Shown here: positions 1-64,000 of the stretch, one piece after another
Layout of the letters: each line of letters opens with the position of its first letter
Position numbering within the stretch: position 1 is the first letter of the stretch
Assembly: GCA_002786025.1 (NCBI GenBank)
Contig: NHNW01000016.1
Location: 434,001 to 498,000 of the forward strand
Length of the DNA stretch: 64,000 bases
Direction: 5' to 3'
Source of the DNA: Zasmidium citrigriseum
Lineage: Eukaryota > Ascomycota > Dothideomycetes > Mycosphaerellales > Mycosphaerellaceae
Notes under the pieces: model-generated
Seen by the model: the letters and a program-made list of their open reading frames with translations, nothing else
Databases searched by the model: none
What the model was told of the DNA's origin: nothing
Position numbers and translations under genes: made by a program

Positions 1-87
1 AAGAACTACTTCACCTCCTCACCTGAATCATTTTTTTTCCCTCTGTTTTCAAGCACAATCCTCCATTCTCTCGCGCCTTCCAACCTT

Positions 88-1038
88 CTACTCATAATCT
101 ACCTGCATCTCGTCGTTCTCTCCCTCCTCCTCCTCGGAATCTTCGTCCATCGTGGCATTCTGCTTAAGCTTGCTTGAGACTTCGGGAACGTAAGACTTCG
201 ATGGCTTCGGGTTCGGCAATGCTACAAACTTCTCACGCCGTCTCCGTGTTGGCAACTCGATCGAAGGGAAGCCTGGCTGCGGAACGTATTTGGGCGACAT
301 TCGCCTGTACGCTGATGCCGGAGTTGTAGCCGACGAAGACTTTGTGTCCTTCTCTTCCTGGATGCGGGCCTGCTGGATTTGGTTGACAATATGCAGCGGT
401 GGAGCAGTCACTGGGCGAGGATCGACAAATGGAGGCTTGTAGCCAGGAGGGGTCGGCGGAGAATACGGAATCTCAGGTGCCTTGTCGCATGGCCGCTGGG
501 CCGTGTAGATGATCGGGGCCACGAGGCATGGTAAGACTTTTCCACTAGCTGCCTGCTTCATTTGTTCAAAGGTAAGTTTTGGGCGGAATTCCGGTGAATT
601 ACTGGGGCGACGATTTGGAAACTTTTTGGTGGGTGGAAAAGGGGACGGGTATAGGGCGGTATTGGAGGAAGTTGACGTGCGCTTTGTACGCACGCCGCCG
701 CCGCGGACTTTCAATCGTGTCATTGCGGTCGCGAGCTCGACTTCCTCGGCATTTGGCTGCTGCTCTGTGTCGACAACCATTCTGTTCAGCATTACTTCAA
801 TGGCTTCCTCGCTCGATTTGTCCTCGTCGTTGATGACCAGCGCGGGTGGTGGGGGCATACGAGTGATGTGCGGCGCCGTTTCAGCGGTATCAGGCCCGTC
901 TCGGTCGTCTCTGTCATCTGCTACATCAAGGACGACATCCTCCATTTCATCGTCACTCGAGTCTGTGTCTTCTATTCTCGGCGTGCACTTGGGAAATCGG
1001 GAGGAGCCCGCCATAGTGTTCTCAGTCGGTGAGCTCAT
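88..1038 (-). CDS. Hypothetical disordered protein, 316 aa
   Basis: A single open frame starting at ATG 1038 (MSSPTENTMAGSS); a second in-frame ATG lies at 1014. I recognise no domain. The protein is low-complexity: an acidic N-terminal stretch, a basic Ser/Pro-rich middle (with KRTSTSS and TKKFPNRRPSN), a proline-rich segment with YSPPTPPGYKPP, and a very acidic C-terminus (DEDSEEEEGENDEMQVDYE). The alternation of acidic and basic patches suggests a nuclear or scaffold-type protein, but that is inference. It lies 279 bp downstream of the next minus-strand gene. The frame is open over its whole length with codon use like its neighbours, so I think it is real; the function is unknown. Confidence 0.6.
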   Translation of the reverse strand: MSSPTENTMAGSSRFPKCTPRIEDTDSSDDEMEDVVLDVADDRDDRDGPDTAETAPHITRMPPPPALVINDEDKSSEEAIEVMLNRMVVDTEQQPNAEEVELATAMTRLKVRGGGVRTKRTSTSSNTALYPSPFPPTKKFPNRRPSNSPEFRPKLTFEQMKQAASGKVLPCLVAPIIYTAQRPCDKAPEIPYSPPTPPGYKPPFVDPRPVTAPPLHIVNQIQQARIQEEKDTKSSSATTPASAYRRMSPKYVPQPGFPSIELPTRRRREKFVALPNPKPSKSYVPEVSSKLKQNATMDEDSEEEEGENDEMQVDYE

Positions 1039-1317
1039 GAGGAGAAAAACGATTCGGCAACGGCGAGATAGAATGTGAATGTGATCTGCAGGGCTTTCGA
1101 AGTGTTTGTTCAAGGTGATGCGGGATGAGAGGTAGGTAAGCGGTTGAAGTGCGCTATTTCAAGTGTCTCGCTTTCATCGTGCGTTATGAGTTGTGAGTCG
1201 TGAGTGAAGATGAACCATTCACTCGATCCTGTGACTTGCGACTGTCGGTTCACCTGCAGATAAATAAACTTATTCGAGATATTCTGCGATTTTCCGACTA
1301 CTAGGTCTTACATACAT

Positions 1318-4071
1318 CTATTCGGGAGCCCGCCTCTTCCTAGCGCCATCCGACTCAGGCTCATCCTCAGCCTCGCGCTTACCGCCACCTTGGCCCTTTG
1401 GCCTTTCGTCAAACTCCTCATCGAACTCCAACCATGCATCAGCGGTCTCAGTACCATGGAAAGATTGAGCATCGGCGACGAACTTCCGTCTGTCGTCACT
1501 CGAGAGCTTGATAGGATCAGGAAGCACGTTGTCGTCGAAGAACAAAGCACGGATAGCGGGCGTGAGTGAGTTCCACGATCGCCAGAAAGCCTGGTCATCC
1601 AGCGACTCGATTTCTCCTTCGTCCTTCCCCACGCGACGAAGTTCTCGTTGGACATCACCATCGGTTTCGATTGCTCGGTCGAGATCGTCCATTTCGGAGA
1701 TAGGAGGTAGCCTCGGTTCTTCGTTGGAGCCAAATAGCTCAACGCTTGGTGCTCGCGTTGGCTGGGCCGGCTGAGGTTGCTGAGCATGATGGTAGCTTGG
1801 CGGGGGACCATAATAGCTAGGGATGGAAGGGGAAAGTTCATCCACTGTGCGAGTGTTGAGCTGCTGTGCGAGACTTGCACTCGTGTCAACGTCGTTCTGC
1901 GAGCGCTGTGTATCCATGACAGAGTGGAATTCCTCGCTCTCGCCCATGTCAACATCAGTCTCTATGTAACTCTTGACATCGATCTGGGGCTGATCACTGG
2001 TATCCATACTATCGTGATCGATACAATTCTCGACTTCATTCTCGGGCTGATCACTAGTATCCATACTATCGTATGCGACACGATGCTCGACTGCATTCTC
2101 GGATCGTCCATCACTCGTATCCATACTGTCATCTTCTGCGGTGCCTGGGTAATCTGGCTCAAGATGAGGGTTCGCCGTTTCCACATGACCCTGACTGACG
2201 AGCGTGTTGACAAAATCGAGCTGTTGCCGTGCTGAGTTGCATGAAGTTAGACCGATGGCGTTTTGCGAAGCAGGGAACCTCAAGTCTGGGAATTCGGGAA
2301 GGCTGTAGCCAGTTGATGCAGCCTGATATTCGAGGAGACTAGTATCAGTCTGCCACTGGTTTAGGTCAGAGACCGTTTGAGTACAATTCGATGACTCGAA
2401 GCCGTGCTGGTCTGATGGAGTGTTCTGGCCTTGCTCGAATTGGAGATCAGTGCTGTCGAAAATACTCGTCTCGGGGGTCTCCACATGGTTCAAGGACAGT
2501 TCTTTATCGGCACTGGCTACGAGAGCTCGCTGTAGTTCTGCGTCGACCTCTGGTTGGGGATCATCTTCGCTTTTCTGCTCAATTTCACTGGTCAAGCCAG
2601 ATGTCAATTCTGTCGGATTAGTGGCGAATGTCGGGGTCTCAACTTTCTCTTGCAATTCACTCACATCAGGCTGGATGGTGTCGAATTCGATCCCTGCGAC
2701 GTTCAGGCCAGAGAAGCGGCCAACAGAGCCTTCGACGTCATCATCCATGACCTGAACTTGAGTCTCGGAGCTACTCGGTGTTGATGACACCGAGAATGAT
2801 TCTGAGCTGTCCGAAGAAGTGTCGTCCAAGTCGGAAAATGTGGAGGTTTGCGAACTGGAAGAAGTATGACCAACTGGAGATGATGAATAAAGGCCGGTTG
2901 TTTGCTCTCTGTAGACTTGGTCCTGCGTTGGACCGTGAGAGTCTTCGATGGGAGGAGCTGCGTCCGGAGGATGGGATATGATGGATTTCCCATTGCCTTC
3001 GCCCTCGGCTTCATCTGCTCTTAATGTTTCCAAGCGCGCAGTCGTGTCTGGAACAGATTCACCCATACATGACTGTCGAGAGTCGCGGGCAGATTCTTCG
3101 ATGTCCGTTGATCTGTCTAGACTCTCAATCTCCTTCGAATCTTCCAAGGTATGGATAGGGGCGATAGCACGATGTATTGACACTGATTTCTTCGGGAATT
3201 GAGAGCGTTGCCTTTGAGCCTCAATGTAAGGGGCGAAAGTCGAGCTTTCGGGTCTAGTACGAGTATTCTGGTGCTCCTCCTCTTGAAGAGAAGAAGTCAC
3301 ACACTGTGCGTCTTTCTTCCTCTGCACACGTGCTGGCCTTTTCATGGGTGCCTGCCGAGCGGACTTGATCGGCCCTCTGGGACTCTTCGATCTCTCCTGC
3401 TCTTCAACATAGAAATCTCGAAAGCGCGGGAACACTTTCCTTCGAGCTGCGCCCGCCGAATCTATCAGCATGGCGTTCTGATCATTAGAGTCCCTCTCCT
3501 CTTGCGATAAGTAATGTTCTCCCTTTCCAGCTTCTGGGTGATGGTGTGTCATATTCGAAGGCTCAGGCGCTTCTTGATGCTGGGATGAAATGTCCCCCGG
3601 CTGATTTTTCTGAGCACCTCCTGGAGGAACGGGAGGAGAAGTTACGCTACCTTCCTCCGACTCTCCAGCCTCCGCAAGCTGTGTGTGATCATCGTCGTCT
3701 TGATTGTCGTCATCTGGACTGGCGGGCAAGGCTGCAGCCGTTCGGCTGCAAAACCACGACTTGATGGCAACGAAAACCGCCAATATTGCCAGAATAGTCC
3801 ACAGCGCGTATAGCGCTTTCAGCGCTTTAAGCGCATACCCACAGTCGCAATGCAGGACATTTGGACTGCCTCGTGGAACATCGCAAACGTGGGAGGCGGG
3901 CGCCTGCTCGTACACCACGAATGGGATATGGTAATTGACAATCTCCACCACGGTGACCTCGACGATCTCTGGTGCGATTGGCGTGGGTGATTGGTGTGAG
4001 AGAATCTTGCCATCGTAGATGGCGGCTGTGATGGCCGAGATGGCAAAAGCACTAAATCCAACGAGTGCCAT
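1318..4071 (-). CDS. Hypothetical single-pass membrane protein with long disordered tail, 917 aa
   Basis: The frame is open further upstream but has no ATG there; the first ATG is 4071 (MALVGFSAFAISA). Residues 1-20 are hydrophobic and could be a signal peptide or signal anchor. A Cys-containing segment follows (VCDV, LHCDCG), and a clear transmembrane helix lies at about residues 88-108 (the region of TILAILAVFVAIKSWF). The remaining roughly 800 residues are polar and disordered, rich in Ser, Glu, Gln and Pro. A 19-20 residue repeat headed by DSMDTSD occurs three times (DNA about 1962-2140). The predicted topology is a short extracytoplasmic N-terminus and a long cytosolic tail. The gene is divergent from the coiled-coil membrane protein at 4643. 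No family is recognised and no function is assigned. Confidence 0.65.
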   Translation of the reverse strand: MALVGFSAFAISAITAAIYDGKILSHQSPTPIAPEIVEVTVVEIVNYHIPFVVYEQAPASHVCDVPRGSPNVLHCDCGYALKALKALYALWTILAILAVFVAIKSWFCSRTAAALPASPDDDNQDDDDHTQLAEAGESEEGSVTSPPVPPGGAQKNQPGDISSQHQEAPEPSNMTHHHPEAGKGEHYLSQEERDSNDQNAMLIDSAGAARRKVFPRFRDFYVEEQERSKSPRGPIKSARQAPMKRPARVQRKKDAQCVTSSLQEEEHQNTRTRPESSTFAPYIEAQRQRSQFPKKSVSIHRAIAPIHTLEDSKEIESLDRSTDIEESARDSRQSCMGESVPDTTARLETLRADEAEGEGNGKSIISHPPDAAPPIEDSHGPTQDQVYREQTTGLYSSSPVGHTSSSSQTSTFSDLDDTSSDSSESFSVSSTPSSSETQVQVMDDDVEGSVGRFSGLNVAGIEFDTIQPDVSELQEKVETPTFATNPTELTSGLTSEIEQKSEDDPQPEVDAELQRALVASADKELSLNHVETPETSIFDSTDLQFEQGQNTPSDQHGFESSNCTQTVSDLNQWQTDTSLLEYQAASTGYSLPEFPDLRFPASQNAIGLTSCNSARQQLDFVNTLVSQGHVETANPHLEPDYPGTAEDDSMDTSDGRSENAVEHRVAYDSMDTSDQPENEVENCIDHDSMDTSDQPQIDVKSYIETDVDMGESEEFHSVMDTQRSQNDVDTSASLAQQLNTRTVDELSPSIPSYYGPPPSYHHAQQPQPAQPTRAPSVELFGSNEEPRLPPISEMDDLDRAIETDGDVQRELRRVGKDEGEIESLDDQAFWRSWNSLTPAIRALFFDDNVLPDPIKLSSDDRRKFVADAQSFHGTETADAWLEFDEEFDERPKGQGGGKREAEDEPESDGARKRRAPE

Positions 4072-4642
4072 GTTCGCCTTTCGTATCAGGTTGCAGTGAT
4101 GTTTCGAACAGAATGGAATTGGTGTACAAGATTTGGAATGGAAAGCGAAAGTGATCGCGACCTGCGCAATCGACGAACCAATGTGCAAAATGTATAGAGA
4201 ATGTTGTGAATGCTGAAGTGTGCTAGACGTTCAAATGTCCTGCAAGTCCGACCTACTCTAAGACAATGAGGGAACAAGGATTACGGCTACCATTGTTCTC
4301 ACACGAGATGAGTATTAAGGCGCATCTCGACAAAGGATCTCGATCTAAATATACTCACGGCTTGTCTTTGTGAGCTTCTCAGAGAAAGCCGGCTGAAATG
4401 AGGCATTCGATTTCTTTTCTAGGAGGGCATTGAGATGATAGATAGTAGGATGTAGCATATCCCGCTTGCAAGACTTGTAAACCATATCTCAACTGTATAG
4501 AGGACCATCTCGCATCGGCAGGTCCGTTGCGCTCACCACATTCACTTACCTAGCGCTAGCGCAAACCTTATTCCAGCATCTCCGCAACGGCTCAGAAGGA
4601 TTCCTTTTCACGACTCTCGACGACATTTGGGAAACAAGTAAC
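4072..4642. promoter_or_regulatory. Shared intergenic region of two divergent membrane-protein genes
   Basis: This 571-bp region separates two genes transcribed away from each other and must hold both promoters. It contains pyrimidine-rich stretches and a short palindrome TAGCGCTAGCGC near 4549. I see no gene in it. Confidence 0.35.
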
Positions 4643-6496
4643 ATGCATTGGACCGAGATGCTACGCGCCAGTCCGGAGGCTATCCACTCAGCGATGCAGA
4701 ACGCAACTACACCCTTGGCGCTGGCTAGTATCTTCGACTCGCACGTTATGTCACCCTTCACCTCCGCCATAGAGATCTACCAAGAGTTCGTCAAGAAGTG
4801 GCTAGAAATGACCGAATTCGACGGTTTGAACATGATTGCTATCGTCGGTTGGACAATGACCATCTTACTCTGCATCCTTGGCTACTATGTTTTGCAGTCT
4901 CGCGAAGAAGACATAATAAAACATTCGAATGCGAACAAACGGCGGACTTACCGATCCATGGAGGCCAGAATAAGCAATCTGCAGGACAGATTGGAGGTCA
5001 GAACTGGAGAGCTGGAGCGAAAGACTCTATCAGCGACGAAGAGCCACAGCAAGTATAAACATTTGAAAGGAAACCTGTCAATGATGCGCAAAGACGTTGT
5101 AATGTCAGATAGAAAGATCAGAAAACTTCAGAATAAGATGCATGATACAAAAGGGCAATCGATTGATACGAAGAGCAAGATTCAGGAACTAGAGTCGGAG
5201 AATCACACAGCGAAGGAGAAGCTTTCGGAAAGAAACAGCACCTTGGAGGACCTGAAGAGCGAGTTTTCTGACATGAGAAGAAAAGCTGAAGAAGTTAAAA
5301 GCGCACTTCAAATAGCTCGTGACGCACTTGCTCTGCGGGCAAAGAGCGAGAGCAATCTTCAAAATGATAAAACTCGTCTTGAGCAGGAAAAAGGGGCAGC
5401 AGTTGATGAAGCGTTCAAGGAGAGGCAAGCCCGCCAGGAGCTTGAAAGCCAGTTGTCGTCCCTTCAGGATCAGTTGCAACAAACCAAAGATGAGCTGGAA
5501 GAAGTTTCTGACGAACTTGGTGGAGAGGGACTTGAATACTCCACTGTGAAGGTTGAGAAGCAAAAACTCGAGCAGGACATCCAGAGGATACGTGAGAAAG
5601 CTATCAAAGATCGAGAGGCATTGGAGCGAACGCACGAAGAGTCTACGCGAGGACTGCTCGAGCAGGTCCAAGCACTTGGTCAGGCTCTCTCGAATGCTTT
5701 TAATCAGAGTTCGCCAACGTCGACTGCGGGATCAGTTCAAAGTCGTTACCCAAACAGCAATTTCGCTGGCATGGGGAGATCACAAAGCGACCCTGGATTG
5801 CTCAGTGGAAACATTCTCGACATCTTATCTACCATGCGAGCCGGTGAGGGAGTCAACGAGCTCTCGACTCCTCGACAGAGTACCTTGGCTCCGGAAGCGA
5901 GACATAATTCGATTGCCAGCACCATGAATCCACTCTCTGCAACGTTCCAGCCAAGAAGGAATACCGAACCACCCAAGATCCGAGATCTCAACAACAAAGT
6001 ATGCTACTACCAGAAGCACGACGAGGCCACCGGCAAACGATTCCCCTGCACATTGCACGACCTGAACTTATGTGTTGGCGAGCCGTCAATGTACTTCACC
6101 AACGGGCAATACTTTCTAGATCTCGAGAATGACCCTCCCGGTACCCGCTATTTTGGCGGAATGGAAGACCCATACCTTGATATCGAGAGTCCGAGACCGA
6201 ACGCGGCTGCGAACGATGACAGTCATAGAAGGACTCTTGCAAAGCAAATGCGTGTTTGCCGATGGTGCTTGAATCAGTACGATCCCAACGTCAAGGCTTT
6301 GCCGCCTGATGTTCGAGTGCATTATGCAGACAATAGGAGGCTATCACAAGCTTTAGAGAACTATGAAAACACAGGGAGGTGGCATTGGAGGGAGGGTCAG
6401 GAGGTTCCGAAGGTGTGGAAAGCAGTCCCTGGTGCCCCAGAGGGCAATGAAAATGCCCCCGATGAAGGTCCAGATGACGAGCAGAGTAGCGATTAG
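4643..6496 (+). CDS. Membrane-anchored coiled-coil protein, 617 aa
   Basis: An intronless frame from ATG 4643. Residues 62-84 form one hydrophobic helix (NMIAIVGWTMTILLCILGYYV), followed by a basic stop-transfer stretch. Residues of about 102-350 are a continuous heptad-rich coiled coil (repeated Leu/Glu/Lys/Gln, e.g. LEQEKGAAVDEAFKERQARQE). After a Ser/Thr linker, a C-terminal part of about 180 residues has Cys, Tyr and Trp in conserved-looking spacing (VCYYQKHD, VCRWCLNQYDP, RWHWREG), which may be a small folded domain. It resembles tethers or organelle scaffolds in general architecture only. It is head-to-head with another single-pass membrane protein, so co-expression is plausible. I cannot name a family. 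Confidence 0.7.
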   Translation: MHWTEMLRASPEAIHSAMQNATTPLALASIFDSHVMSPFTSAIEIYQEFVKKWLEMTEFDGLNMIAIVGWTMTILLCILGYYVLQSREEDIIKHSNANKRRTYRSMEARISNLQDRLEVRTGELERKTLSATKSHSKYKHLKGNLSMMRKDVVMSDRKIRKLQNKMHDTKGQSIDTKSKIQELESENHTAKEKLSERNSTLEDLKSEFSDMRRKAEEVKSALQIARDALALRAKSESNLQNDKTRLEQEKGAAVDEAFKERQARQELESQLSSLQDQLQQTKDELEEVSDELGGEGLEYSTVKVEKQKLEQDIQRIREKAIKDREALERTHEESTRGLLEQVQALGQALSNAFNQSSPTSTAGSVQSRYPNSNFAGMGRSQSDPGLLSGNILDILSTMRAGEGVNELSTPRQSTLAPEARHNSIASTMNPLSATFQPRRNTEPPKIRDLNNKVCYYQKHDEATGKRFPCTLHDLNLCVGEPSMYFTNGQYFLDLENDPPGTRYFGGMEDPYLDIESPRPNAAANDDSHRRTLAKQMRVCRWCLNQYDPNVKALPPDVRVHYADNRRLSQALENYENTGRWHWREGQEVPKVWKAVPGAPEGNENAPDEGPDDEQSSD

Positions 6497-7724
6497 CTAA
6501 GAATGGTCATCTTGTTAGTGTAGCAGCCGACTCGGTGGGGTTTGTCCCGATCATGACGCTCAAGACATTTGGTCAATATAGGCTATTTAGCCCTTGCCCT
6601 TACTTCGGTCTCTGCGTGGCCCTGACTTCCCAACGATCAGGATCACAACCCCGATGCTCCGCCTGCTAGGTATCATAGTACATCTTTGTTGAGCAACGTT
6701 GCGGGCTGATGCTGTACCCTCGGTGTTCCGGTCAAAGTGGAAGATGCCTGTACGAGCAATCTCCAACTTTCGCGAGCAGGGCTAAGGGTGCAACAAGCCG
6801 TCTGATAGCTTGGAGTTGCGTGCTCTCGTAGAGAGAGAATCTTTCAGTTTGAGCGGAAAAAGGTAGAAACAAGTATGTCAGCGGACAATGTGGTAACGAT
6901 CGATTTGCGGCTGGAAGGTCAGAGACGTTCAGCTCTGACTCCTCAGCGTCAGTCATCGACATTGACTCTCATTCTGTTGATGAAGCCCCCAAGTATGAAA
7001 GCAATCGTCGAGATGTGACTTTGTATCAAGTGGAGGTTTGAGCCCGTAATGGAGTTGCATCTGCCTTGGCAGAAATGCCCCAAAAGCTGATCCTGCAAAG
7101 GATTCAGGATCATTAGACTTCGGCGTGGAGATCCTGCGGGCCTTGTGCTTTCCAGTGTCCTGGTATTCGGGACTGATACGACGTGTAAATTCAGTGAGCG
7201 TGATTCTTGGAATCAAGTTGGCAACGTTGTGCAATATAGCCATTCTAACTAGACTCTCCCAGAAGCGAGTGAAAGTTGTGAGAAAAGCGCTTCTTCGCTT
7301 TGTGCTGGCTATCTGAACATAAAAGCCATCTCACACTCGTAGCCAAGTCCTTACGCCGACCAGCTAGCTGCTGCAGGATGCATAAGTCTCGTTCTAGGGC
7401 CACTGCAGGCTCAAGAATGCCAAAGTCCGTTTCTCACTTGGCTACCACGGCACTCTCTTGTGCTGCATTCGTGGAGTCACAGTTTCGCTGAACAAGTGCA
7501 CCTCAGATCCTGTTGGCGATCGAGTGTCCATTGGCCGAGTGACATGGATTGATGACAAGTCAGCGTGTGTATCAGAGTTTCAGCCGCCAACACGACCGGT
7601 CTTTGCCCAATGCAACTAGATCGTACGAAGCTGAGACGAGCTGCCCAGATTTAATTTTCCGAACTGAATATATCTCTCCGATAGCGAGCAGAGCATTGAA
7701 GGTCTTAAACTCAAGAAAGACCCA
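6497..7724. other. Intergenic, no supported gene
   Basis: 1.2 kb with only short open frames. The best is a 96-codon minus-strand frame starting at ATG 7243 (MAILHNVANLIPR) that ends at 6953 next to a second short frame. I found no splice pair joining them convincingly and no recognisable domain. Confidence 0.3.
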
Positions 7725-8354
7725 ATGTCACACCGTTCGAGAACCAAACGCAACTTCTATCATTCCCATATGAAACGAGGCATTGAGCGAGCATCAGCAG
7801 AGCAAACCAAGCTACAACAATCGCAGGGATCCAAGAGTTCATGTTCAAAACGAGGCCCATCAGTCTCGATTCCGAACACAAAACGACACGACTCCGTCAT
7901 ACCCTCCGATGTCCCAGAGCCCAAACAAAACCGGGAGACTAATAAGACTATCGCCACTCCTCAATTTGTATCATTCAAATCGACATCCGACCTCCTAATC
8001 CATCTGAGCACCCGCATCATCGACATCATGAACGACAGAGACTATAGTTCACCCTTCCTCAGCTGCATCGCCGACAACACCGGACCGACCTGCAGCGTTG
8101 GTCGTTCAAACGTTGTTCAAAGCTTCAAGATCCTGGCTGAAAAGCTGCCAAACTACCACAACGAGATTCAAAATTCGACTTGTACCGTCGACGAGGAGAA
8201 CGGAAAGGCAAAGGTAATCATGACGATGCGGGTATCGGGATTCGTGTTTGGGACGATGAGGCAGAGCGTCAGTCTCTTCTCGTGGGCAAGGAAGGGCGAT
8301 CGCTGGAGCTGCGTTGGGTACTGTGTTTTGAGAGGGATCGAGGAGTTCGATTGA
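7725..8354 (+). CDS. NTF2/SnoaL-like fold protein, 209 aa
   Basis: A single frame from ATG 7725; a second in-frame Met at residue 16 is an alternative start. Residues 1-75 are basic and disordered. From about residue 80 the sequence has the pattern of the small cone-shaped NTF2/SnoaL-like domain found in many fungal hypothetical proteins: an N-terminal helix (SDLLIHLSTRIIDIMNDRDY), a short segment holding the ligand-pocket edge, a region on NVVQSFKILAEKLPNYH, then alternating strands (KAKVIMTMRVSGF, TMRQSVSLFSWARKGDRWSCVGY). No catalytic residues can be assigned. In fungi such proteins are often near secondary-metabolite genes, but no cluster is seen here. Family assignment is by pattern only. 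Confidence 0.55.
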   Translation: MSHRSRTKRNFYHSHMKRGIERASAEQTKLQQSQGSKSSCSKRGPSVSIPNTKRHDSVIPSDVPEPKQNRETNKTIATPQFVSFKSTSDLLIHLSTRIIDIMNDRDYSSPFLSCIADNTGPTCSVGRSNVVQSFKILAEKLPNYHNEIQNSTCTVDEENGKAKVIMTMRVSGFVFGTMRQSVSLFSWARKGDRWSCVGYCVLRGIEEFD

Positions 8355-9010
8355 TCAGATGATGAACACCAGCTCGGCGACTCCTTACTCGGCGTTCGCC
8401 TCTTTGAGGATGCGAGAACCAAGCACCGCGATCGCCGCTGTGACAGCGGTGTTGCCAACACAAGTCACATATCCAGAACGAATGTGATGGCGACGATCTG
8501 TATCAGAGGAAAGAGCCGCATGGCTCCGAGAAGCCCTAAGCTGGCTTTCAGATATGCCATGCGATCAAACACCAGGCTGCCGGGTGTGGCCCTAGTCACC
8601 GATATCGAGACTCCGCTCTTTGAATGTTTTGAGTGATCTTATCACATGTACGTCTGTCACAAACGCCGAGACTCGGTAGTTGAATTGCATTCGATTGCGC
8701 GAGAAAAGGGCACGTCGACCCTAGTCAGTCTTGGCAAGGCTGTGAAAGCTATTCCTTGGCGGAACGGGCGACGACGAAGCGATACGAAGGCAGCGAGTGA
8801 CTGTCTAACGAGATGACAGGCCCACCACAGTACCTCTAATTGCTTACGCCAACGTGATGTTCTTGTATGATCGACGACCTATCATGTCTGAGAACTGTGA
8901 CTCCCACCAGCAACAACAGCGAGGTGGATAGGGCATCTCTCACAACGCAGCAACATAAAAGTCACTCCTTCGAGACTTCGCTTATCCCCATCAAACAATC
9001 CAAACCCATT
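8355..9010. other. Intergenic, no supported gene
   Basis: About 650 bp upstream of the small secreted protein at 9011; presumably carries its promoter. I see no open frame or RNA gene worth reporting. Confidence 0.3.
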
Positions 9011-9263
9011 ATGAAGCCCCACCAAACCATCGCCATCCTCATCACCTGCCTGGGAGCCCTCGTTGCAGGCGAGTCGTGCGGCTCCTACACCACCGCTGGA
9101 AACGTATGTACACATCACCAGTCTCAAGCGCCACTAACATAATGCGTAGGGTTGCATCAACCCTGGTAGTGTCTGCGTATCAGGCGGGAACACTCTTATT
9201 CCCATTTGCGCCCCGGGACCATGTGGCCAGTACACTAGTCAGGGGTACAGTTGCCAGCCATAA
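9011..9263 (+). CDS. Small secreted cysteine-rich protein, 68 aa, two exons
   Basis: Exons 9011-9103 and 9150-9263. The 46-nt intron has a GTATGT donor, a CTAAC branch sequence (9133-9137) and a TAG acceptor, and the phase-0 join opens exactly to TAA 9261. The first 20 residues are a typical signal peptide (MKPHQTIAILITCLGALVAG). The mature part of about 48 residues holds six cysteines at positions 23, 33, 40, 51, 56 and 66, with many Gly, Ser, Pro and no charged core. This size, secretion signal and even number of cysteines fit a disulfide-stabilised apoplastic peptide of the candidate-effector or antimicrobial type. No family is recognised and no activity is shown by sequence. Confidence 0.7.
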
Positions 9264-9525
9264 GGAGAAGCGGGAGGAATGGAGGATTATTTGGGGAGGA
9301 TGGGGATTTCCAACTGTAGTCGTTCGTTTAACGCGAGGGGGAGATCAGAGATGTCAAAGGGATTTTGATTTGGTTCTTGCCGAGCAAGTCACATCTGTCC
9401 ATGTCTTGTTCGTACATTTCAAATTGAAGCTGGACTGCGAGGGAGCCCAGATGTCTCATCTGTTTCTACATTCATCTCTCGTTAGCGCGGCTGCGGTTTT
9501 GCATGTATAGTCGAGTCTGCGTGGT

Positions 9526-11372
9526 CTAGAACACAGGCACCTTGATCGCATCCAAATCGTAGAACCAGCTCTCCAAACTCGTCTGGTCATAAACACACTC
9601 CATCTCCCCCTTCCCCCAAAACGGCCTAAGCGGCCACGCACAAATCCTTCGATTCTCCCCCTTCTCCTCTCCAAGCAAAACCGTAGCATTCAACATCCCC
9701 GGCGCCAATCCCTTCTCAACCCACTCAATCATAACCTCCAAATTCGTCTGCGGAAACGGCGCATTCGGCTGGTAAGGATTACTCGAGCAGTGCGCCGCCC
9801 CGGGGATGGAGTAGAATTTATACCAGTCACTGAGAGCCTCTTCGCTGGCGTTGTAAGATAAGTGCGGATACATCGTCTTGCGCACGGACTCGCGATAGCG
9901 GACTGAAGCGGCGGTGGGGATCGAGTTATCGCTCTCGCCGTGGTAGTGGAGGATTTTGTTTCCGGCGGTTTGCCAGGCAGTGAGGTCCGGCCAGGTGGTT
10001 TGCAGGGAGTCGGAGTACTTGTGGAGACCGAGGATCATCCAACGTTTGAGGGAGTCGTAGGTTACGTTTGACAGGGTGGGCAGGGTGGAGGAGTTTTGGA
10101 GGAGGAGGAAGCGCTCGACCCATTCGGAGCCGTAAGATTGTGCACCTAGACCATTCTCGGGGATTTGCCATTTGCCAGTGGCGTTGTTGTATTCGGTTGT
10201 GGCGTCTGCGAAGGTGGCTCCGTACTGGTAGGGGAGGTAGACCTGGCGACCTTTGCTGTCTTGGAGGCCTTTCAAGATTTCGGTGGCGACGGCGATGCCC
10301 TTCTCTGTTACTGTGCCGTTCTGTGCCGGGGCAGGAAAGGTGCTCCGTCCATTGCCTGCCGTTGCAGGACAGGAGTATGGCTTGCCAATGATCGATGTCA
10401 AATGGAACTTGAGGGCGCACAGATCTGTTCGTGAGACGACTCCGTCGGTCTTGCCGTCGTAAAGATCACAGGCCTTGATCGTTTCATTGACAATCTTATC
10501 CAGCTCACAGCTTGGAGGATAGTAGTCCAGTGTCTGCTCGACTATGCCAGAGTGGAGATGGTTGACTTGCTGAAAGGAGTATCGGAGAGCTGGAGCACCG
10601 ATGATCGCACCATCGTAGGTCTCCGCGAATCGTTGGATTTGGCTGAAGCCTTCTCGACCGCCTTCAGAACATCCCTAGATCATAATCAGCACCGCACCAT
10701 TTTCCGTAGTTCTAGCCCGTTCATCGCATACCTGATAGTAAGTGTACATAGTTCCGTTTGATCCAAAGAAGTTTGACGAGAATGCTTTTCCAAGCACCGT
10801 CATTTCGTGAATCGCTTGATAGCCTGCCAAACTCTGTCAGCTCGGAGAAAACATGATCGATGCGAAGGAGTTCACTCACCCATCATATACACCGACTGCC
10901 AATTGACTGAGTTATTCGCCAATAAAAACACCTCATTCCACATCACATCAAACCCTCCAAATCCGCCGTCCGTCAAGCCGCCAACAGCGCCGTACGGAAT
11001 TGCTCCAGCAACACTTTCATTCCCCGAATTGATCGCCAGTCCCCCACCTCCAGTCGCCAGGAATCGATTCTCGAACTTCTCTGGGGCGGGAAGCCAGTAC
11101 GTGACGAGGACACGGTCGTTAACTCTGCCGTCGTGGGAATAGGCGAATGTGACGTTGCAGTAATCGATCACCGCGTCGGGGTACATATCCGAGGAAAAGC
11201 TCTGGTTGTAGAAAGCCGCCGCGGAGACGGAGGTGGTGTCGATTGTGATACCCTGGTAGGCATTGTGAGGGAGGGAGTTTTGGGCGTGCTCAGTCGTGCA
11301 GACGCTGGCGAGTGATGCGGCATTGGCAACTCCCACCGACGCGAGGGCGAGGAAGAGTCTTTTGGCAGCCAT
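9526..11372 (-). CDS. Secreted tannase / feruloyl esterase family protein, 577 aa, three exons
   Basis: Exons 11372-10880, 10823-10732 and 10674-9526, with GTGAGT/CAG and GTATGC/TAG introns, all in frame. Start ATG 11372 gives a signal peptide (MAAKRLFLALASVGVANA). The protein has the tannase-family layout: N-terminal GGGGLAINSG, a helix YQAIHEMTVLGKAF, then the nucleophile elbow GCSEGGREG with Ser198 at the start of exon 3. A Cys/Asp loop follows (CDLYDGKTDGVVSRTDLC, the calcium-site type seen in this family), then Asp444 in HGESDNSIP and His490 in GAAHC. Cys197 and Cys491 flank the Ser and His and would form the family's CS-D-HC disulfide. It is predicted to hydrolyse ester bonds of gallate or hydroxycinnamates in plant material outside the cell. 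Which substrate it prefers cannot be told. Confidence 0.92.
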
Positions 11373-11748
11373 ATTTCTCCTCAAAGGATGTATCACCTTA
11401 GGAATCTGTTCACGATCGGGGCTTTCCAGATCCTTTATACCTCTCCGTTCCTCCGTCGTACCATGGGGAAATCGACTAGCGGTGGGGTCACCGCGATAAG
11501 TAGTGCCGATTGCCGTGATGAAAAAGCGTCAAAACAAGGAGCAAAAGGTCTTCTTGTGAGGAGGTGAAGTCCGCCCATCTCGGCCGAAAAATGGGGCCAG
11601 CCTTCGGTAGAGGTGGACCGCCGATTTCTGGATCAATGTTCTTCCGGTTTCACCCTGTCGCTCCCTCTTTCGTGTTTGGTATGTACATGACCCATAGTCC
11701 CGTCCTGCCCATTTCCAGTCCTGTCGTTCCCGTCCTGTCGTCTATGTT
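11373..11748. other. Intergenic between esterase and histidine kinase
   Basis: 376 bp, upstream of the esterase and downstream of the kinase stop; holds the esterase promoter and the kinase 3' end. No gene seen. Confidence 0.35.
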
Positions 11749-14700
11749 CTAAGCGTCCATCCCCTTCGCCCGTCCAACCAACCCCCGAACCTCCCCCATG
11801 CGCACGGGTTTCGCAAAAAAATCATCCACCCCCGCTGCAAAAGCCCTCTCCCTCGCCTCATCACTCGTAACGCCCGTCAACGCGACGATCATACACCTCC
11901 CCCTTCCTCCATGTTTCTTCTCAAACTCCCGAATCTTCGCCGTAGCTTCGATCCCATCCATAACCGGCATAGAGATATCCATTAGGATCAGGCAGAATGA
12001 TGAGGGGGAGGCGGTGTACGCGGTAAGGGCTTCGGAACCGTTGGTGGCGCAGGTGTAGGGTAGGGAGAGCTTGCGCATTAGGGCGGCGAGGAGCTGTGTG
12101 TTGTGGGTTAGTTGGGATGGAGATCGTGGGGAGAAGGGGAATGGTAGGTACCTTCATATTGACTTCGTTGTCTTCCACCAGAAGCACTGTATCGCCCCTC
12201 TGCTGCGGCCCGGAGTCTTCACCACTGCCCGAAGCCTGGCCAACACTTGTAGCCGTCGCCTCCGAGACAGAAGCGATACTCGAACTCACCCTATGCCTCG
12301 CACCCATCCTGGAACTCGGCAAAGAAGTCGCACTCCCGGAGCGCGCCATCCTGGCTGGTCTGGCAGCTTTCCCCGAAGGACTGTCTTCCGGCGAATGGAC
12401 CTGCACTTGCCAAGGGAACGAGCCCGTACTCGATGAAGCCAATGGGGTCTGCAAGTTATAATCCATCTTCAGGCCGCCAGGAGGCAGGGCGATGTTGGGT
12501 TTGTGGCTTCGAGATCCGAGTTGTGTGGAACTTTGGTCGGACATGATGGCTCGGAGGAGTTTTTGCGGACCGATACTGTTCATTGTCCAGTCAGCATGCG
12601 TCAAAGAGCGTGGTTAATGTTAGAAAGATGTTACTAACGGTTGATGAACAAAGACCGGCTCCACGGCCAAGTCCTGCAACGACACGGCCGATGACACCGA
12701 CTGCAGGGACTCTCCCAGGACTAGTACGCGCGCCGTAGCATTCGACATGCCTTCTATTTTTGCTCGAAGGTTGTCGATTTCTTCTTTCCCAAGCTTTGAC
12801 AAGCTACTCTCGGCGATTGCATAGACCACTCGGCCAGACGTGTGCTCCAGAGCGCTTCCCGAGCTGGCTTCACATCCCAACCAGTCCCTGGTAGACTCCG
12901 CAATGCTCGACGCGATGGCCGATGATGCTGTGTTAGAAGCACTGGTCGTGATGAAATGGAATCGTCGAATATCCAGATCGCGAGATGTCTGAGCTTGCGC
13001 ACCGCCATCCGAGCTTAAAGGCAGCTCTACGTCCACAGTCGCACACGTCCCTTTGCCTAATTCGCTGGTAAGGTTCAAATCCGCTCCCATGTCCGAGCAG
13101 ATCTGGCGGACAATACTAAGCCCAAGTCCGGTCCCTGTTGAATGAGAGTTCTCCTGCATGAATGGCGTGTACAAACCGCTGGCGAGGAAGGGCTTCGAGA
13201 TTCCAATGCCGGTGTCTTCGACCGTGAGTCGGATGGCACACATCTCTGCTTCAGGATCGCTATTGGACTTCGACTTTGCTTCTCCAATGTCGATTCGAAC
13301 CGAGATGGTGCCCTTCTCGGTATACTTGAGCGCATTTCCAACCAAATTGGTTATGACTCGAGCCCAGCCGCCTGGCTAATAAGGAGAGTCAGTATTTCTT
13401 CGCCCACGAGAATCATCCACTGCCATACCTGCATTCGCACCATCCAATTCCGTCGCCAAGGAATATTGACCGTAATCGAGACATCGTCCGCGATATTCTT
13501 AAACGAAGCCTGGAATCTATGTGTCGATACAACCGATTCCACGATTCTGTCTCAAAGTCAGTCTCCTTCGCTCGAGTCCAAACGCAACGAACTTACTCTT
13601 CAGTCAACCTCGCAAGATCAACATTGCTCGTTACGCCAATTTCGCTCGATTCGGAGTTGTCATTAGCATCGATCGAGAACCGTCTCGCATCCACAGCAGA
13701 CCGCCGTTTCCGCTGAGCGCGAGTAAAGTTACTGATCTTTGAGTAGTCCAGGACATGATTCATCCTACGACCAGTTAGCAATCCCTTCCACGCCATCCCG
13801 TGGAAGATACTTGCGTGTCTAGAAGAGTCCGGCCGGCAATGCTAATCGTATACGCCATCTCCTGCTGAAAAGGAGTAAGCTCGCTCTCCTGCAAGAACTC
13901 CACCGCCGCCAAGACGCCGTGCAAAGGAGACCGCAGCTCATGGCTGACAGAGGAAATGAAGGATCCCTTGGCCTTGTCGGCAGCGATCGTCTCCAAACGA
14001 CTGAGTTCTGCAACAATTGAATGGCTCCACGAGACCAAGTAGGTCACGTCCTCAATCTCGTCGAAATATCGCAGAGGCGAGGAGCTCCAGACAAAGACGC
14101 ATGAAGACCATTGGCCGCGATTTTCCTGTCAAGGGAATCAGAAAGTTCAAGACAGGGTGGTTTTCGTGGGTATAGACGTACATCGCGAATTGGATAAAAT
14201 GCAATCGTGCGGACACCGGGTATAGCATCCGCCAGACGTTTCGCATCGCGAGGCGTACGACGCTTCTTAGCCCGACTATCAGAATTGGATTCCGAAGTCA
14301 CGGATTCCTCGCCGGAAGTTGAATAGCAACTCCCGTCTTGAGCAAAGTTGTAGCTATTCTCAACGTCAGCAGGCTCTACATCACCCACGAGATCTGATGG
14401 ACTTACATGCGACCATGGGGATGCTTTTGTATCAGTGTCGAAAGGAAGTCCTCCGGAAGAGCCAGACCCTGGGAAGGGCTTCGCGATGCATTCTGCCGCG
14501 TGCTGGAACTCTGCACGGTCGATATGGCCTGAGGTGTAGAAAGCTCAGCGCTCGGTGTAGCACCCTCTGAAGTGTCTGTATCACTCGTGTGCCGCTGAGA
14601 CCGATCACTGGCGCTGCTGTTGCTTTGTCCAAATCCACGATGTTTGGTCTGAGCAGGACTGACACCAAGGAAGACCACGCCATCGGCACTCAAGGCCTCG

Positions 14701-16094
14701 CGCATGAGGTTGCTCGCTCGAGCGTAGACTTGTCGTGAAGCAGTTGGGAGATCGAAATTCTCATCTGCTGACATCTTGGGTTTCGACCTCACGCCCAACC
14801 TGTCTGCACCAGTCTTTGGGCTAGCTATCCCGGAGCGAGGCGACTGGCGTTGCGAGCGGTCGTCCCTCTGACGCCTACGATTGGGTCCTTCTCCGAAATC
14901 CTTGGTGGAGACATCAGAGCCCTGTAGACTGCTGGAGGATAGATTCGCCTGGTCTGATTCAGCAGTCGACTCGGCTTCATCGGGCGAAGTCGTCCATTGC
15001 TTTTCTCCACGCAATCCAAACTCTTCATTCGCAGCAGCGTCCCGTTCGCCGGCAGTCAGCTCCTTCGTATTGTGTCTTCCCGTCGTAGCCTTTCTCGCAT
15101 CTTGCTGCTTGAGCCACCAGTGCCGCAAGCTAGACTTTCCACTGTTGAACAAGGCAAGACTCTGAATCAACCGCTCGCTCCGTTGACGCTGGGAGCGGAT
15201 GACCGTAGCGTCAAGATGCTGAGCAATTGTATCCGCCACATCCTCCAGGAAATCCAGCTGCGCAGCACTCAGTCCATACCGCGGCGCATCATCAATGAGC
15301 GTCACACTGCCCACGACGGTCCCGCGCGTCCCACGCAGTGGTATAGAAGCATAGAACCGCATACCCGGATGCCGTCTCACAAACTCCCTCTTCTCATAAC
15401 GTTCGTTCCCGCGAACATCGCTAATGATGTGCCAATGCTGCGAAGACCCCTCGGTATACCAATACTCAGTGTTCTCGGGACGTCCGCGCATATGCCGTGC
15501 CTTCCGCCAACCATCGAGCACTTCCCCGTTAAGCCCATCCTCGCGGGCGAAGCTCGATGTCCCTAGCCACAGCGTATCTTTCGGATCTTCCACGGTGCCA
15601 TACTGCAGCGACATAGTCCTTGTCGCTTCAGCGAGGACATATTCGGTATCTCTTGATATCAACGTCACGAAGCATCGGCGAGATCGTAGCCGTAGAGCAC
15701 ACAATTGTGCAAAGGCGACGAGGGCGGTGTCGGGGCAGGCCCGCGGCTCGATGGCGGAGTTGGTAGAAGGAGCATTGCTGTCGGCGGAGGCGGCGGGAAA
15801 GGCATTGCGATGGAGGTGAACACCTTCGTACTCGGCGGCCCAAGGGTAGAGGTATCTATGCGCCGGCGTCAGCTCCGCTCCAAGCAGCCTAACGACAGCG
15901 GTGGTGGTGGTGGTAGGGGTCACCTGAAGACATCTCGCTCTCGAGCAGACTCGGTTCGAATGCTGAAGTGTGGCGCTCCAGTGACGCCGGCCTCGCGCAT
16001 CCTTGTCTTCGCCAGCGCGTACGCGCGCTAGATTGTAGCACCGACAGTCGCGATATGTCAAGACGATCCACTTGAAATTGGTAGAGGCGAACAT
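11749..16094 (-). CDS. Hybrid sensor histidine kinase with N-terminal GAF domain, about 1320 aa, eight exons
   Basis: Exons 16094-14407, 14353-14182, 14125-13815, 13764-13597, 13546-13429, 13375-12639, 12575-12152 and 12093-11749; every join is in frame. Domains in order: a GAF region in the first exon (DTALVAFAQL, VTLISRDTEYVLAEATRTMSL, MRFYASIPLRG, GSVTLIDDAPRYGLS); a long disordered Ser-rich segment; HisKA with the H-box VSHELRSPLHG (His682); HATPase_c with GGWARVITNLVGNALKYTEKG and DTGIGIS and GTGLGLSIV; and a C-terminal receiver starting LLVEDNEVNMK with phospho-acceptor Asp1245 in LILMDISMPVMDG and the conserved Lys in FFAKPV. It should autophosphorylate and feed a His-Asp-His-Asp relay, probably cytosolic because no membrane helix is seen. 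The intron after exon 3 is GC-AG. The true start is uncertain: the first about 70 residues from ATG 16094 look unlike coding sequence, so an upstream exon is possible. Confidence 0.9.
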
Positions 16095-16511
16095 AAATCA
16101 AGGCGCGAGGGGTCCATGCAACCCGTTCGCGGATGCCGTCCTGCCCTGCTAGCGCGTTTGGCCATCGTCGATTAAAACCGGACAACGTTCATACGGCGGG
16201 AGTATTGTCTGAAGCATCATAACTCTTGTGAGACCGTAGCACTGTCTTTTCTAATGTTTGATGACTTTATTAAATGTGCTAATACTTTCTAGAACTCCAG
16301 TCAGTCCTGGTCCAGCCCCAACCGACTGTGATTATGCGGATCCGGCTTTTGTTGCCATCCCAGCCGATCCGTATTGCCTTGACGCCGTCGCTATGTTTTC
16401 AGTGTACAAAGGAGAATGCTGAAGATCCAAATTCGAGGGATGACTCCAAGAAATGAAGCCCGATGACAATGGGGTATCGAGGTGTGTGAGGAGGGACATT
16501 GGAGTGACGCT
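16095..16511. other. Intergenic, no supported gene
   Basis: Between the syntaxin stop and the kinase start; may contain an unrecognised first exon of the kinase. Nothing else seen. Confidence 0.3.
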
Positions 16512-17571
16512 CTAGTTGCCGCCGTTGTTGTTGTTATTATCCTTGGACTTGAACCAGCCCTGGGTGGCGCCGTAGATGAGGATGATGATAACGATAATGA
16601 GGATGATGGCGACTATGAGATTGAATCAGTACAATGTTGCCAAGTTGATGCAGCTCCAGGTTTGACTTACCGCAGATACCCAGGCAGATCCACTTCTTCT
16701 TCCTGGCAGCGCGCGCGCTGTCCACTGCCTTCCCAACGTGCACGTTACCAGCTTCCAGATGGGTATGTGTCTCCTCAGCCTTCTGCTCGATCGCCATGAC
16801 GGGTGCTTCTTGCTGGACGACGATAGCATCCAAGTCCTGGAACAGTTGCTGCAGCTCGATCATGGTCTTCTCAATCTGCTGGATAGCATCGTGACGTTCG
16901 CGAACATTGCGGAGTGTGCTCTGGGCTTGGCCTCTGCGGTCGGCGTTCATCAATGCCTGCTGGAAGATCTGGGTGTCTCCGCCAGCTTCCGTAGCCTCTC
17001 TGATTTCCGACTCCGTAGCATCGGGGCGCACGATCAGGTATTGTCTTCGTTGCTGCTCTTGCACTTCTCTCCGGAACTGGGCTTCTGTCTGCTGGTAGGC
17101 CTGGATGGCAGCTCGTATCCTCCTGTCCAACGCATCCACCTGCGCCTTGTTGCGAGGGTTGCTGGCGTCTGGCTGGCCCTTGATACGCTTGACACGATCC
17201 GCCAGTCCACGGTATCCGCTCATAATATCCGCCGACAGAGCGTCGACATCCTTGTTGGAGGCACCACTTCCCGAAGTGAAGTTCTTTTGTAGTCGCTTCA
17301 GCTCTCCCAGTCGGCTTTCGAGGTCGTCAACCGCGCGACCGACGTTGCGACAGTCATTGAGAATAGCATTCGGATCGCGAGGCTCGGGGGTGCTACTAGG
17401 GTAAGGCGCGCCATTGACGGTAAGAGGCTGCATCTCGACGTTCTGGCCGTAATTCTGTCCGTACGACGCCTGACCGTAGGTGGGAGGAGGGTTCTCGTAG
17501 CCGCCGTTGCTGGCATAAGGGTTGGACTGGCCGTAGCCGCCGCCGTAGCTGTTGTACTGCGAGGTTGCCAT
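16512..17571 (-). CDS. SSO1: Plasma-membrane syntaxin (Sso1/2-type Qa-SNARE), 333 aa, two exons
   Basis: Exons 17571-16671 and 16612-16512, joined by a GTAAGT donor and a TAG acceptor. The N-terminal 65 residues are Tyr/Gly/Asn-rich and disordered. Residues of about 68-190 form the Habc three-helix bundle. The SNARE motif follows at about 225-290 (IEKTMIELQQLFQDLDAIVVQQ, with the central-layer Gln in VVQQE) and then the basic juxtamembrane KAVDSARAARKKKW. Exon 2 supplies the C-terminal anchor (VAIILIIVIIILIYG) and a short Asn-rich end. Reading through the intron destroys the anchor, so the join is strongly supported. The protein should act in exocytic vesicle fusion at the plasma membrane with Sec9- and Snc-type partners. 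Confidence 0.93.
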
Positions 17572-18556
17572 GTCAGCGGGAGGAATTCGAATGCAAATGC
17601 CCCTGAGACCTCAATGCCTGTGCGACTGCTGAAATATGGAGGTGTCTCATATGCTGTCGCCTGCTCTTTCCCATGTGATGTGGTGTGGAGGGCCGGAACT
17701 TACTGCCATGGCTTATTCTGGCGCCTGTGGGTGTGCTGCTGTTGACTCCTGAGATTGGCCGCGTGCCTGGCTGAGACCGCTGCCTTCAGTGCTGGAGCTT
17801 GCTGTACAATGCCGATGTCCCAATCGGATCGTGTATATTCGTGCTGGTTGTAAAGTATCAAGACTGCTGAAGTAAGAACAGCGCAGAGTTGCAGTGGAAA
17901 GAGTTTCGAGGAGTGCGATCCCTTAACATTGTTCCCGCGAAACGTTTCACGCTGCGGCGCCCCCAGCCAGCCAGCCAGTGCCCGTGCGTGGACCCTCTGC
18001 GCCTGCCTCGCTGACGCGCCGCTAACGCCTCCCGCTGTGGCTGTACCGCAACCTTATTTGCAACCGCACCCGCATTTAGAACATCTCGCAGCAAACTCCT
18101 CCACCTTCTTCACCACTGCCGCCACCATCGTTTGACCAGAATACCTCATCGCGGGGCATCTGGCGAGCTAGAAAAGATCGAATGCTGCTGCCTTTGCCCA
18201 TCAATGCCGGCGAAATTCTTTGCGGCCGCATTTGGAGCGAGTTTGGATTGTGCCTTGGTTGCATCCGCCTTCAGCATACCAGTGGCGTGCTGACGGCATG
18301 GTCTCCTACACGGCCGTACAGACTTGTTTGCTAGGGCAAAAGCTCTCATCGGTGGCGCCTGGCGTACGGATTATGCTCCCATACTGAGAGATGACTGATG
18401 CATCAGTCTCCAGGTGGTCCTCACACACTACCCAGGCCTGGGCCCAGCCAGCTGAACCTCGATGCCATTGGGGGACTTTTCAACTTGAAGAACATCCAAG
18501 TTTGAACTAATAACCTTATAAGTTTCGAGGAGGTATGTAGAGAGACGTCCCATGCC
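17572..18556. other. Intergenic, no supported gene
   Basis: Nearly 1 kb upstream of the syntaxin and downstream of the G-patch-like gene. Only short frames in both strands, none with splice partners or recognisable protein pattern. Confidence 0.3.
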
Positions 18557-19567
18557 CTACTCATTCTCCTCAACAAACCGATCGAAATCGTCCAACTCCA
18601 CATCATCGAGCTCAACCTCACTAGCCTTCTCCTCTTCAATCGCTGCCTCCCCATTCTCTTCTGCCTGCTCCTCCTCCTCCCCATACGCCCCTTCAGGCTT
18701 CCACCCAAGTCCAGCCTCAGGAAACACCCTCTCCCTCGCCTTAATCGGACTAGCTATACCCTTCTTTCCAGCACCCAGTCCCTCTCCGTCCTTCCATCCC
18801 ATACCTTTCATCACTCTGTGGACTTTCATCTTGCCCAAATCCTCCGGACGAGGAAGTTTGTCCAGCATGGTGGCATACTCACCGACGTATTCTTTCAGTC
18901 CCTCCCTCTGCCCATAGAGAATCCCATACCCCTTCTTCACATCCTCCGGACCAACTCTCAACGCCTCCGCCAACCTCGCCCGTACCAGAGGATCATAATG
19001 CATCTGCGGCCCGGCCATAGCCTCAAGCAAATGAACATCGACTTTCATCGCGCTCGAAATCTTATCCGGTGTATTGCGATCGTGGCTAGTGAGTTTCGAT
19101 GCGAAGAAGAAACACGTCGCGGACAAGACATTGTACGAAAGGTCAGGATTCCAATTCTCAGGCTTGATGATATGGTCGATCAAGTTGAGCGTTATGGTGG
19201 TTGTGTCGTCGTCCGTGGAGAGATTACCTTCTTGCACGAAGGCGATGCTGTCCAGACCGGAGCCCCAGATCTCGTTGTACACGCGGGGCACTTTGGGTGC
19301 GGGTGGTGGTTGCGCTGGCTCTGAGGACGTAGTTTTGGGTGTTCGTGGCTCTGGTGAATTGTGCTCTACCCGCTCCTCGATGGCCGCAGTAACAGTCGCA
19401 GCTCCCCTGCCACCTCTCCCTCTCCCTCTTGCCCTCCCTCCTCTCGCTGCACCCCTCGCCCTCGTCTTCGTGACTCCCTGTGGTTTCGCCTCTGGCCTGC
19501 TGCTCGCTGCTGCCGTCGTCGCAAAGGAGCCTCTCGGAGCCCGCCCACTGCGTGTTCTGCCGACCAT
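18557..19567 (-). CDS. G-patch-like protein with RGG-rich N-terminus, 336 aa
   Basis: Intronless frame from ATG 19567. The N-terminus (residues 35-56) is an Arg/Gly-rich tract of the RNA-binding RGG type. Residues 95-250 form an apparent folded domain without a name I can give (VPRVYNEIWGSGLDSIAF onward, with NVLSATCFFFASKL). A glycine-patch-like stretch follows at about 252-280 (MKGMGWKDGEGLGAGKKGI), and the C-terminus is very acidic. G-patch motifs usually activate DEAH helicases or mark RNA-processing factors, so a nuclear RNA role is likely. The match to the motif is partial, so the domain call is moderate. Confidence 0.65.
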   Translation of the reverse strand: MVGRTRSGRAPRGSFATTAAASSRPEAKPQGVTKTRARGAARGGRARGRGRGGRGAATVTAAIEERVEHNSPEPRTPKTTSSEPAQPPPAPKVPRVYNEIWGSGLDSIAFVQEGNLSTDDDTTTITLNLIDHIIKPENWNPDLSYNVLSATCFFFASKLTSHDRNTPDKISSAMKVDVHLLEAMAGPQMHYDPLVRARLAEALRVGPEDVKKGYGILYGQREGLKEYVGEYATMLDKLPRPEDLGKMKVHRVMKGMGWKDGEGLGAGKKGIASPIKARERVFPEAGLGWKPEGAYGEEEEQAEENGEAAIEEEKASEVELDDVELDDFDRFVEENE

Positions 19568-19853
19568 ATCGATACTTCGTCAGGGTGTTCTCTGCCGCTT
19601 GTTAAGAGGACGCAAGGCGGAGCCTTTGCGACAACATGGTGATCTTGCCCCTTTCTTTGTCTCATCTGCTTACATCCTAACCATTTGCGGTCGGAATGTC
19701 GCCATTGTTCTTTGTCGTTTGCGAAACATAACGTTGGACAACAAAGACTTTAGTAGTTGTGGGTTTGTAGCAGACTCGAACGGGGCTGATTTGGGACTGC
19801 CACATAGACAGATCAACACGAGTGCGTGGTAGAGATTGTGGTCTAAATTCGAG

Positions 19854-22061
19854 TTAGATGATCACCACCTCTCTCATAACCCCAGCAACGCCTCTCTCAA
19901 CTAACTTGCCAAACATTCCACCCTGTACGAACGCCTCTCCCACGAGTTGATACGCTCCTCCCTCTGCCGGTCTCAAAATAGATGGAACATTGGTCTCATA
20001 GAATAGCCAGACCTCATCCCCAACCTCTGGCACAGAAAACGTCTTGCCCATGTACCCATTTTCCATGATGAAGAAAGACGTCTCGGTCACGCCGCGATAA
20101 ACGAAGAAATCCGATTGTGCATCTGCGAGACGATCGCGTTCGGACTTGGGAAATTCATCCATCAAACTACGATCATTAGTCTCGGTGAAGTGTGCGATAC
20201 CACTACCGAGTCGTTCGCAGTACGTCATTTCTTCGAGAGTGGGAATGCCCCAGGTCCCTTGAAGTTCCTTGATGCACGCTATCTGCGCGGCATAGTCGGC
20301 CATTATGGTGGAATCGTCATGCGCGAGGGCGAAGAGGCCCATTAAGGCGGTGGAGAGGTTTGTCCGGGCTCGGAGCTCAAGCGTGTGGGTGTCTTGTTCC
20401 GAGGGGAGGATGTCGGCGAAGAGGCGGATGAGGGATTCGTAGGTTGAGGAGCCGTTGGGGTAGATGGGGCCTTGGGCGAGGGCTGTCTGGAGGAGGAAAA
20501 GGTTTTCGCGGAGGCCGTAGGCCATGGAGCGGAGGATTTCGTTGGGAAATTTTTGGGTCGCTAGGTCGGGAGAGACGAGCTTGGAGGTCTGGGTGATTGT
20601 TCCGGCGCAGCGGCCAGTCAGGTGGAGTTTATTGGCGTGGATTCGGAGGATTGGCAGGATGGAGGGACGAGAGCCTACTGAGCTGAAAGCTGGAGATCGA
20701 TTGAGTTGACGGCAGTACATCATTTGGAATGTGTCGACACCATCTCTACATGAAGTGTAGTCTGGAACCCAGCTCGGTAGTCGAGAGCGGAAGCCGGTGG
20801 GGTCTTTTATAGGTGTTGTGCGACCGCGGTGGTGTGCAAGGGAGAGAACATAGCCGTATAGAGAGTTTTGAAGCAAGGCCGCGGTGAAGTTCGTGTAGAC
20901 CTCTTCGACCGGCGCTTGATAGTCTGGTCGAACGATAATTTCGTGGTCAGCGTCTCCACAGACGTGTTTTGCTAGACCCTCTAGAGAGTATATCATGTCT
21001 CTCGGATCCGTAGACCTGCTCTGGGAGACCTCATTGACGAGCTGTTCCCACACAGCGTAAATTCGATTCGGTGCTCCGTCCACTACGCCGAATGTCTGGT
21101 CAGACGACTAGTCAAAGAAGCTCTTAGCGGAATTCCGTTCAGGAATCCATGTCAACTCATGCCCAAGGCCTTCGTTGTCTCCCTCGGTAGCGTCTTGCAC
21201 GAACGACAACAACATGGGATGACCGTTGAACATTGAGTTAAGCTTCCGCAGCCTGCCGAAAGCAATGAATTAATCTCCGATAAGAATCAGTAGGTCTTCT
21301 TTCGCCAATACAAGCTCTTGTCGAATCCAAGCCCGGCTAAGGTACCTTCTCCGTCGATAGAACCGAAAAAGAGCATGGACGGCCTCCCAAGGTATGATGG
21401 TGTCGAGCTTTGAGATGCCCAGACCCTGGTTCTCGCCGTAGTGGATAGGTCTAATATCGGTGTGCGAAAGCTCGTCATCATTTGTCTTCTCGTACGCGTC
21501 AATGCGATCCAATATGACGGTGTGCAAGTAGACTATTTGCTCGAGTGTCGGATCGTCAGGGTCGTCCAGTCCCAGCCACACGATAACTTGATAGGCTTTT
21601 GAATAGATCTCACCTATCATCAGCACCTGCCGAGATTTCTCTTCGAGATTGTTCTGATCGATACATAGGGCGTCGACCCACAGATAGCGCTTGTGATTCA
21701 TGTTGCAAAGAGCCGTCAGCGCTTCGTACAAGTTTCTTGTGATGGCGACTTCGTAGGTCACCCCTGCGACAACAAGAGTGATGCGGACATCATGTGCCGC
21801 GCTGTAGCTCTCCTGGCACTCTGGGGTGGATATCGGATAGCCCCAGGTATACGATAGGGCATCGTAGTCAGCGGTTCTACCGTCAAGGTCGAGAAGAGTC
21901 ATTTCCATAACAAGTTCGCAGTCTTCTGGAGGACGAGCCTGTGAGATGTCTGCAAGGTTCTGGGACAGCTCTCGAACTGGCTGAGGGATGAACGAATGTC
22001 TTCTGAAGCCTTTGACCCGGAGGATCCGAGTCCAAACGCCTCCGGGCAGTGGCGAATACAT
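19854..22061 (-). pseudogene. HET-domain gene disrupted by two in-frame stop codons
   Basis: One continuous minus-strand frame of 736 codons from ATG 22061 to 19854 is interrupted by TAA at 21272-21270 (codon 264) and TAG at 21110-21108 (codon 318). The part before the stops carries the three heterokaryon-incompatibility motifs: YDALSYTWGY, RYLWVDALCIDQNN with VIVWLGLDD, and RAWIRQELVLAK. The part after them has STDPRDMIYSLEGLAK and the typical C-terminal QLVGEAFVQGGMFGKLVERG. I found no GT-AG intron that removes either stop without also deleting conserved HET residues. Both stops could arise from CAA or CAG by a CpA to TpA change, the change RIP makes, and the gene lies just beside a RIP-mutated transposon. 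It is probably non-functional; a truncated product is possible. Confidence 0.75.
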
Positions 22062-22455
22062 TCTGCTTGTCACTGTGCTTCAGAATTAGTGCAGTCGAAG
22101 TGGAAGCCCGCCTAGAGAAAGGCACGAGAGTTCGAACGAGCCCACGACCGTTCGTAGCAAGAGACTTGTCTCGAACACAAAGGAGATCAATCGAGGGTCA
22201 TTGAGGATTCGGAGGTGGTGTGATGTCTGGCAGGCGGGGCGGCCTCCAGTGCCTCCCCGAGAGGCTTCTTTCGGCCATTGTGATTCGTGGAGATGGTGTG
22301 TTCTTTGCAGAATCAAGCGCCCCCCCGTAAACCGATGTATCTACATAGGAGGATGAAAATCTGGACAAAGAAGTAGGAGGCCGTTGCCTGCAGTCTTGCT
22401 TTGCTAGAGGTTGTGGATAGAAGGGAAGTTGGTTGGAGTTAACGTGAAGTCGGGA
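22062..22455. other. Intergenic between HET pseudogene and transposon
   Basis: About 390 bp of normal base composition, ending at the target-site duplication of the retrotransposon. No gene seen. The change to AT-rich DNA happens inside the transposon LTR, not here. Confidence 0.4.
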
Positions 22456-22460
22456 CGGAG

Positions 22461-22597
22461 TGTTGTGATGGGGCAGTCACATGACTTATGCCAAGGCCAC
22501 ACACATCAAACTCTAATTTCACACTGTAGATAGAACTCCTCTAAACTGTACATTTGTATAGGTTAATAAATAACAGTCTCGTTTTAAGATTATAATA
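22461..22597 (+). repeat. 5' LTR of the copia element, 137 bp
   Basis: Pairs with 28964-29100. Its first half is almost unmutated (e.g. CAGTCACATGACTTATGCC), while its last part is mutated (ends AAGATTATAATA where the other copy has AAGATCACAACA). Confidence 0.93.
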
Positions 22598-22616
22598 GGT
22601 TATAAGCCTAGCGCTC
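22598..22616 (+). other. Probable primer-binding site
   Basis: Directly after the 5' LTR is GGTTATAAGCCTAGCGCTC. With one or two G-to-A changes undone at the base level it is complementary to the anticodon-loop half of initiator tRNA-Met (CUCAUAACC), the primer type used by several copia elements. This is inference from partial complementarity. Confidence 0.5.
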
Positions 22617-25600
22617 TAATTAATTATTAACTCTATCCTAATCCTCTAGAGACGCTCTATAAAGTATTACTATCTCTATAAACCTTATTACTATTTACTA
22701 CTAATTATAATAAGACTAATCCCTATTATTAATTATATCTACTAAAAAGGATAGAGAATCCTTATTTAAGAAGAACTAAATCCTAAAGAGAGGATCTAAC
22801 TTCTTAGCCTAGAAAAGTATACTAGAAGAAGTACTAGTAGAGAAAGATATACTAGGTTAGGTCTTCTATAATCTTAACTAGATTAAAAAGAAGGTTCTAC
22901 CTATAAGAAAAATAAATAAGACTAATAAAGTCTATATATAAAATATAAAAGTATTTATAGAGAGTAATCTAAAGGCTATTAGTATTATTACTATAAGACT
23001 CTACCTAGATCTAAGACTAGACTTTAGGAATATTAGAAAGATAGTAAAAGAGCTATATAAATATATAGTAATAAGCTATAGGCCTATTATTACTATTAAT
23101 ATTATAGATACTATTAGAACTATAAGAAGAATTAGAATAGAGGGGATAAATACTCTTAAGTATTATAAGGACTTCTAGAAATAGCTATAGTAATATAAGA
23201 ATATAATAAAGTAGTATATAAGAGTCTCTAATATTAAATCTAAAGATATCTTCCTTCTAGATAGGTTTATTAGGACTCTCTTTATATTTAGGCTATCCTA
23301 TATTAAATAGCTACGCTTATAGAGGTAAGTTAATAAGCTAGAGGTTACTCTACTAGAGAGTATAATTACCTTATTAAGGAAAGAGAAAGCTCTAATATCT
23401 AGATAGCTATAAACCTCTAATAGAATAGTAGAAGAAGCTTAAGTAAAGGACAATAATAACCTATATAAGGTCTATCCTTATAGGAATTATACTAATACTA
23501 ACTATTAGACTTAGTACCTAGATAGAAAGCGTAGAAAGGGTAAAGCTAATAATAATAAGCTAAAGGGTAGAGGTAGGAGTAGAGTTAGAGAAGGTAGAAA
23601 GCTAGTAGGCGCTACTATTAATAAAGATAACTAGCTAGAAGGTAACTATAGATCTAACTTAGAACTAAATAAAGATAGCTTTATTATAGGTAGTACTAGA
23701 GCTACTATTACAATAGCCTCTACGCTAGAGACTCTAATAGCTAAACTAAGCTTAAACTTACTTATCTAGGACTTAGGTATATCCTTCTATTTCTTTAATA
23801 ATAAGGACTAGTTCTAGGATCTTAAAACAAGCCTAAATCTAGCTAAGTTTACCTAAGCTATTAGATTATCCTCTATTGCCTAAACTAGAACTATTACCCT
23901 TAAACTAAAGCTAAATAGTAAGAGGATAACTATCCTACTTAGGAATATACTCTACTCCCTAGAGTTATTATATAACCTTATCTTAGTAGAGACTCTATAG
24001 ACTAAGTATAGTATTAAGCTATAAAGATTATCTAGCCTTCTTATAAGATATAGCAAAGCTATTAGTAAAATCTAATCTCTTAATAGAGTACTAGTACTAA
24101 AGGATACCTAGGTATTAAAACTAATATAAATCCCTAGTAAGCTAGACCTCTACCTCGTAGCTTAGGTAATAGAGACTATAGCAATTTCTACCTCTATAGT
24201 TAGAAGTAGATTAAAAGTAAGTACTCTAAGATAGTACTAAAGGCTTAGCTATATCTAAAGCGGAGTAATTAATACTACTAAAGTACTAGCTACTAGACTA
24301 GAGACTATAGACACTTTAGAGCTTAACTACTATAAACTATATAAGCTAGGAAGATCTAAGAGAGTTATCTCTAGAGTCCTAAGGCTAGAGGCTTATAAGG
24401 CTAGTAATTACCTCTATATTAATACTATAGGACTAATCTAGCCCCTAGATATTAAAAGGAATAGATTTACCTTTATCCTTATAGATGTAAAGATATACTA
24501 GCATTAGGCTCTCTTTAACTAATCTAAAGGAGGCGGTATAGCTAAAATTAAGGCATAGATAATAAAGACCTACAACTAGTATAGTATTAAGCTAAAGCTT
24601 ATCTTCTTAGATAGAGGGCGTAAGATTAAGAATAAGGAACTAGAGTACTTAGTAGAGGTAGAAGGTATCTATTAGGATATATCTACCCTATATACTCTAG
24701 AGTAAAATAGACTAGCTAAAGCATCTAATAAGGTTATCTTTACTAAAGCTAGATTAATAATAATTAACTCTAGACTCCCTATTAGACTCTAGAGGTAGGC
24801 TATTCTCTACGCTATATATCTAACTAATAATACTATAAATCTAGCTACTAAAAGGATACTAATCTAGTACTAGACTAAGGATATACTTAGTATAAAGCTA
24901 CATATTAATCTTAGCTACCTTAAAAGGTTTAGATGTTAAGTATATAAGAACATTAATAAGGACTATTATATTAGAGGCGCTAAATTTATAGCTAGAGTAG
25001 AAATCTACTAGTTTATTAGCTTCTAAGAGAACTTAAATACTAACTTCCTACTATAGAGATCTATTATATAGTACTACTATAATAAGCTAAGCTAACTAGT
25101 TAACTAATTCTAGTTTACTCCGTACTCTACCTTTAATAAGGACTTTATCTTTAGCTATTAATACCTAATATAGATAGGAAACTAGTAGGACCTTCTAAGG
25201 TTCTTTAAACTATAACTAGTAACCTTTAACTCTATTCCCTAATAGAAGTAACTATAGAGTACTATAGAGGAAGCATATAATTATCTATAAGCTCTAGAAG
25301 AGGACTAAGCTACTATAGATAAGCTATTTACTAATATTAGAGAAGTTAGTAAAGGAGATAAAGTTAATATACCCTATAGGGAAGCTTAGCTTTACTCTAT
25401 AGAATCTAGGGTAGTATAAACTTAATCTAAACCTTATCCTATACTAGAATAGTAGCTAGATAAGATGCCTAAGTAATAGAGGGAGTATTCTAAGCCCTAG
25501 TAGTATTAGGAAAGTATATATATTAAAAAGGTAACTTAGAAGTATAAGTCTAGAGAGTCTAGATCCTAGTAAGCCCTAATAGAAGTAGAAATTTAGAGGA

Positions 25601-28600
25601 AGCTAATAAGTAATACTATAGAATCTACTAAAATCCCTTATACTAGTAATATTAACTAAGCTATAATACTATTTAAGACTTAGCTAGTAGTTAGTAAGAG
25701 GAAGAGAGACCTCTTACTACCTCTACTAATCCTAAAGTACTATAGGCGTATTATAAAGCGCTATAACTATAATTAATTAAACTCTATTAAGTAACTTAGA
25801 GGAGTAGTAATAGCTAAAGGTACTAGAGATCTATTAACTTTAAAGGAGGCCCTATCTAGAAAGAATACTATATACTAGAAGAAGGCTATAAGGAAGGAAA
25901 TTAAGTTACTAAAGGATACTAGTACTATTAAATAGATCTCTATAAACAATCTACCTAAAGGAAGGATACTATTAACTAGCAAATAGGTTTTTAAGATTAA
26001 ATACCTTCTAGATAGATCTATAGACAAGTATAGGGCTTACTAGACTATATAAGGCTTTACCTAGAAGAAGGGTATAGACTATATTACTACCTTTACTCTA
26101 ACTCTAAGAGCTACTATAGAGAGAGCTCTCCTAGCCTTATCTATTCTTTATAGTTAGAAGAGGCGTTAAGTAGATGTTAAAATAGCATTTATAAACTCTA
26201 TACTAGATAAAGAAATCTTTATCTAGCTTCTAGAGGGATCTTATAAACTAGTTAGCCTTAAGCCTAACACCCTAGCTAAAGTTAATAAAGGATTATATAG
26301 CCTTAAGCAAGCTATAGCCCTATAGTACTATAACGCTAAGGCGTTATTAGAAGCCCTAGGACTTTACTAGACCTAGTCTAATACTTATCTTTTTTAGAAG
26401 GAGTAGATTCTAGTCCTTCTCTATATTAATAACTTCTAGATCTTTACTATAAATAATATAAAGATTAATTAACTTATCTAAGGCCTAGCGAAAAAGTATA
26501 CTATTAAGACTATAGATACTAACCTCTTCCTAGGCCTCTATCTTAAATTTAATAAGTTTAGAGACCTTAAGATCTCTTAAAAGTACTATACTAAAGAGAA
26601 GCTCTAAAAGTATAGACTAGATAAAGCTAAAGTAATAAAGTACCTACTAGAGAAGTTACTAGAGCTAAATAGTAGAAACATAATTTAGGAAGACTAGAAA
26701 CTATTTAACTAAATAATTAGAGAACTATAATACTTCTTAAACTATATAAGGCTAGATATTACTTATACTATAAACTACCTTACTAGGTTCCTCTCTAATC
26801 CCTTAAGTAAGTATATTATAGTAGCTAAATATATATAGAAATATATTGCTAGTACTATCTTAAAAGGCCTAATCTTTAGTAAAAGCTATAGGCTTAATTT
26901 AGAGGCATTTTATAACTTAGTTAAAGTTAGACTTTACTAGAGACTTATTATCCTTAAAGTCTACCTCTAGAGTAGTTATTATAATAGCTAGAGCTCCTAT
27001 TCTTTAGAGATCTTAACTATAAAAGGAAGTAACTCTCTCTAGTACTAAAGCTAAATATATAGCTCTTATAGAAGTAATAAGAGAGGCAATATAGCTTAGA
27101 AATCTTCTTAATAAGATCTAATATTTTACTATAATAATAGTAGACTATATTAATATTAATATTAATAACTAGTCTACTATTAGCCTTACTTAGGATTATA
27201 TAAACTTAAGAAGATCTAGGTATATCTCTCTTAGAAACTACTTCTATAGGGAGAAATATGCCTAAGGTAGAATTAATATAATATATATAAGGATAGAAAG
27301 CTAACTAGTAGACTATCTAACTAAACTAAAGTTATAAAATCCTATTATCTAATAGAGTTAATCCTAAATATAGTAGGATTCTATATAGATAAACTCCTAA
27401 GTTACTTACTATAGTTTCTTTTATTTATAGAACATATAAGACAGTTTTTAGTAGGTAAAAGCCTCTATTAATTATTTTGTCTATAGAACTTTTCCTAATA
27501 ATATAAGCTACTCCTCCCTAAGTATATCTAATTCCTTCTAAAAATTAAGAGCTTAAAATTAAAAATCTAAAGAGCTAAGCTATTTAAAAGCATAAAGTAA
27601 GACTACTTAACTCCTACGCTTAACTACTAGAGCTAAAAGGAAAATATTAGTAGATCTCTAAACTACCCTAGTAGTATACTTAAGGAAATAGTTTTATAGG
27701 GCTAGACTATAGAGATTTTAATATAGAAAAGTTAGAGGTATCCTAGAGTTATCCTAAAATTACTAGCTATTTAATAAGTTTTAATAGCAATTTAATAGCC
27801 TAACTACTATCTCTAGTAGTAGTTATATAGGCGAAACTTACTACCCTAAGCCTAAATTATATAGAAGTTGTTATTAGCTAACCTTATAGTATAATAGGCC
27901 TTAGCTATAGCCTTCTAATTATTAGTACTAGTAGAGTAGCTAAAATTAATAATAACCTAACCCCTCTAGGACCTAGTCTACTAATTACTATAGCGTAGAA
28001 GATTAGTAGCCTAGTTAATATAGGTAACTCTAGTAGGAATATTAGGACGTAAAATAGGAGAATTAGTATAAGATAGTAGGCTAGAAGGGGCGCTATACTA
28101 ACTAATATTAGACTAGCTATAAGGTCTCTTATTTCTAGTATAGAACGTATAGTAAGTAGTATTTAAATTCTAGACGTAGTTAGTATAGGTATTATAGAAT
28201 AGATTCTTCTAACTACTACGAGACTCTAGAATCTAGGTATAGGCAATAAAGACTTCTATAGTATTAGAGGTAGAGGTATAGTAATAGTATCTAGATAGGT
28301 ATAGAACTAGACTAGTAGAAGTATATACTAAAATATATAGTATAAAGTTTACGTTAGTATTAAAGTTAATATTAGCGCGACTATTAAACTAAGGATTATA
28401 GACTAGAGGATAAGCTTAGTTAGTAGAGTTATTAAAGGTAGTTATAGTAGATAAAGATAGGTAGCCTATATTAGATAGGAAGCTAGGAATATTATAGTTC
28501 TAGGCCTCTAAAAGAGTCTAGTACTAGCGTAGTTAATAATATTAGAGTTAACTAGAGCTCTATATACATTCTTAAGGAACTAGGCTAGCTACTAATTACT

Positions 28601-28950
28601 TATTTACGCTACTATAATAAGCTAAACTAAAGTTAGTATCTAAAGTTAAGTTCTAGAGATCTAGGTATCTAGTATACTATAGAGCGACTTACTAAAGAGT
28701 TTTCTAATAATTTAGAAGGCTTAGAGGTATATTAGATAATATAGATAGTAGATATTAGTAAGAAAGTAGTATTAGATGTTATTATTTAGTAGAAGGTTTA
28801 AACTAGAAGAAAGAGGTCCTTTTAAGTACTTCTAAATTAGAGTCTAGTTATAATAGATAGTCTTATATAATTAATAGATTATATAGACTACTTCTAATAA
28901 CTCCTATAGGTTAATAAGGGCATGTAGTAGCTAACTAAAGCTAGACATAT

Positions 28951-28963
28951 ACCTAAGGGGGAG
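28951..28963 (+). other. Polypurine tract of the copia element
   Basis: ACCTAAGGGGGAG ends immediately before the 3' LTR, where plus-strand DNA synthesis is primed. It is one of the few G-rich stretches left in the interior, as expected because RIP acts on CpA and its complement TpG rather than on GpG. Confidence 0.7.
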
Positions 28964-29100
28964 TATTATAATAGGGTAGTTATATAACTTATACTAAGGC
29001 TATATATATTAAACTCTAATTTTATACTATAGATAGAACTCCTCTAAACTATGCATTTGTACAGGTTAATGAATAACAGTCTCGTTTCAAGATCACAACA
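28964..29100 (+). repeat. 3' LTR of the copia element, 137 bp
   Basis: Pairs with 22461-22597. Its first half is heavily mutated (TATTATAATAGGG against TGTTGTGATGGGG in the 5' copy) and its last part is nearly intact (GTTTCAAGATCACAACA). Confidence 0.93.
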
Positions 29101-29105
29101 CGGAG

Positions 29106-29970
29106 TGCCCAAGCTTTTACAGCAGCGCTAGTCTGAATCCAGTGGCAAAAACGTATGAATAACTTCACATTCAACAGATCATGACCGATGCCCACCGGGC
29201 AAGTCTCCTTCTTTCATCTGACTTTTCTCTCTTCACTAACGAATGTCCTCGTCTGCGATTCGACCGCGGTGAGATCTCCAGCTGGACGACTCCTCTGAAT
29301 TCTAAAAAATAGTACTTGAGGAGAGCCAGCAGTCTGTCTCAAAGTAAAGCGCAGGGTGAAGCGGCGAGCTAGCTCGCCGCCGTAGGTGTCGTCGCCGCAG
29401 ATGTCGCCGCCGCAGATGTCGCCGCCCTTGATTTCGTCGCCCTCGATTTCGTTGCCCTCGATTTCGTCGCCCTCGATTTCGTCGCCCTCGATTTCGTCGC
29501 TGTACATTTTATCGCATAGAATTTGTTGACTTTACGGTGTCGCGCCAAATTATGTGAAGGTCGTCGTCGATGCCGGATTCGGATAGCGCGCGGGCTGACC
29601 TAGCCAATAGCGAGTTTTTGTAGGTTCTTTTCTACTAATCAGCGTGTACGCTTTTCTCTAGATCGAAGCCCTCGACAGCGCACAGACACCTATTCTACAC
29701 ACAAACATCTGCGACAGCCTCTTTCTATTACGGGGGAGACCCCCGTAGACCCCCCTTTGCCTCCGGCGGTCTATCGCTTACTGTAGGCTAGTGGTATTAA
29801 AGTGATCGTAAGTATCGCTCTAGGGCGCTCAGGATATCTCGCTCGAGTGCTCGTTCCTCGCACGTCGCTCGATACCCACCGCGCACCCTGCGCTTAACAA
29901 GTACGCTTGGCCCCTGCCAGCGTCCTGTCTCGAAGTGCAGATCTTCAGACTGTTTGCACTACTCAAAGAC
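29106..29970. other. Transposon-flanking region with minisatellite and G/C-run inverted motif
   Basis: No gene seen. It holds a 15-bp minisatellite (29385-29504). Near 29728 it has the short inverted sequence GGGGGAGACCCCCGTAGAC, which could fold into a hairpin. The base composition is normal, so RIP did not extend here. Confidence 0.45.
29385..29504. repeat. 15-bp minisatellite, about eight units
   Basis: The clearest units are GATTTCGTCGCCCTC at 29430, 29460 and 29475, with variants at 29445 (one T) and 29490 and a diverged GATGTCGCCGCCGCA type at the left end. Because the unit is a multiple of three, the minus strand reads as an open Asp-Glu-Ile-Glu-Gly repeat, but nothing else supports a protein. 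Confidence 0.85.
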
Positions 29971-30922
29971 ATGCATGCCAGGTGTGCCGAATATCAAGCA
30001 GGCATCGATGACACCAGTATGTCGCCCTCGCTAGAGGAGATTCAAAACAAGCCATGGCCCAAGCGAGAAGATCGTATCAGGATTGACCAAATGAGAGATT
30101 TGCCACACGACGAGAAAGAGCGTCTCAGGGATGAGAACAGGTTCATTCGGGAGCTGAATGCACGAAGACGGACAGAAACAATACAAGAGAAGCTGTAAGC
30201 TCACGTTTTTGCATTGGAACTGTTGAATACCGCCTCATCAACGTTAAAGCTCAGCTTGCCCGACACTCTCGGTCTCTTTGGAGGCGCACACCAAGGAGGT
30301 ACGAAACGGCAAGCTTGAGCTCAAAGCCACGTTGAGATATGATCGGTCCCCGTACGAAGACAACATGCCGATCGTTGTGCAAGACTTGGACGACATGTTC
30401 TTCGATCGCGGGATTCGGGCTGGCTACTACCGGATTTTCGATAGCATCGAATGCGACGAGCAAAGCCGCGTACCTTGGGAGCGATTGTATATCGCGCCAC
30501 GTGGACCTAGAGACGAAGCAGGTAGATTCATGTCCTTGCCCCCGAATTTCATTTCCGCGAGCAACGGCTGGGTCGACTTGAGGCCGGGCGATGAGACTTC
30601 CTTTGATGTTATGATAGATCTGTCGTGTAATAGGGGATGGATGAAAGCATTGCAAGTTGACCGGGAGTACTGGATTAAGTATGGATCATCCAATGCGATT
30701 CCCTTGGCTTCCAGCCCGACCATAGGCAATTGGAGGTACGGCTCGCTTGAGGTACGTTCCCTTCACTTGAGACATCGACGATGTGAATGCTGACTACAGG
30801 AGTCCATGACGGGCCAAATCATTTCGTGGGAGAACAACAATTGGATCGGCATACCACTTCAACAGTCCAATGCCATTCAATTTCGGATCTTATCGATACT
30901 AACCAACTTGACTCGTTCCTAA
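29971..30922 (+). CDS. Hypothetical protein, about 282 aa, three exons
   Basis: Proposed exons are 29971-30194, 30250-30751 and 30800-30922. Intron 2 (GTACGT donor, GCTGAC branch, CTACAG acceptor) is convincing. Intron 1 (GTAAGC donor, weak TTAAAG acceptor) is less certain but restores frame. The N-terminal 75 residues are charged and helical. The rest looks like an all-beta domain (KLELKATLRYDRSPYEDN, MPIVVQDLDDMFF, GWVDLRPGDETSFDVMIDL, IISWENNNWIGIPLQQS). No signal peptide is seen. I do not recognise the family. The gene begins about 870 bp from the transposon end, and an upstream exon cannot be excluded. Confidence 0.5.
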
Positions 30923-31268
30923 TGCTGCTTCGAAAGCTCCAATCCATCTGGAGCTGGAATCAAATCAGGGATTGTTGGAAGGATTCGCACAAGTGAAGAA
31001 CCGGAGCTGAGACTGCTGCTGTAGAGTAAACAGTCTGCGATCAATGATCCCACGATCGGACGACAGAGGACTCCAGCCAGATTTGATCATCTCAATCAAA
31101 TAATGGGAACCTACGTTGGGGCCGAACCGACAAAATCTATGAACGCGAATGGAGTTTGACTCAAGCATTGATGGCCATTTTCTTTATTGTAAGTTGCTCC
31201 TTTCTTCTCTTCTGCAGAGCTGATACGTCTTCGAATACACTTTCGCCAGCTCTGTGTCCGTTTTCGCT
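30923..31268. other. Intergenic between two convergent genes
   Basis: 346 bp between the stop codons of the plus-strand hypothetical gene and the minus-strand secreted-protein gene. No gene seen. Confidence 0.35.
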
Positions 31269-32020
31269 CTACGCTTTCCAGTCGACATTCATCTCTGCAT
31301 CGACTCCATTGTCACCAATCTCTCGAACGTCTCCACCTGGAGACGCCTTGCTCGTGCCTTTGCTACCAGCCACCGATTTCTGCAAGATCTCTTCAGCTTC
31401 TTCTCGACTCACTAGAATCATACGCATGGCTGACTTACATAGCAATTATCGCTCACAATCTTGCTGATCAGAGTGGAGCAAGCCGTCGAAGAACCAAAGC
31501 CTGGGATGAACCAGACGTACTTGTAAATCACGTCGACCTTCTGTCCGGTTGTGGTCGACACGCCTGCTTTCTTCTTCGCGTATGTTACTCCCAGTTTCGT
31601 TGCTCCTTGAAAGATGAGACCGCACGCGGCGCCACCGGCCAGGTTGAGCGAGTAAGAATAGACGAAGCTGTTGGCGACCTTGCAGGAGAAACTGTCTTCG
31701 TCTCCGGACTGGCGCGGTACGATGTCAGTGGAGTCGGCGTCCGTACCGTTCTGAGGCCCTTGAGCGAGGATTTCCTGGATCATTTGGTCGTGCATGGCAC
31801 CATGCGAGTCGAGGTCGAATTCGAAGAGCTCGAACATCCCACCGTCGTCGTCGAGTGCAGTGCGGTTAGGTGCGTAGCCCATACTTTCGAAACGATCGAG
31901 CATGAAAGCGGCCGGTAAGAAGTTCCTTTCGACGGCACCTTGGTAGATGTAGTCGGGCTGCGCGAAGGCAGTCTCCAGAAGTGTCAAGCCCGCGAATGCG
32001 AAGACGGTTGTCGACTTCAT
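31269..32020 (-). CDS. Secreted hypothetical protein, 230 aa, two exons
   Basis: Start ATG 32020 gives a clear signal peptide (MKSTTVFAFAGLTLLETAFA). Exons are 32020-31439 and 31379-31269, with a consensus GTAAGT donor, a TTGCAG acceptor and a 59-nt intron. If the intron is kept, translation stops at 31418 and the protein is 200 residues; both forms are possible. The mature protein has an acidic N-terminal half with an N-glycosylation-type NGT and a VPRQSGDED segment. A more hydrophobic second half follows with four cysteines (FSCKV, AACGL, TACST, DNCY) and the glycine-rich stretch LNLAGGAACGLIFQGATKLG. No family is recognised. Secretion and closeness to the transposon make it a candidate effector-type gene, which is inference. 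Confidence 0.65.
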
Positions 32021-33227
32021 AGTGTTCGGGGATATGGTGAGGGGAAATGCGGAATTGTGACAGGTGGGTGGATGGTGGATGTGGAAGCAGTATGTGTTTG
32101 AGGCTGGGATTGCTACAGCCTCACGCTTGATACTTATAGACCTGCTTGCACGACCAGGCGGCACAGCTTCCACGTTCTCCGTCTAAGATCAATCATCGCA
32201 ACACAATCGATCTTGTTGTTGTCTTTCTCAGCACCAATGCAACTTCCGACGGAGTCTCGTTGCAGAAGTTCCACTCTGTGCGTCAACCACAAAGCCTCAC
32301 AGCCAACGCTCCGCGGAGCCAAGCCAAGTGCGTCTTTGATAATCATTTTACTTTGCGCGATGCGTGAAACGTTTTGCAATGACGACGGACGACTGAATGG
32401 CCATGCCAGGTCTTTGGAAAGGGAAGGTGAAACGTCAGACTGGAATTCGCAGCGAAAGAATACTAATAGAAGCACAACCTGCATAGGTGGTGTAGGCCAG
32501 AGAAAGCCGACGACAGAACGTATTGTTCCTGCACCACATCCTGGAACAAGAATCTTTGGCACAGGCTCAAATCGATCGATGCAGCGCTGACCAGGCTATT
32601 GAAAATTGTTGCCTGATGTCCAGCATGAAGCAGGAACTTTTCGCATATGCCGATTGTTCCAGAAAGTGGGTCATACCACATGGCCATGTGGAACTAAATC
32701 CTCTAGGTGCCTTCAGTACAGATCTGCATCAATGACTTAGCCCGCGGGCTTTGTAACCCTTCCCGACATCGCCGAGCTTCCTCAATGGGCATAAGGCTGC
32801 CACCAGCAGCACTCTGGAACATTTCGACTGCCCAGGGGGAAAATCTTTCTCCAATCTTCGATCGAGGCAGACGGACAGACGTTACTACGATAGTCTCCGC
32901 GGGCGAAACAGTACGGATGAGAGCTTTAGTGGAACAGGAGCATTGCTAGGATCATGTCAAAGGCTTTGCATTGCCCACTTGGTGCAATACAACATCAGTC
33001 ATGATACCCCCTAAGAAGTAAACATCCGGAAGTGTTGAGTTACAGAGACGCTGACTCGAAACGGAAGACACGGCTTTTGCAGGAAAGATGATGTCGATGG
33101 CCTGATCAACGGAGGTGTAGTATCAATTTCAGCGAGTATTTAATGCCCTGTCAACCGCATGAGAATGAACTGAACGCATTTTCATCTCGCCTGTACTTGT
33201 CAGGCTTTATCTAGAAGCCTTTGCAAC
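32021..33227. other. Intergenic, no supported gene
   Basis: 1.2 kb between two secreted-protein genes facing away from each other. Several short overlapping frames on both strands look like chance; none has a signal peptide, domain or splice partner. It should contain both promoters. Confidence 0.35.
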
Positions 33228-33799
33228 ATGACTTCGTTCACGAAATCAACACTGCTGCCACTGGCACTCTTCCTCCTCACCCAAAGCATTCCCCATGCCC
33301 ACGCCGGCGACTGGTGGATCCTCGCCTACGAAGGCGACTACTGCGAAACCAACGCCGGACAACACGACTGGAACTGGCGAGGCAGTGATTCTTCCTGTCA
33401 CTCTCTCGTCGACCCACCCGCCACTCCGGGCGGGCAATGCGTCTACGAAACGTACACAGGAGGCGGAGCCGCTTCAGGGGCGTCGTGCTCGCTCAAGAAT
33501 GATGCTCTGGCCCTGTCTATGCATTATGTGGAGGGGATGGCGAATGGTATGTGGTCTCTTCGATGAGTTTGCAGTATGGAGACCTTCTGACTTCTCAATT
33601 GCACATAGAAGGCTCTGGTTGTACATTCTGGGAGAATGATGACTGTTCGGGCGCTTCGCAGGAGGTCTTTGGAAGTCAAGTATGTATTTACATGCACAGC
33701 GATAAGTTTTGAACATTGACAGCTGCTAACGACATCGAACAGGAGGTCAGCAACTGCTTCGAACTCGACTTCGGGGTCAGAGCCTTCCAGTGCTTGTGA
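33228..33799 (+). CDS. Small secreted cysteine-rich protein, 148 aa, three exons
   Basis: Exons 33228-33546, 33609-33679 and 33743-33799. Both introns have GTATGT donors, the second has GCTAAC before CAG, and the joins close at TGA 33797. The signal peptide covers about 26 residues (MTSFTKSTLLPLALFLLTQS...HAHA). The mature protein has eight cysteines (DYCE, SSCH, GQCV, ASCS, SGCTFW, DDCS, SNCF, FQCL), an aromatic start (GDWWILAYEGDY) and ends two residues after the last Cys pair. The even cysteine number and size suggest four disulfides in a secreted effector-like or carbohydrate-binding protein, but I recognise no named family. The unspliced frame would lose the last four cysteines. Confidence 0.75.
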
Positions 33800-34140
33800 G
33801 AGAAAGGCTTTACATCATAGGACTTTCGCTAGAATCATGTACATAGGCAAATGCTGGCAACCAGAGATCTTACATAGCACAACTTCAATGTCCTCAATCA
33901 CATAATACGAACTTCTGCGGTTGGAAGGCCGGGCTACGAATGCAAACAGAGTTTAGCTCTAGCATCTCCAACTCACACAAACTTTGCGCTAACGTTCTGC
34001 GCTTTACCGTATCAGGGCACTGCTGATCAGCTGAAAGTCCAGCTTGGCGTTCCCAACTTTAGTTCGCCACGCTGACTTCCTCATGTACACACCAGCATTC
34101 ACCACTCGCCTTCTTTGATCCTGTGGCTTTCAAGCATGCA
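33800..34140. other. Intergenic, no supported gene
   Basis: 341 bp between the secreted protein and the transcription-factor-like gene. Nothing recognisable. Confidence 0.35.
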
Positions 34141-35570
34141 ATGTCAACATCCATTCGAGACACCGAAAAAGCCATGAGCAAGCCGAATCTCACCTTCATT
34201 TTCGCAAAGACCGACTCCGGGCGGCTGGATGCCAAGGCGAAGAGATGCGTGAGATCAAGGGCTATGGAAGACTTCCGGAAGAGGCAGAGGTCCGAGAGAC
34301 GTGGTAGGCCTTACATGCCCTCCTGCTCTGGAATGCTTGCTGAACTAACGTCACAGAACGAAACCAACGAGCCATCCTATGTCAAGACTCCTCCCCAGCA
34401 TCATCAACTTCATCGACATCCCTCTCAGCAGCTCAATTCGAAAGCCAACTCCAACACCACTTCAGCTCAACCTGCTGTCCCCCGGATGTCAGTGCCGGCT
34501 TCACCACCTCAACTCTCCGCTACGGAGCCTGGCCCAACAGCGCATCTACCTCCCCACGCCATGCAGCCAGTCTCGCTCTCTCAACACTAAACCTAGCCCT
34601 TGACTCCCGAAGTTCAAAAGCCCTACAAGGTTTCTACGAGCTCTATCGCAAAGCCCTCCATTCGTTGCGGACGAAGACGTACGAAGGCAAGCTCGGTGGT
34701 GAGGGTCTCGCTAACGTCTTGTCTGCGAATTACATTCTTTCACTGGTTGAGGCCATGATGGCGTGTACGCATGATGAGACTGGGTGGCAGTGGCATTCGC
34801 GAGGGCTTCTGGATCTCGTGCGAAGTTCGGGAGCTGAGGCTATCTCGATTGCGGATGATCAGCTGGAGAGCATTCCTGGTCTGCAGACGTGGCGGACTAT
34901 GGCACTTAGTCGGGCTCTGCTGCAGAGACAAAGTCTCCCGTTTTTGTACTTCGAAGAGTCGATGAGTGGGGAATGCGAGAGCTTTGCGAATCTGGCCTTC
35001 AGGGTTCCTGGATGTCTTGAGAGGCTGAAGGAGGTTACTTCTTCCGATACTGTGGGATTGGATGAGGCCTTACGGTTGAGGGACCGACTGAGAGGATTCG
35101 ATCTGGAATCTGCAAATCCATGCTTTGATGTCGATCTCGGAAACTTTCCGACATTCAAGTCCTGGCTTGAGAGCGATCTCTCCTCCGTCTTTCTCACTGT
35201 CTATGACTTTCCCGACATCCTGTCCGCTGGTCTTCATCAAACTCGTTGGATGTGCTTGCTAGAGCTCAACAAGGCTATCCTGGAAATCATGGCTCCCATC
35301 TCAGGGACTACGGAGGACGTCGCTCAGGATGATTTGCGCAAGGAGATGGAAGACTGCGCAGACTCACTTTGCCGGAGTCTCCCTTTCCTGTCCTCGCCGC
35401 GAATGAAATCAATCGGCTTGATTGCGTCCACCAAGCCTCTGTACTTTGCGCGTCGGTATTTCGAGAGCTGTACGAGGAATGGTGATATCGAGAAGAAGCT
35501 TGAGTGGTGCTGGCGGGTGGATCGGGAAGTGACGTTGGGGTACAAACTCAGGGGCATTGAGCTCCGTTGA
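34141..35570 (+). CDS. Fungal transcription-factor-like protein without zinc cluster, 458 aa, two exons
   Basis: Exons 34141-34303 and 34357-35570; the intron runs from GTAGGC to CACAG with a CTAAC branch. The spliced frame is continuous to TGA 35568. The N-terminal 60 residues have the pattern TFIFAKTDSGRL-KRCVRSRAMEDFRKRQR, common at the start of a large fungal class of regulator-like proteins that have the downstream fungal-specific transcription factor domain but no Zn2Cys6 finger. The rest is helical and matches the middle-homology type (ALQGFYELYRKALHSLR, NYILSLVEAMMA, GWQWHSRGLLDLVRSSG, WMCLLELNKAILEI). Direct DNA binding is not supported by sequence; a regulatory role is inferred. Confidence 0.7.
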
Positions 35571-35730
35571 CGAACTGCATGAGCTTTTGATGAAATACCC
35601 AATTGTGAATAGGACAGCAAAGCAAGACAAAATACCGTACGAGCGACGTAGTTCTCCCACCATCGGTATCCGCGTGAACCATTCTGACAGCATCCCAGCT
35701 CACACTGCTACTCTGGCAAGTCGCCATAGA

Positions 35731-37877
35731 CTACTGTGTGAGAATTTTAGCAAGTACGCCACACGAGAGCCTCGTTTCACTTACGATGTCTGCAAAGTGC
35801 AACCCTGGGCGCGGTCCACGATCCGACCACTCCCAGTCACCCAGTGAGTTCAATATGCCGCAAACAAACGGAACAGATATGTCCCAGGCACGGGCTTCGT
35901 CGACTCGTCCTTGAAATGTCTGCGCATCAGGACAGGCAGCAAGTTCGCGGAGGAGTCTCGAAAGCTTGGGCATCCAGGGGCACAATTTGATAAGATCGGA
36001 GAAGAACGTATCGGCGATTTGATCCCATGTGTCGCAGAGCCTATGGAACAGATTAGCGTAAAACAAGATTGAGAGTGAGCTGCACATGTCCTAATCACTT
36101 ACGCTCTGGGAAACAAGCTTGGGAGCAGGGGGATCAAGAAGTCGGCCTCGTGCCTTTGAATGCGGTCGATCAACTTGCCCTGCTCAATAGTGTCCTCGAG
36201 AAACAAGATACGATAACCTTCTGATTCACGAAGAGATTGTTCTTTATCTTCCATAAAGCGCCAGATGATCGGTGCCATGCCTTCATCTGGGTCGTAGAGG
36301 AACCCTTTCTGGTTGCCATACTGGCTCATCTGGCTGTAGGAAACGCTTGTCTCATCCTCGCACTCCTTGCTGACCTGCTCGTGGAGGCGTTGGAAGTGAG
36401 CAGCGGTCAAGAAGTGGTCAATCTTGGCGAGAGTGACCTGATTGATGACTTCAAACGGGACGTCGTTGCAATTTGGCTCTGGGCCGACTGAATCGACAAC
36501 GGCCTGCCCTGCAGCATTCAGTCTGTCTGACGCTTTGAAAGCTTCCTGGATAGCGCCTTCCAACTGGAAAATCAAGCTAGGGTGACGGAAAGTAGAAGAG
36601 CCTTGTCTCGGTTAGTTTGATATATCAGTCCAGACGCAGGCATCCATTGACGTACCCGTCTGAGATGACTCTCCAGCCGCCGGAGACGGTGGCCATTCTC
36701 TCCACCATGTATGCAGCGCTTCAATGGCATCGTCCAGCTTGGTGGCCTCTGAAATCAGTAGCGCGAGGCTGATAGCGTCGACGACGAAGCTCGGCGACAC
36801 ACCCCTGGTGTCTTTCGCCGAAGTCAGCTTTTTCCGATAATCGGCACACCAGCTTTGCCCCCACGTGGCATATTTCAGTGCTGTCTCTCGAAAGACCTGA
36901 AACGTGAGCTTGTCCAGTCCATCATGAGGTGCTTCGACAAGCGGGCCATCGAGCTTTGATCCTGGCGATGCTCTGATCCCATGCCTCGACTCCCATTCGC
37001 TCCAATCTGAAGATTGAGGCGGCTGATGCGTAGCCCTGATGCAGAAGCTTGAAGATCTGAGTAGAGGATGTCCTTGCCACAGGGGACAATACTTTTCGGC
37101 GTCCATTTGCCCAAGAAAGGACCCATCATTGGATATGCTGCTCTGCCTTGGAACCAGCCTGGACAAGATCCGAAGACCTGCCAGGGAGTCCAAGATAAAA
37201 GAGTCCAGTCGCAGACGTTCGGTGAAGAGTTTGCGAGCCATGTTGTAATACTTGCGTTGACCCAATACAACCGTTGCCGTCAGGAGCTGGGCCAAAACAT
37301 ACGCATCTCTCGAAACATCTGGGCGAGCCAGGGCTTTCTCATGGATGCAAGCAGTCAGGTATTCTATTGCCTGAACACATTTCCACCTCTGAGCCTCCAA
37401 GGTAGTCAAAACGAAGCCGTCGATACTCGCAATGTTGACCAGCTCCGGAGCATCAATGGGGTACAACAGCCGACACAAGTCGAAAAGTGCACCGGGATCG
37501 GAAAACCAGACCTTGAGATTGATAGCAGTAGAGTTCAAAGTGCGCCTTTCATGATCCAGTAGATATTTGAATATGGCCGACGCACTTGAGAGAACGGTTG
37601 ATGACACGCGAGCCTCATAGGTACGATCACCCGTCCCGGCGACTTCTAAGACGGAGTCGCCGTTTGGGTCAATCGGCGCGACTGGCTTGTTGGTGGGCTT
37701 GAGCTTGGGTGTGCGTGTCTTCTCTGTCGGTGTAGATCTGGCGACTGCAGCATTTTGGGTGTCATGAAGGTTCGGCTCTGCGCCGCAGCTATTTCCCACA
37801 ATCTTGCCGGCAAAGATATTGACAAGATGTTCACCTTGCTGCTTGTCGCTTTCCGTGAGGAACTGCTCCCGATCCAT
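35731..37877 (-). CDS. BTB/POZ-like domain protein, 659 aa, four exons with a stop-only last exon
   Basis: Exons 37877-36656, 36601-36103, 36040-35785 and 35733-35731. Introns have GTACGT, GTAAGT and GTAAGT donors and the first a strong AACTAAC branch. After a disordered, basic N-terminus, the segment NGDSVLEVAGTGDRTYEARVS through SASAIFKYLLD to the helices at about residue 200 fits a BTB/POZ fold of the fungal type. The rest is mostly helical (TATVVLGQRKYYNMARKLF, AIQEAFKASDRLNAAGQ) without a name I can give. The last intron (35784-35734, 51 nt) has no stop and is a multiple of three, so keeping it only adds 17 residues and ends at the same TAG. Function is unknown; BTB proteins usually act as dimerising adaptors. 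Confidence 0.7.
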
Positions 37878-38654
37878 AGTGCGTGAAGTCTCTGGTGCCG
37901 TTCCTGGGCCTGAGGCAGTGAGACTTGAAGCAGGAAGGCGATGAGAGACTGCAAAGCCAGAGGGCGGTCGGTAGTTCGAGAGCTGCAATGTCCGTAAGAC
38001 ATGTGGTGCTTACATGTAGTCGCCTGTGAGCACTGAGGGGTTCTCGATACCCGGGTGGACGTTTGGAGCCCAATCGAAATGGAGGAGCTGCATTGAACTG
38101 CAACGGCACCATGATTGGGATACCCAGGCTTGTCGAACGCATAGCGCTAATTGCAAGCTAAGGGATAGCCAGGGTATGAAAGTACATGGAGCATGGTCAG
38201 GTCTATGATCACCTAGCCACAGTTTGACCGATAGTTCGCTCATGTACGTCGCTGCTGCTATTGCGCATCCCTGGATCCTGTCATTAGAGAAGCCATTGAG
38301 ATATCGTTGAGTTGTGGTTAGACCTATCGACGCTCGGAAAGGCAGCCGAGGTTACCGAAAGATCCTAGTTGTATGTAGAGAGCTGGCTCAGATTTCCGAT
38401 CGCTAAGGAGAGCTGGACAAAGGAGGGCCAAATGAGTCGACAGGTAGCTGCGCCTGCAAGGGGATAGGCCGCCGATCTAAGAAGTAGGTAGGGCAACTTG
38501 GAGTCATAGCCAGGATCATTGGGAGTTGGCCTGGTCATAGCTTTACGGAAGCTTTATTGATGCTCATTGCGCCCAGACTCCCCAGTGCCGACGCTTTATT
38601 TCGTGTCATCCTTCGATGTAGGGAGCGAGCGTGGTTCCGGGCCAGCGTAGGTGG
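37878..38654. other. Intergenic, no supported gene
   Basis: About 780 bp upstream of the BTB gene and downstream of the 240-aa protein gene; both lie on the minus strand. Short frames only. Confidence 0.35.
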
Positions 38655-39377
38655 TCATCGTTTCGGCCTCTCCCTCCCACGAATCGCATGCGCCAGCGGC
38701 CCTCTCCTAATCCCCTGCTCCTGCCTCTCCAACACCTTCCCCAAAATATCCCTAACCTCCCTCTCAATAACCTCCTCCTGCGCTCCCAACGCAACCTTCG
38801 GATCCTTATTCAAAATCATCAACAGCGCCCCCTTGACACCCACTACCCCATTCCTATCACCCACACTCTCCCCCTCCTTCGCCATCCCATCAGCCCCATA
38901 CCCTCCCTCCTCCAAAACCCTCACAAACGCCCTCTTAACCTTCTTCTTCGCCCAATTCCTGATCGCCGCTTTCTTGCTCACATCTATTGGGACGTGCACA
39001 CGCCAGTGTAGCCTGTTTGGATCAAAGGCCCCGAAGCGACGCACTGTCCGGATGTGGAACGGGTGTGAGGGATCTTCGAGGATGGCTTTCGTGCTGGCGA
39101 AGGTGGTGTAGTTTATGGGTTGGGGGTGGGGCTCGTAGAGGAAGTTTAGGAGGCGGGAAGAGCGGACGCCTTTTCGGGATGGGTCGTTGGTTGTTGGGAG
39201 GGGTTTTGAGCCAAGTCCTATGGATTCGGTGGATGGCGGAGAGGCATCTTTGGGCCTGGTTGATGAAGCCGTCAAGGCATATTTTTGTGATGGCGTCTTT
39301 GTGGCATCACTGGCCACACGAGATGCTGATTTCAGGGCATGTTTGGCGGCGTTGGGTATTCGTGCAGCGGCGGACAT
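38655..39377 (-). CDS. Hypothetical basic protein, 240 aa
   Basis: Start ATG 39377 (MSAAARIPNAAKHALKSAS) gives a basic, hydroxylated, acid-free N-terminus that could be a mitochondrial presequence. The middle contains LLNFLYEPHPQPINYTTFASTKAIL and FGAFDPNRLHWRVHVPIDVSKK, and the C-terminus is helical and charged (EEVIEREVRDILGKVLERQ). No family is recognised. It is divergent from eIF1A across 319 bp, so the two share a promoter region. A role in mitochondrial translation or RNA metabolism would fit the N-terminus but is only a guess. Confidence 0.6.
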   Translation of the reverse strand: MSAAARIPNAAKHALKSASRVASDATKTPSQKYALTASSTRPKDASPPSTESIGLGSKPLPTTNDPSRKGVRSSRLLNFLYEPHPQPINYTTFASTKAILEDPSHPFHIRTVRRFGAFDPNRLHWRVHVPIDVSKKAAIRNWAKKKVKRAFVRVLEEGGYGADGMAKEGESVGDRNGVVGVKGALLMILNKDPKVALGAQEEVIEREVRDILGKVLERQEQGIRRGPLAHAIRGRERPKR

Positions 39378-39696
39378 GGACCAGCGATGAATGGCGAGAC
39401 GATCACATGTCAGTGATGCGGCAGTGCATATGGTGCGAGGTGAGTGAATGTGAGCCAGCGGGAGGCGCCTTCCTTTGATTGGCTGTGTGGCTGAGTGATT
39501 TGCCCCGCGCCCGCCCGCGCCAGCGCTTCTCGCAACCCACCGCCGTGTGTCATAAGGCAATTCAAATAAAGCGGGACTCTCTCTTTCTTCGCTCACCACC
39601 AACTCCACCACTTACCCTTTCGACAACCACCGTTCTTCCCATAGGCGACGAAGCCGCACGACCGCACCCCAACTGACGGACAAATAAGCGCTCAAC
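39378..39696. promoter_or_regulatory. Bidirectional promoter region of eIF1A and a divergent gene
   Basis: 319 bp between two ATGs pointing outward. It contains pyrimidine-rich stretches upstream of eIF1A (e.g. CTCTCTCTTTCTTCGC near 39579), typical of highly expressed fungal genes. No gene is present. Confidence 0.45.
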
Positions 39697-40275
39697 ATGC
39701 CGAAGAACAAGGGAAAGGTACGTCATGCGGCGGCGAAAGAGTCTGAGGCGCGAGTGGCACATGCTGATATGGGCGACGGTATAGGGTGGTAAGAACAGGA
39801 GACGTGGAAAGAACGAGAACGACAACGAGAAGCGTGAGCTCACCTTCAAGGAGGAAGGTCAAGGTACGGCCACACACACCGCATCGCACACTCCGATCCT
39901 CGACTGACAGACGACGGTACAGAATACGCACAGGTGATCAAGATGCTGGGTAACGGCCGTCTCGAGGCTATGTGCTTCGATGGCGCAAAGCGACTGGCAC
40001 ACATCCGAGGCAAGCTGCGCAAGAAGGTCTGGATCAACCAGGGCGACATCATCCTCCTCTCCCTCCGCGACTACCAAGACGAGAAAGGCGACGTGATTCT
40101 CAAGTACTCTGCCGACGAGGCTCGATCACTCAAAGCATACGGCGAACTGCCCGAGTCCGCCAAGATCAACGAGACGGATACATATGGCGGCGATGAAGAA
40201 GGCGGCATTGGCTTCGACTTTGGTGAAGATGACGAGAGCGGTAGCGGGGATGAGATTGACGTTGATGACATCTGA
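39697..40275 (+). CDS. TIF11: Translation initiation factor eIF1A, 150 aa, three exons
   Basis: Exons 39697-39717, 39785-39863 and 39923-40275. The first exon codes only MPKNKGK and both introns sit in the 5' part, as is common in fungal eIF1A genes. The protein has the basic N-terminal tail ([19 protein letters not shown]), the OB-fold ([47 protein letters not shown]), a C-terminal helix and the acidic tail ending EIDVDDI. It binds the 40S A site and promotes scanning with eIF1. Length and sequence match the family throughout. Confidence 0.97.
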
Positions 40276-40995
40276 GCGGGTGGCACACCGTTCGGAGAGA
40301 AATATACACGTTGGGGCGGGTGGATTATGCGCTGGATCGAGCAGCCAAAAGGCGTCTTTTCGGCAGCGAAGATGCGGCCGAGCGGGTCTGTCTGTTCTGA
40401 TGGTCAGACTCTGAGCTGGCAGTCTCGCGGGCCGACGGCAGGCAATAGATGCGGTGGCAGCCTCATGAATCTGGCGGCGGCTGGAAGCCCAACGTGGAGC
40501 CTCTCAGTCAAAACCGGGGCTTTGCGGTGGATACAGGGCGAAGGGCATCATGGGACCTCTTTTTTCCTTTAGCGCTGCCTTATGAACAAATGACATGACC
40601 GAAAGCAATTCTTATACCTTCTCTCATCTCAATGTTCAAATCTTTTGAACAGACCGCGCCTCGTCCAGTGCGTGAAATTGAGTTTTGTGGCACTCACGTG
40701 TTGGTCGTTCCTGAGCCACACTGCATCCTTGAACCCGGCGTTGCTTGGCCGGCGGGACTACGTCAACCTCGACGTCGACTCTTCGACATTTCTGACCGCC
40801 ACCAGAAGCGCCTACTTTCTGTGGAATCCATTGTGCGTCGTGCCACCGGTCAGGCAGCGACTTCCGCCCTCGTTGTTGGCACCTTTGACTAGGCTCGCCG
40901 ACCATCACCCACCACACTCAGCTGAAGGCAGACACTCGGCGAGAGGCTGCCATTGCGACTAATACACCCGATATCCTTACACTACGACCGCCAAG
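40276..40995. other. Intergenic, no supported gene
   Basis: 720 bp containing the eIF1A 3' end and the WASP promoter. Open frames on both strands here show no recognisable protein. Confidence 0.35.
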
Positions 40996-42938
40996 ATGCC
41001 CTCCATTCTCAACGAAGACGACAAACAGACGGTCAAGCGCACCGTCCCCAAATCCTCCAACAAGATCCACGCCGTCGCCGTCGCAAAGCTCTACATCGCC
41101 TACCCGAACCGCCAGCGATGGAACTACACAGGCCTCCAAGGCGCCGCGGTCCTGGCCAACGACTTGGTGGGCAATACCTTCTGGATCAAACTCGTAGACG
41201 TCAGTCCCGCCAACAGAGGCGTGCTCTGGGATCAAGAGATCTACGATACTTTCCAGTACAACCAGGACCGGACCTTCTTCCACACTTTTGAGCTGGAGGA
41301 CTGTCTCGCGGGGTTGAGTTTTGCGGATGAGAAAGAGGCGAAGCAGTTCAAGAAGAAGATGGACGAGCGGGAGAAGAATGCGCATAAGAATACTCGCTCG
41401 AAGCCTTTTGCCAGTGGGCCGGCGCAGACGGGATATGGCGGGGGACAGCAGCAGGCACAGCCGCAGGAGAAGAAGGGGAGGTTTGGAGGGCTGTTTTCGA
41501 GCCATAAGCATTCTTCGCCGCAAGGGCCGCCGCAGAGTATTATCCCGCCGAGGGGTGTCGAGATCAATGCTCATGGTGCGCCTTCGCCGTCGACGTCTAC
41601 GCCGAATGGTAGTCGTGCCACGAGCGAGATTGATTTGACGGATCCGGCGGTGCAGGCTGTGCTGCAGGACTTGAAGGGCATGGGTATCACTGAGGATCAG
41701 ATTGAAGAGCATGCTGGGTTTATCAAGAGCTACTTGGAGCAGAACAGAGCGACTGCTGCTGCAGAGGCGGAGAAGAAGGAGAGAGTTGCCAGAGCTCCTC
41801 CGCCTCCGCCACCGAATGCTGCAAACTTAAGCCCACAAAATACCGGAGGATCGAAGGGCGGCAGAGGACCGCCACCTGCACCGCCGCCATCTAGGAGAAC
41901 GGCGACAGGTCCGGGAGTTCCTGTCCAGAAACCGCCCAGTCCGAGCCCAAGTCCACCGAGAGAACCATCGCCACCACGGCCGAGATTCAAAGTACCACCA
42001 CCGCTTGCGAATGCTGGGACGAAGGTCAATGATGCGCCTGCATTGCCTGGCAGGAATAGAGCCGCTAGCCAGAGCAATCCCGGTCCACCACCACCGCCCA
42101 GACCAGCGAAAGAACCACTAGACGAGCCAACATCTCCACCATCTGGGAGATTTGCCGTTCCACCTCCCTTCGAAGGGAAACGCATATCCTCAAACCCAGC
42201 GCCCGCCCCACCGCCCCGAGGAAGCGCAGCACCACCTCCGCCGCCTCCACGAGAAATGTCAGCACCAGCCGGCATCCCACCGCCCCCTCCACCACGACAA
42301 TCACCAAATCCAAACGCAGGCGGCTTCTCAGACTCCGGACCACCTTTACCACCTCCTCTCCCTCCCTCATCCTCTCGACCTGTTCCTCCAGCTCCCTCAA
42401 ACAACGCCCCGCCACCACCTCCCTTACCGCCAACTTCAGCCGCCGCTCCTCCACCTCCGCCTCCTCTTCCCCCAACCTCATCCACATCCGGCGGACCACC
42501 CCCTCCACCGCCCTTACCACCAACCGCAGCACCAAACGGCGTCCCACCACCACCTCCGCCCATGCCTCCTCGTGCAGGCGTAGGCGACGACACAGCCGCC
42601 GCGGCCGCACCCAAAGCTCCACATCCCGGCCGAGACGGCTTGCTCGCGGACATCCGCGGCGGAGCACGACTGAAGAAAGTCAGCGATTCGGAGAAGAGGG
42701 ATCGCAGTGCGGCTATGGTTCCTGGAGGTGAGACTTCTGCTCCTGCTGCTCCGAGTAGTGCTGGTGGTGGAGGTGGGGATGCGCAGGGAGGTTTGGCCGG
42801 GGCGTTGGCGAGTGCGCTTGCGGCGAGGAAGAGTAAGGTTAGTCATTCTGGTAAGTTGAACCCAATATCTCGGCCTGATAGAAAGGATGTGATACTGATG
42901 ATTCTGCAGATGACGAGAAGGATGATGATGATTGGTAG
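40996..42938 (+). CDS. LAS17: WASP/Las17 actin-nucleation promoting factor, 627 aa, two exons
   Basis: Exons 40996-42850 and 42910-42938. The WH1/EVH1 domain is at about residues 10-125 (IHAVAVAKLYIAYPNRQRWNYTG, FWIKLVDV, FFHTFELEDCLAGLSFAD). Residues of about 255-545 are a long proline-rich region with many poly-Pro runs for SH3 and profilin binding. A WH2 actin-binding motif begins near residue 546 (RDGLLADIRGGARLKKV). The second exon is only 29 nt and codes the acidic tail DDEKDDDDW, whose terminal Trp is the Arp2/3-contacting residue. Reading through the intron gives a longer frame with no such tail, so the spliced end is preferred. It should act at endocytic actin patches. Confidence 0.95.
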
Positions 42939-43222
42939 AAACGATGATCTGAGATATGGGATGGAGAGCATGGAGAAGGTGGTATGGTATGTGTACATAG
43001 ACCTGTCTGCTACTATCGAGGATGGAAAGAAGTTCTCTATGGAACCCTTTTCCTTCTTTTCTTTGTGCTTCACTTTCGAAGCAATGCGCTCCGTTACTAT
43101 CTTTCTAAAAGCCATTCCAAGCTCTTCCTCAGCAGAGGCTCCGTCCAATCCTCTGTCTTTCAATCTCATGCTCCAACAGTCTCGTCCAAGCTGATGGCCC
43201 TTGGCAGAGATCTCGCGGCGAT

Positions 43223-45134
43223 CTAGTGCTCCGGCTCCTGCTTGATGATGACCTCCTTCTTGACCTTCACCTTCTTCTTCTTCCGCTTGGGCTCCTCGAC
43301 ATCCGGCTCGGTCTTGATGAGCACCTCCTTCTTGATCTTCGTCTCATCAGAATCGCCTTCTTCGTCGCTGTCGTCCTCGCGTCCGCGCTTGTGGCCCCTC
43401 TCGCTCAGCCAGTCGTCGATCCGCTGCTTCTCGCGCAACTCGTCTTTTTGAGTGCAGGCCCGGCGGGCTCGCTTGGCGGCTTTGCGAGCAGCTTTGGCTT
43501 CCTTGTCGGCTTGCGCTTCTTGTCTAGAGTTCTCGGTTGCGATCCTCTCCTTCTGCTTCTGCTTCTTCTGCTGTTGGCTGGCCTGCTTCTGAGACTTTCC
43601 CATCCGCTGGTTCTTGACGTTCTGCTCTTCCTTGGACAGCGGTGCCGGCTTCTGGACCTCGATTTGCTCCTGGACCGCTGGGTGCTCCTCGGTCTCCGTA
43701 TGCTCCTGGAACGGTGCTTTCTGATGTTGCGCTGCCTTCTCCCGCTCGAACTCTTTCACCTCCCTCTCGAGCTCCCTCTGCTCCTTCTTCGACAGTGGCT
43801 CCATGTCCTCCTCGGCCTCGGCCTTCTTCATCTCCTCCACATGTCTCTTCGCCTCCAGCTGGCGCTCAGTCATCGGTCCATCGTTCTTTCCCTTATTCTG
43901 CTTGTTTCCATTCCTGAACTTTGGGTCCGATTGCTTTCTCGCTTCAAGATACTCCATTGCAGCCCGCAATGCTTCCTCCGCGGCCTTTAGATCTTGCGTC
44001 TCATTGATCTTCTCCCTGACCATTGCCTTGAGCGATCTGCTCATGTGTATCGTTTCCATTTCGTGCTGAACTTCGGGGCGAATGTTGTCCAGCTTGTCAT
44101 ACGAGCGCAACGGCATGGGGTGCTGAGACAGCTGAGCGGTAAGGGCTGCTTGGGCTTCGCGTCTGAGCTGCTTCTTCGATTTCGGGTTGTTGCTGAGGCC
44201 GATGGGTACTGGTGCCTGTCCAGGTTGGGACAGCACCAGTTGAGACTCCCGGCCTGACTCCAAGTTTGCTTGCTCTATGGCTCTGCGCCTCTTCCGGCGT
44301 TGTTTCTTGTTGAGCTGTTCGAATGGCAAGGTCATATACGGTGGTAGCGACTTCGTATCCTGCTTCTTGGGCTGTTCATCTTGCGACTTATTGCCATCCT
44401 TGGAAGAGTCGACATCATTCTCGCTGTCACCAACGAGATCGATGAAGCTGCTCTCGTCAAAGTGCACCTTCTTTTTGCTCTCTCCACTTGGCGTGTCCTC
44501 CGACTTGATGCACGAGTCCAACTTGACCTTCTTGGGAGGCGGCTGTGGGGAGCTAGAGTCCTCAGACTCATCAAGGGCCTTCTCCAAGGCAGTCAAAGGG
44601 GTGGCTGGTCTCTCGATGATCTCAGAGTCGGAAGACTCATCGGATGATATCTCGATGGGTTCGGCCGGCTGCTGGTTGGTCTGCGTGACGGTGGCAGGCT
44701 GTTCGGTCACCGGAGGGATGTCGGTGAGCTGCCTGTCATTGACATGCTCCTGCTTGATCTTGGAAGCGGTTGGCGTCTCGAACTTCCTCAGGCTCAGCGG
44801 ATCTTCTGGACTCTCTGGCGAGGGGGCAGCGGCACGCTGGCGCTTCCGCTCGCGGTCCTTCTTGCTGTCGAAGCCGCCGAGCTTGATCTTGCCCGCGGTA
44901 TTGGCATTGGCTGCCGGCTTGACGGTAGATGAAGTCGGTGTAACCTGTGTGCCGATTGGCGCCTTGGAAGGTGGTGAAGATGGTGTCGCGGGCATGTCGA
45001 CGACCTGCTGCTTGTCCTTCTTCTGCTTCTTCTTGATCGGCCCGTGCGACTTTCTCGCCGCGTTCTCTGGAAAGGTATCAGCTGATGGTCGTGAAAGAGG
45101 GAGAGGATGGCGGGTACGTACTGGTTCTGGCCAT
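43223..45134 (-). CDS. Nuclear protein with histone H3-like N-terminus and many SUMO motifs, 618 aa, two exons
   Basis: Exons 45134-45122 (13 nt) and 45066-43223; the 55-nt intron has a GTACGT donor, a CTGAT branch and a CCAG acceptor. Unspliced reading stops after 18 codons, so splicing is needed. The spliced start is MARTKNAARKSHGP. After removal of Met (Ala follows) it would match H3 residues 1-13 at A1, R2, T3, K4, A7, R8, K9, S10 and G12. The rest is low-complexity, highly charged and helical with nuclear-localisation-type clusters (KKQRRKRRRA, KRKKKKVKVKK). Six SUMO-acceptor consensus sites are visible (IKQE 108, IKSE 191, IKKE 582, IKTE 588, VKKE 606, IKQE 612), as are two SUMO-interacting motifs (IEISSDESSDSE 142, FIDLVGDSEND 212). 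I recognise no enzyme domain. Chromatin association is inferred. Confidence 0.75.
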
Positions 45135-45388
45135 GTCGCCGTCGGTCGACTGGTGATGCTGCAGAATGATGAAGCGGAGTTCTCATGAGAAAGTGAGCTG
45201 GTTGCCTAGCGCCGCCAAAACTCCGCGAAAATGTCAGTGAAGGAAAGAACGCAAGTTCTTGGCATGCAAACGCAGAAGGAAGGAGCAGCCAGCGGGCGAA
45301 TTCACATCCTCAAACTAGCGTGTCCAGCACGCTTCCCATTTCACAACTCATATTCTCAAGTACACATTACCGCTTCACCAAAAGGCAA

Positions 45389-45952
45389 TTACTTCACCCC
45401 AAACTCCCCACGCAAATTCGATCGACTCCGCTTCTCCAGCCCTCTCAAAGCCTCCCGCTCCGCCTGCTTCGCCGCCCGTTCGGCTTCTTGGGCTTTTGTG
45501 AGCATCGATTCGGGTCTTTGGGCTGCGGCTGCTCGACTTGCGGATTCTTCGGCTCGTTTGGCTTCGATGTATGCTGCGTCGCCGTAGGGCGAGTCGTTGT
45601 ACGGTGAGTTGTTTTGGACAGGTTGGTGGGTAATTGATATTTGGTTGTTGGTTGAAAGCTGGTCGCTGGATGAGAGCTGGTTATTCGCTTGGTGTTGTCT
45701 TCGAGCGAGCTTCTCTTTGATCTTGTCTGAAATCCGGTCAGACTCTTGTCGCCCTTTACGTTTGAAAAGACTTACTTGCAAACCCCTTCCTATTCTTCTG
45801 CTTCAAAACACCTTGAGAATACCCATCACCACCCAAAGCTTGCTTTTTCTCTACAGACAAATCCATGTGAGAAACGTGCAGGTGGAGACATATCAATGAG
45901 CAAAAGAGCTGAGAACAGCGGAGCGCTTACTTTTTGATCTAGTCGTCGTCAT
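45389..45952 (-). CDS. Small basic hypothetical protein, 144 aa, three exons
   Basis: Exons 45952-45931, 45850-45776 and 45726-45389, with donors GTAAGC and GTAAGT and acceptors GTAG and TCAG; the total closes in frame at 45389. The start is MTTTRSKKKKQALGGDGYSQG, strongly basic. The middle is Gln/Asn/Ser-rich, and the C-terminal half is an Ala/Glu/Arg helix (EAKRAEESASRAAAAQ, EAERAAKQAEREALRGL). It is predicted to be a small nuclear or ribosome-associated helical protein. No family name can be given. It is transcribed toward the 3' side in tandem behind GH5 and ahead of the H3-mimic gene on the same strand. Confidence 0.6.
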
Positions 45953-46239
45953 AGCTATAATATGTCGGTGGCAAGGTTTGCTTGCAATATTCAGGCCTTG
46001 ATATAGGTGTCGCTGACCTCATAGGTGAAGCGTGGTGTGGCAGATAGGGTTTCAGCGTGCAGATCGATCTGCATGTGACTGACTCAGGCGCAGCTTGGAT
46101 GAACTTCACGGATGCGTTGACGTAACGGCGTCTGGTCCTGAGATCGCATTTCCCGAATGGGGTATATTTATGCTGATGTGCTATATTGTGGAAGTTTCAG
46201 GTGTGGTTGTAGTACAGTAAGCTGCATTTCTCTGAACGA

Positions 46240-47382
46240 TCAGTTGAACCTCCGGATGATAGGCACGTAGGTATCGTAGGCTGGTCCGTCAGTTGGCTCG
46301 ACTGAGAACATGTAGTCCGACCTGCAATATATTAGTACGAGCGAAGGATCGCTTGCACGAAAAAAACACGACAACTCACCACCAGGGCCCAGCCGCCCAC
46401 CACAAAGCTCCAGTCCAGACCGCAGCGTTCGCATCGAGGTACGTCAACATATCTTCAACTGCCGCTTGACAGGTAGGGTTGACGGCACCTGCATACTCTC
46501 CCAGCAGACCAATCTTCCCGTTCTCTTGCAGCCACTTTGTTGCGTCTTGTAGTCGTTCACGACCGATTGATTCACTGACGCAGGTCTCGGATGTGCCGCT
46601 GCCATTTTCGTCGAGGTACTGGTGCATCTCGTACAAAATCATATTCTGGGGATCTGTGAGGTTGCCCATGGTCTCTGCATTCGTCTTGCCATCAGTGCCC
46701 TTTGCAGTCGTCCATGTCCAAGCTCCAGTGTACGCATTGCCTTCAACAGCAATGTACTGAGAGGTCGCACCAGCACCACGAATTCCGTCGATGGCAGCTT
46801 GATTGAGCTGGGCAACGAGAGTGCCAGGCATGTCATGGTACTGAACTTGATATCAGCTTCATACATGTACTCGTTGTCATCAGGAATACTCACCTCGTTG
46901 TTCGTATCAAAGATAACATACGCATTATCCTTGAACGCCTCAGCGACCGTACCCCAGAAAGCCTTGAAGTCCGCTGTACTGTTGATGACCTCCCCATAGT
47001 ACCTCCCAAAGTTATGCGGTGCAATCAAAGCATAGTAGCCACCATCTTTGACGCTGCCTTTGCTGGTGATGTACTCAACAGTCTCCGTCAAGTTCGCTGC
47101 ATATGCCTCGTCCAGAGAGCCAGTCATCTTGTTTGGGACGAGTCTCTCCATGAGCACGTTGATGCGGAAAGTGTTGAGGCCTGCATCCACGAAAGTGTCG
47201 ATGGTGGTGAGATTGGGGAAAGTGAAGTCGGTGCCGTACATGCCTGGGAATGTGGTCTCGCCGAATTCTGGGCCGGACTCGTTGATGCCGGCGAACTGCA
47301 TTTTGTTCATGCGTTTCTTGGGAGAAGGTGCCGCCATCGCAAGGCTTGCCATTAAGGCGGCAGTCAATGTCGTGAAAAGCAT
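46240..47382 (-). CDS. Secreted GH5 endo-beta-1,4-glucanase, 343 aa, three exons
   Basis: Exons 47382-46894, 46840-46380 and 46321-46240; both introns have GTGAGT donors. The signal peptide is [18 protein letters not shown]. The catalytic domain is the GH5 TIM barrel of fungal EG II type: [32 protein letters not shown], then the acid/base Glu163 ending exon 1 in DTNNE followed by [32 protein letters not shown] and the nucleophile Glu278 in GLLGEYAG come next, and the last exon gives the W-S join and [15 protein letters not shown]. No cellulose-binding module is present, so the protein is the bare catalytic domain. It should cleave internal bonds of cellulose or related glucans outside the cell. 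Confidence 0.95.
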
Positions 47383-47971
47383 GCTGCTTATCACCGCTGA
47401 ATTTTGATTGGGTTGAAGCGAGTGTGGTGGTTCTGACCTGCAGAATAATCTTCGAAAGGAGAATGGCGAAATGAGTGTGAGCGTGAAGGTGTTTGCTGGA
47501 CGAAAGGAAAGAACCATTTCAAATACCGCACCTTCTTTCCCCCGCTTCATCAATCTCGCACACGAGGTAGGTGCGACTGAGGTTTACAACCAATCTCCGT
47601 TGCATTCTCATCCTCACGTACCCCTTTTTCTCGATGAATCCCTCCTCGGATACGACCCGGCCATCTTGAGAGTCTTGACCAACCGAATGTTCTGCTTGCC
47701 ATCCCACCGAATCGTAGTAAATTACATGGACGATGTGAAGCACGTAAATACTCGGATCGAAGGACGCTGATGATGTCTCGACTTCAAGCAGACCATTGGT
47801 GGAACGTTTTCTCGCTTGACAGGTCATATACATGAAACAACCAGCATGATTCGAAGCATCCGCGAAACAACCGCCCAAGATATCACCTGCACGAACGCAC
47901 ATGAGTTGTCTTCATCACATCATCAACACCATTCTTCCTCTCCTCGTCAAGCGACCCACGCTCAGCTATCC
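47383..47971. other. Intergenic, no supported gene
   Basis: About 590 bp; upstream region of the cellulase and 3' region of the RBR ligase gene. No gene seen. Confidence 0.35.
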
Positions 47972-49312
47972 TCATCCATCCACCTCATTCCAACATCGAT
48001 GACAGACCTCAAACCCGCAACCTCGACACCGATGACTCCACGCCCTCCTACCACTCTCATTCCCACATCGGTCACATGTGGCATAGCCCCTCACACGCCC
48101 ATAATCATGATTTCCCGCAATACATTGACCATCCTGCCAGCACTGCCGGCACATGTCAACACCACAATGCCTGCACCGAAGGATATGAGCCCTTGGACCA
48201 CGGAACCTCTCTCCGCACTCGCGGCACCAATAATGTCCTTCGCCCGTATGATGCTCGGCCTCGTGATTACCTTCGGCGCACCTGTTCAGCCCAGGAACAT
48301 GTTCCTGTAATTCGGCAGGGTCTCGATTCGCCCAAGCGGGGAAGAGGTAGGGATGGTCGAGGATGTATTGGCCGTCGAATTGGTGGCAGTTGCAGGTCTT
48401 CCACTCTTTCCCGCAGAGGTAGCAGAACTGAGCTTTGCATACACACCTCCTCAGATGGTCAGCCGCTCCTCTAAGGCTGAAAGTTCGGAGATACTCACGT
48501 CATATGATTGCAACCATCAGCCCGCTCTACCATTGTCTCACACTTGAAGCATTGCCGCCAGCCCATCTCTTTCCCCATCTGGAGAACTTGCTGGTTCCCT
48601 GAATCTTTCGGACAAGCGCCTGAATGCGAGACCAGTCCACAAAGAACGCAAGTCATCGCTTGACATCTTTAACATGTAGCGTCTTCCCCGTCCCTTCCGA
48701 CTGCGGAATGTACACTGTGCAAGTGCTTACATGGCAGTATACCCTCTCTGGGTCTTCCAGCTCGTCATGTCGCCGTTGGAACTCTTCCTTTACAGCGTCG
48801 TCCAGGAATTGACCTGCATAATTCACGGAGATTGTCTCGTCGCAGCAGCGAGGTGGATAGAAATTCCGGTCTTTCATGGCTATGCGAAAGAGGTCGGAGA
48901 TGCAGACAGAGCAATAATGATGCCCACAAGGTGCCAGGAAATCGCGAGTCCAGCCATGTTCTTCTCTGCATACTAAGCATTCGTGAAGTGGAATTCGCGG
49001 TGGTGTTGGTAGTTCGATCTCGTCATCGTCGTCAGCATCACTCTCATCGGTATCGTGCCGGTCAGTATCCTCTTCGTGAAGATGTTCCGAAGCATCATCA
49101 AGGTCCTTGTCCTCATCCCCCTCAGCCTCTCCCGCAAGTCCAAATACCAACCGCTGGGTACCTGGCTCGGCCTCTTTCGTCTCACCCGAGATTTGTTTGT
49201 CAATTGCGGCTTCATTTGACGAGGAGGATGTGGCATTCTCGAGCTGCAGCTGGTCAACAAGATCAGCGACTTCGCTTCCGGAGTTGCCTGAGATGTGCTG
49301 TTCGCTGTTCAT
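47972..49312 (-). CDS. RBR-type E3 ubiquitin ligase with interrupted IBR
   Basis: ATG 49312 starts an acidic N-terminus, then RING1 (CLVCREEHGWTRDFLAPCGHHYCSVC) and the IBR start (VYCHVSTCTVYIPQSE). The IBR/RING2 part continues in another frame (RCQAMTCVLCGLVSHSGACP, WRQCFKCETMVERADGCNHM). A solid GTGAGT intron (48498-48447) joins it to TCVCKAQFCYLCGKEW, which carries the RING2 catalytic-type Cys. The end is a Cys/His-rich tail with several CxxC pairs (RCRHCGVDMCRQCW, RCRGCGFEVCHRCW). Between the two frames (about 48713-48667) either a weak 47-nt intron (GTACAT to TTAAAG) is removed, or the gene carries a one-base shift plus a TAA. The domain identity is clear; whether the ligase is intact is not. 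Confidence 0.75.
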
Positions 49313-50644
49313 GTTGGCGTGAGGATGGCCAGAATCGAGGGAGGATGCGTGCAAAAAGGCGAGAAGAATGAAGGAGGAATCTTTGAGGTGCTCGAGACAG
49401 GCAACAGCTGAAGTGTGAAGGTCGTGAGATAGACCTTTACTTGCGATGGGGACTTTGAAATGCTTCGCATGTCTTCGCTGCCTGTGAGACACACGGCATG
49501 CTGAAAGACCGTCAGAAGGAGTATCTGAAAGCAAATAGCAACCAAGGCAATTGGAAGGCGTAGATGGAAATTGCCTCTGCGGAACACTGTCGGGTTCAAA
49601 GAATCAGCGCAAATTCATGAATCTGCCGGCAAGGAAACATACAAGACAAAACACCTGCTGCAGCACCCAGTCCACCATCCCGAGCATCCTGTACAGCTGC
49701 AGAGTTTCTCATCTCCATCGGTCCATGTCGAGAGCCAAGTACAAAAAGAATTCGTTCCAGCACGACTGCTTGATGCACCTGGCTGGCTGTGCACAATACC
49801 CAAAGGACAAAAGTTCAGCAAAAGAGAACCCTTGCTCGCCGGCAAGGGAGAGAAACTCGAATTGAATTGAATTCTGTTTACTCTTTTTTTATTGGGAAGG
49901 CCAATCCAGAACCAGATCCTATCCTGCGATTTCGGGGGGCTCGCAATCCAATCCAGGTCCAATCCTGCGTCTTCGGGGGGCACGCATTTATTCGGCGGCG
50001 GTGGGACTTCGGTCGACTCCCTTTCGTTCGATCGTTCGGCGCTCGAACCCAAACCCGCTGGCTTCACTTAAACCAATCCTAACCACTACACCATTCCTGC
50101 TCATAAATCCACGCCAGCGGATTTGGGTGCTTGCTTCTGAATCAATTGCACATATATAACTTGCTTCCACGCGGCTTTACCTTGGAGGTCTTCGGAGCTA
50201 CTGCCTCGTCGCCTGCGGGAGACGGTCGTCGCTGCCGTCGGATAAGCTGGGTGGGGGTCGTAGTTCGAGTCTTGTCGCATGTCGGCCTTCGCAGAAAATA
50301 TCGTTTCGAGTCATCCGATCTTCTGCATTCGCCTGCCCTTGCTATCGGAGTGAGTGCGATGTGGGTGCATGCGCCTTTTGGACTGGTCATTTTGGTTCTT
50401 GGATAGTTCATGGATATTGACGAACTTCGCCGACGTAGGGATCTGTGCTGGATATGAGTAGCACGGAACAATGTCAGTGCTCATTTGAAGTGACTCTGTC
50501 ATTTTGTGACACCTGATATGATGGACTTCGCATCCATTGAATCGTACAATCATCGGTCTATATGTCAGAGGTATCGACTCCCCCGCAAGTCCTCCCATGC
50601 GCCCGGACTTCCTCATCACGCACCTCACATGCCTCGGTCCCCTC
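49313..50644. other. Intergenic with SINE-like repeat
   Basis: 1.3 kb between the RBR gene and the FKBP gene. Apart from the tRNA-like repeat at 49884-50128 I see no gene; the frames present have no recognisable pattern. Confidence 0.4.
49884..50128 (-). repeat. Candidate tRNA-derived SINE or tRNA pseudogene with hairpin
   Basis: On the minus strand TGGTGTAGTGGTT (50093-50081) fits a Pol III A box, and GGTTCGAGCGCC (50049-50038) is close to a B box, 31 nt apart. The body contains two diverged copies of a roughly 35-bp unit with CTGCG and TTCGGGGGGC (plus strand 49903-49940 and 49950-49981). The end is A-rich (AATAAAAAAAGAG at 49896-49884). The head overlaps a 16-bp inverted repeat (50047-50062 and 50113-50128, one mismatch). 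A true cloverleaf does not fold well, so a functional tRNA is unlikely. Confidence 0.4.
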
Positions 50645-51130
50645 TCAAAGCTCATCATTCTTCGCCTTCTTCCCCACCTGTCCATTGATATCCACCAACT
50701 CAGTCTCAAAGATCAACGTCGCACCTCCCGGGATGGGTCCCACGCCCCGATCACCATATCCATACTCCGGCTGAATCGTCAACTTCCTCTTGTCACCAAT
50801 GCACATGCCCTTGAGGCCCTCATCCCAGCCCTTGATCACTTGTCCCTTGCCGAGCACGAAGTTGAGCGGTTGGTTGCGGTTGTAGGAGGCGTCGAATTCG
50901 AAGCCGGTCTCTTCGAGCGTGCCGCGGTAGTGCATGTCAATCTTGTCGCCTGCGTAAGACTGTCAGCTGTTGATACAATTTCGGACAGTAGATGTGGCCA
51001 TACCTGGCTTCGTCTTGTCTTTCTCTGCGCAGTCTGAAGCTGAGAGGACCTGGATGTCCAATGGCTTGTCGAGGGCGGTGACGCCGGCGAGGAAGAGGCC
51101 GAGAGCGGCGGTGACGGTCGCAAATCTCAT
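50645..51130 (-). CDS. FPR2: ER-lumen FKBP-type prolyl isomerase ending NDEL, 143 aa, two exons
   Basis: Exons 51130-51004 and 50949-50645; GTATGG donor, CGCAG acceptor. The signal peptide ([19 protein letters not shown]) is followed by a single FKBP domain: [76 protein letters not shown]. The usual FK506-pocket aromatic residues and the VIKGWD motif are present. The protein ends in NDEL, an accepted variant of the HDEL retrieval signal. It matches the yeast Fpr2/FKBP13 class, which catalyses peptidyl-prolyl isomerisation during secretory protein folding. Confidence 0.95.
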
Positions 51131-52016
51131 CTTGAGTAATTTCTGAGCAGTTTGTATTTGTGGAAAGGGAAGGAAGTTGCTTTTTGGAAGCGACAATGGC
51201 AAACGTGTCAAGTGTGAGGTGTGAATTGAGCTTCAAGCCAGGGTCCCAGTCGCGGGGAATGTGGGTCCCGCGGCAACGTCCGCTGCGGTCCGGAGAGCTT
51301 ATTTTGAGACCATTATCACATGCAAGTGTTCAGGACGGGCAATGGCAGCAAGTATTGGCAAATCAAAGACGAAAAGCGAAAGTCATGAGAAGCAGAGCGG
51401 CTTTTGAATCGTGGGACTTTCGAATGCGATGTCTCAACTTCGTCTTGACGAAGATTTCCCAAATAGGAAGTAGCAGGATTGTGCTTGCGTTGCGGCATTG
51501 TCTCTCGATAAAGGAGCACAATGCAGATGCCAAGTATGACTGAGATATGTATTGGCGTCTTGATTGTTTGAGTAAACTCGCAGGCCTGGCTACGAGAGAT
51601 CAGTGTACATAAACTATAGATATATTCTACCGTCGTTGGGTAGATCTCGTCCAACAGAGAATCTATACGTAAGTTGCTACATATACTCCATCGAATCAAT
51701 TATAATGGGCCATCGGAGACTTCGAACGGTGCATCAAGCTCTTCCAGTTGCCTGGGGCAACCGGCAGCGGCGAGTGAATGTGCCCCTCGCCGGTGACAGG
51801 GGCGTCGCGGCTTGTGACGGATCGTCCGTGCACGCTTGCGCTTCACCTCCCACCCCGGCCCGCACGCCTCGAACTTCCAACATCCACCAGCGACAAGTTC
51901 AAATCACCCACCTGCATCTGTCTCAACGACACTGGCTACCTCGACCGTCTCGCAACCCACTCCGTTTCCGCTTATCCTGCCAATCAAGGCTTTCCCTTTC
52001 CGCCTTTCTTCTCACC
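51131..52016. promoter_or_regulatory. Shared upstream region of FKBP and the pseudo-DUB gene
   Basis: 886 bp between divergent ATGs. The plus-strand frame of the downstream gene is open back to about 51603, but there is no conserved protein before ATG 52017. No separate gene seen. Confidence 0.4.
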
Positions 52017-54458
52017 ATGGACTGGAGCGGAAAATCGAAGAAGGCAGCTCCTCCCGCGGCGGCCTCAAGATCAAACTCTCAACCGTCCATCCTGGAAATC
52101 GCATTCGGCGGTGCTAAGGCTGCTTCACCTGCTTCATCTCAAGGACGACCTGCATTTCCTTCGTCGTCCTTCACGACATCATCCGCCTCGAACCGCACAT
52201 CTGGTCCGAAGCCGTCGCCGATACTCTCAGAGCTGGCGGCAAGAAACCCAACCTCGACAGCCAATTCCAACAGCCCGACTTTGCGGGCACAACCTCGAGT
52301 GCCCGCCGATGTCCAGCTGAACGAGCTCACCAAGGAAATTGCTCGACTGCGCGGCTCGATCACCAGAAACAACAAGGGAATCGAGAGAAACCAAGACACG
52401 ATTGCCGAGAAGAGTGAAGACCCTCGTACGGTCGGCTTCAGCAAGTTGCACATTCAGCAGTTGCAAGGTGATATCAAGAAGCGTCAGCAGGATATCGCGG
52501 AGGCGCAACAAGCTTTGCCTGGGCTGCTATCCACGAAGAAAGAGTTGGAGCAGCAGTTGAAACAAGAGGAGAAAGAGAAGAAAGCGCAGCAAGCAAAGCA
52601 GAGCAAGGAGGAGCGATCAAAGAAGCTCCAGGAGTGGGTGAGTAAAGCTAGGACGCTCTCACCATTTCATGAACTAACACTTACCGTATAGCACAAGCAC
52701 GATACATATAAAGGCACAGCGCGCGACACTTCTACACACCAGCCAGTGAAGAAGACTTTAGCGAAGCGCACGCGGGAGCTGCAAGAGGATAGCAACCAGC
52801 CGGAGGAAGTCCACGAGTCCAAGAGAACCAAGGTCGACGACAGCACGAAGGCCATTACGGCAGAGGAACTCTCTTCACTCCCGCGAATGCCCAAGAAATT
52901 GACTTCATCCAGCAACGGTCAGCATCCAGAGTCAAAGAAGAAAGCGTCCAAGGGTCGCGCTTTACCCAAGACATCCGAGGAATCGTCCAGCACTCGTAGA
53001 GCCGCTCCATCTGCCAGTGGACAGGGTCCAGCGAAGAAGGATAACACCGCATCGACTTTAAAGGCGACTGAACCACAGAAGCGCAAGCGCACTTCGAGTA
53101 ACGCATCTCAAGGCGACGCCATGCCACCGAGGAAGAAACAAACCACAAAGGGCACTCCAAAGGCGAACTCCAAGGCCAACTCCAAGGCGTCTTTGAAGCT
53201 CAAAGAGAACGCAGACAGCGCTCAAGCGGATGTCAAGTCTGCTTCGCCTCACACGACAGCCACTTCACCGGAGTCCTCCAACGGCGAGAAGACGTCCAGC
53301 AACGACCTGACTGAGAACGATTCCAAGAACAGCAAGCCATCTTCTACTCCGCCCTCCTCTCCCGACTGCGAGGATGAAGTCCAAGTGCAGCCATGCTGTT
53401 TCGAGCGCCACTCCGACAGTCTCGGAGACTTGGATTTCATTGCACACCGTTATGACTGCTCTGAGTGCCGTCAGAAGCCCAAGGGCCTCACAGCCGCTCG
53501 AGATGCGAGCGCCTTCACAGCATCGCTGCAGCTCCTCAATGCCGTTCTCACTGATGAGCAGGTAGAGATGCTGGCGAGTGAGCTTGTTGCAGATGGCTTT
53601 GGCCTGAGTGAGGCTGGTTGCGTGGAGTACATCAGCGGCATTCGCAGCCCTTTGAAAAGAGCTCATTTCGAGGAGAAGCTTGGTGATGCTCGTCAGATGA
53701 TTGAAGAGGGGGTTGCTGAGAAGACGGTCCGCTTGAGCCCGTATGTCGGCCAGGCGCTACAGCAACTCCGCACCAACCGCAAAGAGGAGGTCACCGCCCT
53801 TGTGGCCCAGATGGTCTTCGAAGCAATCGGGGAAACAGCCCACAAGGACGTATCGAAGACTATGGAGAAGCTGATGAGCATCTTGGCCAACGAGAACGCC
53901 TCCTTCAGCGCCATCTTCGAACACGGGCTTCATATGATCACAACGTGCGTCAACCCAGAGTGTAGTGGCGAGCAGATTGCAGCTCCGCGTCCGCAACTCC
54001 TGCTGAAGGTCGATGCTCCAATGCCACAGAGCCGCTTCTTCGAGGTGGATGGTGAGCAGGCAGAGGAGGAACTCAAGCCATCGATGAACAACTTGATCCA
54101 AGCGACCATCAAAGGCATCCGCGAGGAATTCGAGAAGGAGCAGTGCCAGAATTGCAACGCAACGGGCAGCATGAAGCCAACAACCAGCGAGTATCCAGAA
54201 AGCCTGGTTGTCGCCATTGACCTCAGCAACAGCACTGTGGAAGTTGAAACCAGCCTCGATGAGATTGAGATCGGCGAGAACTCGTATAAGGTCGATGCAG
54301 TCGTCCGCAAGGAGACGAGCGGCCGCTTTGTGGTGTTCCGCAAGAACGACGGCGCCTGGTACAAGATGGCGGAGGAAGTTGTAGAGGAGGTCACCGCCTT
54401 CCAGGTTCAGGACGACCTCCATGGCCATTGGGCTATGGCTCTAATGAAGATGACGTAA
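52017..54458 (+). CDS. Catalytically dead ubiquitin-specific-protease paralogue, 795 aa, two exons
   Basis: Exons 52017-52637 and 52692-54458, with donor GTGAGT and acceptor TATAG. It has the same architecture as the next gene: an N-terminal coiled coil (LNELTKEIARLRGSI onward), a long Lys/Ser/Pro-rich linker, and a C-terminal C19-like domain. Against the neighbour's Cys box GLVNAKNACFSNVALQML it reads GLTAARDASAFTASLQLL without a gap; the catalytic Cys is Ser480. The QQD motif is HKD, and the His box GHYTAF is replaced by GRFVVF with Arg752 at the His position. Structural residues (PYVGQ, Cys pairs CVNPEC and CQNC, WY) are kept. It therefore cannot be an ordinary cysteine protease; a ubiquitin-binding or regulatory role is inferred. 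Confidence 0.8.
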
Positions 54459-55143
54459 CCGCGTCGATGGAAATCGTGGAGTTTGGACGGCGTCCTTGTG
54501 CTTGGCGGCGGTTGGGTAGACACAGAGGCACGGCAATGGCGGGGATGGTGAGCCTTCAAGGTCTATCACCGGTGGCAGGTCGAGAAGGGAGACCGCCGTA
54601 AGGACCCTCGTACTAGTAACCGATCAATGCAACTTCACAACGATTCAACTTCTCAACTCTCACGACCCTGTCCTCTGCCACCTGTAGTTCGAAACGACAC
54701 ACCCCAATGTCAGCACTCGCCGTCTGTGAAAGCAGAAGTCACTCACCGCAACCTACGTACCAGCCTCATCGTCGTCGCGCCACATCGCGGCATCCCAACA
54801 CGTCTCGCGTAGGTCGCGCGGCGGGCGAGCCCGAACATTCACTTCAGGTCTGTGCGCGCAGCTTCATCTCCCGCTTCGCCCCTCCAGAATTCTTCCGACC
54901 AGACACACCGCGCAACTTCGCTTTCGACACCCACCACGAGCACCCACACCCTGTCGGCTGTTCAAACACTGTCGGAAACATCACTGCACTGTGTCAGCAC
55001 ACTTTCTCAACCAAGAAAAACAAAATTCAAGTTCATCTCGACTTTCTTTCACGTGCGCCGCCATATTTCCCCCTGACACTTCTCGAGGCACTTGTCGCTG
55101 ACCCTCATCTAGACCTACCAGCCCCGAGGCGCTAACTCACATC
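54459..55143. other. Intergenic between the two USP paralogues
   Basis: 685 bp separating the tandem genes, with frames but no recognisable protein; presumably the promoter and 5' UTR of the active paralogue. Confidence 0.4.
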
Positions 55144-57789
55144 ATGGCGTCCACAAATACCACTCCTCCTCTTCCTCCGGTGCCATTGGCACTGTCGACT
55201 CTCGAGGGCAAGGTCGCCCGCCTGCAGAAGGAGATCGAGTGTCACCAAGTCAAGCTTGACGACAATGACGACAAGATCGCCAGACTGGAGAAGAGAATCG
55301 ACGGCCTTGAGTCCGGACGCATCAAGCAAGGCAATCCTGCGAACACGAGGAAGAACCTCGACTCGCTAAAGGAGGTCGCCGCCGATCTCGAAAGCCAGAT
55401 TGCACAATGTGAAGCGAAGATCGAGGACGCCCAGCGACTGATCTCCACCAACGAGGACGACTGGACCGTCTACAAGCAAGCATGGGCTGAGAAGAAGGCG
55501 CGAGAAGAGGCGGAGAGCCAGCAGCGGAAGCGAGGCGGCTTTATCTTGGGCGGGCTGAAGGGCACCAACAACAAGATCACGAGTCGGATTGTGCGAAAGC
55601 CGCTCGAGTCGAAGCCAGGCGCCGTCAACCGCCCCGTGCAGCGTCGGACCGCCTCGACTGATGCTGCTACTCAGAAGCGTGCCGGCTCCGCTGGAATCCA
55701 GAAGCCTGCTGCGACCAAGTCCAGCAAGCCAGTGACAGAAGCGAAGAAGGCCCTCATGGCAGATGCAGCGAAGCAGGCGATCGACAGCACGGCCTCGTAT
55801 GTGGATTGCGCGAACGCCAGCAGCGAGAAGCCGAGTGCCCCAGCATTCGTTGCCCCGACCGCACCCATGATGGCTCCGCCTACCACCGCGACTGCATCAG
55901 CGCCCTCAAAGAAGGTTATTCAACCTTCTACCGCTTCCGAGTCCGACACGGGCATGAAGAAGCGCAAGCTAAGCAATCTGGCCGAGCACGACCGCGAGGC
56001 CCCAGCAAAGAAGGCTCGCTCCATTCCTGACAAGACCCAGGGGAGTCAGCCTCAAGGCGAGGTGAAGCAAGTGCGAAAGGCTCGATCTAGTGCGCGGCTC
56101 AGAACCTCTTCCTCTATAGCAGCCGCCACCTCAAAGAAGGCTCAGACGGGTGGAGTCGGCGTGCAAACGCCCGCGGCTTCCAACAAAGTCGACGGGGACG
56201 TAGAGATGTCTGACGCCGCCGACGTTCCGGCAGAGGATGCCTCAGTTGAGAAGCCTGCGACTGAGAAAGCTGTACACAATGTCGACCGTCCAGCAGCTTC
56301 CAGCGCTTCCACAGGCAACAAGCGCAAGGCCGAAGGTGGTGAGGAGGTCCACCACGCCGAGCGCCCCAGCAAGAAGATGCAATCATCTGGACCGAACGAC
56401 AATCCAGATGATGGCAAGAATGCTTCATCGTCCAAGCCAGAGGGCGGTGAGAGCAAGCAAGAGCAGCATGAGGGCCAGCAGAAAGCCCCATCCACGACCA
56501 TGTTGCGCATCTACATTCCAAAGCGCGAGTCGTTTAGAACTTGGACGGGCGGCAAGTGGGTCGACCATCCCGCTGGAAGCAATGGTTATCCTCGGGGCAT
56601 TACCAAGCCCGTCGTCCCAGTCAACAAGAAGGACGCCAAAGCCCCTCAGCGAGACCGCGAAGACGACAGCGATTACGCCTTGCATGGCCTCGTCAATGCA
56701 AAGAACGCCTGCTTCTCCAACGTCGCCCTTCAGATGCTGAACAACGTGTTGTCATACGACCAGCTTGAGCAGTTGCGAGGCATGCAGCCTCTTGACCTCT
56801 TCGGCTTCAACTACGCCGACTTCATGTGGATGAAGCCCACCAACAAGCAGCTCGACAACATCGCGGTTCTGAGGTCGAGAGTCAGCATTGCCGCGGCCAT
56901 GAAGCACGCCAAGGGAGAAGGCAATCTCGCCATTGCCCCATATCTCGGCCAGCTGCTTTTGGACATCCGCGAGGGAGCTGCCTATAAGGCGAACAAGAAC
57001 CAAGGCAACAAGTTCGTTTCGCCGATCTTCCTCCAGCAGGTTCTTGCCTACGGCGGTGGTGAGCAAGCCGAGCGATGCAGGTTCGACGGTTCCGAACAGC
57101 AAGATGCACAGGAATACATCGACGCCCTCATCGATCTCGTCGCCAACGAGGGTTTCGCCTTCATGCGCGATTTGTTCAAGGTCGAGAAGACCTTGACGAC
57201 CAAGTGCACGGCCTGCGGTGATGAGTCGCAGAGCCAAGTTCCCGAGATGGCAATCGGAGTGACCACGATCAACGACGATGAGACCAAGGCCGAGAGTGAC
57301 GAAGAAGGGGGTTCGCCCAATCTGGTCCTTCGCGACCTCATCAACGGTGCCATCAGCAACACCAACCGCATCATCGATGCGAATTGTGAGAAATGCGGCG
57401 CGTTCGACCAGCGCGAGAACACGACTGCCATAACAAGCCTTTCCGACAATCTCCTGGTCCACATCGGCCGAAACACTGGCAGCAAAGTCGGGGCTGCCAC
57501 CAAGAAGACGAGAAACAGCAAGCCTCAGGGCAAAGAGACCACCGCTGTTGAGCTCGAATTCGAAGATACCCAATTCCACTTCGGCGAGGAGAAGTACGAA
57601 CTGGGCGCTGTCATTCGTCACCAAGGTGAGACACCAATTGAAGGCCACTACACTGCTTTCGTCAAGCACCAAGGCATCTGGAGCCTGCTTGATGACAGAG
57701 AGAAGATCGAAGACCTGGAAGCCGATGATATGCAAGACAACAAGGACACCCAGTGCTCCATGGTTCTTCTCCGGAAGGTTGAGCAGTAA
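55144..57789 (+). CDS. Ubiquitin carboxyl-terminal hydrolase (USP/C19 family), 881 aa
   Basis: Intronless frame from ATG 55144. Residues of about 18-120 are a coiled coil. Residues 125-480 are a disordered, basic, Ala/Lys-rich linker. The USP domain starts near 510 with the Cys box GLVNAKNACFSNVALQML (Cys523; the usual GNTCYMNS is diverged but Asn518 and the Cys are kept). Next come SEQQDAQEYIDALIDL, a zinc-type pair KCTAC and NCEKC, and the His box PIEGHYTAFVKHQGIWSLLDD with His835 and Asp850/851. All catalytic positions are present, so it should remove ubiquitin from substrates, probably in the nucleus. It lies in tandem downstream of an inactive paralogue. Which yeast Ubp it matches is not clear. 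Confidence 0.9.
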   Translation: MASTNTTPPLPPVPLALSTLEGKVARLQKEIECHQVKLDDNDDKIARLEKRIDGLESGRIKQGNPANTRKNLDSLKEVAADLESQIAQCEAKIEDAQRLISTNEDDWTVYKQAWAEKKAREEAESQQRKRGGFILGGLKGTNNKITSRIVRKPLESKPGAVNRPVQRRTASTDAATQKRAGSAGIQKPAATKSSKPVTEAKKALMADAAKQAIDSTASYVDCANASSEKPSAPAFVAPTAPMMAPPTTATASAPSKKVIQPSTASESDTGMKKRKLSNLAEHDREAPAKKARSIPDKTQGSQPQGEVKQVRKARSSARLRTSSSIAAATSKKAQTGGVGVQTPAASNKVDGDVEMSDAADVPAEDASVEKPATEKAVHNVDRPAASSASTGNKRKAEGGEEVHHAERPSKKMQSSGPNDNPDDGKNASSSKPEGGESKQEQHEGQQKAPSTTMLRIYIPKRESFRTWTGGKWVDHPAGSNGYPRGITKPVVPVNKKDAKAPQRDREDDSDYALHGLVNAKNACFSNVALQMLNNVLSYDQLEQLRGMQPLDLFGFNYADFMWMKPTNKQLDNIAVLRSRVSIAAAMKHAKGEGNLAIAPYLGQLLLDIREGAAYKANKNQGNKFVSPIFLQQVLAYGGGEQAERCRFDGSEQQDAQEYIDALIDLVANEGFAFMRDLFKVEKTLTTKCTACGDESQSQVPEMAIGVTTINDDETKAESDEEGGSPNLVLRDLINGAISNTNRIIDANCEKCGAFDQRENTTAITSLSDNLLVHIGRNTGSKVGAATKKTRNSKPQGKETTAVELEFEDTQFHFGEEKYELGAVIRHQGETPIEGHYTAFVKHQGIWSLLDDREKIEDLEADDMQDNKDTQCSMVLLRKVEQ

Positions 57790-58812
57790 ACACCATGCCG
57801 TCACACCTCTCTTGCTTTGCGACTCGGACCGGTCCCTATTCTTTTCATACTTTTACTGGATTCTCTTTTGCATGGACTGCATTCTTTTGGCGACCACACG
57901 ACTCTGCCGCCGCTACAAACTTTTACGTTCTTTCTGGATCCTTCGATGGCTGGGGCTCGCTTTCGACTCAAATTTGACGGAGATCACACAGCTTGCCGTC
58001 TCAACTCGCTCCGGTGAGAAGAGATAGAGGTAGGCAGCGGATCTCCGTTGTTGTCGTACTTGCGGTACCGGCATTTTCAAAACTCATGTGCGCTTTCTGG
58101 ATTCTACGACGGCTGGCGTTCTTTTTCGACATGAAATTGAATGAGATCCTACAGCTTGCCGTCTCTGAAGAAGAGATAGAGGTAGGCAGTGGATCTCAGT
58201 CAATCTTGTCCTGGCGGTTGGCGTGCTTCCTGGGCTCTTCGATGACAGGCGATTGCTTTCGACAGAAATTTGACGGAGGTCACACAGCTTGCCGTCCCGT
58301 TCTTGCTCCGGCGCGAAGCGATGGAGGTAGGCAGTTGACCTCAGTCAAACTTCATCAGCATCGAATTAGCGGCATCCAGCCAGGCGCACCCGCTCGACCA
58401 ACAGACGTCGATGCCACCCTGCCGATTCGACTTTTTTTATAACACACGCCAGGGAATGGAGTTCTAGCTTTTTGCGTATTGCTTTTTTGTGGCTTCGAAG
58501 ATTTTGGATGGATTGCACAGCCAAGGAGGCTTGCAGGTTTTGGGAGGTTCAGAGGAATGAACGGGCTAATTGGAGTCAGAGAGACCATCAATGGACGCTG
58601 TTCTCAAACAGATAGATGGAGATCGATGTAAAGAATGATGGAAAGGTCATGTTGATGAGCGATGGAAGGGTTTGTTCGGGAGATGAGGTCGGTGTTCGGC
58701 ATTAGATCGAGTTGTTGTATCACGTGATTGCGCGGCTACTTCGTTTCGCTCCCAATTTCCAATCTCACCCAAACAAACCACCACCAACACCTCCATCCCG
58801 TCTTCCAATGTC
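57790..58812. other. Intergenic with three degenerate tandem repeats
   Basis: About 1 kb between the DUB stop and the helicase ATG. Most of the first half is made of the repeat at 57920-58353. No gene seen. Confidence 0.5.
57920..58353. repeat. Three degenerate tandem repeats of about 130-165 bp
   Basis: Each copy has, in order, a TTTCTGGATYC or CCTGGGCTC element with GATGGCTGG-like follow-on, TTTCGAC-AAATTTGACGGAG, CACAGCTTGCCGTC, and GATRGAGGTAGGCAG followed by TGGATCTC. Copies begin near 57925, 58088 and 58219. They diverge by substitutions and small gaps, so the array is old. Confidence 0.8.
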
Positions 58813-61704
58813 ATGGATAACGTCCTGCAAGGCCTCAATGCCGCTCAAAGAACCGCCGTAGAATCGCCCGCATCTGTCTTGCAAGTCCTCGCGCCGCCCG
58901 GCTCCGGCAAGACCAAAACATTGACGGCGCGCGTCGCGTATCTCATCGCGCATCGCCAGCTGCTGCCATGGAACATCATCGTCTGCACATTCACCGTCAA
59001 GGCGGCGAATGAGATGAAAGAGCGCATCCGGAGCTTCGTTGGCGATGATCTCTCGAAGCAATTGAAACTGGGCACTTTCCATTCCGTGTCCCTTCGATAT
59101 CTGAAGGCCTATGGCCAGCACATAGGGCTTTCTAAGGACTTTGGGATCGCGGACACCTCGGACAGCAAGGCGATCTTGAAGCGCATCATCAAAAAGTTCG
59201 ATCTTTCCATCGAGCCGGGGCAGGCGCTTGGCAGGATCTCTTCCCGAAAGGCGAAGGGCGAAGTCGACTCGAGGTCAGAAAAGGGTCCGAAGAGTGTTGA
59301 TCAGCAGGAATTCTTGAGACTGTTTGAAGAGTACGAGGCGACTCTAGCAGCATCAAACCTACTCGACTACGACGACTTACTCCTACGATGCCGATTCTTG
59401 CTCAAATCACACCCGCAATGCGTCTCGAATGTACAGGCTGTGCTCATCGATGAGTTCCAGGACACGAACAACATTCAATACGAGCTGATGGGACTATTCG
59501 CTCAGCAACACAATCAAATCACCATTGTTGGAGATCCCGACCAGAGCATTTACGGCTTTCGATCTGCCGAGATAAAGAATTTGGCCCGCATGAAGAAGCA
59601 CTGGCCTGGCACAATCACGATCAGTCTGGAAGAGAACTACCGTTCATCGGGTGCCATTTTACATGCAGCGCAGAACATCATTGAGCAGGACGAAAGCCGG
59701 CCGCCGAAGAAGCTGCAAGCTACACACAGCTTTGGACTACGACCAGTGCTTCGCAAGCTTCCGTCGGCATACGCTGAAGCAGAGTGGCTTGTTTCCGAGA
59801 TCAAGCGCATGCGTACGCTTTCCGGAAACGCCGTTCAACTGAGCGACTTTGCTGTTTTGTTGAGGTCAGCAGCTCTGTCGCGGGCAATTGAGACTGCTCT
59901 TGGCAATGCCGGTATAGCGTACCGCATGGTTGGTGGCATGAGATTCTACGATCGGCTGGAGGTCAAGCTGATCGTCGACTACTTGCGTGTCATCCATCAG
60001 CCAGACAACAGTGAGGCGATTGAGCGAATCATCAACGTCCCTTCGCGAAAGATTGGAGAGAAAACCGTGAAGAGCCTACGAGAGGAGTCACAAACAAAAG
60101 ACATCTCGTTGTGGTCGTTGATCCTGGACATATCTCAAGGGAGGCGTACAGCAGGAACGAAGTTGAATGAACCGGCCCGCAAAGGCCTTGCCGGGTTTGT
60201 CAACGTCATTCTCAGTGGTCGGAACAAAGTCGAATCGTGGGCGAAAGAGAAACCTTCAGTCGATGGCTTGATCAGCCTGGTAATACAGAAGATCAACCTC
60301 GAAGGCTACTTGAAGAACGAGTTCAAACATGACGAGACGTTTGAGGCTCGCTGGAGCAATGTCGAGGAGCTCATGGCACAGGCTGCAGAAATCACCACCC
60401 CAGAGAAGCTTCACGAGCTAGTTGAGGCAGATGCGCTGCCGCAAATAGACGGCATGGAGCAGGCCTCGACCTCCACTGACGACGTACTCTCTGTGTTTTT
60501 GGCAAACATTGCGCTGACAGCATCTGCCGAAAAGAAGGCTGAAGAAGACGGCGAGAAGACACAGCAGGTCACCATCTCGACGATACATGCCGCCAAAGGT
60601 CTTGAATGGCCGGTGGTCTTTATCCCAGCTTGCTATGATGGCTCTATCCCTCACTCTCGAGCGGACGACCATGATGAGGAGAGACGACTGCTGTACGTTG
60701 GCATGACTCGAGCTCAAGCGCTGCTGTATTTGAGCTGCCCGATCAAGAACACCCAAAGAGAAGAAACCACCATCTCGGCGTTCTTGACACATCCGGGCGC
60801 CGGCAAATACTTCGAGGAGCACGGCCCCAGCCTGCCTCATGCAGCGGTGGCCAGTCTCTGCGAAACACTGCGAAGGGCATGTCCAACCGAGGCGTGCACC
60901 ACAGAAGCCCGACGAACGCTGGAAAGTGATGAGGACAATCATTGGCCATTGAACGGGGAAGATGTTCTCGCAGATTCCAGCAGGTGGGACTTTGGCACGG
61001 CGGCTACAGAGATGCCAGGCTTCGGCAGCGCGAGAAATGTGGCAATGTCGCAAGCGACGTCTCTGCACCAACCGCAGGCGCTCTCGACCGCATCGGCTAC
61101 CATGCAATCTGGATTCACCAGCGTCAAGCAGCGCTACGATGATCTCATGGAACAAGCCCAGCTACGAAAGGTCGACAAGCGTGCCGAACAGCAGAAGGAT
61201 ACCGAACAGGCGCCGAAAGGCCGCAAACGACAGATTGAAGGCCAGGGAAACATTGCCAGCTTCTTTGCGAAGAAACAAATGCCTACTGCAGACCCAGTAG
61301 CATCTTCAGCGCCGGAGCCCAAGACTTCACGACCTCTCCAGACGATGTCTGCTTCTGTGACAAATGCTCATACCTCATTCATCTCCTCGACGAGATCCTC
61401 TCTTCCATCTCACAAGCCCAGATCGGCGCCTCTGTCGAAGAAGCCACAGAGAGCTTTAGACGAGAACAGCACAAAAGACGACAAGTACGTCTTCCTGTCC
61501 AGCTCGCCGCCAAGGGAGAGCGATGAACAACCGAAGCCCGACGAGCATGCTGCTGAGCCAGAAGCAGAACCTAACAGACCACTGTCAGGGTTTCGACCAG
61601 CGAGTACTCTTCACACGACCTCGATGGCTAGCGTTACGACCACTCGCAAGACCTTGGGTGTCAGGCGTAGTTTGCACGGGTGGAGCGCGCGGAGGACCCG
61701 ATAG
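58813..61704 (+). CDS. SRS2: Srs2/UvrD-type SF1A DNA helicase with PCNA-binding box, 963 aa
   Basis: Intronless frame from ATG 58813. All SF1A motifs are visible: Q motif LNAAQRTAV, Walker A APPGSGKTKT (GxGKT 30-34), CTFTVKAANEMKER, DEFQDT (213-218), VGDPDQSIYGFR, ENYRSS, STIHAAKGLEWPVVF and RLLYVGMTRA. It should be a 3'-5' DNA helicase that removes Rad51 or resolves recombination and replication intermediates. The C-terminal 270 residues are disordered and carry QGNIASFFAKK (811-821), a canonical PIP box for PCNA, and near the end YVFLSSSPPRESDE, which resembles a SUMO-interacting motif. That combination is the Srs2 arrangement. The length is a little under yeast Srs2. Confidence 0.93.
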   Translation: MDNVLQGLNAAQRTAVESPASVLQVLAPPGSGKTKTLTARVAYLIAHRQLLPWNIIVCTFTVKAANEMKERIRSFVGDDLSKQLKLGTFHSVSLRYLKAYGQHIGLSKDFGIADTSDSKAILKRIIKKFDLSIEPGQALGRISSRKAKGEVDSRSEKGPKSVDQQEFLRLFEEYEATLAASNLLDYDDLLLRCRFLLKSHPQCVSNVQAVLIDEFQDTNNIQYELMGLFAQQHNQITIVGDPDQSIYGFRSAEIKNLARMKKHWPGTITISLEENYRSSGAILHAAQNIIEQDESRPPKKLQATHSFGLRPVLRKLPSAYAEAEWLVSEIKRMRTLSGNAVQLSDFAVLLRSAALSRAIETALGNAGIAYRMVGGMRFYDRLEVKLIVDYLRVIHQPDNSEAIERIINVPSRKIGEKTVKSLREESQTKDISLWSLILDISQGRRTAGTKLNEPARKGLAGFVNVILSGRNKVESWAKEKPSVDGLISLVIQKINLEGYLKNEFKHDETFEARWSNVEELMAQAAEITTPEKLHELVEADALPQIDGMEQASTSTDDVLSVFLANIALTASAEKKAEEDGEKTQQVTISTIHAAKGLEWPVVFIPACYDGSIPHSRADDHDEERRLLYVGMTRAQALLYLSCPIKNTQREETTISAFLTHPGAGKYFEEHGPSLPHAAVASLCETLRRACPTEACTTEARRTLESDEDNHWPLNGEDVLADSSRWDFGTAATEMPGFGSARNVAMSQATSLHQPQALSTASATMQSGFTSVKQRYDDLMEQAQLRKVDKRAEQQKDTEQAPKGRKRQIEGQGNIASFFAKKQMPTADPVASSAPEPKTSRPLQTMSASVTNAHTSFISSTRSSLPSHKPRSAPLSKKPQRALDENSTKDDKYVFLSSSPPRESDEQPKPDEHAAEPEAEPNRPLSGFRPASTLHTTSMASVTTTRKTLGVRRSLHGWSARRTR

Positions 61705-62174
61705 ATGTCTGGACATGTGTCTTGAGCGGCACCATGAACAGTAACGATGTGACGACGCTGCTTGTGATTACTGAACCATAGCATTAGAACAGATACCCCT
61801 TACTTCTTCTGGTAGACGAGTTTGCGAATTGACATCTTCAGCCTCACCAACTTCCAGCCACCTGCTGAGCTCTTCTCCTCGCTCACATATAATCACATGT
61901 AGATAGATGACAATCGAATCTGAAAGTGGAAAGGCAAAAATGGGATCAATCCAAAAAGTACCATATCCCATTCCATTCCATTCATCAACAGCTCCAATCA
62001 ACAGCCCCATCTCCATGTTGAATAGAGTCCAGGCCATCGACCAGAACCATCTTCTATAGTTACAGTAGTGACAACTGTCCTATGTACTCCCTCCTCCTCG
62101 CCATCTCCACCAACCCCAGCAGAACGCTCTCCCAGAGCAGCGACCTGCATTTCTTGGCCTCCTTGACCCAGCGT
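61705..62174. other. Intergenic between two convergent genes
   Basis: 470 bp between the helicase stop and the stop of the secreted-protein gene. No gene seen. Confidence 0.4.
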
Positions 62175-62983
62175 TTAGAAGAAGTTCGGGAAGCCCTGGT
62201 TACCAAAGTTGTTAAAGCGGCCAGGGCCGCCCAACAACTGGTTGCCGAACGGGAAGCGGTTCTGCTGAGGGAAGAAACCGCGGTTCTGGTTAAGGAGCCA
62301 CGGTGGGATGTTGCCGTTGTTCCCCCAGCCATTGTTGCCGAAGCCGTTGTTGCCGCCTGGGACTTGTTAGAGGTGATGGAGAGGCTTATGGGAGGGTGAA
62401 TTTGGAATTACCGGTGAGAGTGACGCCTCCGCCGCCGAAACCGCCGGCGGTGATGCCATTGCCGTTGTTGCCGAAGCCGTCGGGGTCGAAGCCGTTGCCG
62501 AATTGGTTGTTGCCGAGGCCGGGGAAGATCTTATGGTCGCCACATGAGCCTTCTCATCCTCATTGTATCGTGGTGTTATGTCAAGTAGCTTACCTGCTTG
62601 CCTTGCTCCGCCTGCTCACCACGCTTGAACAAGCCATTGTCGAAAAGGTCATCGTTGTTGGAGAGCAACGCAAGGAGGCTTGGATCGAAGTTGTTGTTGC
62701 CGCCGAAGCGCGGGTCGGTCTGCCAGAGCTGGAGGTTCTGGATGCCACCGCGGCCGAATTGGCCGGGGAGCTGGTTGAGCCTGTTCGAAAGGTCAGGGCA
62801 TTACATTCTTTGCGGTGGTAGATGTTGATGGGTGAGGACATACTGTGGGTTAACCCACTGCTCACCCGCCTCCTTCTGTTCAGCCTGCTCGCCACGGCGA
62901 ACGGGAGCCTCTTGCTCAGGGGCGGGGAGAGCGACCGCGGAGCCAGCCGCGGCGAGGAGGAGTGCGATGTCCTTGAACTGCAT
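62175..62983 (-). CDS. Secreted Gly/Asn-rich protein with dibasic sites, 208 aa, four exons
   Basis: Exons 62983-62844, 62780-62594, 62529-62412 and 62356-62175, with donors GTATGT, GTAAGC and GTAATT and the fourth exon closing at TAA 62175. The signal peptide is MQFKDIALLLAAAGSAVA. After it comes an acidic Gln/Glu segment with a dibasic RR followed by GEQAEQ, and a second KR followed by the same GEQAEQ in exon 2. These look like Kex2-type processing sites in front of a repeated peptide. The second half is built of Gly, Asn and Phe (NNGFGNNGW, GFGNNGNGIT, FNNFGNQGFPNFF). It is a low-complexity, wall- or matrix-type secreted protein; no family is recognised. Confidence 0.7.
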
Positions 62984-64000
62984 GTTGATTGAAGAAGAAT
63001 GTAGAATGGGGACTCTGGTGTGTCCGAAGCTTCGAAGCTGGAAAAGAGTGTGGGTTGGATCCGTCTCTTTGAAGAAAGGAGTGGTAGCAGCTGCTGGCTG
63101 TCGCTTGAATGAACGAAGAACAGAAGACTTGTGGATGAAGATGTCTTTCTTTATATTCGCGGATGCTGACGATCAGATGGTGGTACCTTACCGCCAATGT
63201 TGGTTCTTGTTTCGCTGCTACAGCCTTCATCCATTGCGCGAGAGATTGCTTTGGCTGTTCTACCATGCAGGCGCATCCTCCTAGCATCTGATGTGTGGAG
63301 CCTTTTGTAGACGAGGTCGACCACGATCGAGTGCAAAGCGAGGCGGCGAAGTCCAGGTGCTCCCGTCAGCAAAGGCTATCCAAAGCCTTCCGACCTACTG
63401 GACCTAGAAGAAGATCCAACTGAGCAAAGGTCAGCATGTTTCGCAGTGAAACGTAGAATCCGCTTGGCTCGAGCGGCTGTCGTCTGGATATTCCACGTGG
63501 AGCGAGCGTGGCTAACGTCTGCCGTGCGAAGTCCGACATTGGGGTGCATGGATGGCCCTGTTAGAAGTCAGGTACCGAAAAGCTACAAGAACATGTTTGC
63601 TTATAGGCACTGTGTTTCAGACAGGCCTTGAAGGTTCGCATCCTGTAACAGATGGGCGCGAAGGGAACGGTACATCGCTCCGAGTAGAGATTTGCCAGAT
63701 CGAGGCAACACTAGGCGAATACGCCATCTGCCCTCTCGCTGTTGTGAAACACGAGGTGACCACGAGCCAGGCGTCGGCCATGGAACGATCTCATTGAAAT
63801 GAATGTTCGTGAAGTGGTTGGTGAGGTCTTTCGAATGCCAATGTGAGATCTGCATGGTATCGTTAGGGCGCGGTGTGACGAATGGTCTGGCCATAGACTT
63901 TGATGCACGCCGAGTCGATTGCGTTATGCCGCGCGCCATATCACGCTTGCCATGGCTTGCAGTCCAAGGCATATGCTTCGAGGAGGCGTAAGCGTTTGCC
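62984..64000. other. Right end of window, no supported gene
   Basis: About 1 kb upstream of the secreted protein gene up to the window end. A minus-strand frame of 123 codons (63972-63601) has no recognisable pattern. A gene reaching in from outside cannot be excluded. Confidence 0.3.

Follow-up and report, generated by a model that had tools for sequence, protein, structure and literature searches.

A spliced gene of Zasmidium citrigriseum encodes a protein whose N-terminus resembles the histone H3 tail

Introduction

Can a fungal protein other than a histone offer, at its own N-terminus, a tail that is mistaken for that of histone H3? Proteins that read the end of H3 grip the free Ala together with Arg2 and Thr3, and a gene of Zasmidium citrigriseum encodes an H3-like peptide at exactly this place, with ARTK directly after Met. 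The gene lies in a window of 64 kb (C57:434001-498000), which is the whole stretch of DNA analysed here and to which the positions below refer, unless a contig is named; the genome searched comprised 44.4 Mb in 148 contigs. We asked whether the gene model that yields this tail is sound, whether the likeness to H3 exceeds chance, whether it was inherited from a histone gene, and what the tail may do.

Results

Predicted splicing of a 13-nt exon to a long second exon creates the tail

A minus-strand open frame of 660 codons terminates at 43223. Joining positions 45134-45122 to 45066-43223 on this strand, as proposed in a preliminary description, gave a 618-aa protein beginning with MARTKNAARKSHGP and carrying no internal stop. 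The coding part of exon 1 (45122..45134, minus strand; ATG GCC AGA ACC A) has the start context GCGACATGG, and an in-frame stop at 45185-45183 precedes the ATG at 45134 by 17 codons with no intervening ATG. Intron 1 (45067..45121, minus strand) is 55 nt long, reads GTACGT...CTGAT...TTCCAG with a branch-like A some 12 nt upstream of its 3' end, and is inserted in phase 1 within the K4 codon. Exon 2 (43223..45066, minus strand) runs from the remainder of the K4 codon through the stop codon, and its first part (45023..45066, minus strand) supplies the remaining H3-like residues (NAARKSHGP) and leads into a lysine cluster (IKKKQ) that looks like a nuclear localisation signal by eye only. Read from the DNA without splicing, the frame of ATG 45134 gives MARTSTYPPSSPSFTTIS and then a stop, indicating that K4 is present only after splicing. 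Thus, the earlier claims that the intron splits the K4 codon and that the mimic exists only in the spliced message were both borne out.

On the minus strand from 43000 to 45300, the donor at 45121 was the only GTRNGT match listed. Matches to the full intron motif are not rare in the window, numbering 12 on one strand and 20 on the other (32 in total), where 10 first-order Markov sequences averaged 8.4 per strand; further formal exon joins can also be written, for example from donor 45121 to an acceptor at 45081. We then scored codon usage with a measure trained on the other long frames of the window. Downstream of the acceptor, 27 codons (residues 6-32) scored 0.51 bits per codon, exceeding each of the 1,814 off-frame windows taken from those frames, whose in-frame windows averaged 0.18 bits per codon (n=907). 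The read-through before the acceptor scored -0.09 bits per codon in the same frame. Codon bias therefore starts right after the acceptor and is absent before it, which suggests that coding begins there and supports the splice. With the clean 618-aa frame, the donor, the branch-like site, the YAG and the codon bias all in agreement, the gene model with a 13-nt first exon is well supported. Upstream of the gene, a scan for bacterial-type promoters and terminators, a type unsuited to a fungus, returned nothing.

Nine of the first 13 residues are those of H3

After removal of Met, the tail ARTKNAARKSHGP is identical to H3 ARTKQTARKSTGG at 9 of 13 positions and differs at four, so the identity count given in the preliminary description, with the K4 and K9 contexts included, was reproduced. 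The shared residues are A1 R2 T3 K4, A7 R8 K9 S10 and G12, and both blocks stand in exact H3 register. AARKS equals the H3K27 context (A24-S28) in five of five residues, as against four of five for the K9 context TARKS; the ARKS block resembles K9 in its position and K27 in its letters. HP1-type chromodomains contact Q5 and T6 of H3, which are replaced here by N and A, and this counts against mimicry.

To put the likeness against chance, we drew 13-mers at random from the residue frequencies of the tail itself, and three of 4,000,000 reached at least nine matches (7.5e-7). Permuting the tail residues gave nine in 2 of 1,000,000 cases, and frequencies taken from residues 2-28 or from the entire protein gave it in none of 4,000,000 draws. 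With a typical number of some 12,000-15,000 genes, about 0.01 chance cases are expected per proteome when one motif in one proteome is considered, and the true number is probably lower, since N-termini are for the most part less basic. The sequence comparison thus makes pure chance within one proteome an unlikely source of the resemblance.

MARTK by itself is less special than the whole tail. A degenerate MARTK pattern had 26 matches in the genome, 20 of which encode MARTK, and besides H3 it heads three open frames of more than 200 codons (putative starts); an additional MARTK frame of 171 codons is presumably internal to an ATPase. The pattern MARTK..ARK, which is blind to spliced starts, matched once, in H3 itself. 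A phmmer search with the 24-aa tail against PDB chains of at least 20 residues returned none even at E 10, and the exact letters of the tail did not occur in the literature searched.

The protein is distinct from histone H3

Pfam scanning of the 618-aa protein gave no family at E up to 1, and hence no histone fold (PF00125). The H3 tail ARTKQTARKSTGG is near-invariant, and the four differing residues set this protein apart from it; on its sequence, the 618-aa protein is not a histone. Although it has 9 of its first 13 residues in common with H3, it lacks a Pfam match and also differs in intron position: the first intron of the H3 gene in the same genome, as read from the DNA, lies in codon R8 and not in K4. 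The codons for ART are GCG CGT ACC in H3 and GCC AGA ACC here. Comparison of the two 5' regions by blastn gave at best 16 bases (E 0.035), away from the start codons. Descent from an H3 gene was set aside on intron position, codons and missing 5' similarity. One copy of the gene was detected: a genome search at E up to 10 matched only the gene itself among 13 candidates scored.

The same genome holds other histone-like loci. TAG or TAA stops, as after RIP, occur in 38 of 49 histone-fold matches, for example in L004-L008 (C120, C1, C11, C61, C125), and L004 also contains a frame that we take to resemble a hAT dimerisation region. H3 sequences captured by hAT elements and killed by RIP have been published for Cercospora, Pseudocercospora and Sphaerulina (PMC6710886), and this Zasmidium genome may extend the range given there. 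Two further H3-type loci are L003 (C54:839693-840058) and L002 (C69:454892-455158): one has the frame MPPKKTSRKSTGGKAPQK, stop-free in its H3 matches and, as a guess, CENP-A or variant-like, and the other is 62% identical to H3 without stops. Among the chromodomain matches, 22 of 27 contain stops, mostly TAG, and these probably represent a RIP-affected family of chromodomain retroelements.

No homologue was found beside a conserved neighbour

We searched a database of 5.8 billion proteins. The full-length protein had no relative among the best 7,993 candidates by shared words, and residues 240-395 had none among 1,575 candidates at a threshold of E 10. As a control, a neighbouring plus-strand LAS17/WASP-like frame was used, for which 561 of 907 candidates scored at E up to 0.001. 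Its first 150 residues were 98% identical to a protein of Zasmidium cellare and 95% identical to one of Dothistroma septosporum, and its top eight matches included Zasmidium, Dothistroma, Pseudocercospora, Cercospora and Zymoseptoria, indicating that near relatives are covered by the database and placing the source fungus near Zasmidium, within the Mycosphaerellaceae. Conservation of the motif in orthologues had been suggested earlier as a test of the claim; no homologue was found in this database with its close fungal relatives, and there is consequently no sign of selection on the tail. The lack of homologues may reflect very fast evolution, presence in few species, a gene left unannotated or annotated at another length, or a miss of the word filter. 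Pattern matching in the collections viral_contigs and genome_contigs gave 56 and 357 stretches, respectively, none of them confirmed as a relative, which is expected for a fungal gene. A strongly coding, single-copy gene of 618 aa for which no homologue was found thus stands beside a neighbour conserved across fungi.

The remainder of the protein is lysine- and glutamate-rich

The 618-aa protein consists of 13% K, 12% E and 8% Q, and the H3-like tail is directly followed by the basic stretch IKKKQKKDK. Six SUMO-type psi-K-x-E sites were counted in the whole protein (P 0.0044, shuffling). Four of them, starting from residues 582, 588, 606 and 612, fall within the last 48 residues (571-618; 43223..43369 with the stop, minus strand), a clustering with P 0.0007 by shuffling. 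Stretches including IEISSDESSDSE and FIDLVGDSEND resemble SUMO-interacting motifs; a strict motif of this kind gave one match, IDLV. AlphaFold prediction of exon 2 from the single sequence (613 residues, where model residue 1 is protein residue 6) gave a mean pLDDT of 54.7 and a pTM of 0.25, with helices later on and no secondary structure before model residue 156. This weak model (pTM 0.25) suggests that the N-terminal tail is probably flexible; the lysine- and glutamate-rich protein looks largely disordered and is probably nuclear.

Discussion

How could such a tail work? The gene structure, sequence likeness and composition were computed; the removal of Met, the nuclear location, and all binding and modification described below are inferred. 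In the most likely mechanism, methionine aminopeptidase would remove Met, as expected from Ala2, and expose A-R-T-K-N-A-A-R-K-S-H-G-P. The exposed tail could then compete at, or substitute for, the H3 tail on proteins that grip a free Ala1-Arg2-Thr3, and candidates for these are PHD fingers, an LSD1-type demethylase and a Bir1-like protein with its BIR domains. The genome contains 23 PHD matches and 27 chromodomain matches (5 without stops), counted as matches and not as genes, and two BIR matches within one ORF. The lysine of ARKS, corresponding to H3K9 by register and to H3K27 by AARKS, may be methylated and read by a chromodomain. SUMO-type sites together with acidic hydrophobic stretches would retain the protein in SUMO-rich nuclear assemblies. 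A role of the tail as decoy or recruiter appears feasible, and it may plausibly be a functional mimic of the kind seen in PAF15, SNAG or Sgo1. That the tail of a disordered nuclear protein takes the place of the H3 tail at its readers, or rivals it there, is a tentative reading, to which we give somewhat less than an even chance. A more elaborate form of it is unlikely: a two-block H3 decoy, with a K4 block and an ARKS block suiting K9/K27 writers, would be made from the spliced message only, a retained intron would thereby silence a chromatin competitor, and the decoy, combined with the SUMO-type sites, would link readers of the H3 tail with SUMO assemblies.

The strongest competing explanation is coincidence, in which the K/R-rich nuclear-localisation N-terminus of a disordered, rapidly evolving protein matches most of the H3 tail by accident, acting as an import signal only or having no sequence-specific role. 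The adjoining IKKKQKKDK shows that this N-terminus is basic anyway, MARTK begins three other long open frames, and conservation was not demonstrable in the protein searches; moreover, a genome scan covers many motifs in many genomes, so that coincidence is compatible with about 0.01 cases expected per proteome. It is opposed by the exact register of both blocks and the rarity of equally good tails, at most three in 4,000,000 even at the tail's own composition. We consider coincidence to have a nearly even chance of being right, and the competition of the tail for H3 readers was put slightly below it because conservation is missing.

Two other explanations fare worse. If translation started at Met29 of an unspliced message (MPATPSS...), or if another 5' exon were used, the H3-like tail would never be made. 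The unspliced frame is indeed open with its earliest ATG at residue 29, and alternative joins exist, including that from the same donor to 45081; yet the latter would leave a 40-nt intron without a branch-like site, the sole listed GTRNGT donor is correctly placed, and the codons just after the acceptor out-score every off-frame window while the upstream read-through is unbiased. An erroneous gene model is therefore improbable. Still less probable, and in our view very remote, is that exon shuffling brought the 5' end over from a histone H3 gene, so that the likeness was inherited and not selected. A short MART exon bounded by a phase-1 intron would be a natural donor for such a transfer, and hAT transposons captured H3 sequences in related fungi, according to the report cited above (PMC6710886). 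Such an origin is opposed by the interruption of this genome's H3 at R8 instead of K4, by the unlike ART codons, by an H3 likeness that runs past the intron into exon 2, and by 5' regions sharing at best a short match outside their start codons. Taken together, the likeness of the tail is real in sequence, and its function as a mimic is possible; the interpretation given in the preliminary description is partly supported.

N-terminal histone mimicry is already known; here it would be unusually complete, and in a fungal protein, if real. SNAG sequences resemble H3 in structure more than in letters, unlike the 618-aa protein, which resembles H3 in letters. We know of no K9-like block in Sgo1, and of no K4 block with a free N-terminus in internal mimics such as Swi6 and the EHMT2 substrates. 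In PAF15 and DPPA3, VRT occupies the site of the UHRF1 PHD that is used by H3 1-ART-3 (PMC11187062). An ART-like block, the N-terminal VRT in PAF15, is thus shared with our protein, but it is the only block described in the accessible text of that paper and is internal in DPPA3, whereas the 618-aa protein also has ARKS in H3 register. Two further papers describe N-terminal H3-like peptides, as found here: the SNAG domain of GFI1/SNAI1, which mimics the H3 tail in the LSD1 cleft (PMC5896174), and the tail of Sgo1 (Shugoshin 1), proposed to mimic the binding of H3 phospho-T3 to survivin (PMC12420818). Internal mimicry, in which a motif is bound or methylated like H3 itself, is described for the autoinhibitory sequence of Swi6 (PMC7192584) and for EHMT2 substrates with an H3K9-like motif (PMC10611923). 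No report of a fungal N-terminal H3 mimic was found in the literature searched, most subscription journals lying outside its scope.

As far as the cited papers could be consulted, the H3-tail mimics that they describe reproduce one of two parts, the ART-like end or an ARK-type block. If the likeness is a coincidence, it is a useful caution for motif scanning. If the tail does compete for H3 readers, this cellular protein, with both blocks in the register of H3, would be a natural decoy of unusual completeness and a case of a fungal gene mimicking a histone within its own cell.
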